Assembly (NCBI RefSeq): GCF_947623445.1
Contig: NC_135246.1
Coordinates: 19,092,288-19,156,287 of the forward strand
Direction of reading: 5' to 3'
From: Clavelina lepadiformis
Lineage: Eukaryota > Chordata > Ascidiacea > Aplousobranchia > Clavelinidae
DNA length: 64,000 bases
The translations under genes were made by a program, and so were the position numbers. How positions within the stretch are numbered: position 1 is the first letter of the stretch; each line of letters opens with the position of its first letter. Below, in pieces: positions 1-64,000 of the stretch. The notes below the pieces were generated by a model that worked only from the letters and a program-made list of their open reading frames with translations, was not told the origin of the DNA and searched no databases.

Positions 1-88
1 TCATAAAGATTGTTACCGTGACAAGACAACACTTGCCAGTTTAGTTTAGAATATATTTATACGCACCAGAGCTCATTAGTCGCAGATC

Positions 89-3045
89 ATGAGTTTTAAG
101 TTTGGTATTATTGTCAGTATTTTACATTTGTGTGTTGTCACAATTGCTGGTCGTGGTAAGTTTTGTCTCGTTCTTAATTCGTAAATAGTACGTTCGGGTT
201 TTAATGTAAATATCAATTAATAAAAAGCATTCTTGCAAAGAAATCTCAAGTTACAGATGCTTGCTAAAATGTTTTCGGTCCGTGCTGTAGCCTATAACTG
301 AACTTCAACTTCATTGTTTTTTTAGACTTACGCTGCTACGAATGCGTCGACGCTTATTCCAATAAACACTGTCTTAGAATCGGGAAGATAGTCAAATGTC
401 ACCACAATCAGGTGACAACAAGTCATATATTGTGTAACATGTAGAGGTCACCAAACCACAAGTTTCAGTTTTTTCACCGGAGCGGTTTTTCCAAATAGAA
501 TATTTTATCACCTTTTGTGACGCAATAGGACGCATGTATGACCGTAGTTAGACGAATGCGCACCGGATACAAAGCCATCAGGATTTCGAAACGCTGCAAA
601 CAAGGGCTGGCCTGCGAAAACAACTATCGGCAAAATGTCGGTGGATTACCTGGTGTTTTCAGAGCAGCAACAGAGCGCCAGTGTGCGGGTGAAGACGGAC
701 CATCTACTCCAAACGCTGCATGCCGCTGTTGCTGCGCTGGAAATCTTTGCAATTACGGATTTATGGAAGCCTGTAATAGCGGTGAGTGTGGATATGACAC
801 TAGAAGTCTAAACCTGAAAATTACCTGCTTTAATCATTCACTTGTATCGCACGGTCTGTATAGCCACTCTTGGTTATGTCATGAGCACTATCTAAACACA
901 TTAATCGGACAAGTTTCGAATAACTTTATAAGCCTACAACTACAGTAGAGTCGTGGACAGGCTTTTTTCGCTTTTGCTTTGGCGACATTTTAAGAGACCG
1001 CGACTTTCAAAGATTAATTGCGTTTTTTTCTACTGTCATTACCGAAGTATACATTTTATGAGATCGTTGAAGATATGTAGAAGATCATTTGGGTCCCAAA
1101 AACACCTTAAAGACACTTGTTGCAGGGATGATTGATCAACGGTCTTTTAGCAAAGGAGTTGCGTTGTGTTTGTGAGAAGGTTTGAAAGTTCTCACTCACT
1201 TGAATTTCTCCTCTCTTCCTAGCTCTCCTCAGAAGACCAAAAATGCCTCAAAATGAGCCCACCTGCCCATCAATTGAAGGTATTTTTCTAAACGGAAAAG
1301 CGACTTGTTCGCGCGACCATCTTCTCACTTCCCGATGCCACTTCAAGTGCGATCGGTTCTATGATTTATACGGCAGCACTGACGTCACATGTGTGAAGAA
1401 AGGTTTTGCAAAGGCTGAGTGGTCAAATCGGCCACCATGCTGCGCTCGTGAGTGAAATTGTTTGGGACTGCTTGATATTTTCTAAGCGTTCTAGAATGTC
1501 CTTTGAATAGCTTTTTTGAAGGCCTGTCTTATGAAAACGATTTTGTTCTGTTATAGACAAGTTGAAGAAGCGACTCCTGTTTTTATGATTAAGATAAACC
1601 TCTGAAAAGTTTGTAAAAATAATGTGACCGAAGAACGGTTTATCTTACTTTTTTATTTGAATAAACCAAAGCGTAACAAATTGTTTTTTTTATAACGACC
1701 TCTAGTTCCCTGTCCGCCATACGGCAGTATGGATCTTATTTTTGCGATGCAACACACTGTTGCCAGTTTGCCGATCTGGGAAGCTATCAAAAGTTTTGCA
1801 ATGTCGATCTTAAGGTAATTGTGTAACGTCCTATACTATGTAGAAAACACAAATCAAAACATGCAGTTTTAGAAAACAACAAAACACTTTTATTCCATCT
1901 CTTTTTTTTATTTGTTTTTTTTGAAGTGTAAGACAAAGAAACGGTGTTGCATTGAATAAATAAGTTATCGAGCGGCCAGTTTCTTGAAAACCAAATTATT
2001 CCATTTCAGACCATTTGTCCAGGCAGACAGAGTGGGCACAAGGGTGGGATTCTTCACATTTGGTAAGAAACCGGATGCTGTCAGCCAGTTTATGCTCAAC
2101 AGCGACATCAAACCTTCCAACTTACTGTACAGACGTGTCCGAAACCTTAAACGCAGGACTTATGGAAGTGAGTTTATAAACTAATTGGATTATTCTCACA
2201 AAATGTCGTTCATTGTTAAAGTTTGACTTTTGTCACTTTGTTCAATCTTGTTGCCGCTATGTCATAGACACAAATCTGACGCTTGCTCTTAGACATGCGC
2301 AGCAGATTTTCGTGTCTCGTTTTCATGGTAACCGACCAAACGTGCGAGATGTGTTACTTGTTGTGACGCAAGGTCAACATGAAGATTTATTTGACGCCAT
2401 AACACCAGCTAGACAAATGAGAGATAACGGAGTACAGGTAGGCCTATAAATAAAATAAGACAAGAATAGCTGAAGAACCATCTTGGTGCCTATCTTTATC
2501 GCACTAGCCTGTAAAAAGGGTTGAAACAGTCTGAAACAACTTCAAGATGTAACTCGCTTCTAGTTGTAGTTTGGAAATATCAGTTCGCTATATTCCGTTA
2601 TTGAAATTTTCAGCGTCCCTCTTACGTCACTTACATCGTTGTATTGTAACATTGATTTTACCAATTTTCAGATTTTGATGGTCAATATAAATACACCAGA
2701 TGGCACCAAACCTAATGTCACTTATCAGCAAAATGTAAATGATATAACCGGTTTCGAGAATCAGGTAGCCTGGCTCTTAACAATAAACCTACACAACAGG
2801 AGTTTGCAGCTTACACACGTGAAAGCATGTGCAACCAAAGTTTATTTGAAGTTCAAATTTATTATTTATCGCAGACTTTCTATGTGGAAGGATTTGTACA
2901 AGACCTGAGCCAGATTGTTCGTTCCGTCCAAAAGGCGCTGTGCAGCAATCCGTGCGACAGAATCATCTTTCCGCAAGACGGCGCTCATAAATTTTACCAC
3001 TTCTTTAATCGCGTTTCCTTGTATTATACAACGAAATTTGATTGA
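89..3045 (+). CDS. Secreted Ly6/uPAR - sushi (CCP) - von Willebrand A domain protein
   Basis: Nine exons give a 443-residue protein: 89-155, 326-411, 529-781, 1223-1447, 1706-1814, 2010-2167, 2268-2437, 2672-2764, 2875-3045. All have GT-AG borders and matching phases. Residues 1-21 form a signal peptide (hydrophobic stretch ending CVVTIAG). Exons 2-3 encode a three-finger Ly6/uPAR domain, opening LRCYEC and closing CRCCCAGNLCN. Exon 4 encodes one sushi domain (C at TCPSI, then CSRD, HFKC, TCVKKG, PPCC, with the conserved W of EWSNRPPC). Exons 5-8 encode a vWA fold (MDLIFAM, VGFFTFGK, DVLLVVTQG, ILMVNI, ITGFENQ). The metal site is degenerate: MQHTVAS stands where DxSxS is expected and TQG where TDG is expected. 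No protease, membrane segment or GPI signal follows; the protein ends after a short C-rich tail. A role in secreted recognition or adhesion is an inference; I do not know an orthologue. Confidence 0.75.
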
Positions 3046-3244
3046 AATACCGGAGCGTTTATCAATCTTTCAACTTTACCATTTACTAATAATTAATTTT
3101 TTCTGAAAGTTTCTCTAGGAACTGTAATCGTGCAAAATTTTCATCTGCAAGAAATAGGAAACCACTTAACATATTTTGATAATGATGACCGCTCGGCCTA
3201 ATACTTAATTTTATAAACAAATAATTTAAAGGAAATAAGCCTAT

Positions 3245-3437
3245 CAAGTAGAACTCGCAAATAACGGATAACCATAAATACAGGATGAAAATTCTTATCC
3301 GGATGGTTTCCTATTCCTTTTAGTGCATTTCAACTGGCTTATAACGGATCCGTTATCACATATAACGGATATTGTGTAGGCCTATAACGGATAAATATCG
3401 CTGGTCCCGACTTGCCCGTTTTATGCGAATTCTACTG
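3245..3437. mobile_element. Small pogo/Tigger-like MITE
   Basis: Imperfect terminal inverted repeats face each other: agtagaactcgcaaataacg on the left and, read on the minus strand, agtagaattcgcataaaacg on the right. A TA follows the right end and lies one base outside the left end. The interior repeats the motif ataacggat several times. The ends resemble pogo/Tigger termini (cagtagaa..tcg). The element is non-coding and about 193 bp. The family call is by resemblance only. Confidence 0.5.
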
Positions 3438-3984
3438 TATAGAATGGCACGTTATGTTTTTACTCCTTCACTTCCTTCACTTTATCCACAGTCGTACACT
3501 CAGTCAAAAGCAACATTACTAGTTTCAGTTACGTGATTGTTTATGTATATTTATAAAATGCACTAAAATTTGGGATGTCTACATGTCAAATTTTATTTTC
3601 TGGGCATAGAAAAAAACACCTTGGATGAAAAATTTGTCAAGAGGCTGAAGTTATTGAAAATAACTCTCTAATATATTTTGCTTTATGGCAGCATTGCGTA
3701 AATGTACAGTATGAACAAATTTGCAATGAGCCGCTAGAAATCATATCATGACCCTTGTTCGGCATTGCGTCGCTGTAGTGTATATGACTATAGGTTTGAA
3801 TCAACAGAAAATAAATGCTAACGCAGTTAGAATAATGAATATTAAACAAAAGCATATTGAACCAAACTGAGAATAAAATTTGAAGGTTTGAATAACGTCC
3901 CCAAAATAACTGCGTAAGCGGTCAAGCTTACACTTAACAGCCAAACAAATAACTATGAATAAGCTTAAACTAACAGAGAAATAT

Positions 3985-4125
3985 ATTTTACTCAGCAGTC
4001 AACCATTGATCGCTTCGAACGCTGGCCTTGCAATAATTGTGGCTTGTGTTCCGTGTTCGATTCTCTGTAGTGCCATTTAAGTCTTGCAAAGACTTTCCTC
4101 TGTTCGGAGATAAAAATTACCATAC
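3985..4125 (+). repeat. Decayed tRNA-derived SINE-like sequence
   Basis: A polymerase III B-box-like motif (gtgttcgattctc, near 4051) lies 3' of a gcttcgaacgctggcc stretch and is followed by cttgcaaagactttcc, which resembles the CTTGGCAAGGCACTT block seen after the tRNA part of several deuterostome SINEs. The boundaries are approximate and the copy is old. Confidence 0.35.
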
Positions 4126-4676
4126 CATTATCATCAAACGTTCAACCAATTAAGTTGTTAAACTTTGGTCCATTAGGTGTTACTGTAATTACTGTACTCA
4201 AATTGACGTTGTAAACAGTATTAAAATTTTAAGCTGGTATGAGTTAAAACAGATTATATTAACAACGCATTTTTAGACGAGGCAGGACATGCCACTCGAA
4301 TAGTGGCTTGTGGCCATTTACTGGTGACCGCTCTTGTGCACCAAGCAGCAAGAAAGGTTGCACTTTTTTCTCTGCTGTTTTTAAACATTTCGCGCTATGT
4401 TTACCGAAATCGTAAAGCAAAAGCTTATTACCTAAATTGTTGTTTACGGCTTCAATAACTCACTATTAGCGGCGAAATGCTCTACGATTTTTGCAACTAG
4501 GCCTATTTAGATACTTATTTCTTTGATGTTTGTCTTACAAATAAACAGGAACCGGTAGCCTATAAATGGACTATGGGAATAGGCTGTTCTGGATGAGTTA
4601 CCGGTATAGGCTAGGCTACTCATGCTCAAAAAGTAGGAGCATACTCTGAAAGTGAAAAGCAGACAGACAAAACGTC

Positions 4677-5639
4677 ATGGATTTAATTAATGAAAGCAAA
4701 AAGAGATTAAAAGATTTTCTTGAAAAATTGCAAAATGAAAGTTCGTTTGCTGATTTGGAAGAAGGCAATGCTTCCGCTGTATCTCAGGTACGATAGCCTA
4801 CCACTTAAATATTCTGGTTTTAATGTTTGTGAGTTTGGCCTATGTTTTGTCATAACGTAGCATATGTTCTGGCCCTCGAAACATTGCCACATTTTTCCTC
4901 ATGCTTCAAGTTTGCTAATTATTATTATCATTGTCATTGATGTTACTTGCAGTCATCAATACTTTTGTGAGCACAATTTTTTACCCCAATCGTATATGAC
5001 AAAAAAGTGAAATGAATGAAAATAGATTTTTCCAAAAGTGTTATAGCCTGGTGTGTAAGCTAGGCTGGTCTCTATTGAGTAATAACTATTGCATTTGTTG
5101 CTTTGAAAAAGGATACAGATATCTTAACTGAAATTGAGCACATAGAAAATGCACAACAACTGAGATGGGATAACTTGCAACAGGCTCATGCTAATCAGCA
5201 ATCATCCTTGGAAAGCCTGTGGGAAGAGCAACATGCATTGAAGCAGTTGATTAATGATGTTGACAAAGAGGTAATGAGCCTTAGAGAAAAAGAAAAGGAG
5301 TCACTGTGCGAACTGGAAAATCTTGAACAATCTCGATTAGCTGTTGCCCAAGCGAGGCAAGAAGCAAATATGGAATCACTGGACATTGCTCGACAGACTT
5401 TATTTGGTGCACGTCGAGAGCAATCGATTAATCAGTTGGTAAAATTAATCGCCCCAATAAAATGGGATAGCCCAGACACTTCTAACCCAAATATTGTAAG
5501 AGCAACGATTGTTCAAAAGTCAGGTGTCAAATCTTTGACATTTGAACGAAGTGGTGAGTCTGCCGGTGATATTGGCAACAAGTTGTGGAATGTTTTGGAG
5601 GATGGTGAAAATTTTATTGGAACAGAATCTTCCACGTAA
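4677..5639 (+). CDS. SPC24: Kinetochore protein Spc24-like
   Basis: Two exons (4677-4787 and 5112-5639) give 212 residues; vertebrate Spc24 is about 197. Residues 1 to about 145 are Glu/Lys/Leu/Gln-rich and predicted coiled coil. Residues about 148-205 resemble the small Spc24 globular domain: it starts at APIKWDS (W155), has alternating hydrophobic strands (IVRATIV, SLTFERS) and ends with a helix carrying LWNVLED, comparable to the LWSLVD of vertebrate Spc24. Spc24 pairs with Spc25 in the NDC80 complex and links outer kinetochore microtubule binding to the inner kinetochore. The second exon's acceptor (ctttgaaaaag) has a weak pyrimidine tract. The match rests on architecture and the short C-terminal pattern, so another coiled-coil kinetochore or centrosome protein is possible. 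Confidence 0.6.
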
Positions 5640-5733
5640 TTGTTTAAACTTAACCACTTTACGGGGCACACATCAAAGGAAAAAATACTTGTGGTGTTTG
5701 TAACGTTACAAATTGTTTAGTTTTGCGATTAGT

Positions 5734-5764
5734 AAGCTTGATTGTCATCCAGACAATCAAGCTT
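5734..5764. other. Perfect 13-bp inverted repeat (hairpin) downstream of the Spc24-like gene
   Basis: aagcttgattgtc and its exact reverse complement gacaatcaagctt are separated by the loop atcca, 95 bases after the Spc24-like stop codon, probably in its 3' UTR. Confidence 0.7.
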
Positions 5765-6875
5765 GCACATTTATTGTTATGTTACTCTGGTCATTTTTCA
5801 TATTGTATTGCTGAAACTTTTTCTGCAGTTCTTCACCAAAATTGAAGTTTTTCCTCAAAAAAGAAATGTGTACAGCTTTTCACAAATATGTTATCAAAAA
5901 TTGAACTTGTAGATATTGTCTTTTACTCAAAAATGTTATTTCACGATGGCAAGTTATTTTTATTGTTGCTAAAACTAGCTATTCTTTGATGTATAAATTG
6001 GTTTATGTTTCATGTGTTCCATGTTACAGTATAATCAAATGAACATTGCAAAGAAAGTATGCTTATGACTGTCGCTCACCATGAATTGTACTGTAAGCAG
6101 TTCCTAATTGGTAGTTATAATTGGGGGAAAGAAAATGCAGGACTTACCTGTATTGCAGTACCGTTTCTGTATCAGTATTGGTGGGCTCAGCATTGTTTCA
6201 GAAAGTGAAGATTGCCTGCACCCAGTCTACTATTTCAGCTAATTCCTTTGAAACTCACACACAAAAATCGCTCAAAATTTTATAGAATAACACCATTGCA
6301 TAAAACATCATGACAAGATGGTAAATAAGTTGGAACACTGATTAACTTCAGTTCTATCCACTGAAACTCTTTCATGTTATAAAATATCCCCAATTCACTG
6401 GAATTCAACAAGGGTAAACATAAGCAATAGAAGCAGAAGGTTAGATAACACTAACTGTGATCTGTGTGTATCACTTAAATATTAGCTTCCAAAAAACAAT
6501 GTTGCCTAACATGAATTAATGTACAACAAAGAGCATTGTGTAGAGTTTACCAAGAAAGCAGCAAATACTTCATCAGTTGATGATTTTAAAGCATATGGCA
6601 AAGCCTTTGGTGATATAAATAAACCAAATAACAGAGACATTCAATAATAACAGCGTCTATCAGGCACCAATATGTCGACCATACATTTTACGGAGTTGTA
6701 GTTAGATTTAGGAATGGATAAAAATTTTTATAATTAGGTGAGAATCAAACTATATCATATATATAAACTGTTCTCATGACAATTGGAGTTTACTGTCTTT
6801 CTGGAAGCAATAAAAATAGTTCTTGCGAAAGTAAACAGAAAATAGTTATAAGAAAGAAAATCCCAATATTTTGTG
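5765..6875. other. Gap between convergent Spc24-like and AATF genes
   Basis: AT-rich sequence with no supported exon. It presumably carries the 3' UTRs of both convergent genes. The only canonical AATAAA I noticed on the + strand is near 6619, almost 1 kb past the Spc24-like stop. Confidence 0.5.
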
Positions 6876-8246
6876 TTAACTTCCACCTGGTTTGCCAAAT
6901 ACAGATTTTAAAAGTTGGTTGCATGATTCATCAGACCATTTCTTTTTGTTTACAGGTGCGGTAAAGTTGAGTAATTTTGAGTGCACATGGTACCGAATAT
7001 TTCTTCCTTTACTTGCTTTAGTGTCAACATTTTTCTTTACTTTTTTCCTGCTTTGCATTTTCAACCAATTCCTTGTCATTTGTATAGAATTTACCGCAGC
7101 GTCTGCAACATCTGGTGCCATTTTCCATTCAATGAGTTGTCGTAGCAACTGCTGATAAAAGTCATCATCGTTGAAATTTTCTTCATCTGTTTGTTTAAGA
7201 TGGAAGTCAGGATCATTCTTGTCTTCATCTGCACTTCCTGTACAGCCAAGGACTCTACAGTTCAAGCGGCAAAGTTTTGTTCTTTGAATGTGGTGAGACA
7301 AATCAGCCAGAGCATGCTCAATTTGGGCGTCGGTTGAATGCTCAAAATTGGAAAACGACTTGTTAGGTTTGGAAGAGAGCTTAATTTTGTTGTACCAATA
7401 TTTCAAAATATGGTTTCTTTCAATCCTTAATCTGCAACTCATTTTCTGTGCTCTCTTTGTCCATGTATCGGTCTTCAGTGGTGCATTGTTGACTGCTTTC
7501 AATTCTGATTCGTTTTCAACAGAAGTTTGTTTTAGAAGTGCATACTGCAAATCAGTTAAAGCTGTGCCCAGCGCATCTACAGACAAAGCTGTTTCTTTAA
7601 CAGATGAGATGAGACTTTCTCCTCCGTGGTCTGTGAATTTTGAATAAACACAAAATTTTGGCAAACGAGATGAAACCGCTGTAAGTGTCTGCATTTTTAT
7701 CCTCATTTCAAGAACAAGTTCCCACAAATTAATCTGGTTGACTGTCGCTAGTGATTGAAGGTTTCTGGAGACGGCTTTTTGGGCAGAAAATATATCAAGT
7801 GCTGCATCTTCATTACTGTTTAATACTTTTTGCTCTTGTGAAATTATCGGCTCGAAGTTGTCTTCCACTGAAATACTTTCTTCTTCCTCCTCGTCCATTT
7901 GTATGGCATCAAGCATATCAAATGCATCATCCTCATCACTGGAAGAATTAAAGTTTTCGGCTGCTTCCTTTCTACTAACCACCTTTCCAGGGAAGCTAAT
8001 ATCTTCACTCTGCAATACATGTTTACGTAGTTGAGATGTCTGTTGTATGTTGGAATCATTTTCCGGTATTTCATCAATCAAATCTTTTTCCACTAGTTTA
8101 GCTCTTGATTCTTCAAAAACGTAATCCTCAGGATCGCACTGAGGCTGTGGATTACTGATAGAAGACAAATATTCAGCAAAGACGCTCATGTTGCAATGTA
8201 CGGTCAATTCATAAGCACGTGTAAAAAAACTAGGCAGAGTTTTCAA
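6876..8246 (-). CDS. AATF: AATF/Che-1/Bfr2 family protein, intronless
   Basis: One uninterrupted frame encodes up to 456 residues; human AATF is about 560. AATF/Bfr2 is a nucleolar protein of early 40S ribosome biogenesis and in vertebrates also a transcription cofactor. Visible family signatures are a Ser/Asp/Glu-rich acidic tract (residues 101-124), a Leu-rich central region, NHILKYWYNKIKL (278-290) of the AATF domain, NDDDFYQQLLRQLIEWK (359-375), and the basic C-terminal KGRNIRYHVHSKLLNFTAP (413-431). The more likely start is Met20 (ATG at 8189-8187), because SVFAEYLSSISNPQP then aligns with the N-terminus of family members; the first 19 residues are not family-like. The gene is convergent with the Spc24-like gene. 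The absence of introns stands out beside its intron-rich neighbours. Confidence 0.92.
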   Translation of the reverse strand: MKTLPSFFTRAYELTVHCNMSVFAEYLSSISNPQPQCDPEDYVFEESRAKLVEKDLIDEIPENDSNIQQTSQLRKHVLQSEDISFPGKVVSRKEAAENFNSSSDEDDAFDMLDAIQMDEEEEESISVEDNFEPIISQEQKVLNSNEDAALDIFSAQKAVSRNLQSLATVNQINLWELVLEMRIKMQTLTAVSSRLPKFCVYSKFTDHGGESLISSVKETALSVDALGTALTDLQYALLKQTSVENESELKAVNNAPLKTDTWTKRAQKMSCRLRIERNHILKYWYNKIKLSSKPNKSFSNFEHSTDAQIEHALADLSHHIQRTKLCRLNCRVLGCTGSADEDKNDPDFHLKQTDEENFNDDDFYQQLLRQLIEWKMAPDVADAAVNSIQMTRNWLKMQSRKKVKKNVDTKASKGRNIRYHVHSKLLNFTAPVNKKKWSDESCNQLLKSVFGKPGGS

Positions 8247-8550
8247 TGAGCTAAAATCGGCAACACTGCTCTCCAGTGTTAAAAAGTATTTTTAATTATT
8301 ATTAGAAAGCATGTGATTTTTTTTCCATAGTTTGTTACAATTTAGTACTTTACTCTTAATCTTGAATCAAAAACCGGTACATTGGCTAACTGGATATCTA
8401 TGTGGTCAGCAAAGCAACAAAATAATTGCATAAAGTTAAATTTTTTCCTATGGTATTTACTGCTGTTGCTTTTATATGTGGGAAATCACCTTCTTGTTGC
8501 ACTGTTGCGTTGAATTGTATTGTTTATTTTTCATCGTTTACTGTGCGGAG

Positions 8551-8560
8551 CGAAAGTTAG
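8551..8560. repeat. Target-site duplication, left copy
   Basis: cgaaagttag directly precedes the left terminus of the 5.5-kb transposon and recurs exactly at 14078-14087. The true duplication could be 8, 9 or 10 bp because flank and terminus share bases. Confidence 0.75.
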
Positions 8561-10170
8561 GGCACTGGGTAAAACCTGGACACGACGCAATCCGCGGATC
8601 GTCCATGGACGGTTGAAAATGGACGATTTTTGCGTAAGCGTCCATGGACGCTTTTACGCAAAACCGACGTTTTCCTTTAATCGTCCATGGACGGTTGTTG
8701 AAATAGGCTTAAATCAGTTCTTTTGCATCAAAGCGTCCATGGGTGGTTTTTAGGATAAGTTTAAAGCAGTGTTTTCGAGATCGTCCATGGACGGTTGAAA
8801 ATGGACGATTTTTGCGTAAGCGTCCATGGACGATTTTAGGAAAAGCTTAAATAGCGGATATGAGGAAAGCGTCCATGGACGGTTGTGGGATTAGGCTTAA
8901 AAAGCGTCCATGGACGATTTTAGGATAAGCTTAAATAGCGAGATGATGAAAATGTCGTGGACAGTTATGGGATAGGCTTAAATAGTGGATATCATGAAGT
9001 ATCCATGGACGGTTATGGGATAGGCTTAAATAGTGGATATGATGTACCGGTAGTGTCCATGGACTGTTTTGAGATAGGCTTAAATAGTGGATATGATGTA
9101 CCGGTAGTGTCCATGGACTGTTTTGGGGTAGGCTTAAATAGTGGATATGATGTACCGGTAGTGTCCATGGACTGTTTTGGGATAGGCTTAAATAGTGGAT
9201 ATGATGTACCGGTAGTGTCCATGGACTGTTTTGGGATAGGCTTAAATAGCGAATATGATGAAGTATCCATGGACGGTTATGGGATAGGCTTAAATAGTGG
9301 ATATGATGAAGTATCCATGGACGGTTATGGGATAGGCTTAAATAGTGGATATGATGTACCGGTAGTGTCCATGGACTGTTTTGGGATAGGCTTAAATAGC
9401 GAATATGATGAAGTATCCATGGACGGTTATGGGATAGGCTTAAATAGTGGATATCATGAAGTATCCATGGACGGTTATGGGATAGGCTTAAATAGTGGAT
9501 ATGATGAAGTATCCATGGACGGTTATGGGATAGGCTTAAATATTGGATATGATGAAGTATCTATGGACAGTTATGGGATAGGTTTAAATAGCGAATATGA
9601 TGAAGTATCCATGGACGGTTATAGGATGGGCTTAAATAGTGGATATGATGAAGTATCTATGGACAGTTATGTGATAGGCTTAAATAGCGAATATGATGAA
9701 GTATCCATGGACGGTTATAGGATAGGCTTAAATAGTGGATATGATGAAGTATCCATGGACGGTTATGGGATAGGCTTAAATAGTGGATATGATGAAGTAT
9801 CCATGGACGGTTATGGGATAGGCTTAAAAAACGTCCATGGACGATTTTAGGAAAAGCTTAAATAGCGAATATGATGAAAGTGTCCATGGAAAGTTATGGG
9901 ATAGGCTTAAATAGTGGATATGATGTCAGCATCCAGCAAGCATGGACAGTTTTGGGGTGATATGCAGAAATGATGGGACATGCAAAGACGTCCATGGGTT
10001 TTGGGATAGACTTAAATGATGTATTTTGGATTAACGTCCATTTAAGGGTTTTGGGATCTAGGTTTAAAATTAAATGATGGATATACGGTTTTGGGTTAGG
10101 CTAAAGTGATACAGTTATAGGCATCTATAAGCTGGACACGACACAATCCATGGACTGTTGAAAATTTTGA
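8561..10170 (+). repeat. Left arm: 48/54-bp tandem repeats
   Basis: After about 350 bp of subterminal sequence rich in cgtccatggac motifs, about 18 near-identical units run from 8957 to 9850. The 48-bp unit encodes VSMDGYGIGLNSGYDE and the 54-bp unit encodes VSMDCFGIGLNSGYDVPV. Decayed units continue to about 10110. A diverged copy of the outer terminus (ctggacacgacacaatcc) sits at 10132-10149 in the same orientation. Because both unit lengths are multiples of three and lack stops, a 297-codon frame is open at 8957-9850. The reverse strand is open for part of this too. I regard the frame as a by-product of the repeat unless expression is shown. Confidence 0.85.
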
Positions 10171-10602
10171 GTAATTATTTCGTGGCATGACCAACTTTTT
10201 TATTTATGTGTCTTTACTGTAAATTGTTGTTATTATTCTGATTTAGATATAACATTACTGATCTCAATACATATTTTTCTGATATTGTAAGTGTATTTTA
10301 GATCATTTTTACGTGCTAATGGCAAATGTTTTTGTGGCACTTGGGATAAATGGATGTTTCAGCATAGCAAACATGAAAGGCAACAAGACAGTTTGAATTG
10401 TGGCTCACTTGCTTTAAAGGTATTTTTAGAAAGGATGAATTCAAATTTGTGAAGATTAAGTATATATATAATCACTATTATTATTAGTATATATTATCAC
10501 TAATTCAAACTATTTGACATCACAATGTGTAATCGTGTATATTCCTAAAATCAAATTGGATTGTAAAAAATAGCTTTTCTATCAATAAGTGGCATATTGC
10601 AG

Positions 10603-12804
10603 GAAGCTCAAAGAATCCTTAATGAAAGTTCTTCCGAGGAACAGATCGATACGGACAGCGAGTCCTGCAAAAAGTATCGCATGGACTTTGGCAATTTACT
10701 GCTTGATTCCACCGGTGAGAGGCTGTTGGGCTTTTAATTAGAACTGCAGTATTTGTAGCATGTTGTGACCTTGTTGTTGTTTAAGGTCGTTGAAGTATAC
10801 CACATAATTTTCCAGAAGAGCACTAAACCATACTTATGTATAAAGTTAATGTAAAAGAGATTTATAGGAAAACCACCAACATTTTTAACCTGACTTTAAA
10901 CAGATTAACTATTTTGTTCGTTGTTGTATTTGTAACTGGCACATTGTTGGTCTTGAATTTGTTAACTAAATATTTTTAAAAACTGTATACTTCTGTATTC
11001 ACAACAAAGTATTTTAATGTAAAAATGCAGATAGATTTATTTCATTTTGCAGACTATGATGTATTGTTGAGTTTTTGCAATATATGCCACAATCAAGACC
11101 CATCTGAAATTGACCAGCAAAAGACAGAATGGGTAAACCTTGTTCATCATATAATATATTAACTTAGGCAGATTTAACCATCATTGCATACAGTTTAGTA
11201 GGTATTATAAGTTGCAACTATTTTACCACTGTAGTGAAACTATTTCGAACTGGGCAGCGGCAGATATTAGATTTTGGAGAAGTTTATTTTCAGTTTTACT
11301 GTGGTCTAAGCCAAATTTTGAACTTTTTACTTTTAGCTTGATACTTCAACAGGACCATGATAATCTCTATCGTCGTTTCTTCGCATGACTTAAACCTGGC
11401 ACTGATTCCTAATCATTCAATACTCTGGTTAACAAGCTAGCCTTTGTACACTTTTTTTTGTGACATATTTTTTATTGGTTTTTGCATCATATTGCCCAAA
11501 TTTCAAACTTTTTGCCAGTTTAAATAAAAAGACCTAGCGTTGTTAATGCATTGCAACTGAGTATCGAACACAAGCCATGCACAAAGTTTGCTCATTTGTT
11601 TCAGATGTTACTCTATGTTTCTACATACAGATAATAAATGTCTACGAGCACACAGGTCCAGTAGTGCATAGTTTTATTTTTGTATAATTCCTGTTCTACA
11701 ACCAAAAATTGTGTACATAAAACCGTACATAAAAATTACTTAACTCAAACACAACTAGAAAATTTAAAATCACTTTTAAAATTCTAGTTGTTTTAATTTT
11801 GCACTCGTGGTTCCAAAACACTTATGAAAAAACTAAGTTAATGACTTGTGTTTTTTTTGATAGGTTGTTTTAACTTTATAGAACACCTATACCAGGGGTG
11901 GCCAGACCTGCTTCATGCTCGAGCCGCATATAACAAATTCCAGTTTTAAAAGAGCCACAACACAAAACAATAAAAAACACGAATTTATTCACTTACAACG
12001 AAGTGTAGCTATTGATAAACATTAGTGCTGCGTGGTGATACTATGAGTCTCCACCTGGGCTTCACCAACTCTTTTTGCAATTATTAGTATAACCGTAACC
12101 AAGACTTAAAACTAGGTCAGCCCTGACGTACAGCTTCAATTTGACAGTTTACTTAACTACAGTGTACAAGTTAGCACACTTCTGTACAATAATGTCCTTT
12201 TTGGAGTGTAATTTGATTATTATTAACAATGAGTCCATTGTTACTACGTTTGATAGGACGCATAGTTTCATAATCTGATCAAACAACTCGTCTAGACCGG
12301 GAAAATGCATTTCTAATTCAACAACGGTAATTCATTAAAGAGCCGCATGCGGCTCGAGAGCCGCAGTTTGGCCACCCCTGACCTATACCATGCTCAAGCA
12401 TATGTGGGCAGTACTGCGGTACTATAGTACCGAATTACTTTTTTCAAGAAATTACAGTCAGTCCCGGTAATCAGTACTTTTCGTGTGATTAGTTAAAATT
12501 TAACAAGTTTATGTTCAAAAAACACATGTTAATTACTCCTTAATACCAATTGTAGCATCTGTTGATCTTTTTTAATGTAGAAGTGTCAAGCAAAATGGCG
12601 AACAAGTAACCTTTACCGCAGCAAATATTGCATTTGCTGCAGCATCTTTTACACGAAAAGTGCTGTCTGTTCACCTCTTTGCTTAAGAGATCACTTTACA
12701 GGATTTAATTGTCTATATTGTTTTTTCAGATTGAATGCAGTCTTTGTTGTCGATGGGTTCATCAGAATTGTGTACCATTAATACAGTATTTGTCGCAGGA
12801 ATAA
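10603..12804 (+). pseudogene. Remnant of a PHD-finger gene inside the transposon
   Basis: Three exon-like pieces are bounded by consensus splice sites with compatible phases: 10603-10714 (acidic, Ser-rich, ending NLLLDSTG), 11053-11132 (DYDVLLSFCNICHNQDPS, ending KTEW) and 12730-12804 (IECSLCCRWVHQNCVP). Together they give the C4HC3 order of a PHD finger: CNIC, ECSLC, WVHQNC. A stop at 12802-12804 falls just before FCSTC, which would be the last Cys pair in the same frame. The hAT MITE lies in the second intron. PHD fingers occur at the ends of several eukaryotic transposase proteins and in many chromatin proteins, so this may be a leftover transposase tail or a captured host fragment. I find no catalytic part. 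Confidence 0.5.
11893..12380. mobile_element. hAT MITE nested in the transposon interior
   Basis: It begins caggggtggccag and ends tttggccacccctg. It is flanked by a perfect 8-bp duplication acctatac (11885-11892 and 12381-12388), as expected for hAT. Inner ends carry gctcgagccgcat and atgcggctcgag. The 488-bp interior is non-coding. It inserted after the host transposon was in place. Confidence 0.88.
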
Positions 12805-13221
12805 TTTTGCAGCACCTGCAAAAAAGAATAAATGGATTAATACAAATTTTTGTGTTTGACGCGAAAGTGAATATATTCAATTTTAAGCAATATATGACGA
12901 AATGAAATCGAGATTAGGTGTTACGCTGCTCACAGTTATAGTAAAATATGTACAATTTAACACATTAAGCTTGAGTGATGATGAAAACAACTTGGTTAAA
13001 GTCTGTAATCACATAATTTAAAAAGTTTTTGGAATTGGACTTTATTCAGACCCAGATTGGAAAGTTCGCTGTTCTTGGGTGAGAAATCCCCTGTGCTACA
13101 TTATAAAAGAATAGCCATTGTACACCCAATTAATTATATTCCTCCCCCTCGTTCACATTCAAATACTGAGTGAGTTTTTACTGGATTGACGATGATGGTC
13201 ACTTCTCTCCTGTCAGCTCAT

Positions 13222-14077
13222 CCTATAACAAAAATCGTTCATGGATGCTTTTTAAGCCCATCAAATCAAATCATCAAATCCACTATTTCAGCCTATGCCA
13301 TAACTGTCCAAGGATACTTTCATCATATCCACTATTTAAGCCTATCCCATAACCGTCCATGGATACTTCATCATATCCACTATTTAAGCCTATCCCATAA
13401 CCGTCCATGGATACTTCATCATATCCACTATTTAAGCCTATCCCATCATGGTCCATGGATACTTCATCATATTCGCTATTTAAGCTTTTCCTAAAATCGT
13501 CCATGGACGCTTTTTAAGCCTATCTCAAAACAGTCCATGGACACTTCATCATATCCACTATTTAAGCCTATCCCATAACTGTCCATAGATACTTCATCAT
13601 ATCCAATATTTAAGCCTATCCCATAACCGTCCATGGATACTTCATCATATCCACTATTTAAGCCTATCCCATAACCGTCCATGGAAACTTCATCATCTCG
13701 CTATTTAAGCTTTTCCTAAAATCGTCCATGGACGCTTTTTAAGCCTAATCCCACAACCGTCAATCGACGATTTTCCCATATCCGCTATTTAAGCTTTTCC
13801 TAAAATCGTCCATGGACGCTTAAGCAAAAATCGTCCATTTTCAACCGTCCATGGACGATCTCGAAAACACTGCTTTAAACTTATCCTAAAAACCACCCAT
13901 GGACGCTTTGTTAAAAAATAACTCATTTAAGCCTATTTCAACAACCGTCCATGGACGATTAAAGGAAAACGTCGGTTTTGCGTAAAAGCGTCCATGGACG
14001 CTTACGCAAAAATCGTCCATTTTCAACCGTCCATGGACGATCCGCGGATTGCGTCGTGTCCAGGTTTTACCCGGTCC
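13222..14077 (-). repeat. Right arm: inverted copy of the minisatellite terminus
   Basis: Read on the minus strand this repeats the left arm: the gggtaaaacctggacacgac terminus, cgtccatggac-rich subterminal sequence, then about eight 48-bp units coding SMDGYGIGLNSGYDE on the minus strand. The arm is shorter than the left one and lacks the 54-bp unit type. Confidence 0.85.
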
Positions 14078-14087
14078 CGAAAGTTAG
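14078..14087. repeat. Target-site duplication, right copy
   Basis: cgaaagttag, identical to 8551-8560, directly follows the right terminus of the transposon. Confidence 0.75.
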
Positions 14088-14329
14088 TATGCTAACAGTT
14101 GTAGTTATAGCACAATAAAACACATGCTCAAGAGGTGCAGAGCCCAAGGGCTTAAAACATGCAAGATAGCAACGATAGCACATAGCTGTTTTGTTGTTTG
14201 TTTCGTCACAAACAACTACACTGTTGGAAGATGTAGAGGACAGGTTCCCTAACATTGAAAACACAGATATTAATAGCCGAAATAAATGTAAAAAGTGACA
14301 TGTTTTTTTATTAAAATGACAATAAATAT

Positions 14330-14640
14330 CTTAAGTGCTCAACAAATGGACGTTAAAAGAAAACCGCACAAAAGGAGCTCCATTCTAAGGACCAGGATCC
14401 CGTTTCTGTCGCCTACAAGAGAGGGAACAATATTGAGGCCTATAGAAGACCATTACAAGATGGACATTATGGATCAAATAAAAATTATAACAATGTTATT
14501 AGGAAATCATGCCTCTACATTCCCTTCAACCACAGTATCTGTGATGAATAGTGAATACACCGACTATGACGTATACACACTAGCGATTACGATAACTCGG
14601 CTACAACATATTACAATACACAATAACAGAAAAAGATATA
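14330..14640 (+). pseudogene. Possible decayed coding fragment (Tyr/Asn/Arg-rich)
   Basis: Between the transposon and INTS4, stretches in different frames read like low-complexity coding sequence (YKRGNNIEAYRRPL, HYGSNKNYNN, then DYDNSATTYYNTQ before a stop). No splice sites organise them. It may be an old processed pseudogene of an RNA-binding-type protein, but I recognise no domain; chance is a real alternative. The rest of 14088-15516 shows nothing else I can support. Confidence 0.2.
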
Positions 14641-15516
14641 TTTTTTAAGAGATCCCCGATTTAGAATGAGCACAACCAGCAATGTGGAAGACCCGATATG
14701 ATGATTATGTTAAATTTGACCGATGATAGTGAAAATGCTTTGCCAGCTTGACAAGACAATTGTTTCATCACAATTGAATTCTGTGCAGCCCCGACCAATG
14801 AAATCTAACAAAAGAAAGCAAAGAAAAACTTGGCAGTCAACTCTGAAAAAGAGTGTGCTAACCTGTACATAGTTGCTATACAGTATTAGATTATGTAAAC
14901 AATGTTACATAGGTTAAAGAAATTAAAAACAGCTTATGGTTGTAGTTGTTGGTGGCAGTTTAAAGCACATGCAAATTTATGATGATTTGTATATCTTTTA
15001 TTGGTTCGGGCGAAACATTCCAAATTTTAACACCAAAAGCTGACTTGAATGAAATTTCATAACTATAACCTAGGCCTGTAATTTATTGCAAGGCTAAACA
15101 ATTTTCCGGAATCTCCTGACCTATGCTATGTCCACTAGTACTGCCTTGGTATGCCAAGTAGGCTAAACAATTTTGAAAGAAAGTTTGGGGTAGGTGAAAA
15201 GGACAGAGATCAAGACAAAAAAGAATAGGCCTATTTGATAGATACATCTATGATCTGTTGTTTGATGTCGAAATTCTGAAATTTAGTTCAAACTTGAGTC
15301 TGAAATAATCGAGTTTAATGGAATTATTTATCTATAGAAAATAAATTAGGCTAAAAGCCTGTTGGCTTAATTCCAAAGAAAAATTGGTAAGACTTGAAGA
15401 CAAAAGGAGCAGAAAACCACAACAGGCAAAATTCTGCGTTATCTACTAGCATACCATAACAGTTCTGCAGTTAGTTACATGTACGATTTAGTGCCAAGTG
15501 AATTACAACCACCACC

Positions 15517-18500
15517 ATGGCTGTTCACCTGAAGAAACGGGCCTATGAAGAGTTTGGCCATGTCATACAAGAAGCCCCAAAACTAAAGGTATTGGTTTAT
15601 AGGCTACTTGTTTTGCAAAGAACCAAACAATCAAAAAAGGTTAATACTTTAGAGTTAAGAAGTCGCTAATTTACTTATTGTCCTGTAAATTAAATCGGAA
15701 AAGATGTGTAAGTAGTTGTAACGCCAAGAAAATGTTACGTTTTATTTTGGTTAGAAGCAGTATATATACTTTTTATCAAGTTTGTAGTGGTAGTACCGCT
15801 ACTTTGTTGAAGCAGCATTTAGAGTACATAAAATTTTAATTATTAAAATCCATTTTGTTCAGGCTGACGTAAATGTTGAGCTATAATTTTAGTTAAGAAA
15901 GCTTCGAATATCGAAACCATCATCAAGTGAGCCAGCAACGTTATCAGCTGTGTCAGAAGACATTCAACTTGATCTTGAAGGTCAACCGTCACACGTCGTG
16001 TTACAGATTCTACTCAAATTTTCCAAGTATATAACTTACCATATATATTGTATATACTGTTTTATTTTTTCAAATTCATTGTTCATGATGGTCACTGATT
16101 ATGGAGTTGACTATAGAGTTTGACTTGCTCCAGAAACGTGTTCTCCACAGAAAAATTTGTTCGCAGTTGTTCACTTGTTCATGCAATTTTTTGCTTCTCA
16201 AATTTTCTGTGTATTCAGCAAAAAGCTAAGTTGCATACTTTTAGACTATCACTTCTGTTGCATGCCATTTAAAATCTTAAGTTTTTATTCTATGTACACG
16301 GATTAAGTTATGTATTATGTTTTTCTTACCTCATAGGCAATTACCTGTTTCTGCTGACCATGCACAACAAATCTGTGACATTTTGCTCAAACATTTTCAT
16401 TCTGAAAAGAACACAGCTGTTCGGGCCAAGATTGCTTGGCTTTTAAGGAGACTTTCTTCAACACTCGGCTTTCATCCACTGCAGACAGCGGACAAGATTA
16501 TAATCTTAATGGACGCTGAAGGTAAACGGCGTTAGTGATCTTGTCTTAGCAATAAAGGATATTTTAAGGTTGCCTCGTTTCATGGAGTAATAATGTTGAT
16601 TTTGTTGCTTACCATTAGTTCATGTGATATAACAGAATTTTTCATTAACTTTAAATTGGCGAGTGATTCTTGATTCGTTTCGTAGCTTGTATCTTTTCCA
16701 CAAGAAGAAAATGATTTGCATCAGCAACAATAGCTCGCATCTTACCTTTCAACCTATAACAGTGGTTCCCAAACTTTTTCAGCTTGTGGCACACTAGAAA
16801 AATTATAAAACGCTCGCGGCACACTTCCAAGAGAAGAAAAGTTGCTTTAAAAAATACATTTTCACGTGTTAATGCGATGGATGTGCTTATTGGATGGACA
16901 TGTGCCTATTATCAGCTATTGAAGCAGTTAGAGCACTTTTAAGTCGCATATGCTTGTCTGCATGTCTTATTTTAAATATTTATACAGGTCTTTTCCAAAA
17001 TTCCAAAAAGATTCGCGGCACACAGTTTGGGAATCACTGACTATAATGTGTGCATAAATACAGATATTAACTTTGCGAATTAGAACTGGAAGTTTTGTGC
17101 AAAACTTTTGGGGTATATAAAGCAAAACAATAAAACCCAACATCCTGCTTTATAAAAAGTGATGTTGCGAAGTTAATTACAATATGACAGAATAGTTCTC
17201 ATTCCCCAAACCCATAGGGGTTGAAACACCTCCAACTGATATAAGCTGTTCATTGAGGATGTTTTCTGTGCAATTTATAACATTTTTTTGTCTTCAATAT
17301 GGTAATCTTATTACAAATAATAACAATAACAATTAATAAACAATTTACAAATAAGTATATTTATGTAATCAATACAAAAGTTCTTGTTAAATCTTTGTAG
17401 TGAATTTTTGTTTGATCCAATCATGATATCTTACACCCAATCCTTTATATCCAACATATCTTCCAGTATCTGGCAAGGTTCTTGCCCAGTTATGGTCTGC
17501 TGCCCTCTCCATTGCTCTTCGTCTGACACAGGAGAAGTCGTTGCATCAGAAGTTGGTCACAATGGCGTGCTCGGGATTGACAGACCATCACCAAGAGGTC
17601 AGACTGAAGACAGATTTATTGTTTTAGTTTCATCAACGAGCATGTACTGTGAACAGAAGTGATGGTGTATATATCATAAATATGACAAAACATGGTCTTC
17701 TAATGGGGATGTGACAATAAGATCGCTGAACGCAATATGATCTAATAAGAGTATTGGCAGTCACACAGAAATTGTTTTAGTTTCAAATGTTAACATTTTA
17801 GGTGAGGTGCTGTTGCCTGAATGTGATCGGAAATCTTGCAACAAATAAAAACACATCGAAACTTCCTTCGGAAAAAAGATGGGACCAAGTGAATGTACAC
17901 ACTCTAGTGGCTGATTATTTTGCTGACCCCGAACCACGAGTTCGAAGTGCTTCTCTTCGAGCCTTGGTCTGTTCATCATGATTTTGTTTCACTCGGCTAA
18001 ACTTGTATTTTTGAAAGTCGTCGACCAATATCATAAATAGAATTGAAGCAGTTTGACAAAAAATTGCATTAAATTAAATTAATTTTTTTTAAAGTTACTA
18101 GCTCCCTATTTACATCTTAGTGCCGTGCTGCTTTCAGTTCACTGACACACTATGAGTGTCTGCACATTGGTATTAACATTAGCATGTGTTTATAGATACT
18201 CATGCACCAGAGAGGTCAGAGGCTTGAATTAAACGTCTATGAACAGTCATGTGCAGCCTTAAACGACGATCATGAAGTTGTCAGGCTGACTGCAGTTGAA
18301 CTTGTCTGGATTCTAAGCCACGTCTACCCTGAAAGGTTGGATAATGTCAGAGTCTGAAAATACAAGAATTAAACTATTGAACAATTGAGGAAAATTATCT
18401 TTCCACAATTTCATAGTTTGAAGTTTGTTTGTTTGTTTGTTGGAAAGTCCGAACGTAGATTCAATTAAGTTCAATCAAGTTCAACCACAATATTCTGGAC

Positions 18501-21500
18501 ATTTTCTAAATTTGCTTACTTCAGTTTAGTGAAAGCTCCGTGCTCTGATGAAAAAATTCGCCTTGTGGACGACGCGTTCGCAAAGATTTGTAACTTGTTT
18601 AATGACAGCTCATACAAGGTCAGTATTTTGCATTTTGATGTAATCTACTTGTACTTTTTTACAGGAAAAGTTGAACCTCTGTTATGCGCCAGTGTTAGAC
18701 AGAAAATGTGTTAAATTTGTACCTTTTAGTTGGCCTAGTCATTTTTAGTTAGCTTAGTGTGGTGCAATGTCAGTTTTAGTGCAAAGTCATTGAAATAACG
18801 ATGCCTAATATTTCTATGACAGGTTCGAGCAGAAGCTGCGCGGTTACTTGGATCAATGCATCTTGTCAGCGATTCTTTTCTCTTTCAAACCCTCGACAAG
18901 AAACTCATGTCAGATTTGAGGGTAAGTTTTGACTTGTTCATTTCTTTGAAAACTTCAAGGAAAATTTGTTTTCTCAAACATAGCATAAATGTTCACGTAT
19001 CGATTAAATTTTTTGCACCAAATATTTCTCAAAAAATAGGGTGTGCCGTATATTCTAAGGTTCAGCAAATATGAAACTTTTTTACAAATAAGCATGATAG
19101 CCTACGTACAGTTTGACAAACTATATACAATTACATGAAAAGAAATTCAATATGTATACGTTAAAAAGATTCTGTTATTAGCAATATGTCGTGATATAAT
19201 CTGACGACACGATGTTAGCGTTTATAAACTGTTTTTAAACAATATGTCGTTTTCAGAGAAAGAAGTCATTAAACGAACAGGCCAAAGAAGGTTTCGTTGA
19301 GGAATTCTCCTCTGGGGCGAAATGGGCTGATGACGCCGTCCCACGTGAACAAAATCCAGACACGACCACCTTAATGAACAGTGGTGCTTGTGGAGCATTC
19401 GTGCATGGTTTGGAAGATGAAATGATGGGTTTGACATTGTTGTTTATACTTCCTTAGTTTTCATAAATTAGCTCGTCAGCTATTTTGGATTATTTTTTGT
19501 CTGCTGCAAGGCTTTGTACCACATGAAAGTAGAAATTAAAAACACATCTAACCTTATAAATTCGCGCATGTTTTATCTCAAACGTTTATTTTTGAATTTT
19601 TGTTGTGTTAAGTGGAGCAGCTTAGGCTTGAAACGAAATCAGTCACATTTCTTGATCAATGTTCAAAACTTCTTTGCAGAGGTTCGAACTGCTGCAGTAG
19701 ACTCACTCACAGAGCTCGCATCCCAGCGCAGTAATTCAAGTTTTGCGCAAGTATGGAAACTTTTAGCTGCATTTTTACAGCCACGTATCAACAGTGTACC
19801 ACGATAACATGATATTTAGTATATATACATATTATATATTATAGAGCTGTGGTTCTCAACCTTTTATGAATCATGGCCCTTTGCTCATCAATACAAAATG
19901 TACATTGTTGATTGCAAAACACTTTTTACTTCACTACTGCGTGTGCGATATCCTTCGTGCCGTTAATTTTGCACAGCAAGCACAAAGACATGGGACTTTC
20001 CCTACCACTACACTATAGCTCACTAGTGGGTCATCTGCTCGTGGCCCTTGTAGGACGTCCCCATTGTCTCCCAGTTGAGAAACCCTGTTAATGAGCATAT
20101 TGTATTGACATCATATTGACTATTTTCCATATATTTTACGTATTTAGACAAGTTTATTTTTTCCAGGCTGCGCTTGACTTCTTGGTCGATTGTTTAAATG
20201 ACGAAATTGAGGCAGTTCGGTTGAATGCCGTCAACTCTTTGCACATGATTGTAGAGGTCACTTACAAATATTTTCAAACTTAAAACCTAAAATTTGATAA
20301 GAAACTCTTCTTCAAGCTAAACTTTGAAATAATACACCAACAATAAATGTTCTGCCCATTGAAGAGTAATCTTTGTTATTTTTACCACAGCACGTTACTT
20401 TGCTTGAAGACCAACTTGATAATGTGCATTCAGCCATGGAGGATTCGTCTGGAGATATTAGAGCGGGGATTCACCAGTTGCTTAGCAGCTGCAGGTGACT
20501 TAAATATGGATTTGCAACTATTGTTGTGTTAAAATTTGATGATCTCACCAATTCCTTATGAATTTTTTTATTTGTAGATGGTGATCTATTGTTTAAAGTA
20601 TCTTTTAAATTTTTTCTTCAACAAAGATTCGTTTTTCAGGTTAATGTCAAAATCCTGTTTGTACGACACGGTTATGATGTTATTGAAAAATCTTAACAAA
20701 TACCCTCAAGATCGTCATTCAGTATGGAAGTATGCGAGTTATTGTTCCACTCCTGAAAATTAGATGTCAATTGTTTCAGTTACACACTATATCGTACACG
20801 ACACATTTATTTGAAATAAATTAGCCAAACTGAATGCATTTGCGGGTTACTTCGGCCAAAGTGATAATACTTCTGGTAGTAAAGTTTCATTTCTATGTTT
20901 CTATATTATCAATCATTTTGATGTTTTTTGTTTTCGAAGAACTCAGCAGCGTCTTGGCAAGCATCACAGTGAGCTGGTGTACCTGTTGGTGCCCCAGCTA
21001 CTCTCATGTCATCCTTTCTTTGATACGTCTGAACCTGAAATGGATGATCCTAGCTGTATCCTTTGCACCTAGTATTACCCCATAGTTGTATAAATTTTTC
21101 AGCAGTGATAAATTATTTGGTTGGTACGCTAGGGACAATAACCTGATTGCTTAATATGTCAGCAAGATATCGAGATTGTTAAAAGTGAACTTTTTGTCAT
21201 AATACCACAATGAGCGGTACCTTCCTTAGCTATCCACATCACAAAGACATTTCGATTCTCATCCTGGTTTTCAATGCCGCTGAGTCATGTCCGCAAATGA
21301 TCCAACTCTTTCCCGAGCACGTGCTTCGTCATTACCAGTACTTAAGAGACAGCATACCGGAGTTAGTGCCACAGGATATTCAGGTAAATTTATTCAACTT
21401 GTTACATTAATATCGTCAGCAACAAAGGACAACTCTTCTCGTGTGCGGCTTCTTTTATAGCAGCTTTTCACCGCCCCATGTGGCTGAGCTTCATCAGGGC

Positions 21501-24500
21501 AAATTACAACAATTGAAAATAGCAATTCATTTTCAAAAACTACATTGTATCGGCATTCAAAATTACACATCTTTCAATATCTGAGTTGGTTGTGATACGT
21601 TAACACTAAAAGTCGTATTAAAAAGTTTCTGGAGATTTTAATGTTCCTGACTTGGGAGATTTTTTAATAACGTTACCAGACGTATAAAATTCCTTTCTAA
21701 TCCATTTCTATTATAATCAAGTCGGGTTTCAATTATATTCAGTTGACGACGAATACATCTGGAGTCGACTTCTGCATTCAATCCCCACCACATCAAAGTG
21801 ACTCCAACAATGACCCTGCGTCTTTTTTGCAACAAACTTTGGCTAGAGTCCGGGATTTAAAAGTAGGTCCTATTCGCACATTTGCTATCATTTAACTCAT
21901 TTTTCTCTGCAAAGCTGTATGCTCTACCTTGCTCTACCTGCCTTTGCATGTCCGAAGTAAATGACCATTGGGTAACTGGCATTTCCCGTTCAGATTGATG
22001 CTGGCAGTTAAACCCTAACCAAAGGGTAAAATTTGTCCTGGATAGTTATTGTTGGTTTGAAAACTTATTGTATAAGCTTAAAATTTTTTATATGTAGAGT
22101 CACGAAACATCCACACAACGAATTCTTCTCGAACGAACCATCCATGACCTACGCCATACCGTGGAAATAGCGCCCTCACTTTCCTCAACTGCGCAATGCT
22201 CGGCTGACTTTTTGCAAGCTCAGCTGTTGCTGTTGAAGGTGACGTCAGTTAACACAAGTTGTTTAATTAACTCAACAATAGAAGTTATGTAACAATGTGC
22301 AAAAACAGTGATCTATGGACATGACAAAATCTTTAATGTGCTTCATTTTGTGTCTGTGCTCTCCAATTGAACTCTCTTAATTAAAACAATCTATTTTGGT
22401 CGATTCTTTCCGATGCAGGCTGTCGATAAAAAAAGCTGGTCCGGGTCAGCACAAATATGTTGTCAGCATATCGCCTTCGCTAAACCTGCTGCTGACCAGA
22501 TCATACAACTCACGTTGGAGGTAATCGTTACTCTTATCAATCACCTGCTTTTTGTTGTGCTTATTAGTCATTTGTTGACTAATTGGGTTTGACTGTGCAG
22601 TATGAAATAACCGATAACCACCCTTACAAACAATGTTCTTGGGCATACAAAACAGCAAATAGTTAAAAGAAATTTGCTGAAGTGCACATTATACAGCTTA
22701 AGTGCAAAACCTGAATACTAGCGACAGATGGGTTCAATGCAATAATTTAGCTAACTTATGTTTAGAACACCGCATGTGTTTTACTTTTGCCAACATGCCT
22801 CCTTTTTCCAGCTTGAGCATCTCTACTTGGGCTTAAGTGACGAGGAAGTAGCAATGATCCGACAACTTCGCATCAAGGCACAGGCCTTGCTCTTTGTCCT
22901 TCAGCTGCAGGAGCTAACAGCAGGCAAGCAAAGGTGACTATTTGATTGTGAAACATTTCTGACTAATGCATTTCTTAAACTGGTGATTTGTCGTTGTGAT
23001 GTTTACGACTGACGTAGTTTTGAAAGAAGATTATTAGCCTACTGCTATTCTTCATTGCATACAATTGTCTTCAGTGCATAGCAATGTTTCATCATAATTG
23101 TGTTAACTTGGATGTTATTGTGTGGTTGTTACCAGCATATTTGTACTTCACAGCCAACCTCAACAGGACAATGCACGGCTGACTTCGCTTTGCAAAAAGT
23201 TCTTTAGAATGGTTGAAGGTTTACAAATTTTCTTGAACGACAGAAGCCTAACACCTGACTCATTTGCACGGACTCTTTTCAATGAACTTTTGAAGTTGTC
23301 TCCCCAGAAGCATTCTCTGATTATAAAGTTCTTGCAACCGCTACTTTCGCATTATTCCGCATCTGAAGTCGATTTCAACAATAAGGTAGATTTCTATGAC
23401 TTTGATATTTGTACTGCTGAAAATATTGAGTTAAAAACACTTTCAGGGTTCTTTCGTGTTTGACAGAATATTTTTATTTTAATTGTAACTATAAGAATTA
23501 AATCCCATATACGTCTGTTGGCAGTAATACTAGTAACTAGGCAGTTGATAGTATATACTATCTTAATGCTGTAATAATCCACACCATGCTAAAAGTACCA
23601 TAGCTACAGTACATAGTTATATCCGTTCTTTGAATTTTATATGAAGTCGTTGCCCAAAAATACTCTACATCCTTACATTTATGCAAAAATATCAGAACTA
23701 GGAACAATTTTTAATTTTGTCCTGCCGTTTATGTGTTGCGGGATCAATTCATTATCTACCTACTTCTATTATATCGGTAGCTTAAAACCTTATAAAAAAA
23801 CGGCAAAAAATTGTCGCTTTGTTTTCATGGTCAGGTTCAACGATCGTCTGTGGTGGTCCAGCAACCTCAGCCTCGCTTTGACGCCCCGATCACTTTCAGC
23901 GCTGGATTGGCCGCCTGTGTTCACGTGGAAGCAACTTTATTGAATGTGGTCAACCCTGTGTCAGAAATCAGGTGAATTGGTTGCTAATGGTTTAAAAATG
24001 TCAAGCCAAGTGCTGTATCATGTGAGATATGTGCCGTGACAACACCTGTTATTGGTTTGGAGTGTAAAGTCTCAGTAGTTTGTGTTAATCTGCATTGTAT
24101 GAAGTGCGGCAGACCTCTTGTCATTTGGTTATTTTAAACAAAAATTTGGTATAACATGCAACCGTTAAAAGTAAATGCTGCATGTAAATAGCTTGGTTTT
24201 ACAGAATACGAGTGATGTATCCAGATATGAGTTGCCAGTTGTTTGAACTTCACTCATATGACGTTAAACAACTGTCACCGTTTCGACATCAGATTAAATC
24301 AAAGGTTTGCTGAAGTCAATGTTACTTTAAGTGACTATTTAACAGGCTAACTTGCGTTATTCAAGAGATTTAATGGTTAAATGATAACTTTGAAGTTACA
24401 TTAATATTTCTGTAAAAAGTATTGTTTTGAAAGTTTACATTTTGTTCGTTGGTGAACTAGCATGTTACCATAGCGACTGTGCATTATGAGGAAAAGTTTT

Positions 24501-24760
24501 GCCATCTTATAAATCTTCCTGTAGTTTTTTTCTCTGACATGATCATTGGATACCAAACAACTTACTTTTAGATCTACCTCAGCCACACCCAGTGGTCGGA
24601 CTCCTGCGTGATTAAGCTAAGTTTCGTGAAAATCCACAACAAGCTGGTCGTCCTTCAAAACTGCCAGAAGGAATCAGCAACCAATCATGAGAACGGACAA
24701 TTGCAATTGTGCAAGCCAGTTAGTTTAACTATACACCCAAAGCCTGCCATAAGAGTTTGA
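15517..24760 (+). CDS. INTS4: Integrator complex subunit 4
   Basis: Twenty-three exons give about 980 residues (human 963): 15517-15588, 15893-16026, 16337-16521, 17467-17597, 17802-17966, 18196-18335, 18525-18618, 18823-18921, 19257-19428, 19680-19750, 20167-20256, 20391-20494, 20640-20729, 20940-21055, 21247-21383, 21743-21862, 22098-22238, 22419-22520, 22812-22933, 23154-23385 (or from 23136), 23835-23971, 24205-24304, 24572-24760. INTS4 is a HEAT-repeat scaffold of Integrator that, with INTS9/INTS11, forms the cleavage module for snRNA and other RNA polymerase II transcripts. Recognisable matches to human INTS4 are the N-terminus [66 protein letters not shown] and the ending IHPKPA. The start lies in a strong context (accaccATGG). 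Two introns carry hAT MITEs. Exon 15 begins after an unusual acaaag acceptor, chosen because it restores DDPSYIS. Confidence 0.95.
16760..17039. mobile_element. hAT MITE in INTS4 intron 3
   Basis: Termini cagtggttcccaaact and agtttgggaatcactg are inverted copies. The flanks acctataa and actataa suggest an 8-bp duplication that has since lost a base. The 280-bp body is non-coding, with gcggcacac near both ends. Confidence 0.75.
19847..20087. mobile_element. hAT MITE in INTS4 intron 10
   Basis: The left end ctgtggttctcaacctt and the right end (minus strand cagggtttctcaactgg) are the common hAT 'cagtggttctcaacc' type. Flanks ttatagag and ttaatgag match at six of eight bases. About 241 bp, non-coding. 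Confidence 0.7.
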
Positions 24761-24788
24761 TATGGCCGCACTTGTACGTCAGTTGTAT

Positions 24789-24794
24789 AATAAA
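24789..24794 (+). terminator. INTS4 poly(A) signal
   Basis: AATAAA lies 29 bases after the INTS4 stop codon, giving a very short 3' UTR. Confidence 0.6.
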
Positions 24795-24799
24795 TGACA

Positions 24800-27700
24800 A
24801 GTGGTTGATAACCACCAATCAGCAGTCGTCTTAGCGTGCATAATCATTTTTAGAGTTTTATTTCTCTCTTCTTGCTTGTCATTCTCCTTTTTTGTCGTGG
24901 TGTATTTAGTGATGCAATTAAGAACGCCTTAAACAGAAAAATGTCGGATTTCTGCAAAGTTACACTCCTGTGTTTCACCTGATTAGATATCCGTTTAGAC
25001 TAATGGCAGCATCGTGTACGTATCGATGGACTTGTTATTTTAACTTGGGTCTAATGCTAGCAAACGGAGCATTTAAAAATAACAGGTTGTGGGCAGATTG
25101 TAGCTAGAAATGGGCATGAAAATTGTTAAAATTTATAACTTTTGCCCACGGTAAATAGTTTGGATTTGAAAAGTTACAGCCCGAGATGATGATGCAGCGA
25201 TGTGACTCATCCTACGAAAATGAAATTTCCAGAAACTATTGAACATCTGAGCCCAGTCTTGATTAAGTTAGGGAGCGAAACCGTCCATTCCCACAGTAAA
25301 TGGTGAAAGAACAGACATGGCAAAATAATGGCCACAAGTTATTTCCGGTCAGGTGACAACGGTACTCAATGATGTCTGCTGTGTTATATATGTTAGGGTA
25401 ATTGTGTGGTCAGACAGAGAGATGTCTATCTGAATTAACTTAATGAAACCTTGATTTTTAGGAAAATTTTGCAATTTATGTACTGCTATTGCACGGACCG
25501 TCCCATGCTTAGACATTTTTCCATACCTCTGCGACTTACTGAAAAATCTTAATTTTACTATTCCAGTGTAGGTATATGTTGGGCTTTCAAAGTAACTGGC
25601 TCAAACTTGAGGAACAACTTTCCCAAAAGTAATGAACAGACAGATGCAGAATGTACATTGACACACAATGTGAGAGACAGCTGCACTTTTTTATTCAGTT
25701 TAAAAAGAATTATCGCCGACGTATCAAATATCCAAAATAATACAAGATGTAATAGCAAATTCAAGGTCATACAATTTTTGATGTACTATTAAGAAATGCA
25801 AAGTTGAAAATACTGAATGGCAGCGGCAAGCTTAGTTTATCTGACAATAATTATGGCTCTAATTTTTACAGAATAACTTTCCAAGAAATAGTACAATAAA
25901 TTTCTAATTTGATTTGTCAAAAACTTAATAAGAAAATAGAAGCCATAATTAAAATCGGCAAATAATTATTTAAGAAAAGCTTAATTTTTTTCTTGAAAAT
26001 AAAAAGAATCTTCAGCCAAATCCACGAAACAAAGCATGATTATCATTTTAGATGGTTTGAAACATTTTAAATTCTCACAAATGAATCTCCACAAGTCAAG
26101 TAATTAAAAGATAAGGCAGATACACTTAGAAACATAAAAATTCTTCATAACAACAAAACCAACCTGAACGCTTAATTTAGTTGTGTTGATGCAACCAAGA
26201 AAGAAAAGGCGAGAAAATTGTAAAGGTATCTCGTAACAAGACTCATGGAAGAAACATTGGCACATAACGTAAAAAGCAATAATAAGCGTTAAACACTGAA
26301 CTTTTGAAAGGAAATACCCGAGAAAAGTTTATCACACAAATCAATCAGATTTTAATGTTTAGTTTTAAGCAACAAAAACGCGTTATTTTATTCTTGTTTC
26401 TAAAACAAAAATTTAACATTTATCAAAAAATTGGGTCACCATTAAACATCCTGTGGTACGACAGAAAATGTTGCAAAACTAAAATGAAATTTCTTTCATT
26501 GCTGCTTTTACACCTTTAAAACGTATGGAATTTATTCAACAAACGCAAATGATAAAGAGTTTAAATATTAACTTGCAATAAAAATACCGACACTGAGCAG
26601 AATATTTTGCAGTATTTGAGTGGACATCGCCGGTAAAATAATGAAGGTTACAACAGTCTTAAGTGCTTGGACATCACGTATGCTTTTGACACTCGTAAAA
26701 TTTTACCTGTTTAGTTTTCATACAGAATAGCATTAGCTTGCACCAAAAATTGCACATAACCACGTAGAAAAAAATTTGTGTGGTAAAACTCTAAAAAACG
26801 GTGCAACATTTCCCTTTATAATTTTCTTTAAGTCAGAGGGATATGTAATTTTAATTTATCCTTTCTTTAAGTGACCACAGTGACAAAATTATACGTGTCA
26901 TGTTTTTTATTTATGAAAAGTAGTCATACAAACCCATCCCAGAAAAGTTTAACTCATCACATTCGTACAAAGTTCATCGCGAGACCTTTGTTTGAAAACG
27001 GGGATTTTTTCTTGAAGTTTTACCGCCTTAGATTACCCCTAGACGCTTAATCTTTGGCGTTCTTGTCCATGAAACCTAACCACCCCTAAATGGACAAGCC
27101 CCCCCCTCCAAAAAAAAAACAGCCACTGTAATAATCGTGCTGGGGGTCGCACACAGTGGTGTTGGTGTCGTCGTCATTACAACCTGCATGGACGACGAGG
27201 AAGTTGGAACATGGTTGACAAACGGTCGCATTCGACCTTGCATAGGCATGAAATAAAACCGCGTGTGCAACAATGCCCAACCTAAAAGGGTACTGCTATA
27301 CAAAACACAGTGTATGTTGTCTAAATTAAGCCTTTGATAAAAAGATCAAATTGAATGGAAGCCACGATTTACAAAGCTTAAACAACTTTTTAAGGAATTT
27401 GGATTTCTTCTTTCGCCAAATTGATGAATTTAAAAGTGGCTTATATAATAAGTTTTAAAAATGGAACCAAAAATTCGATTAATGTGTTGCTTAGTAAACA
27501 TAGGGTCATGTACGTTATCTAAATAACAACTTAATGTGAATTTTAACATTTGTAAAAACATACATATTATGGTACACAAAGACATGAGTGACTATTTTCT
27601 GTGAACGAGGTGCTGATTTAGTCAACAAAGTTATGTAATCTAGTGATGCAACAAGACGTTTGATTATTACTAAGTGGAACTACTGACAGCATTTCGTAGC

Positions 27701-29037
27701 TAAAATTTACAGAATAATTCTAATCTATTTCAGAAGACTTCAATATTATTCATATTGTACCTAAGAATCTTAACCTAAATTGGTTGGGAATCGTTTAAAA
27801 ATAATTTTCGTCAAAGGAGTGCATTTATGTGGTGAACAGACGTAACGACTTAAAACGAAAATCAAGAAATTATAAATGTACAAATTTACAAAACAATTGT
27901 TAACACAGCTTCCCACCCAATTATTTTCTCTGCTATTCCCCAACTATCTACAATTAAACCATAGACTTCACGGAATTCTGGTCCTAATACTTCTAATTAT
28001 CTGTACAGTCAATACATGTGATAGGTGTTATACGAAAAATTTCAGTAATCTACTCATAAAGCGCAAAGTATCTCGCTGACTGGGATATAATTTGCTTTGT
28101 CGCTTTCTTTGTGCTAGAATAGACATAAAAAACAAAACAAAATCCAAAAAATATCGGCAATATCATGGGTATCGCCAAAATCAATGTACAGGCAGGCACA
28201 TGAAATTATAAAAAAAAATCTTACATAATGCCCCCACTCTCAAGTAGGCATGTTTGTGTGTGGTACATTTGCCAAAACTGGAGTTTGTGTAGACGGGCGC
28301 CTACACAGACAGCCTGGGCAATTTAAGGAGCTTTTTAAAAGCACCGCAGCAAAAGTGCAAAAAACAAAAAGACTCCAGAGATTCTTTGCCTGATCGTGAA
28401 ACTTGGCAAAAAAAGACATTCTGACAAACAGACCAGGTCTCCAAAAACCAAACAAAAACTGGGAAAAGCATTTCGCATCACACTACGCGCTGCTTCACTA
28501 AACTGATATTGAAAAATTAAATATCTAAACAACAATTTCAACGAAGTCCGTCATAAATGAGTAGAAAAGTCATGACTTCACTGCGAGTACCTGAAAGAGT
28601 CATGAACTTGTGCGTAACTCTCGTCTGGAATAAATACAGACTTCAAAGGTTCCAACATTTTTGCAAAATTGTTGGCCTTTATAACTAACATACAGGATTG
28701 AAGACACATACGATGAGAGCGAAAACATCAAGCAAACAAAGCACACGGATTGAATGGCCTGATCAATGACTCGCCCTTTAACTGGCAGTATTAAGAGAAA
28801 GAACATGGTTTTGTATGTGCAGAAAAAAATCTCCTTTTTTAAAAATTCTGCAAAAATCCAAAGCCAGCGTCAATATGACAATCACCATACCGGCTAAATG
28901 TAATGCATGCTTAATACAAATGCACATTTGCAAATGATGACAGCTCTTACACATTGCTGCTGCCTATATACACTGCCTCACTACTTCAGCAGAATGAGAA
29001 ATAAAGCTGTAGCTGCTTAACAAAACCAACTTGGGGG
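24800..29037. other. Gene-poor stretch between INTS4 and DCP1
   Basis: AT-rich, with short frames only. Apart from the Cys-rich candidate exon at 27140-27281 (minus), I find no coherent splice structure. A + strand frame near 28243-28390 and a few minus-strand frames are open but resemble nothing I know. Confidence 0.5.
27140..27281 (-). CDS. Candidate Cys-rich (TNF-receptor-like?) exon
   Basis: After a good acceptor (ttttag, read on the minus strand) a frame encodes VLFHAYARSNATVCQPCSN, then LVVHAGCNDDDTNTTVCD. The CxxC, then C, then DTxxxVC spacing recalls a TNF-receptor cysteine repeat, and local base composition is richer in GC than its surroundings. A donor may lie at 27184 (g|gttgta); otherwise the frame stays open to a stop near 27088. 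No partner exons, signal peptide or membrane segment were found nearby, so this is a weak candidate for an isolated exon or fossil. Confidence 0.25.
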
Positions 29038-32000
29038 TCATTTCCATACTGGAAGCGGCGGTACGCCATTGGTACTGGTGCCGTCACCACGAGCGGCTTC
29101 CGTTCCAACAATGTAAGCTTTGTGAATTGAGTCCACAAAGGTCTGGTCAGTCTAATAATAAAACACCGATTTTAAACCACAACTATCTACGCAGATGAAC
29201 CAAATATGGGTTTTAGCATGAATGGTGTGTGATGATACTATTTTGGAAGTTATTTACATTTCAATTGTATTTCATTGAAGTAAAATAGTTGAAAGTGGGA
29301 TCTCAAAAATTAATTGCTTGTATTGATATTTTAAGCGATTGTACCGATTGATTAAAATGTGATTAAATTAAAATAATAATTCAAATTATAGTAAAAATAA
29401 GGCAGCTCAAATATAAATACAACATGGATTGATTATGATTTAATAGCCAACACAGTCCCAGTCTAAAAAGAAAGCTCTACCTGCAATAAATGGATCAGAA
29501 CTTTTGAAAGCTGTACTTTATCCAGAGACAGTTGTTCTTTGGTTGGCAGTAAACGTTGTCTTAGTTCCATAGTTTTTTGTGGCGTTGTTGTGGAATGTTC
29601 GAAATCTTCTGGAGATATCAAGGTTTTTGTGTTCGACGTAGACGGCTGCATTACACATAAATTGCATCACCACACATTGGAAATGTTTCATAACTCACAA
29701 CACTTTAGGAATTTTAGATAAACCAGTTGGTTAATTTACTGCATTAAAAGGCAACACTTTCAACAACAGAAAATACGAAAGCTATAAGATAAAATTCCAC
29801 GTTTTACAAACTTACTTTATTTTGTACCAGAGGAGAAGCAACTGTAGACAGAGACACAGTCGCTGTTATTGGAGTTGTATTGCTACCTGTATCAATAATC
29901 AACATCTTACAGTATTATTGGCAGTACAGTATTTAGAATAAGTACAGTAAATAGTAAATAGATTATTTCACAATAACTAGTAGTAGAAATGGGGAGCATT
30001 TGCGCCTGTGCACTATGTGCTCTATTGCACTATGTTAAATGAGATCTGCATAAAGTACAGATATCACCATAGATCCAATAGCAAAAAGGTGTTCAAACAA
30101 GGGCTGGGAAATTTTGGCCGGCTACTAGCCGCTAGTGGCTAAGAGACCTCAGCAACTAAAGACTTTGTTAGCCATTAGCCGATAACATACGTGTGGGAGA
30201 GAAATTGGGGCAATGTTCTTGGTAATCCATCGACTCACGGATATTTGCTGCTCTGTTGATAATTTTAATGCTTGAATACATCGTTTTCCTGATAAACTTT
30301 CTGGTCTAGCATGACATAAATTGTTAATACAAGCTTTAATCACATTTCTTAATAGTGAATAGCAGTTTTGACTGCGATTAATAATGTGCCATGATAAAAT
30401 TAGCAACCATGGCAGCTAATGGCTATGTTCCCAGCCCTAACTTGGACATAACTTCAAAAAAGTAGTTGACAAGGAATGACAATAAAGAGTGGCCAAATTG
30501 TAAATACGTATTGTATTTAGTTTAGTATACCGTCAGTAAGTATTTTTCAATGAGTGAAAAGATTGCGCAATAAAACTGCTGCTTACGAACACAAATTATG
30601 CTCACATGTGTCTGAAGTATTATTGCACTGCACGTTTCGAGGTCTGTTCCTCACAGGTTGTAGAGCGTGTGGAGACAACAACAGCATTTTCTCCCGGTCT
30701 TTCTTCGCAGTGCCATGTAGCGTGGCAGCAAGCTGTACTGGCTGCATGGCAGGTGGCATTCGATTCATGCCAGCAAGTCCACTTGCCACAGACATGCTTT
30801 TAACCAAGCCAGCAACATTAGGGTTCTCGTGCAGGGTCGCCATCAGTGGGGCGGGGAGCGACGATGCAAATGGGGCTTTCGTTGCTTCAATTTCATCAGT
30901 TAATATCTTTCTGGGGGGATCCCCACTATCAAGCATCGTCACTGTGCTTGGAATTGACTGGGAACGATGCAGTGTCTTTGGTGGTTTTGGCGGTAAGCCA
31001 CCACTAGATATGACAGTTTGGCTGAGCGCGGAGGCTTTATTGCTATTGCTCAGATTTTGTGAAAAGTTTGAAACAAACTGGGGCAGCGTGGCCAATTGAT
31101 TGTCAGGTTTTGCAACGGTCTTCGAGACGGGCGCAAAAAGCTTACTGAGGGCAGATTCCTCTGCAAGAGGCATTCGCGGTGAAGGCCCATTCCTTACCAA
31201 CCCTTCACTAGTGGAGTGGTATCGTGAGCGTCTTGAAGGCTTGCCCATTACGGGACTTTCTAGTTCTTCAACAGAAATAGCACCATTAACGATGTTCTTG
31301 TGTGCGTTATGAAACTGTTCGTTTGAGAACGACAGTGAGAGGGAACGCGCGGCATAACGTCTATTTCCCTGGTTCGAAGTATTAGTAGAATTGCGAGTGT
31401 TTTCGGTTTCTCTTCTTTCAAACATGTCTGCGGAGGACGGACGAGTACGGTTTTCAGGTTTTGCATTGGACTGACTGAACAACGATGCAACACTGACCTG
31501 GAAACACACATTATATCTAAATAGAAAGATTATTGGTAAAAGTAAAAACGGCATTTATACCCTGTGTATACCGTAAAGAGGTACATGAAGCATGTTATAC
31601 TTGAAGAAGTCCTGCTATTAACCAGCAAACAAAAGTAAAACATCTCAATAAAAAGAATTTTAGTAGGTGATTAAATTAGTTAAAGCTAAGAATAACACAA
31701 CGAAGTTGAAACTTTGCCCACCTTCCTTGAACTATCAAAGTTCACAAAATGGGGCTGTGCATTCTCATTGGCTGCAGCGTCGTTTCGTTTTGTAGGTTCT
31801 TCTTTATTAGTTTCGATAGAGTGGTCCTAAAATAAGATGTTTATGTCATGAGAGTTCACAGTGACTGAAAAATAGTGCCCGCCAGTTCACCAGAGAAAAC
31901 AGGAACTTTGGTCCAATGTTATTTTAATGAAATGCTGTAAAGCTGGATGTAATATCAAAACTCTTCAGCAGCTATAAATTATGCAATTATGATCATTCCT

Positions 32001-34588
32001 TAGCAAAATGACTAGAAATATTAGAACTGTAAACGTTATTTTTTTAGAAAATTTTTGCATATGTTCAATGTTTACAATTCAATGCAAATACTAATTGAAT
32101 CAGAAAAGAATAAACCAATACTTTAAGTTGTTATTTAGATCGAATTAGGCTAGAAATGAGTTGTCTGTCTGGATAATGCCAATTTTTAAAGCTTTATCTG
32201 TACCATGCCATGTTACGTGCACAGCATGAAGGGGGTGTATTAAGAGATATATTTACAGGAATGACTCTGGCAATTGTGACCATACAATTAAAGATAGAAA
32301 AAGCATAGCTTTTATGAAGCCGGTCTAAAAAGCACTACATTGTTCGATTGTGTCTGTTGGCAGGTCAAGCTTAGTTTGCCAGAGTTGGGCATCCAAAGTT
32401 TTTGAGGGCACCCATTTTTACAGAGCCAGTACACCCAGGGAAATTCACTCAGAAAAACAAAGGGTGTTTACTGCAAAATTAGTAGGCAACGCTGTTAGTA
32501 CGTCAATATTTGAGCATAATTTCACTTGTCCTCAGATCAACGCTGTTTTCTATTCTTATATTAAATAATTTTGTGTTCCTTTTAATTAATTCAATACGAC
32601 ACGATAAACTTAAAATGAGGTTTTAACACAAATATTTTTCTTATATAATTTGGTTCAGACCTACACGCTCCTTAACGTTTAAACTAGAGCAACTAAAGCA
32701 GAGCAGAGTTAATTCAGGCCTGTGTTTAACTGGAAGTGACCAGGCCTACTTCAGAGTATGTAGGACAAATGGCCTTTTCTTGGAGATTGTCAATTAGACT
32801 GCGAATAAGAAAAGTGAAAAGGTTGGTTTTAATTATTTAGGATTAAATTTGAAATTGGTTTACGTTGGTTTAGATTAGGTTTAGAATTAATGTCCACACG
32901 CTCATGCTATGTATCTAGGTTTACATGAAAATGCAAAAAATAGCTTCAAACAAGCGCTACGATAATAGACATAACTATGTTACATTTTTGCGTTGTAATC
33001 ACCTTACAGAAATTATCAATTACATTCAGCTCTAGACAGGTAAACCCCTTTTTACATATATAATTTTACAATTAAGTTAAGCAGCAGTTTGATAAATGCT
33101 TTTCTAAAATGAAATCTTATTATCATGCATTAACTGTAGTATTAATATATAATAGTGTATGATCTTATTAACATTACTTCACTTGTTCACAAAGTCTTAA
33201 CTTATTGCTATTATTACTCTTGTCCTAATTGACCTACCTTATCATAACGATCCTTGGCTTTAAATAGCAAGTCCATAATATTGACAGGTTGGTTTGGGCC
33301 ATTTGTAGTTGCGGACGTTTGAATCTTTTCGTCCGGAGCAACCTGGATCAATTCTTCATCGATGGCGGTTTCCGATATGGACGAGGTACTGCTGCTGCCA
33401 CCTGTTGAATTTGGTGATGGCACAACGAGGTCGTTCTTCACTGCCAGTTGCTTGTTGGGTGCGGAAGGTTTTTCCCCTTTGCAGAGACTGGGAAAAAGTG
33501 TCACATAGAACATTAACCTTAACGATAAATCTTTCATGCTCACGCCGCTTCTCATCTGGGTTTTGGCAGCAGAAAACTGCTTTCAGCGATATACAATGTT
33601 TGTATATTATGACGACAATGGACTTGTAAGCATGAAGTAAAAATGTAGAGCACCATACCTTATATACATAGAGCCTATTGTGTGAAGCTTTTTTATCAGG
33701 TTTTTCACACAGCGTTTGATAATGTTTGTTTTTTTTATTGTTATCAACCAAGTTTTTGGTAATAATGTTGCAACACTTTGATTACATAAAAAACAAATAT
33801 ATCAAGTTGTTATTGCTTACTTAATTAGAAGTTTCCCAATCCGAGTGCAGTCATACATGTCATAGAACCATAAACCGTAAATCATTACTGTAAATAAAAA
33901 AAATACAAGCAATCAGATGTTTGGAAAGCTAATTTATATAATCGACTTCGGCAAGTGAACCAACATTTAGCATTTCTGTAAAGCAAGAAAGGATCTTGGT
34001 TTTGGAACTCCAGGTCGGCAGTGAGAGCCTCAGTCAGGTTTTCCATGCTCAGTTGGTTCATGATTGTGAAGCCAGTGGTGGGAGGAGCAATACTGTGAAA
34101 TCATGAGATTTTACAGATCAATGAACCTGACATGTACTAACTGCACAACTAATATACCGCTAGGCTAAGAAAAATAGGATCAAAAAGTGTAAACAAGGAT
34201 AAAAAGCTATACATTAACGGAATAGTTTGGCTTACCGTGAATATACAAATAATGTTCCCTCCATTTCGGTTTTTTCCTTCAAAAAATTCAGTAATTTTTT
34301 TACAAACTCTAATTCAAATTTCGTGATATAAATTACAAATGTAAATTGTCAAAGTAGCCCCTGTGGCATATTGTTAAAGTAGAAAGTTTATTATAGTAAA
34401 ATTAGCGTCCTTAACTCAAAATAGGTGTTAAAATAGGTGAACTGATACAGACAACATACCCATTCTCCACTTCCATGATTAAAAGTATAAACGGCGACTT
34501 GAGTTGCAGAATCTAAAATGTTTGAAATGTATGGGTCTTGACGCTGAAGTGCAGTCAAATTAATGCGCGTTTCGGCTTCAGACGCCAT
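29038..34588 (-). CDS. DCP1: mRNA-decapping enzyme 1 (DCP1)
   Basis: Ten exons give 653 residues: 34588-34460, 34276-34236, 34092-33965, 33887-33821, 33487-33238, 31826-31722, 31497-30606, 29886-29816, 29645-29481, 29151-29038. DCP1 activates DCP2 for 5' cap removal in cytoplasmic P-bodies. Exons 1-4 encode the EVH1-like domain: LTALQRQDPYISNILD, TEMEGTLFVYSR, TGFTIMNQLSMENL, DPFLLYRN, MIYGLWFYDMYDCTRIGKLL. Exon 5 ends with a conserved helix VNIMDLLFKAKDRYDK. Exon 7 is a long Ser/Pro-rich linker with LLLSPHALQP. Exons 9-10 hold the C-terminal trimerisation helices (KVQLSKVLIHLLQ, then TFVDSIHKAYIVG). The frame also has an ATG four codons upstream (34600). The exon 7 donor (t|gtgagc) was chosen because it alone joins exon 8 in frame. 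Confidence 0.92.
30099..30439. mobile_element. Old hAT-like element in DCP1 intron 7
   Basis: agggctgggaa at the left and ttcccagccct at the right are inverted ends. An obvious 8-bp duplication is not visible, so it is probably old. The minus strand has an 85-codon frame including SVSRWITKNIAPISLP, reminiscent of hAT transposases, which suggests it is a cut-down coding element rather than a pure MITE. Confidence 0.55.
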
Positions 34589-34600
34589 TATTGCAACCAT

Positions 34601-37208
34601 TTCACACTTGTATACAAAATATTTGAATCACGAGCGATAACGCAATCATATACACAATACACTGTAAAAAGAAACATTTAATGATCGAATGAAGGCAAAT
34701 TTTTAGACTAGGATAGCTTAAGTTACAGTCCTCTCGTAGGATAGCTTAAGTTACAGTCTTCTCATAGCACAGTCCTCTACAATCCACAGCTTACCAGCAA
34801 GATCCTAAACTTCAACTAAAACCAAAATGATTAATAACGTGACACTTTTGAGGTAAGACGCCACGTCACAAAAAAATTGCATGACAAAGCGTAAGTTGAT
34901 TATGAAATTGACACAGAAAAGGAAAGCAAGAAAGAGAAGTAGAAGATTACGGATAGAATCAGGTTTTTAGGATAACTACATTTTCTCAGGTACCATATCA
35001 TAACATAAATTTTATGTGACATTTGCTGATAAATTTTATCTGCAGCATTGAGTAAGTTAACGTATCGACTTCTCGTATTGTTTTTAGACGCCACCTTGCA
35101 TTTTTCATAGCCAAATTTCGTTTGGTGACAATCAGGAATGCGTATGCTAAAGCTAACATAAGTTTTTTTAATAAACTGTGTGATAAAGACTCATTCTAAA
35201 ACTTTAAAGTAAAAATTCTGAGGATTTGTTTAGGAGCAAATCGTTGGGAGTTGGTAAGGTTGTATGGTTTGATGATCTTTATCAAAGAATCGAGGAAAGT
35301 CTTTCCCAGACTTAAACCCGGGAATGATTGTTTATTACTTGAGCCCCGGCTACCGAGCTATAGCCTTTGTGCAAATTCTGATTGTTACAATTTTTTATTT
35401 TGGTTTTTAAATTTTTATGTCGCATTGCTCGAATTTAGAATTGTCCACTGAACAAGAGCAAATGCAGTTACTGGTTTGCCAAAGTGCATTACAGCGGCAG
35501 CGTCATTGGGAGAATACGGAACACGAGCGGCATTGTTGCAAAGTCAGTTCTAGAACCACTCGACTACCGAGCTACCATTTAAGATTCTGCAAACACTAGA
35601 GCCAAGGCAACAGAAAACATATTTTAAATTGTTACAGCACAAACATTCATGTTTTGCTATTGGTGTGTGATAATATTATGAATTAATGTAATATAAGATT
35701 GTGTACGACATAGAATTCTCATCTATCGAATCAGCGAAGCATAACACTGCGTGACGTAATCGATTGCTTCCCTGTTATTGTGCGTGCAGTACGAGTTATC
35801 ACTTATCAGTCTCTTCTTGCTATTACGTTCAACGCCGCAACATGTCTTTATGCTGTTGCTGTGACAATGTTTTATCTTGATGTATTCGTTCAAAGAAGCT
35901 TCAATATAATCAGAATATACATTTGTCGAGGTGAACAATTAATTCTAAGATTAAGAAAAGCAGACAACGACCTTGAGGCTCATTTACATCGAGGACATTA
36001 AACAATTCAACAGACAAACGTTGTAGTGATTTGGTCGCCCTTACAGGCTAAGGAACGATAAACAACCACTTCATTACAGGTGTTTTGCGTGTAAAGATTT
36101 ATCATAAAGTGCTTTTCCATCTCTAACATGTTACCATGAATGTTATAACACCTTATAGGCTTAGACTCTTAGAGCTTAGATATCGCGTTATCAATATAGG
36201 CGACATTCAGACGTAGGCTACAATGCCTCAATATACGATTGAGTTAGGCCCAACGTGGAAAACGATGTTAGATTAAAAATAAAACTGATAAAATATTTTA
36301 ACTTCGGCTAAACTAAACTAAACGAGACATAAGAGCTTTTTCGGGTAACTAAGAGCAACGCTATGACAACTTTATTTTTGCGCATTGTAAATACTTTTTA
36401 TGTTTTGCAAAGGAAAGCTGTGAGATGGCTGCCAATCCCCATACGTCTGATATCACAACATGTTTTTGAAGCAGCCAAATTTGGTCATTGCCCTGTAAGT
36501 TTTTTTATGACTGACAATAATTACAGTATAACGCGTTTATAAGCCTACCCCGAAGATTTAGGTTAACATTGGTCGTGCTTTTTGCCATGAATTAATTAGT
36601 TAGCCTACTCACTGCTGCAAATTAACTGAAAAGTCACACATAAGACATATTTGGATTTTATTGACAACAATTGTAGTCTACACAAACTCTTTAGTAAATT
36701 GGTGCTTTTAGAACACTCTAAACATTGGTATGATATACATTGGAACATTCAAAAAAAAAGGACATAGAAGAACAACAATGAACTATTAAGAAATAGACCT
36801 TCTTTCAAATATCCAAATTTGCTAAAACAGGTTTTCCAATCTCATTGGCCGACCCATCCTTTTCTTTTGCGAGTTTTTGTATATTATTATCGTGCAGATG
36901 GTGGCTCTAAATGAAGATTTTTATTTCACAAACGTTCGTAATGATTAAAAAATAACAACTACTGGTTTGTCAAAACGGAAAATTTGGACAAGACTGGCAC
37001 AGTCAATCAACAAAACCTGAGTTCAGTTATGCTTTCAATTAAGTCTGCTATGTTGAGCAGTGGTATACAAAAAATACTTTTGTAAAAAATCTGTAAAAAA
37101 TTCTGTAAATTTTTGTAAGCTTACTAGCACAATTTTTCTTATTCACACATAATTTATCTCCATTGGATCCTCAACGTTTAATAGAACATCCATACGTTTG
37201 ACAAATTG
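34601..37208. other. Spacer between the two DCP1 genes
   Basis: Contains a 28-bp tandem duplication (about 34710-34765, unit aggatagcttaagttacag...), decayed SINE-like sequence with ctaccgagcta motifs (about 35300-35580) and one open first-exon candidate at 36362-36498 (+). The rest is AT-rich without supported features. Confidence 0.5.
36362..36498 (+). CDS. Candidate first exon of an unrecognised gene
   Basis: An ATG opens a 45-codon stretch ending at a good donor (cct|gtaagt). It contains RKAVRWLPIPIRLISQHVFE, then AAKFGHCP, basic and amphipathic like a mitochondrial or membrane N-terminus. Alternatively the coding part could start after ttttgcaaag. No following exon was identified downstream, and I do not recognise the protein. 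Confidence 0.25.
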
Positions 37209-38510
37209 TTATAAGCTATTTGTTGTTATGGGTGTTTTAACCTTTTCTTTGGGAGCAAGTTGACTAAATACCTCATCAAAGGCAGTTTCATATACGGAGG
37301 AAGTGCCGCTGTCGAATGTTGTATTCGGAGACCAAAGAACAGATTCGTCATTCGCTGACAGTTTCATGTTAGGAGGTGAGAAAGGCTCTTCCTTTTTGCA
37401 ATGACTGAGAAATATGTGAAAAATTACCGTCAATGACAAATTTTTGATGTTTATGTCACTTCCTGTCGGCGTTTAGGCTGTAGATAAAATGTAGCCTAAT
37501 ATGGTTTTTCTTTAAAAATTGGTTTTTGTATATTTTATACGTTTAGTATTTGCTTCTTTTATTTTTGTTATTTATCGAACTTATGGGCATTTGGTTGTAC
37601 AGCTATGTTACGATTCTTTGCTTATGTGTAAAATAAATACTGTGTATTGAAGGGCAATTTTTTATAACTTAGTGCTAAGCCTACCAATTTTGATAAGATG
37701 AAATCTAGACTACAAAAAGCAGCGGTTACAGTACTTACCTCATTAAAAGTGTTCCAATGCGTTTGAAATCGTGCACTACATAGAACCACAGACCGTAAAT
37801 CATTACTGGTGCTGCAAAAGAAAAAATTGTAATAATAAACTGATCGAATGTTTTCACTGCTCTCAATCAATTAAAAGGTGTACCAACATTTGGAGTTCCT
37901 ATAAATTAAGAATTCGTCCCGGTGGTTCCGAAATTCTAGATCAGGTGTAAGAACTTCGGCCAAATATTCTCTACTTCCTTGGTTCATAATTGTGAAGCCA
38001 AACTTAGGGAAAATGCCACTGTGAAAGCAAAAAGCTGTGTGTGTCAACGAACTGGTTGAACTGTCATAACTGGTACAGAATTTTCAATAAATGGAACAAG
38101 TTTTTATGCAAGATTAAGGAAATAAGCTTGGCTTACCGTGTATAGACATATAACGTTCCCTCCATTTCAGTTTTCTCCTTAAAAGAGTTAGAACCGTTTT
38201 TTATATACAACTCCTAAGTTATTCAACTTTTCATGAGAAATCGCCCACAAACAATTGAAAAGTAGCAACAAAATGTTTAAAGTCAATGTGTCAAGTCAAA
38301 AACCCAGCAGGACATAATCGATCAGAGCCTTTAACATAAAACATATGGAAAAAAGATTCACAACTGACACAGGCAACATACCCATTTCCTACTTTGGGAA
38401 CAGAAAGTATAAACCGCGACTGGACTTGCAAAATCTACGATCTTTGAAATGCAGGGATCTTGGCGCTGAAGTGCTTCTAAATTCGTTCGCATCTGGCCTT
38501 CAAACTCCAT
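37209..38510 (-). CDS. Second, C-terminally short DCP1 paralogue
   Basis: Five exons give 187-189 residues: 38510-38382, 38177-38137, 38018-37888, 37805-37739 (or from 37811), 37404-37209. Splice positions and phases match exons 1-5 of the neighbouring DCP1 gene; exons 1, 2 and 4 are equal in length, and exon 3 is one codon longer. The EVH1-like domain is complete: NLEALQRQDPCISKIVD, TEMEGTLYVYTR, FGFTIMNQGSREYL, MIYGLWFYVVHDFKRIGTLL. The last exon aligns with DCP1 exon 5 as far as TTN, then stops before the conserved DLLFKAKD helix. The linker and trimerisation helices of full DCP1 are absent. It could bind DCP2 or proline-rich partners without trimerising, or be in decline. Frame and splice sites are intact, which favours a working gene. 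Confidence 0.85.
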
Positions 38511-41199
38511 TATAGCATATAAATTAAGACTGATACTAAAATACCTTAATTGGCATCGATAACAGAAACTTACAGCACTGTCAAAATTAAAGTCTCTTGA
38601 TGAAATCAATGTTGAAACATAATTGTGGCGTGACGATACTCAACTTCATAAAAGGCAAATTACGTTACGATAAACTTCAAGGCTAGGCTATTGTGTGATC
38701 ACAGCAGGACGTCATACACAACCAGCAAGTTTCGAAACTTCAACAAACACTGAAACCAATGATTGCGTCACGATCAAATTTTACAAGATAGTACCTCAGA
38801 CAATTTAAATTGACATGTGAGTGGCTGAAAAACAGAAATCACGTTAAGTACAAAGAACCTACATGTTTTGTAGATAACAATGATAAACAAACACACATCA
38901 ATAATGTCACCTAGTGGCTTACACTGTACAGCTTGCACAAGCACAGTTATTACGAAAGTCCGCTTTTTCAAAAGTTTGACCCACTTTGCAAGAAAGAAGA
39001 ATTGTCCAGCAAGCTATAAAACCCCCTAGCTGCAATGTCCTCTTTTCACGATACTATAACTTTAGCATAAAAAATTTCTTTAATAAAAGAAACATAATTT
39101 CTATGTAAACTGTGATGAAGATCCACGCACAAGGTTTGCCTAGTAAAAACTGCGCCCCTATGCGGCAGCATTGTACAACATTGAAATATTACCGAGTAAG
39201 AAATGAGTTTTAAGTCGGTTTCATTTTGACCATAAATTTCGCTATCAGTAGTAGCAGTAGCTTGAATCAAACACGGAAGCGCAAAGTATTCAACAACGTC
39301 CTTCCATCATCGCTTCAAGCTGTTCGTAAATGAACATGCTTACATTTGGTTTGAGAGATTTAGTATATTGTTGTTTGTCTTTCTCCACAAAAAAGCTTTG
39401 TTTCTCTTGCTTATGGTGATGCTGCTACTGATGTTTCGTACAGTGAATAAAAGCCTTTCCGAAGCGGCATGCAGCTGCACACGCGACTTACCGTCAATAA
39501 CTGGGCCGAGTATTGCAATGAAGCACTTCAGCGGTGGCGACACCCCGACTGGCGAGCGCTAGAAATAGTCGCCATCCCCATAGTTAGAATCCGTGCTTGA
39601 GGCGATTGAATAAAACATATGCTAACTGAACATCTTTACATTTGGAATTAAGGTAAAATTTTTCAGAGAAAAATAATTGTTTCCATACCAGTGTCTATTA
39701 CTTGCAATGAACCCGTGGAAGCAATCAAATGAAAATGTTCAGTTTTATGACAAACAGGCCTCTTACACTTTCCAGGCGGTACCTCAAAAAAACTTTGCTA
39801 TGCTCATTGTTTAGCAACGTCAGGCTAAACGGCCAACGACTTCTTTACATCCACAAAACGTTTTCTTACTAGCAAGTCCACCGCAAGCCTCAAGCAACGA
39901 AATTGACACACAGACGGAATGCTTGGTTGATTGCATTCCTTGATTAGAAGAATTTTTCATCAACTTTTTACCTTGTGGCCGCTTTTTGCTGCAGTACACA
40001 TGTAACAGCCGTTTCTTTTAATATATTTTGACTGCAATGCAAGCCTAAATAGCCGTTACCATCGTTACATCATCTTATTTCGAAAAATTGATAACATTCG
40101 GCAGTTCGATGTATATTGTAATGAATTAATGACAATGTTTACAAGCAAATTTTTTTCCCACGCCTTAAAGTGGAACATCGGGCAACCGTTCTGCCCATGT
40201 TTACCTAACATGTAAAAAACAATATAATTATCTTGTTTGGTTTACTTCTTTGTCCAACCACGTAAAGTTAAACGAGGAAATCTCTATTCGATCACTTCCA
40301 CTGGTCAGCGAAATCCCTACAACATGCTTTCTTGTGAAGTGGAAGGATTCTATCGCAACTAGAATCTTTTACCATTGACACCATGTGATGGTCACAACCG
40401 AACAACACCAACTTCCTAAGGTATAACTACACGTTTGATAGCACCAATAAACAAACAAAGAGAAATAAAACAAAATACGTCATTTAGCGGAAGTTTTTTA
40501 TACATTTTTAGATGACGTCATTGCTAAACTGTAAAACTGTTTGTAAATGAATGCTCAAAAAACAAGATTGTGACTTGCAATACATGAACAAATAGGTGTC
40601 TTTAAGCAATTTTTAACCGTTAAATGTGATTTCAATGCATTTTTTGAGGCAATGAACGCATTCTTTGAAAAACTTATTCCACTTTTTTTTCATACAAATA
40701 AGTGAACTTAGTATCTTGCCTTTATCTTTTGGTATAAAAACGGAAAAAACCCAGAAATTGCATATTTAAGGAAAAGGTTGCTTGCGAAGCAAGGACAAAA
40801 CTTGAATAAGTGTTGACGTAATTCTACTCCGCGTCAAACTGATTTGCTTCAGCGATTTTCTGAAGAAAAATAACAAAACTTGGTCTACCCAGGGTTGGAA
40901 AAAAGCGGTGAAATCGAAAGAAAAAAGCCGTGTGTTTGCAATAATAGCGCGAAGGAAGTTAGCTCGTGATCCTTGCGTAAACGCTTTAAAAGTACAAGGT
41001 CAATCAATGCAATGCAAGCCTTTTTGTGCTAAAGTTTTAGCAAGAAAATGTAGTGAGCTCACAATAGAACTTTAATGATATGAAACAATTAACAGCGTCA
41101 GGAAAACGTCTCGTAATTTAAAAATTTTTTCACTGGGATTTAGCTTAAATTGATTCTGTAATCAAATTAGAACCTCCAGTGCAAAAGACTTCATCTGAG
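38511..41199. other. Spacer upstream of the Kelch gene
   Basis: No supported exon. A TATA-like tataaaaa lies at 40733-40740, about 460 bases before the Kelch gene start codon. A small open frame near 39368-39562 (+) ends close to an AATAAA (about 39611), but it has no recognisable product. Confidence 0.4.
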
Positions 41200-44100
41200 A
41201 TGCTGGCATCCTTAAAATCGGAGTTTTTATCCGGGCCCGATACAGATGAAGTAGAATATGACAGGAACGGTCAAATATCGTTTCTAAAGCTTGCGGACAA
41301 GTAAGTAATAGAAGGTTGCAAAAATGCATTATTTTTGTTTATTTTCACGGTGGTATAGTTTTCGGGCATTTCTTCATAAGAAATTTCAGCAATGCTTTTT
41401 ACTGTTGCATTCACAGTACTGAAGTGTTTATTTTGCGTTAGGACCGGCATCAAAGTGCCTTACTCGAGTAAAGCAGCTCCGGCATAGCTCAGTACCGTTA
41501 GCGCAAAACACCTCTATTTAGCCGCGTTTTTATGAACAGCGAAGTCTGTCACGCAACTCCTCCAAGCACGCAACTGACAACGAAACTAAACTTTTTCTTT
41601 TCTTTATTCTGCAGACACCGACAGTCTGGTTTTTATAATGACGTCACGATACGCGTGAATGGTCGCGACTTCGGGGCGAACAAAATGGTTTTGGGGAGTT
41701 TTTCAAAATATTTCCATGAGCAATTCACAGTCAAGGTAAGAGCGTATGCTGGTGGGCTTGGTGATAATTTTTCGAAAAATCTCAAATCTAAGTTAAATTC
41801 TTATCGTTTTCATAAGTGCAAGCTATAAGCTGATAACGAAACGAACGGGTTGTGTTTATGTTTTTGCTTGCATTTTAGTGAATTCCGATGTTCTTAAAAT
41901 GCTGTTTATACTGTACAAGTGGGGTAAATCCGAGCAAACAAAACACACCACACTTTTTGCTAATCTTCGTGTTTTCGACATTTAGAAACCAAACCAGGAG
42001 GTGATAAATATAGAGGATGCCGATGCGGAGAGTGTTCGACTTTTGATAGAGTTCATTTACACCGAGTCGATCACCGTCACTAAGGAGAACGTATACGATC
42101 TACTGGCGACCGCCGACTTGCTGTGTGTTGACGGTAACACTTTCATTTTATGGAAAATTTAGGGTTAAAATATTTGGCGCAGTGTGACTTTGAAATTCTT
42201 TGGAGGCTAAACACCACGCTTGAGTTAAGATTTGTGTGTGCATTTGCGCGCGTATTTGCATATCCTGTAAAGGCGGAATTTTACGTTGAAATTGAACACT
42301 GCTCGTGCGGTCTTCTGAAATTACACCGACGGAAAACACCTGAACTTCATTTGCACATAAACTGATGAAAGCAATACAATGGAAATCTAAGAAAAATCTT
42401 TTTGTTAACAGTTTGGTCCCTAATTTGTCAAAATGAGGAAGAATATACCAGAACCCTAACTGCAAAAAATAATACAGTATTAAGTAGTTTAATTGAAATT
42501 TAGCGAAATTCCTTCAGTTAACAACTAGGCACCTAATTTGTGAAAATAGAGATACATATAGTAGGGTTGCCATACCGTCCGGAAAATTCCGGACATGTCC
42601 GGAATGTAGCGTTAAATTTTGCGTCCGGGAGGAATTTTAAAAAATGCTCAAATGTCCGGAATTTTATGATGGGCGTTTTGGGGGAATTAGAATTGCGGGA
42701 ATAATCCTGTAAATCAGGGGTGTCCAACACGTGGCACGCGACGTGTCTGACCTAGACCCTAGCCTAGAGATCACCATAGTCTAACCCTAGCCTAGAGATC
42801 ACCAGAGGTCAAATCAGAAAAAGCCCAATAGCCTAGTGAATTCACGACACTATGTTCAAAAATCCACTCCGGTATACAATGGATAGGCAAAGCATTGCTA
42901 GTGTGACGTCATATTGACAGACAATGTGTTCATACCTCATTTTTAAAAACCGCTAGTGGGCACTAAAAAGTGTCCGGATTTTAGGCCACGAAAATATGGT
43001 AACCCTAACATATAGGCTACCGGGTTCTGTTCATTTAGAGACTTAGACCCATGCTTTTGGTCAATAACAATATTCTAGTTTGATGAACTTTGAACCCTAT
43101 CAACTTCAGAGGTCAAACAGTTTTGCGCCCTTTATCTCGCCCGTTGTTTGTGCCCAAGAAACGTCTGGGTTGTCAGAAGTCTGGGTGATTACAACAATCA
43201 CAGCAAAATGCTGGTGGAGATGGCGGATGCGTATTTGAGGAATAATTCGGAACAAATCCTCGGTAATCAAGATGACGTCAATCCGCTGATGGCCGGCCAG
43301 ATGAAAATTGGCATTCAGGCCAGGAACAAAAAGGTTTGAGGTTGAGCAAATAATTTCAAAACTCCTGCCAATAAATTTTATTGCCAAAACGCTTGACACA
43401 AAAGACGAAAGATGGCTTAAAATTCGTGAAGAATTCAAAAACAGCAATTAAATAGAGGTTTGATTGATGAAGGTTTTATCAACATGCAGGTGATTTCGGA
43501 AGAGTCGATGTTCAAGAAATTGATTTTGTGGGTGAAATACAACCAGGAAGATCGAAGGAAAAAATTTCCCAATCTTTTTCGGTTGTTAAACTTGGGTAGC
43601 ATGTCACATTATTCATTGGAAGAAGTTGTGGCCAACGAGGTAAGAATTTAGCAAAAGAACTTCTTTTCTATAGTTCCCATCATGACAAATTGTCTTCCGT
43701 TTTATCTCCGCATTCTTCTGCGGAGTTTGAAACTCTCGAAGTCAACTGTATTGTTGCTATTCTGAAACAAATTCATTTGGTTAAATCAACAATTTCTAAG
43801 CTTTCTTCTGAACAAAACAATTAACTAGAAATGACCTTGACCCTGCTTATATGTTATGTTGCACGTTTTGACAAGAATGTTTTAAGAGATAAAGATGACG
43901 TCAGTTTACGAGAAACATGTTTCAGGAACTGGTCAGAGAAAACACGGCTTGCTACGAACTCTACGTCGCGACCTTGCGGGACAATTTTAATAAAGCACGC
44001 CGGCGGAGAGAAAGTGAAATCAGCCGTGAGTTTTATGTGCATGTTTTTTCATATTTTTTTATGTGCAGCGGCCGATTGTGACTTTCAGCGCGATTGAAAA

Positions 44101-46347
44101 TTTTAGATGTAATCTATTTAGATTAATAAATATTGAAAACTAAGTTTGTAAAATTGTTTTTCAGAGGCTACAAATTTTCTCGTGCTCGGGGGAAAATCCC
44201 CTACAAATGACGTAATACAGCTGGACACCAACAAATTTGAATGGAGAACATTTCCGGTTAGTTTAATAAACTTAAGTCCGGTTATATCCGTCGGTGCAGA
44301 GACATAAAAAGTCCAAGTAACGAGAATTTTGCTTCTTAGTTCCTGCTGGTTGTTTTCACACGAGAAGGGGCCTTATTATGTAATTATATTACAGACTTAT
44401 TTTCCTACTTTTACCAGAAAACAACAAACACAAGGTTGGGGTCTTCAGCAGCTACGGTCCAGGACAGAGTGTACATAGTGGGAGGCCTTAGCCAAGACTT
44501 GGCAACTTGCAGAGCAACCGATAAAGTTGAGTTTTGGGATTTTGGTCAAACCGGCCAGCAGCGCTGGGTCAAAACCTCGCCAATGAAAAAGAAAAGATAC
44601 GTCACAGGAGCCGTAGCTTTGAACGGTAGGTGCAAAATTGATTTTAGCGTAGCACGAACGCTGTAAGCCTAAACCAGATGCTTGGATCGGGTGGTCATGC
44701 TAATCTTTCATCGTTATGACACCGTAGCATCGTAAATATCCAGATCACTCAATGGCCAAAAATAAACTAGGCTATAGCCTACAATATAAAGAGAAATAAA
44801 CGATATCGTTTGATATATTATGTGTTAATACCATAGACACCTCTATTTAAGGTGTCTATGGTTAATACGCAAAAAGCGCCAGACTATCATTTAATTTATT
44901 TTGTGACCATGCATAGTCTCCTCGTGGAAGCTAACCGCATGGGCCTACGCCAAAGAAGCAACTGTCTATCATCATGCATCAATATAGCAGCCTAATTGCT
45001 TTAAACAAAGGTATGTTTACATTCAGGTAATCTGCTGGTGGTGGGAGGAGCAGACGAAATGGGATATTTCTTGGCATCCTCCGAAACATACGACCCAATA
45101 CGAGACGAGTGGAATCTATGGCGGAACATGAACAAGATGATATCTGCCCACGCGGTGGCAGTGTGCAGAGGTCATTCCCCTAAATAAAAACCATTTAGAC
45201 TGAAATTGCGACCTATCATTTTGTTTTGATGACTGCTGACAAACGACTTTTAGAAGAGACAAATTTTCATGACTGTCAGAAGCAACAGAACTTATTCGTT
45301 AACTTTCTTGAAAAATTCTTTGTTAAGCTGCTTTTCCGGGAAAATTTTTCAGGCTCCGTTTACGTCATTGGCGGTCACGACACTAGAAAAGTTTTGTCCA
45401 ATGGGGAAAGATGTGATGCAAGATCAGGAGAATGGGAAGAAATCGCCCCGATGAGGAATGCACGACGGTGGCCGGCTGCGGCTGTGCTAGGCGACACAAT
45501 CTACGCTATAGGTGAAGAATTTATCTATCAAATTGTTGCCAGTAATAGCCTGTTAAATTAGACTCAAATATTTTCCTGTTTAGACAAAAATGTGCCCGCA
45601 AATCATTAAAAAAACAGAGAATTTCATGATTAAGCCCCTTCAAGCTTACTAAGGCTCTTAAAGCTTCTAGCTCTAATCTCTTCATTTTCTAACCACCGCA
45701 AAAACACTGTTGGCCTATTTTAAGCGCACATTCGTTCTTCAGGTGGCGATGAAACTGGCGACAAGAAATCCCCGTTGGACACTGTCGAAGCCTATGACGT
45801 CAGAGCAAACGCTTGGAGGTCGGTGGATTGTTTGACCAATCAGAGAAGAGGCTGCGGCGCATGCGCAGTAGGCGGGAAGATTTACTGCGTTGGAGGGTGA
45901 GTTGCGAAAAGTACTAAGAAATAAATACCATTGACATCGTAGATAATTAAAAGCATAAACATTACATTACTGTCAATGCACTTGTTTTGGTTGTCGTTAA
46001 ACTTCGCCAATACATGATTTTTTAACACTCCGTGTCTGTTGAGAGCCAGCGTGCCCGAGCATTACACCTTTGTTTGTAAAATTCTTTAGTTCCTGGTAGC
46101 CGTGCAGCAAAATGGCAAACGAAGCAAAAAATCACAAAGCCCTCGCTTTGAGTGGAGCCGGACAAAGCTTCTTAAAGCAAATTAAACAACCAGCTTTAAA
46201 TCTTCTTCCCGTTTCAGAGCAGACGCGTCCGTTACGCACACCACCGTCGAGTGCTATGACCCGGTAGGAGACGAATGGTCCGCTCTTCTTAAGGAAGCCG
46301 ACTCTGAGCTGCTGTACCCTGCCGTGGCTGTGATGCCGGTCACGTGA
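41200..46347 (+). CDS. BTB-BACK-Kelch (KLHL) protein
   Basis: Twelve exons give 576 residues: 41200-41300, 41615-41735, 41986-42133, 43110-43333, 43490-43639, 43926-44025, 44165-44256, 44418-44625, 45027-45170, 45353-45511, 45743-45896, 46218-46347. KLHL proteins are substrate adaptors of CUL3 ubiquitin ligases. The BTB domain (about 35-130) includes SGFYNDVTIRVNGRDFGANK, VLGSFSKYF, EFIYTESITV. BACK (about 130-280) includes EVKQFCALYLARCL and VISEESMFKKLILWVKYN. Kelch blades start at FLVLGGK, VYIVGGL, LLVVGGA, VYVIGGH, IYAIGGD and IYCVGGA: six blades, each largely carried by its own exon (7-12). Intron 3 holds a hAT MITE. I cannot assign a specific vertebrate KLHL orthologue. Confidence 0.92.
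42562..43007. mobile_element. hAT MITE in Kelch gene intron 3
   Basis: Ends tagggttgccata and tatggtaacccta are inverted. A perfect 8-bp duplication acatatag flanks it (42554-42561 and 43008-43015). The 446-bp body begins with repeated tccgga motifs and contains a caggggtgtccaac block like another hAT end, plus a short duplication of cctagcctagagatcacca. Confidence 0.88.
44830..44862. other. Perfect 13-bp inverted repeat in Kelch gene intron 8
   Basis: accatagacacct and aggtgtctatggt are exact inverted copies around the loop ctattta. Confidence 0.7.
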
Positions 46348-46454
46348 CCGAGAATTGAGGAAATTTTTGCTTCTATGGTTACTTTGCGATTGTGTTTGGA
46401 ATATCAAATAACTCGCGTTGCACATAGTTTTTTTTGTCTGCAGTTAATCTCGGA

Positions 46455-46460
46455 AATAAA
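46455..46460 (+). terminator. Kelch gene poly(A) signal
   Basis: AATAAA lies 108 bases after the stop codon. Confidence 0.5.
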
Positions 46461-47765
46461 ACGACATACAATATCCTACATGGGTGTATTGCTGATATGA
46501 TTTCGTCACCAGGCCCAGAACACACCATTCCAAGTAAATACCCTTTTCTGCGACTTGCTTTACAGTTCTTTCCGACTCGGAGAAAATGATAAAAAAGTGA
46601 ACGAACGAACGTCATATTTCTTCATTAAACCATTGTGTAGGTGCCGGTCACTCTCCGCTTCGTTGAGCACAGGACAGAAATGAATTAAAAACACAATTTA
46701 AATTGACAACACGGAGATGAGCCAAAACGTTTGCAAACTCACCTTTCATTAAATTTCTTTGTAAAAAAAGTCTCGGTTATAGAGCGAAGTAACTTTTAAT
46801 ATCATCTTTCTTCTGCAATAACACCAACTTACTCACAACGTAATACAAAAACGTTTAGTTAACTCAAATCTGTGCACAATAGTCATGAAATAAGTGCAGC
46901 AAGCAATCAACTAGTTACGAAATGGCAGCAGATAAATGAAACTCGTCGAAAAGTTAAAACTGTGTATCAGTTATAAATAAAAGAAATTTTATTAGAACTA
47001 AAGCCCAGTGACATATTATATCTTTGAGTAGCGGAAAGTTCAGAAGGTAGAGATATTATGACAAGAACAACACTTCACAACCACGCATTAGCGCATTCAC
47101 TGCCAATGACAAAGCATTAACGATCGGGATACTTGAGCTGGGGTAATAATGATTGACACTTCCGAAGCAGTTTATCACATAATACACGATAACAATAGGT
47201 AACATTGTATGAATATGAAGCACATGATTAAATAATATAATTATACAAGAACACGAGAGGAAATGACTTCTAGATTATGAGCAACTTGACTAATATAATG
47301 CACGATAGAACAAAAACTAAATGGAATGCAAAGACACAAGTAAGAACGCCAAACAACTAAAATTGAACGGTTCATCATGATTTTAGAATTATCAGAAACA
47401 CTTTATCAGCAACACTATCCATACTATGATTGAGTTAATGTAGCAATAAGCGGCAAAACTAGCCAAAACACACACTAAATCAAAGCGAGTTGTATTTTGT
47501 CACAAAGAGTAACTTTCTAACAATGCACGTCCAAGCAATAGTTATGATATTTAACACTAACAACAACTGCTAAAATATAAAAATGAAAGTAGATCATCGT
47601 AGCAGAAAATGCATGATGTGCAAATATGAAAACTTACATAACGTAAACACAAATGGCTCTGTGCATTCAGTGCAAAACACTTCAAGTGTGTACTGTTTTG
47701 CTTTCAATAAGAAACACTGCAGTAACTGTGACATGAACGAATAACTTCAACGTGTAACTCACAGT
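46461..47765. other. Gap between convergent Kelch and INPP5K-like A genes
   Basis: Contains a dispersed repeat (about 46600-46690, ttcattaaaccattgtgtag ... gagcacaggacag) that recurs diverged at about 50830-50900. It also has closely spaced AATAAA (46976) and TTTATT (46988-46993, a minus-strand poly(A) signal for INPP5K-like A). Otherwise AT-rich. Confidence 0.45.
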
Positions 47766-50428
47766 TCAGTTGTCAATTGTTGATATTTCAAAAGGATCGC
47801 TCAAAGCCAATAAGCAAGACATCTTATTGCTGTAATACCCAACACGATATTTACCAGTTTCCTTTATCTTGCTGGTTGAAAACTTACAGCTTTGTGTCAA
47901 TTCTCCAGCTTTGTTGGGTTTTGTTTTCATTTTTGGCACATCCATCCAGGCTTTGTAAGCTCGATATTCAGTGAATGGAGTCTGAAACAAATTGATGCAG
48001 AAGCTACTATGACGTTAAATTAATTATGTTCATGAATGAAATTAATTATTTTTAGTGGGATATTTTCCACTTCCCACTAAGTTGAAATAATTTTAAGTGA
48101 TCTAAAAGTAGTTTACATTATACTGGATGAGGTTTTTAAAGGAGATGTTTTCAAAACTTCGCCACAAAATACCTGATATAAAGCCAAATAATCCTTGTCC
48201 TTGGGTTGCATGTGCTTTCTATAGGTTACTTGGAATTCACCTTTTGATTTGGCAACCCATGAACCAAGTATTTCAATGTCAACCAAGCAAGAATTATCAT
48301 TCCGTGGTAACTAGCATGACAAAACAAGTTATAAAAAATAAAATATGATCATTTCAAAAGCACTCGATCTTCATATAATTTCAAAATATTTTGAGTGAGA
48401 GTTAAAATATAAAATATGAATACTTCCAGGAAATTGGACTCAAATTTTCAACTTACTGTAACGATGCATTCTGCCACTACAGGCTTATGATCACTGTTCT
48501 GAAAATCCATGAGACTCGTATATGACCCTTTTATTATCTGAATGTCAGATTGCGGAACTGAGTCATGTGGTTTAATTGAAAACAAGTGAAGCATTCTTGC
48601 AACTAAAACATAGTTAAGTACTGTGCGTCAAAATCTCGTGGCAAAAAATGATTTCACTTTCATTCAAAATTAACTTCATTGCTAGAACAAACCACGGCTG
48701 TAAAAGTCACTCACATGCACTACGCATGGTACGAGAATGTGGACTGACTCGATACAGTATACGATCGGTCCACGCTGGGACTCGCTGCTTTTCACTTGTG
48801 TCATACGAGTCGGAGTCAACATCAAACTAAAAAGAAACAAGTTAACGCTGTATATAAATATTTTTGCTGACTGATGCAACCAACCTTGTACGATGGCGGA
48901 AATGTTATCGCAGCTTCACAAAATTCTGATATAACTCCCTTGTGTTTCATATGTTTTATCAGCTGCAAAATAAGTATTGCCATTAACGTACAGTGTGCAA
49001 ATTGCAACTTGAATCCAATCAAGTTTGCAATGGATTGAAATGATGGAAAAGCTAAAAACCAATTTGAGTTTGCAAATTTGGGAAAATTGGATCTTATGCA
49101 CAAATAGCTTTAAGCATGATTGTATAAAGACCTGATCCTTATGGAGGAGTTTATCGTATTCTTTCTTCACAATCATTGACACAACTTCTTCTTTTGAGAA
49201 CTTCTCAATTCTCCAATTCATGTCACCAAGCCATAAAACCAAGCTTAATTGGCAAAAGTTGTAATTCTTAAGTTACAGATCATGAATCAGCATAAGTCTT
49301 AAATACACTCGTAGAGAAGAAATTCTTCACTTCAGCACATGAACCAATGTCACACATTCAAGGTTATGTTTATTAGGCTACTTCATATTAAAATAACGTA
49401 CTCATGACTTTGAATGGTTGCTCTTCTCTTGAAATTGATCTCCTTGAAAATCTCTAAAACATCTTCCATCCGCTCATGATCCTTGTCCCGATGAGCAGCG
49501 AGATGCGTATTGAGGAAGCAAACGTTTTCATTGTAAATATTTGCTGATATCGCAACACCACCCTTGTTCCCCTGCACAATATGCCATCAGAATTCTGCAT
49601 TTGCCACCACAACCATGTATTTTTAGACTGGTTGATGTAGTTGTTTCAGAAATTCATCAGATTTGTTGTTTTGTTGATTTATAAGGTTTTTCTTAATGAT
49701 TTCTTATTTCATGAAAAAGTGCAATCGTGTACAAACCCAGACTCTGCCAATCCCGGTTCTTTCCACATCAGTCCGAATGAAATGAATGAATGGAAGATGT
49801 GAGATGTGGGCAAATACTGAGAGAGAGATCGCTTGGACTTTCACGTTTTCAATCTTAACCGAATATGCAAAACATTTGCAAAATACAAAAAACACACAAA
49901 AACAACTACCAACCTAATGGAGTTGAACCAACCAACCAACCCTATGTACCAAAAAATAGTCACGCTTCGACAGAATATTCAGCAAAACCTCAGCCCAGTC
50001 GTCATATGTTTCAGAAGCAAAGTTAAGGATTCTTGACGCTGTGTCACCAAAGTCTACTTTAATTTCTTGCAACCTAATAAACAATTAAGAAACACAAATC
50101 TAATCCATTGCATCACCGGCACCAAGTAAAACACGGGCAAATAGTGGAGCCAACTGCAACTCACCCGACCATGTAGATGTCAGCACATTCTGTCGAATCA
50201 AGTTTCAGCAATTTGACAATATCGTCGTCAACAACAGGGTCTGTGTTGCCAACATTCCAAGTGCAAAGACGAACTCTTTGAAGAAAAAACAAAAAATCTT
50301 GTAATGTAGACATAGTGTGTTACTAACACATAAGCAGTTTATCCAAAGAGATAACATTTTAAAATATGTGCGCTCCCTACAACGGTCAAAATAGCCTATG
50401 GTTCATGCACTTACTTAACCTCCTTCAT
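47766..50428 (-). CDS. INPP5K: INPP5K-like inositol polyphosphate 5-phosphatase, copy A
   Basis: Eleven exons give 445 residues (human INPP5K 448): 50428-50415, 50275-50165, 50073-49950, 49853-49737, 49571-49402, 49243-49132, 48962-48885, 48826-48715, 48602-48457, 48310-48173, 47981-47766. It removes the 5-phosphate from PI(4,5)P2 and PI(3,4,5)P3. The catalytic motifs are intact: TWNVGN (10-15), LQE (43-45), [23 protein letters not shown] (183-190), [10 protein letters not shown] (259-268), SDHKPV (316-321). The C-terminal SKICH domain, typical of INPP5K, spans about 328-440 ([35 protein letters not shown]). The 14-base first coding exon (MKEV plus two bases) was chosen because its donor phase matches and copy B has the same arrangement; an in-frame ATG at 50313 is an alternative start. 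Confidence 0.92.
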
Positions 50429-51764
50429 ACTCGTGAAGTTGTTTACTGATTATTTAAAGAAGACCCAAGCTCAAGCTGTTCATCAAATGCACTTTATTTA
50501 AGAACTGGAAAAATAAAAAGTCAACCAAAATAAGAAGTTATTTTCGAGTACCATCCAACCTAAAGCATGTTTCAATTGTCGTGAAACAATATGTGATTTC
50601 AAGTTTTCGGACAATTTAGACCGTGCAATAGTTGTTATTCACAATAAACACATAAAATCATCTTTTATCTCATTATCTGGAAAACTGACATTACAATATA
50701 GGCCTACTCAGAATGGCGCAATCGGAAGTGCCATAATGAAATAGGCTAAATTCTTCAAATAAAGATTTAATTTTAAAATGTTTCCGCCTATGCTAAAAAG
50801 GATGAATGAAATGAGCGTACGCCACTCGTATGTTTTCATTGAACTATTGTGTAGATGGCAATATAAACCCATTTTGGGGAGCACAGGACAGACTGTAATT
50901 AATCATACAGAGTGAACATTTCACCATATGTAGGTTAGGTTACGCCACCCATATAGTTAAAGATAGATTAGGAGAATGGGTATGGCATGGAAAAAGTCGA
51001 TTTAAGCTATTTAGGCCTATAAGATTTAATTGAAGTTAGCTTTACATTAGAAGGAAGATTTAGGTTACTACCGGTATGTCAGCATGTCGTAATATTTAAG
51101 CTAGCTTAACAAGAAACCATGAAAAATTGCTTTGAACGTAAGATTTTTTTTCCAGTGAAATACTGAAATAGTGGCAGGCTCGCAGTCTTAATCATAACAC
51201 ATGTTTGATTGACAGCACCGAGTTCCGGAGTTGATCTAACTATTACTAAAACCTTTGCAAACTCACCTTTTTGGGAAGGTTCATTCATTCATTGTAAGGG
51301 GATAAAAAATTGTTCTGACGCAGAGCAAGTGCTTAATCACAGAATACTAACAACAAGCCTAATTAATGCAATGCTTATCAAGCACATCAAGAAGTACAAT
51401 TATTTTGCCCTTTGGCGCTATCATCACTTGGCCAAGACTTTCCTCAGTCCCAGAGAGAAGGTTAATTATAATGATCATACCACATCATCCCTAACCATTG
51501 GCGTATGCAGAAAATTTTCATGGGGAGGATTTTGCAAGGTCGCCCACTAAATTTGGTATGGTCTGGTAATGGTATCATAATCTTTATCCACGGACTGAGG
51601 AAAATGTTTTTACATAACTTAAACTCGGCGATGAGTCCTCATCATTGGAGAACCGGTTACGAAGCTTGTGGTAGCGCAAATTTCGATGGATACACATGTT
51701 TACTTCATTTTTTTGATTTTTGAGTTTTTACTGCCCGAATTTGGAAATGTATATTAGCACCACT

Positions 51765-51900
51765 GCAAAGGAGCAAGTGGCCTTAGTGCCTTGTCCAAGG
51801 GCATTACAGGAATAGCGGTACTGGGTATCGAACACGGGCCGCAATTATCCAATGCCAGCGGCCTAACCACTTCGTAACCGAGTCGATAATTTAGTGATAA
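51765..51900 (-). repeat. tRNA-derived SINE
   Basis: Read on the minus strand it has an A-box-like tggttaggccgctgg and a B-box-like gtgttcgatacccagt, followed by cttggacaaggcac, a motif found after the tRNA head in several deuterostome SINEs. The tRNA part is diverged and the 3' boundary is uncertain. Confidence 0.55.
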
Positions 51901-53168
51901 TTACCGCTCTGGTTACCGAGCTAGTTATGCAAGCTTTGAAACAAAAGTAATTTGCGAAATATTATTAGAGCGTTTATGACCAAACCAAAAACACTGGTTG
52001 GGAATTTCCCTATAAGGTTATTTTCAATTGCAGAAATTTCGAGAACTTGCTCAGAGCTGGCCTAATGCGTACCGGATGCTAATTTTGGTGGATCAGGTGA
52101 CATGGAAAATATAGAGCCTGCTACTTTAAATCGGGTTGCATCAAAATCTCGTAATTCTTAAGTTGTAGTTAACCAACCAATACGGATGGATCTGAGCCAG
52201 GCAAACTTACAGAATAATAATAAGGATGAGGAAAGTTGAAAATGAAACCAAGAAATCAAAAGATTTGCGGTTATTGGTTTATATGCTTATTTGTAGAAAG
52301 TGATCAATAGTTAATTTCATCTTTTACATACACAAGTAGTGCTCATTTTTAACATTAACAGGCAAAGATTCCTACCTATAGCCTATTGAAAATGGGATCT
52401 TTTTTACTTTTGCACTTCCATATTAGGATCGAGTATTGAATTATTACGTCATAATTTCTTCTTTAATACCTTCAGACACCATTCAATTCATGCCTTCGAG
52501 TTTGAGTGCAAAAGTATAAAATACCCCAAAAAAGTTTCTTGTACACCAGTAGTATAGTCCTACATGTAGACCTATCAAACGCTGACAAGGCCAAGGGCTT
52601 ATCAGCTTCACGCTTTTTGAAAATTTTATTTAGCTTATCGAGAATAGAAAGAAGCGATTAGAATTTTCTACAACTGTAAAAAATAAATTTTGTTGTTATC
52701 ACAGTGCATTTTACTGAATAGGCTCTTTTCAAGTTACAGCCGCCATTTTTTTTGGAGGTGACAAAATTTTTTCGATTGCATTTAGTGAAAATTGTGGCAC
52801 CTACACGCACGACATTTATCAACCTGCAAGCCAAATATATTTCTCATCACTCTGATTTGTAATGCTGTACCGGTAATTATACAGAGAAAAACTCGTTGCT
52901 TGAACGCCAATTTGTAATAAATAAACAAAGACGTTAGGCTTCATTGTACGCCATCATGCCAAATTTATTATAATTATAATGTTGATTTAATATAATTCTG
53001 TGTGCACGTTGATGAATCTCGTGCGTGCATGGTTTCGCGAATGTTCGATCATTGAAACGAATTCAAGCAACAGAAGAGCATCCTTTATTATCAAGTAATT
53101 TTAATCTTAACAGACTTGCTGAAGCATTTGAGTTTGCCAACTCTTGGTTGAGAAACGTTGCTTTAGAC

Positions 53169-53655
53169 CAGGGGTCGGCAACCTTTTTCTAGTCACGGGC
53201 CAAATGTCGAATGTACAACTCTTTGGCGGGCCAGAATTTTCATTAATACTATAATTCACACTCACTTCAGTATATTACGCTACATTGTTGCAATCTCAAT
53301 CATACCAATCACAAAAAGAGCAAAATATATGTATTCACACTTCAACAACTAAGCATTATAAAAAAGTTTAGGTTAAAGCTCGTGTGCATCTCTCTTTTTA
53401 TCTATAACGACTAGTCTAGTCTACTCTACAGACTTGTACGAGATACTAGTCTACCGCCTTCGCACCAGTTTTATGGCGTAACAATAGACTAGTACGACGT
53501 ACTTATGGCGTAACCATACCACAATTTTTTCAAACAGTGCTAACACTGCAGTTTGAAACTCAACAAGAAACGGCAGGCCGTATTCTTGTGATAACTAATT
53601 AATATGTCTCTGGCCGGACGATTTCGCATGGTGGGCCGTAGGTTGCCGACCCTTG
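53169..53655. mobile_element. hAT MITE upstream of the DNAJB gene
   Basis: Ends caggggtcggcaacc and ggttgccgacccttg are inverted. A perfect 8-bp duplication ctttagac (53161-53168 and 53656-53663) flanks it. The 487-bp interior has ggccaaatgtcg near the left end and repeated actagtct motifs; it is non-coding. Confidence 0.9.
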
Positions 53656-53999
53656 CTTTAGACCAAAGTTTAAAGGTAGCTTGTCTGTTAAAATCACATC
53701 GGAGACACGTCAGCAATAGTTGTGTTGATTTGAAATTTGGTCACTAAACTTGTTTGGTTAACAAAATTTTTAGCAATACATGTGACATGACTCAACAATT
53801 CATGTCACAGTATACAGATCAATTATATATAGATGTTAAATGCTAATCTTGTATTAGGTCATGTAGTTATTGAATTTATGCATTAAGAAGCTTACTATAT
53901 ATATAACTATATAAGTTTTGCTTGCGTGAAAGTTAAAACTGATAATTTAATCATTGGTTTTGTTTACTGCTATCATATAAATTTTTGCTAGACTAAAGA

Positions 54000-54884
54000 A
54001 TGTCGGACTATTACGAAACATTGGGCGTAAAAAAAAATGCGACGGAAGCAGACATCAAAAAAGCTTATCGTAAAATGGCCCTGAAGTGGCATCCAGATAA
54101 GAACCCTGATAATAAGGAAGAGGCTGAAGCAATGTTCAAGAGTATATCGGAAGCATACGAGGTGCTATCCGATAAGCAAAAGAGAGAAGTTTATGATCGT
54201 TACGGAAAAGAGGGACTCACAAATGGTGCAGGACCTGGTGGTCCAGGTGGATTTCACTTTGAGTTTCACAATCCGCAAGATATTTTCAAAGAATTTTTCG
54301 GAGGACATGATCCTTTTGCGGAAGCTTTTGGGGGTGGAGGAGGATTTGGGTTTGGAGGTTTAACCGGACATGACCCATTCGCTGGCTTTTCTACATTTTC
54401 GTCAATGGGAGGGTTTTCCGGATTTTCTGGATTTCCTGATGCCGGTGGTGCTGGCAGTGCGTCAAGTTTTACAACATTCAGTAGCAGTTCCAGTGGCGGT
54501 GGAGGTTTTCGTGGAAAATCTGTGACAAAAACAATAAAGACTGTCAACGGACGCAGAGTTGAAACCAAGAAGGTTGTTGAGAACGGTAAAGAGAGAGTAG
54601 AAGTACGAGAAAACGGCAAAATAAAATCTGTTACAATTAACGGAAAAGCAGACAATGAAGCACTGGCAATTGAAAGAAGTAAGGAGAATGAAGGAAGCCC
54701 CGTGGACATGATCCAGGACCGCTCGTCGTTTCGAACTTCCTCTCATCACTCTTCCCGGAAGCATCCTTTCCCTGAAAATGATGGGTTTAGCGAAGAAGAC
54801 ATCCGGCGAGCAACAGAAGAAAGCCTCAAAGAGCAGAAAAAAAGCAGACCAAGCAGCGGCAGAAGTTATTTTAACTGGAAATAA
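54000..54884 (+). CDS. DNAJB6-like J-domain co-chaperone with C-terminal UIM, intronless
   Basis: A single exon encodes 294 residues. The J domain (3-69) has the HPD motif at 31-33, which stimulates Hsp70 ATPase. A Gly/Phe region (75-150) with [13 protein letters not shown] follows, then a Ser/Thr-rich segment (FTTFSSSSS, about 157-165) and the DNAJB6-type C-terminal domain ([32 protein letters not shown]). In DNAJB6 the Ser/Thr segment is needed to block amyloid formation. Unlike human DNAJB6, it ends with [16 protein letters not shown] (264-279), which fits the ubiquitin-interacting motif consensus and recalls DNAJB2. It may represent the state before the vertebrate DNAJB2/DNAJB6 split, or a convergent gain. 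It lies between the two divergent INPP5K-like genes. Confidence 0.92.
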
Positions 54885-56524
54885 CTGAAAGGCGACAAAA
54901 ACTGACGTTTACTGTGCTAGTATTTTTACTTTATTTTTTTCTGTTGTCTTGATGTTTACAGATACACTTTGGCGAGTAAATGTGATTCTAGTTAATTAAA
55001 TGGAAATGTCCAGATTCATTCATTCATGAATGAAAATTACAATGAATGTGTAACGTTCTGTATATAATGTGAAATACAAAAATACAATTAACTTACGCAT
55101 TCATTTGTAATTTGATAACTTGGATGTCACATAGAAATGGAAAGCTGGTTGTTTATACTAAACAGGAGTGAAGAGATACTTTAAATATTATTGAGTGATA
55201 ACTGACATTACATGTTGTTCTACCACTTTTCTCTGCCTTTGCAACTTTCTTTCACCCTTAATTCCACATCTTATTGAACCTAAAAGCTTTTGTGTATAGT
55301 TGAGAAATAAGTCACTCAAAACATACTTATGAGAATATTCAATAAGAAATACTTGCTGTATACCTATTTTTTGTAAGTTGTACATGTTATTGTTATATTA
55401 TTGTGCATCTTGGTCAGGAGAGTTGGTTGTGGTTAGCTCATTGTGATGTAGGGATGATGATATTTAGTTTGTTCTGTTTTTGGAGATTTGTTTACCATGT
55501 ACATATAAATATGCATTGATATTGACTGATCCATTTAGTGACAATCCAATTTGAATTTAATTCATTCTGTGGGATAACAGTCTAACAAGAAAAAGGTAAT
55601 GAGCGATTTCTAATCTGTCAGGATTATAAATATAGCTTAACCTATTTATGTGTTTTTTTACATATCGAACATTGTGTGGTCACATGCAATTCGAAAAAAG
55701 AAATCAAGACCGCCACTGTCATACTTGAAGTTTATCGTTACTTGATGCTCCGTTGTTTCTAAATTGCATTCCATTCGTCTATTTAAAAGGAGACGATCTT
55801 CTTATATTATAACTTACAGAAGTGTTCGACTGAGTAAGAGTGACCTACACGCTGTCGTATTAATAAGGCTGATGTCTATGTGTTTTATATTATGTTGTGA
55901 TATTTCATTTCTGGGTGCAGAAATCGTTGATGTAGCTGCAAGTTTGTAAATTGTCAAGTGTCAGTCTACATTTTTTGTTTTTGTTGAGTGGCGTTTACTG
56001 TTTTTACTCGTTCACTACCAATGCAGGAGTATTTGATGTTAAAAGTTTAAGTTTTAAAATAACAAAGGCGAGGATCATTCAAAACAGCGTTAGTTTAAAT
56101 AAAATAGCCCACTTGTGATTCAATAAGTTTCATCTATATTTCACTATATTACTAATTTCACTATAGTACCAATCTGCCCGAGGTATTGGCATTATTACAT
56201 TTCATCAGATATCGACTTTCAGTGAGATTGTTTTACATATTAGAACTGAGAATGTCTCTGGCATATAGCGCTACCTTAATTCATGTGTTGTATGTAATTG
56301 TATATGCCAATTATATTTCTCAAGTGAACGTGACCACCATATGAAGTTAAGGACTTAGATGCCGCAATACTTAATGTTTATTATAGCTTACTGGAAAGTG
56401 GTTCATTGCTCGCTTAATGCATTTAGGATAAGTGTTTGCTCTCTTGATCAGATTTCTAGCCTAAGGATAAAATGTAGGTTCTCTGGTGTAAGTTAGCTTC
56501 TCTTAAAGTGTGTAGATGTACATC
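54885..56524. other. DNAJB 3' region and INPP5K-like B upstream region
   Basis: AT-rich sequence with no supported exon, repeat or clear poly(A) signal close to the DNAJB stop. A duplicated attcattcatgaatga palindromic stretch lies near 55014-55031. Confidence 0.4.
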
Positions 56525-59500
56525 ATGAAGCAGTTGAGGTAAGAATTATAGAAACATTTAATGGTGTTTGTAACAACTACTTTGATCATTTGTTTACTTC
56601 TTAACTCTCCTTATTGATTTGAAATGTTTGTGAAAAATATAGGGATGTTGATGCAGTAGAATCCACCTCCAATTCACTGCAAATCTTTTATTTAGTGAGC
56701 AGTAAATGTATAAGCAAATACACTTGAAAATACCAAAAATAATGAAATAAAATCTGTTATTATTGTTTACTTTATACATCTCGCACACAAGAGAATATCA
56801 CGGTATCATAAAGTGTTTTACTGCTTTCAGTGCAAAAATTCCACCCAATTGTAAATAGGACGCAGCAGTGGTTGGATTTATTGTTTAATCAGCAATGAAT
56901 TCGTTTAAGTTGATTGTTTTATATTTGCTTATTCATCTCAGTTGAAGTTTTTGACTTCACTATGAACTTATCTTTAGGTTGCAGATAATCACATGGAACG
57001 TGGGGGGGTCGGAAACAATAAACAATGATCAGTTCACCAAATTGCTTTGTCTGGATAAAGCAAACCCGGTTGATGTCTATGTAATTAGGTACTCTCGTTT
57101 AACTTTTCTTGATATTCATAAATTTAACAACAATGTTTCCTTCGGTAATATTTTGCCTGATGTCATTTTGAAAATGTTTAGTCTACAAGAGATCGAAACG
57201 GGATTTCTCGAGACCGCAAAAAGCTTTGTATCTTATGATGACTGGGCCAAGTTATTTATGTCAACTCTGTCTTCTCTTGGATTTTACCTGGTAAGCGGCT
57301 CATTGTCATGAAAGATCAACCATGTAGACGATATATTTATCAATACATAGCTGCTTCAAAGATAAGTCATAACTTGTAATTATAAACATGTCGAATGAAC
57401 ATAGATGCTAAAGTGGTTTGTGGAAGTTGAAAAAAAGCTGCCATATATTTCTTTGATTTAATTCAGGTTGAAAATGTTCGTGTTCAAGGATTGTCTCTTT
57501 CGGTTTTCGCTCACCTCACTCATCTTCCGTTTGTTCGATTTGTGAGGACACATATCGTTCGAACCGGTTTGGCAGGCAACTGGGTACGTTCTCGATATTA
57601 CAAATACTAATTTCTACTTCAAAGTTCATTTTCACATGGATGCTCATTGTTTGAAATATCGTGATAACTGATAATATGATATGATAATTTAATGATATGA
57701 TATAATAATGGCACCATGTTTGCTGCTAAAACTAACGAAGCAGTATCAGTGACATTCATGGTCCGTTTCAACCAGAGTTTTTTGCACCAGGGCAACAAAG
57801 GTGGGGTAGCGATATCTGCCAGGGTGTACGGTGAAAAAATTTGCATTTTAAACACCCATCTCCCCGCACATCTCGAGTACGATGAAGCACGCGTGGAGCA
57901 ATTTTCCGATATTATCGAACAGATGGATTTTGATAATACGCTACCAATCTTAAGTCACGAGTGAGTTGCTATGAATGGTATTTTTGCTGTGGTTGGTTAA
58001 AAGAAATTGTGGTTTTATGCACCTGCAACAGAGACAAATGGCATGATTCGTTTAGCTTTATCTTCTGTTTTGTCAACAGCGTGATATTCTGGTCGGGAGA
58101 TCTCAATTTTCGAATAAATGGCTTTTCTCGAAAAGAAATCCTGGACTTGATTGAGAAGAAAGCTTACACTGATCTTTTACAAGGCGACCAGGTAATTATT
58201 TAAACATTGCCAAGTTATTTAAAAGATTCTGTATTTGAAGACAAATTAATCACGTGCAATTTTTTATTATATACGAGCATGTAGGAACATGTGTAAATGA
58301 AATGTACACATAAGTGCAACTATAGCGATAAGGCTGCGTGGTTTGCAAGAAGCTACACCATAACATGACAAAACATGTTCTATGGCATAAATGAATGATC
58401 TGTATGCAGCTGAAGAGGCACCTAGTACATAAAGATATTATGACAGATTTCATTGAAGGGGAAATCACCTTCCCACCTACCTACAAGGTAAATAAATTCA
58501 GTATTCAATGGATCCGTTTTGTGTAACTGATATTTTGATAATAATTTGTATAATATTGTTTCTATTGCCTGATTTCACTTCAATATTCATCAGAGCTTAC
58601 CTGTCATTAATTTGATTGAAAATTTGACATGTTCACAGAATTCACATAAGTGCATGTTATGTTGTTGTTATGCTTTTGTTTAAATAATAGTTTGATTTTG
58701 GAACTGATCGTTATGACACGAGTGAAAAGCAGCGGAAGCCAGCTTGGACCGATCGTATTCTCTACAGAATTAACCCCGACGTTGAAGCACTGGCTGGCTT
58801 GGGTGAGTAGATTGTTACTACTTTATTCCAACAAGTAAAACTTTCAACTTTGATATCTGCTTATTTCGCCAAAGCAGTATTTTTGTATATTTAGAGTGAG
58901 CAACATCTCACTAGAATTTTAGCAGATTTGTTGTGATTATGAATTATATGGTTCAAATTTGCTTGATCATTCAGTGTTTTTACATTCAGCAAGTTGGCAA
59001 AATTCCATCGATAATAATTTGACTTATGTTTTATTTATAGTGTCTAATGTTTCACTCGAGCAATGCGATTACAAAAGGTCATATGAGTACATTAAACAAG
59101 GGTCATACAGAAGTCACATGGAACTCAAAAGCAGCGACCATAAGCCTGTCTCAAGTCAATACAAGATTAAAGTAAATAATTTTTTTTTTTATTTAGCATA
59201 AGATAAGATTATAGTATTAATTACCGGTTGGAATTTGCCACTAAGCAAGTTTGAACCTGCCTGTCAACTAGTCTGCTACAAACTGCAGCGATCCTTCGCC
59301 TAAATTTACATAAAACACAAGTCGTCAACATGTTAACTTCCTCAGTCACCCCAAATCCGCCATTTCTCCACTTTCAGATCAGAAATGCCATAAAACAACT
59401 GGTTGAAATAAAAGTTGTTGGACCCTGGCAGAGTAAACTTGAGGGAGAGGTCAGTGTTGTTTATTCCAACGGTATGGTGCCGGACAGTTACGACTATCTT

Positions 59501-59999
59501 GCTCTTTATGAGGTCAGTGGGCTCTTTGTTTAAATACGTTATTTCCACCATAGTTGCCAGCACAAAATAATCAATAAAAATAAGCTGACTGTAACAATAG
59601 AAATCATGTTTGGATGGCAATGGTTTGAATCCATCCACAAAATGAATGAGTGCAATTTCATCGTACTAGCTTCTTTGTTTCACAAACTCTTAGCACTTTT
59701 TTTCTGTCATTTCTTGCAAAATATAGAAGCTTAGCGTTATTTTTATTATAGTTTTGACTATGAATCTTGTAGCAAAACTTCTGCTATGTTCACAGGAAAA
59801 CATTTCTGATTTTCGTTCGTACAAAACGTGGGTGTATTTACCAACGGTTGGAGATGAATACAGGATAAAAGACTCAATTCAAACCTGTCGATTTCCCTCT
59901 TTTGAAGTTGAAAAAAATGGAAGATTTCGTGTCGCATATTATAGCAGTAGAATGTCATGTTTATTAGGTTTAAGTGAGCCTTTTGAAATTAAAACTTAA
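56525..59999 (+). CDS. INPP5K: INPP5K-like inositol polyphosphate 5-phosphatase, copy B
   Basis: Eleven exons give 430 residues: 56525-56538, 56978-57088, 57182-57290, 57467-57583, 57791-57960, 58080-58191, 58410-58487, 58691-58802, 59041-59171, 59378-59512, 59796-59999. Seven of these (1, 2, 4-8) have exactly the same length as the matching exon of copy A, and every splice phase compared agrees. The catalytic motifs are intact: [33 protein letters not shown] (177-185), [10 protein letters not shown] (254-263), SDHKPV (306-311). A SKICH domain closes the protein ([34 protein letters not shown]). Protein identity to copy A appears only moderate, so the duplication is old and both copies look functional. 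The 14-base start exon encodes MKQL plus two bases. Confidence 0.92.
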
Positions 60000-60642
60000 T
60001 GAAAGTGTTACCATAGTTCAGCTGTTATTTGCGTTTTGTTGTGATGGTACTGTAGAGTGCTTTGGTACGGTAGTTGCAGATAAATTTATAATCAACTTGC
60101 TATTATTAATAATTAATTTGTAAATAGTTTGCCTGTGTTCCATTGTCGGCATAAAGTAAGGAATATTAATCAGTGTTACAGTTTATTGCATCACGAAACT
60201 TGTGGCAGCTGCCACACCCAACCTTAAAAAACTATAGAATAATCAAATGCAAATTTTCTGTTTTAATGTTCTGAGCGCGAAGAATCATTTGTGAAGCTTT
60301 TAAATAACTGTTTAACTGAAGACACTAGCTAGACATCCAGTAATGCATTCCATGTGTTCATGTATTCTGTTGCAACTGAGGAACGCCTTGTATTGTACGC
60401 TAAACTTTTATAAACTGTCTTCTAAAAACTTCCTATATAACCAAGCAAATGTACCCGGACCTTCACGTTTTAGGCATCAGGTCAACTAGCTGTTAGTGTG
60501 ACAGATAGTTTTTTTTCATTTCACTTTTATCTTTGTTGTTTTTCCTTAACTTTACAAAATTGTGCTCTGTATACTGTGATTAGACTCATGTAATTGCCAT
60601 TTTGTTGAATGCAAACTAGTTTTACACAGATGAACTGTAAAT

Positions 60643-60655
60643 AATAAATTTTATT
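60643..60655. terminator. Overlapping poly(A) signals for convergent genes
   Basis: AATAAA at 60643-60648 serves the + strand (INPP5K-like B, 644 bases after its stop) and TTTATT at 60650-60655 is AATAAA on the minus strand (MRPL9, about 130 bases after its stop). Assignment is by position only. Confidence 0.45.
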
Positions 60656-60783
60656 CAACAAAGTTTCAGCAATGGTGTCCATGACCCCTCAGACTGTTTT
60701 TCGGCCGTAGGTCAACCCTTTCACATTGACCATTATACAAAAACATTATGTAACAAGAAGCGTGTTCTTCCAAGGCCTTTTTA

Positions 60784-62535
60784 TCAAGATAACTCGATAT
60801 CGTTGAGCTCCGTAGGCTCCCATCCCGTGATGGTGATTTTTAGTGGAATTGTGTCGAGCTCGTTTACCTGTTATAAAGGGTCAATACTAAATTTGGAAAA
60901 CAGTAAACATAACAAGCAACTATAAACTTCTCTTTTACTTACTGTTACTTTGATCTCGTGCACGCGATCCTCGTCAACATTTCTGTTTGTAATCGGATAA
61001 TCAGGCAGAGTTATAGCTGAGGGTACAAGTGAAAGGTTGTGTGTCTGGGAAGGGATAATTGTATATGGTGAAATTGTGCAGTCTTCAGTATAAATTATGT
61101 TATTTTGACTGCAACAAAATAACTTTAACCTGCTCAAACAGAACCACAGAATGGTCTAAAACAGTCAGCTCTTGCTTGCACATATTTTTACGGAATGACA
61201 AAATTCGGTGAACTGTCTCACCCGAAGAAGTGACCGAGCCAATAATTCAGGGGTTAATGTCCACTCTACGTCTTTTCGGAAGGAGCAGGGGAGAATGGTT
61301 TGTTCCTTTAGCCAGAGGATCATTCGACGGCCGGAAACTGATTGTGATGTCTTAAACATTCAAACAAACATTTCTCAAAATGTTTTCAGCGAGAGAAAGC
61401 GAAACACACAACTCATTTATAAATACGGTCAGTAAGCACCAGTTGTTGGGCCGAATACTCCTCAATATTTTCAGGGGATGCATACACTGCTTTTCCTTGA
61501 AAAATTAATCTTCGGCCGAAGTGTTTAGGTAAATCTAACATCTCCCCTTTGACACCAAATTCTGTAACGTCAATACAAGACCACTTAATATACATACATC
61601 ATACGTGCAGACTAACCGTCAAGTTCTATATTCTAATACATTTTCAAATGTTTAACTCTTGTTTGTTTCATCAGAAGTGAGTGCATGTTCCAAGCCAATT
61701 CTTGCTACCAAAACTTGAGCTATGTTTACAAAATGTAAGGCAACTTATAAAAGTCAGTTGAAATAGGGCGATGAAACTTCCAGCAAGGGATTGTGTAACA
61801 AGGTCTGATCGATGCGGCCAGATGAGAATTTGCAGTGTACATAATCATAAATATTCCAACAGTTTAAGAATTTATCGCGAAATTATTAACTGTTGGCTTA
61901 AATCTAAACATAAGAAGGGGGGCTGGTGTTCAATTCAGAAACCTTAAGCTTTGAATTTCACAAGTTTCTTTCCTGGAGTAAAATCTCATCCTACTAAACG
62001 GCAGGTAACTTGACTTGCTCATAATGAGGAAGCTAAGTCTATGAAAGTTCCCTCATGCAAAAACATTGTAAACATATTATGGACATGCCTTGGAATTAAC
62101 TAACGTATTGTAATACCTGATACATCCTCTGTTAATATGAATTTCAAGTTTTTAGGACCATTATCACGTCCAACAACCTTGTAGACCTGATGAAGCTCTG
62201 TAAGTTTGGCAGGTCGTCCTAATTTTGGAAGCGGCGCTTTATTATGTCTTGCTAATTTTAATGTACTGGCCTGAGAAAAATATTTATCGTTACCAAACAA
62301 ACAGTAAAATTTCATCAGCTTCAAAATAGACAATTTATCAAAACTACTACGCCAAAAAAGACTAGCTTTTTTATAACCTGAGATAAGAAAATAAATATAA
62401 ACCGTGTAAACAATGTACAACGATAGGCCAGCTTCCACATACCGATGATGTTGCGGTTGTCTGTAACAAAGCACATGATTGCCTTGTAAAATGTGCTAAG
62501 GTTTTTAGTAGTCTTCCTCCAACAAAGTAAATCAT
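60784..62535 (-). CDS. MRPL9: Mitochondrial large ribosomal subunit protein bL9m
   Basis: Seven exons give about 240 residues (human 267): 62535-62443, 62270-62117, 61561-61427, 61337-61222, 61168-61130 (or from 61174), 61044-60943, 60867-60784. The N-terminus is a basic, hydroxylated mitochondrial targeting type (GGRLLKTLAHFTRQSCALLQ). KLTELHQVYKVVG and NLKFILTEDVS match the region before the bL9 fold. The bL9 core reads EFGVKGEMLDLPKHFGRRLI, then GKAVYASPENIEEY. The C-terminal part has DVEWTLTPELLARSLL, LPDYPI, HEIKVTVNELDTIPLKI, parallel to human KWELNPEIVARHFF and LPEEPI. Intron 4 would be only about 50 bases with a poor pyrimidine tract; I placed it to keep the family-like LDHSVVLFEQ in frame. 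Confidence 0.88.
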
Positions 62536-64000
62536 TTTCTAAAGTTCCTCGATCAGCAGAGCAGTGAATGTTAGGCTAACAGACACCGGTAACTCAAGCC
62601 CCGACTTGCCTACGTTAGTTGATCTATCTTGCGTATTTCACCACCTGAAAATCAAGCTAGCATATAATCAATGGTTTAAAATACGGGACTGGTATACATG
62701 TACACAACCACAGGATGCCTTTGTATATTAGACACCAGCTACCCAAACTGTAACGTCATCTGGTTGTGCACTTGTATATTAGACCCTAAAATACTTACAT
62801 GTGTGCTTATCAACTGATGAATGCTGTTCCAAACAAACTTTTCTAAACCACTTCAAATGAACAGAGAAACAATCGTTTGTAGTAGAGCATAAAATCCTTC
62901 TCATATGAAGGGAATCCCCTTAACATAACCCAACCACCAACCATTTCAACAGAGAGAGTTTTGACTTTTGACATTGGTGTAAACAAATTGTTGTGTCATC
63001 TTGGCTTGCTATTTAGCACTAACTTTTGGTTACTTTAATGTAACCATAGACGAGCACACTTGAAGCATTAAAATTAATCGTACGAAGAACGATGAAGCAC
63101 AATTTGGCGTTCTGCTCTGTTGTCAAAATGCAAAGGTGTAATAGTGCTTCTTCGTTTGTCCGATTTAGTTGGGATAAATATTTTAAAAACTTCAACGGAT
63201 AGGCAGAAAAACAGAAAACTGAATTGTTATATTTGGGAGATAAAATAATTTTTTCAAAGCCAAACATTTTAATTTCCTTTACATTTAATTTCTCAAACAT
63301 TTTAAAATAATGTATGGGGTTTAGTTTTTAAAGACGAACTTCAAATACAATAATAGTAATAAGAAAACCTTACAAGAACAGGTATGACTGATTATATGTT
63401 TTAACAACCCTCAAAATGGTATATTCATCAAAATATTTGAGCGAACACCGCAGAAACCTCCAATTTCAACACTAATTTTTGCAGTGGCAGATTAGTCTTG
63501 TTTAAATAAGCATACTTAGCTAAATTGCTGCCTGTCGGTGCCATGTTATACTTTAATGTGAAGTAATTAAATACCTACTGTAGCTTAAGTATAAATGGCT
63601 AGCATCACTGCAAAAAGGTATAGCAGAGTTGCGCCTTAAAGGTCAAATGTCTAAGCTTTTGCTCTTGTAAATAGTCTACGTGTTATTTAAAACACTTTAA
63701 ATGTGTTGTTATCTAAGTATTTTTCAGCAATGAAAACTTCAATTTAGTTTTGCGAGTTTTTTTTCTGGATTTTTACCTGAAAAATACATCATGTAAAGTA
63801 AGAATTTATTGCAGTGGCGTCTTCATCTTTCAATCTTGTGGAAAAGATCTTCTGAAACAAACGTTGATCTACCGCAGCCGCTTTGCTCCTGTTTTTGCAA
63901 CTTTAACACAAAAGAAAAGTAATGAGGCCTATTTCTCGTCATTTAAGCCTAAAATTAGAAAGTCCAAGACCATGTGAGTTTAACCAATGACGGAGGAAAT
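62536..64000. other. Region upstream of MRPL9
   Basis: Apart from the candidate exon at 63815-63973, I see only AT-rich sequence and short chance frames. Confidence 0.4.
63815..63973 (+). CDS. Candidate internal exon of an unrecognised gene running off the window
   Basis: An acceptor (ttattgcag) and a strong donor (ccat|gtgagt) bound 159 bases that are open in one frame: GVFIFQSCGKDLLKQTLIYR, then a basic end with FKPKIRKSKT. I do not recognise a domain. Neighbouring exons would lie beyond the window or upstream among short frames. Confidence 0.28.

Follow-up and report, generated by a model that had tools for sequence, protein, structure and literature searches.

The window analysed here, a 64,000-bp stretch of the Clavelina lepadiformis genome, contains a complete transposon copy of 5518 bp at positions 8561–14078, which is assigned to the forward strand on the basis of its putative PHD exons. 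The element is flanked by an exact 9-bp duplication, GAAAGTTAG, located at 8552–8560 on the left and 14079–14087 on the right, as determined by a duplication test. The left terminus (8561–8611, forward strand) consists of GGCACT followed by the 45-bp family terminus, and the right terminus (14028–14078, reverse strand) consists, in the inward reading, of GGGACC followed by the 45-bp family terminus; both were defined by a terminus search and the duplication test. The original prediction of a DNA transposon with minisatellite inverted termini is thus borne out by the termini, the arrays, the 9-bp duplications, and the empty sites described below. Its left boundary is correct, whereas the right end lies one base beyond the predicted 14077, and the flanking exact repeat that it described as 10 bp (8–10 bp allowing for shared bases) is real but measures 9 bp, because the tenth common base belongs to the element at its right end, as its last base, but to the host at its left end.

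The two arms are of the foldback type, being long inverted termini largely made of tandem repeats of variable number; this term denotes a structural class rather than a clade. Positions 8554–9044 and 13595–14085 are 95% complementary across 491 nt. Each arm begins with the common terminus and continues as arrays of mostly 48/54-bp units containing TCCATGGA. The left arm (8561–10155, forward strand) has 29 core motifs (GTCCATGGAC, with up to two mismatches allowed) and includes a tandem array at 8907–9828 (period 48, 18.6 copies; Tandem Repeats Finder), and the right arm (13237–14078, reverse strand) has 18 core motifs and two arrays found by the same program (13271–13507 and 13513–13737; period 48, 4.9 and 4.7 copies). 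Core spacing in these arms is mostly 48 or 54 bp; the remaining cores are 34–52 bp or, in a few cases, farther apart. Exact TCCATGGA occurs 38 times in the element and is absent from the remaining 58,482 bases of the window, in which 17 cores are found when up to two mismatches are allowed. A decayed fossil terminus (27-mer match with up to six mismatches) is located at the inner margin of this left arm (10123–10149, forward strand).

The 45-bp terminus has 87 matches in the genome with up to three mismatches, and its reversed control has none. This search, which had been proposed together with the original prediction, reveals numerous copies that end alike, sit between differing flanks, and carry 9-bp duplications. 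Twenty-four loci with family sequence were examined (L017–L036, L047, L048, L051, and L052), and the duplication test comprised 17 of these and the window copy; the loci outside the test are L018 (the mirror of L017), L021, L025, L026, and L027 (no simple end pair), and L047 and L048 (right end not found in the sequence examined). An exact 9-bp duplication is present in 10 of the 18 end-paired copies, exact duplications of 6–8 or 10–12 bp in none, and seven copies have no duplication. A target duplication of about 8–11 bp is a criterion for the MULE/Mutator superfamily, and the length found here lies within that range. When left and right flanks were swapped between copies as a control, a match with at most one mismatch in nine was seen in 2 of 306 pairings.

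Paralogous empty sites were found for two of the insertion sites, L034 and L020. With the joined flanks of L034, all 38 other matches listed cross the junction in one piece, and 37 of the 38 contain the complete single 9-mer; for L020, one paralogue with 72% identity crosses the junction in one piece. The array unit has 202 genome matches, and each of the 100 listed is located no farther than 3.4 kb from a listed terminus. These observations bear on a reading without any transposon, in which a host minisatellite pair or an inverted segmental duplication is flanked by a repeat through chance. Duplicated DNA does surround some copies, as L022 and L024 have common flanks and L017 and L018 are mirror copies of each other. 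However, exact duplications at differing flanks, far above the swapped control, and the empty sites refute this reading, to which practically no probability is given. Specifically, a free host minisatellite is rejected because no unit match away from a terminus is seen among the 100 listed of 202, and segmental duplication is rejected as the main cause by the duplications at differing flanks and the empty sites of L034.

The interior of the window copy is best understood by comparison with L047, a longer relative that has the terminus, arrays, and interior in common with it (94% identical across 333 bp of terminus and 91% across 1649 bp of interior) and in which the right end is missing. Window bases adjoining an approximate junction at 10275–10277 align to L047 positions 8922 and 4799, which indicates that about 4.1 kb including the transposase frame is missing. 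Downstream of this junction are three putative forward-strand exons of a PHD protein with borders read by eye: exon 1 (10603–10714), exon 2 (11053–11132), and a last exon with a stop codon (12730–12804), which together with exon 2 would form a PHD-type finger. The PHD matches of these exons (E = 3.8e-5 and 1.2e-4) are both below Pfam's cut-off. In L047, the PHD exons are located downstream of the transposase on the same strand, and this order and orientation suggest that they are part of the transposase gene. As the transposase exon is gone and the three downstream exons are retained, the window copy is an internal-deletion derivative. A hAT-like insert is also present inside it.

The one intact transposase frame found, of 885 aa, is that of L047; it matches the Pfam MULE domain (PF10551) with 34.1 bits against a cut-off of 27.6, and the IS256 model with E = 5e-7, below the cut-off of that model. 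The MULE domain of this frame assigns the superfamily to Mutator/MULE, and L047 therefore serves as the transposase-bearing relative that the original prediction had named as a check. As L047 has no right end, a complete autonomous copy was not seen. Two other candidates for such a copy were rejected: the frame within L048 is a 637-aa transposase of the Tc5/CENP-B type, and the middle frames of the 17-kb palindrome L025+L026 are, as read by eye, debris of other transposons, which includes a MULE-like stretch.

An alternative assignment, in which the family belongs to another superfamily (e.g., P-like, as in Galileo) and the MULE frame of L047 is a nested passenger, is improbable. Nesting does occur in this family, as exemplified by the Tc5/CENP-B-type transposase and another frame enclosed by the family arms of L048, and by the hAT-like insert of the window copy. 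However, the L047 frame is located between family interior and family arm, a second set of ends was not noticed in passing, and fragments of the L047-type transposase recur at other family copies, namely in the mirror pair L017/L018 and, among the matches listed, at a distance of about 0.3 kb from a further family terminus at C4:4744655. In addition, 9 bp is described as a duplication size common for MULE transposases in the text consulted (PMC3169594). Neither the two L047 frames nor the two L048 frames scanned matched a THAP or P-type transposase domain of Pfam at E values up to 1. The L047 protein has no match to solved structures up to E = 1.

Comparison of the arms in 14 copies reveals wide variation, with 15–31 cores in left arms and 7–26 in right arms. 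The idea that the arms differ and that their arrays change independently holds for the differing core counts, but not for full independence, as arms of the same copy pair better than shuffled arms: a value as low was obtained in 47 of 10,000 shuffles, or 164 of 10,000 when L024 was removed. Right arms taken from different copies differ less, on average (4.5%), than do the left and right arm of a single copy (6.6%). Two end types, GGCACT and GGGAC, are present, and like-like pairing accompanies a missing duplication in young copies; this comparison covered 15 of the 18 copies and excluded L032, L051, and L052 for older or doubled ends. L051 runs against this trend, having two like ends yet an exact duplication. 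Fossil termini are also found inside the arms.

Taken together, the element is very probably a non-autonomous, internally deleted member of the cut-and-paste MULEs (Mutator/IS256-type) with foldback-style arms and a Rehavkus-like build. In the proposed mechanism, a transposase supplied in trans from elsewhere would bind the outer terminus and probably the arm palindromes as well, normally pair one GGCACT-type end with one GGGAC-type end, excise the element, and insert it with a 9-bp stagger. The repeated sites would raise the local concentration of transposase. Array length would shift by slippage or unequal exchange, and the inverted arms would recombine within and between copies, which would yield flipped interiors and copies with two like ends, and leave old termini within longer arms.

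The repeated palindrome is probably a transposase-binding site, as judged indirectly from motif conservation. In 345 spacer-anchored units from 12 copies, the core TCCATGGAC is conserved at 86–99% per position and is more conserved than most of the spacer, many positions of which are at 42–65% and some of which equal the core. Arrays are present in all 14 young copies examined. Both observations stand against a competing explanation, in which the same MULE-mobilised element carries arrays without a binding role, as passengers generated by slippage and inverted-arm recombination and tolerated because the outer terminus suffices. The wide range of core numbers noted above suits this explanation, as does the movement of L051 and L052, older-type copies that have 9 or 14 cores in total, the former with an exact duplication and the latter with one matching at 8/9 positions. 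Passenger arrays are nevertheless considered distinctly less likely than arrays that bind transposase. A literature search for subterminal repeats together with transposase binding gave no match.

The N-terminal domain of the transposase is duplicated and weakly resembles CG-1, the DNA-binding domain of CAMTA transcription factors; the candidate segments are residues 200–335 of the 885-aa frame and a 160-aa frame upstream of it. A speculative and rather unlikely extension is that two CG-1-type domains read the arm palindromes, that domain duplication and array growth co-evolved, and that the CAMTA DNA-binding domain shares ancestry with a MULE transposase domain by capture or domestication. 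This CG-1 reading is weakened by a whole-genome search with the CG-1 family, which gave two hits, both close to C2:21.06 Mb and attributed to the CAMTA gene of the host, and did not match the transposon. In the open-licence papers searched, a description of CG-1 paired with MULE or transposase was not found; should the CG-1-like domains be confirmed, MULEs would gain a DNA-binding domain that this search did not find described with them.

The family, found in a long-contig assembly, provides a well-resolved case of a foldback-type MULE in which young copies are numerous, arms are complete, and both exact duplications and empty sites are available, so that the formation of minisatellite termini can be followed. 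How alike the two arms stay, and how recombination between copies yields like-ended elements, can also be traced. Less usual features are the link between end-type pairing and missing duplication, the fossil termini in the arms, and the duplicated CG-1-like N-terminal domain.

Drosophila Foldback and sea-urchin TU elements have tandem-repeat inverted termini and 8–9-bp duplications, a likeness of description rather than of sequence. A foldback-like build with repeat-array ends is already known from insects, worms, and flies. Arrays that make up the arms, which the original prediction regarded as distinctive, are not new, being described in accounts of Rehavkus, Tm1, Tetris, and Galileo. In plants, MULEs with tandem termini similarly have additional terminus copies within the element, but are plant families without minisatellite arms in the description consulted (PMC3310237). 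Galileo has long, internally repetitive inverted termini with unequal repeat numbers at the ends of one copy, and its terminal tandem repeats are reported to contain secondary transposase binding sites; its transposase is of the P-element superfamily in that account (PMC3573991), in contrast to the MULE domain found here. Tetris of Drosophila virilis is a foldback element with tandem repeats in its inverted termini, 8–10-bp duplications, and a suggested Mutator affiliation, but is described with units of about 220 bp, additional satellite arrays, and no known transposase-coding copy (PMC4079207), whereas the present family has a transposase-coding relative and no free arrays among the 100 listed of 202 unit matches.

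Tm1, a Mutator/Foldback family of root-knot nematodes, is like the present family in the sections consulted in its 9-bp duplications, composite inverted termini with a variable number of tandem units, two kinds of ends, usually one per terminus, and one transposase-coding class with many deletion derivatives (PMC3169594). Crossover was invoked to explain one Tm1 copy that has two like ends but lacks a duplication (PMC3169594). Tm1 differs in its unit of about 14 bp, present 1–9 times per terminus, and in its Phantom-type transposase with FLYWCH (PMC3169594), in place of which the present family has a putative PHD-type finger; scanning of two L047 frames for FLYWCH gave no match at E values up to 1. 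As a review table gives none, FLYWCH, or SWIM for Phantom (PMC6446971), the absence of FLYWCH alone is compatible with Phantom. In the same review, Rehavkus is described with a MULE-like structure, a 9-bp duplication, a PHD finger, and a minisatellite placed before the 3′ terminus, and the hosts listed are arthropod and annelid (PMC6446971). The Repbase element Rehavkus-1_TC of Tribolium castaneum is 9.5 kb long, with a 164-bp unit present mostly in 5 and 8 copies in the inverted termini (PMC10218199), compared with about 48/54 bp here; the likeness of the two is one of description. In the present family, the minisatellite adjoins the terminus in both arms rather than before the 3′ terminus, and in its MULE transposase, 9-bp duplication, and minisatellite inverted termini, together with the putative PHD finger, the family matches the published descriptions of Rehavkus consulted here.

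The window element occupies 8561–14078 (5518 bp) and is bordered on both sides by the target-site duplication GAAAGTTAG (8552–8560 and 14079–14087). Its arms are 95% complementary across the outer 491 nt; read inward, the six outermost bases are GGCACT in the left arm and GGGACC in the right arm, and GGGTAAAACCTGGACACGACGCAATCCGCGGATCGTCCATGGACG comes next in both. Cores of the GTCCATGGAC type, the palindrome-bearing motif recurring in arm units, number 29 in the left arm and 18 in the right, mostly spaced 34–54 bp apart, and exact TCCATGGA occurs 38 times within the element and 0 times in the remaining 58,482 bases of the window. According to Tandem Repeats Finder, the left arm holds 18.6 copies of a period-48 unit, and the right arm has two arrays of this period, of 4.9 and 4.7 copies. 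A host AATF gene lies at 6876–8291 on the minus strand (Pfam TRAUB, E 1.4e-24; AATF-Che1, E 3.2e-13); its likely start codon, positioned by eye, is separated from the element by about 370 bp, placing the element in or near the AATF promoter.

The element is a member of a family that has moved. In the 209-Mb genome, the 45-bp terminus shared by the family has 87 matches with up to 3 mismatches (44 forward and 43 reverse), and the reversed pattern, used as a control, has none; a degenerate 25-bp terminus has 121 matches (control, 0). Loci were taken for inspection in sets of 20, then 2, then 4 stretches. Among the 18 copies with a simple end pair that were tested for a duplication, 10 carry an exact 9-bp duplication and one older-type copy (L052) carries a duplication with 8 of 9 bases in agreement, whereas, when flanks were exchanged among copies, 2 of 306 pairings agreed with one mismatch or none. 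Exact duplications of other lengths (6 to 12 bp) are found in none of the 18, and seven (L017, L019, L022, L024, L028, L032, and L035) have no duplication. L034 is inserted within a dispersed repeat: of the best 40 scored matches (from 360 candidates) to its joined flanks, 2 are its own flanks, and the 38 non-self matches among those listed span the junction unbroken at 84–90% identity, with a left-side extent beyond the junction of only 6–25 bp; the single 9-mer is complete in 37 of these 38. For L020, the joined flanks match one paralogue that spans the junction (72% identity). Family copies also stand at the borders of duplicated DNA, namely L022 and L024 (flanks in common), the mirror copies L017 and L018 (0.28 Mb apart), and L025 and L026, which form a 17-kb palindrome extending about 80 bp beyond the termini.

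A longer relative, L047 (C4:17589300–17599299), begins with the family terminus (94% identity to the window across 333 bp), and its interior is 91% identical to that of the window element across 1649 bp. An open frame of 885 aa (L047 5304–7958, minus strand) contains a MULE domain by Pfam (34.1 bits against a cut-off of 27.6), an IS256-type match under the model's cut-off (E 5e-7), and, as read by eye, a CxC…CxH stretch resembling a SWIM finger, although the Pfam scan of this frame reported no SWIM finger. In a protein search of the genome, L047 has the only intact full-length transposase frame among 16 matches; fragments lie within L017 and its mirror copy L018 (91% across 48 aa) and near the family terminus located at C4:4744655, at a distance of about 0.3 kb. 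Similarity in the right arm of L047 ends near 9785 and no terminus was found in the following 2 kb, so L047 is an incomplete element; no complete autonomous copy was seen among the loci inspected. Within the N-terminal acidic region of the frame, a 159-bp unit is repeated 2.9 times at 98% (L047 7397–7855). Across the genome there are 141 MULE-domain matches at E ≤1e-3, many of them 519-aa open frames with equal scores, and other MULE families therefore look recently active.

Two neighbouring positions of the window, about 10275 and 10277, align with L047 8922 and 4799, and thus about 4.1 kb, including the transposase frame, is missing from the window copy. Three putative exons with splice-like borders, placed by eye (10603–10714, 11053–11132, and 12730–12804), together encode a PHD-type finger under the cut-off (PHD_4, E 3.8e-5; PHD, E 1.2e-4), and their counterparts lie downstream of the transposase on its strand (L047 4466–4350, 4000–3920, and 3039–2968). 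The simplest reading makes these the final exons of the transposase gene and the window copy, like its sister copies, an internal-deletion derivative. A hAT-like element (11893–12380; ends CAGGGGTGGCC and GGCCACCCCTG, by eye), flanked by the 8-bp duplication ACCTATAC (11885–11892 and 12381–12388), is a later insertion in the window copy; the interiors of the sisters that were compared contain no sequence aligning to it, and nine of the inspected loci align as far as its two borders (L021, L022, L024, L025, L027, L028, L029, L031, and L036). Copies related to this insert flank L029.

Pfam CG-1 matches in an upstream 160-aa frame of L047 and in the 885-aa frame are under the cut-off (E 0.0077 and 0.0027), and the two stretches are 30% identical to each other (E 3e-15). 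A CG-1 search of the whole genome led to two places near C2:21.06 Mb, interpreted as the host CAMTA gene; it did not recover the transposon. On these grounds, duplication of an N-terminal domain in the predicted transposase is solid, and its tentative identity as CG-1, which may be a novelty, is a lead.

Core counts in 14 young copies range from 15 to 31 in the left arm and from 7 to 26 in the right. The two arms of the same copy differ on average by 6.6% in the outer 300 bp, and random left/right pairings were as low in 47 of 10,000 trials (164 of 10,000 without L024), which hints at exchange between the arms of one copy. However, speaking against such exchange, the mean difference between copies is as low as 4.5% for right arms (10.1% for left arms), and the arms have diverged strongly in L028 (30%) and L033 (15%). 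Ends are of two kinds: 11 of 15 young copies pair GGCACT with GGGAC, 9 of these 11 with a duplication, whereas the four copies with two like ends have none (Fisher p 0.011). Because L022 and L024 have flanks in common, the independent like-ended cases number three, for which the probability is about 0.03 (hand calculation). The older-type L051 goes against the trend: both its ends are of one kind, yet its duplication is exact. Crossover between two copies would be expected to yield like-ended copies lacking a duplication, as proposed by the authors of the Tm1 study for one like-ended copy (PMC3169594). L029 and L036 have interiors that are inverted relative to their ends. At its inner end (window 10123), the left arm holds a decayed terminus, which is better preserved in several other copies, and a second, well-preserved terminus lies 0.7–1.8 kb inward of one end in L020, L023, L030, L033, and L034; additional termini inside elements are described for plant MULEs (PMC3310237).

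Anchoring on the spacer motif GGCTTAAATAG yields 345 units, in which conservation per position is 86–99% for the core TCCATGGAC and 42–65% for many spacer positions beyond the anchor; a few, such as TT directly after the core, are conserved as strongly as the core. In 517 core-anchored units, the remaining positions range from 29 to 97%. All unit matches among those listed (100 of 202) have a listed terminus no more than 3.4 kb away. This pattern fits repeated binding sites, such as those reported for Galileo (PMC3573991), but core conservation by itself is no proof of binding, and transposition also took place in older-type copies that have few cores.

The superfamily is MULE. Phantom is characterized by FLYWCH, whereas the Pfam scan found no FLYWCH match in the L047 frames. 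Rehavkus is described as having a 9-bp duplication, a PHD finger, and a minisatellite, with arthropods and annelids as the hosts listed (PMC6446971), and Rehavkus-1_TC has inverted termini with arrays of a 164-bp unit (PMC10218199). Of the published descriptions, that of Rehavkus fits best, the likeness being one of structure; the window family resembles Rehavkus in its construction and is probably a member of it.
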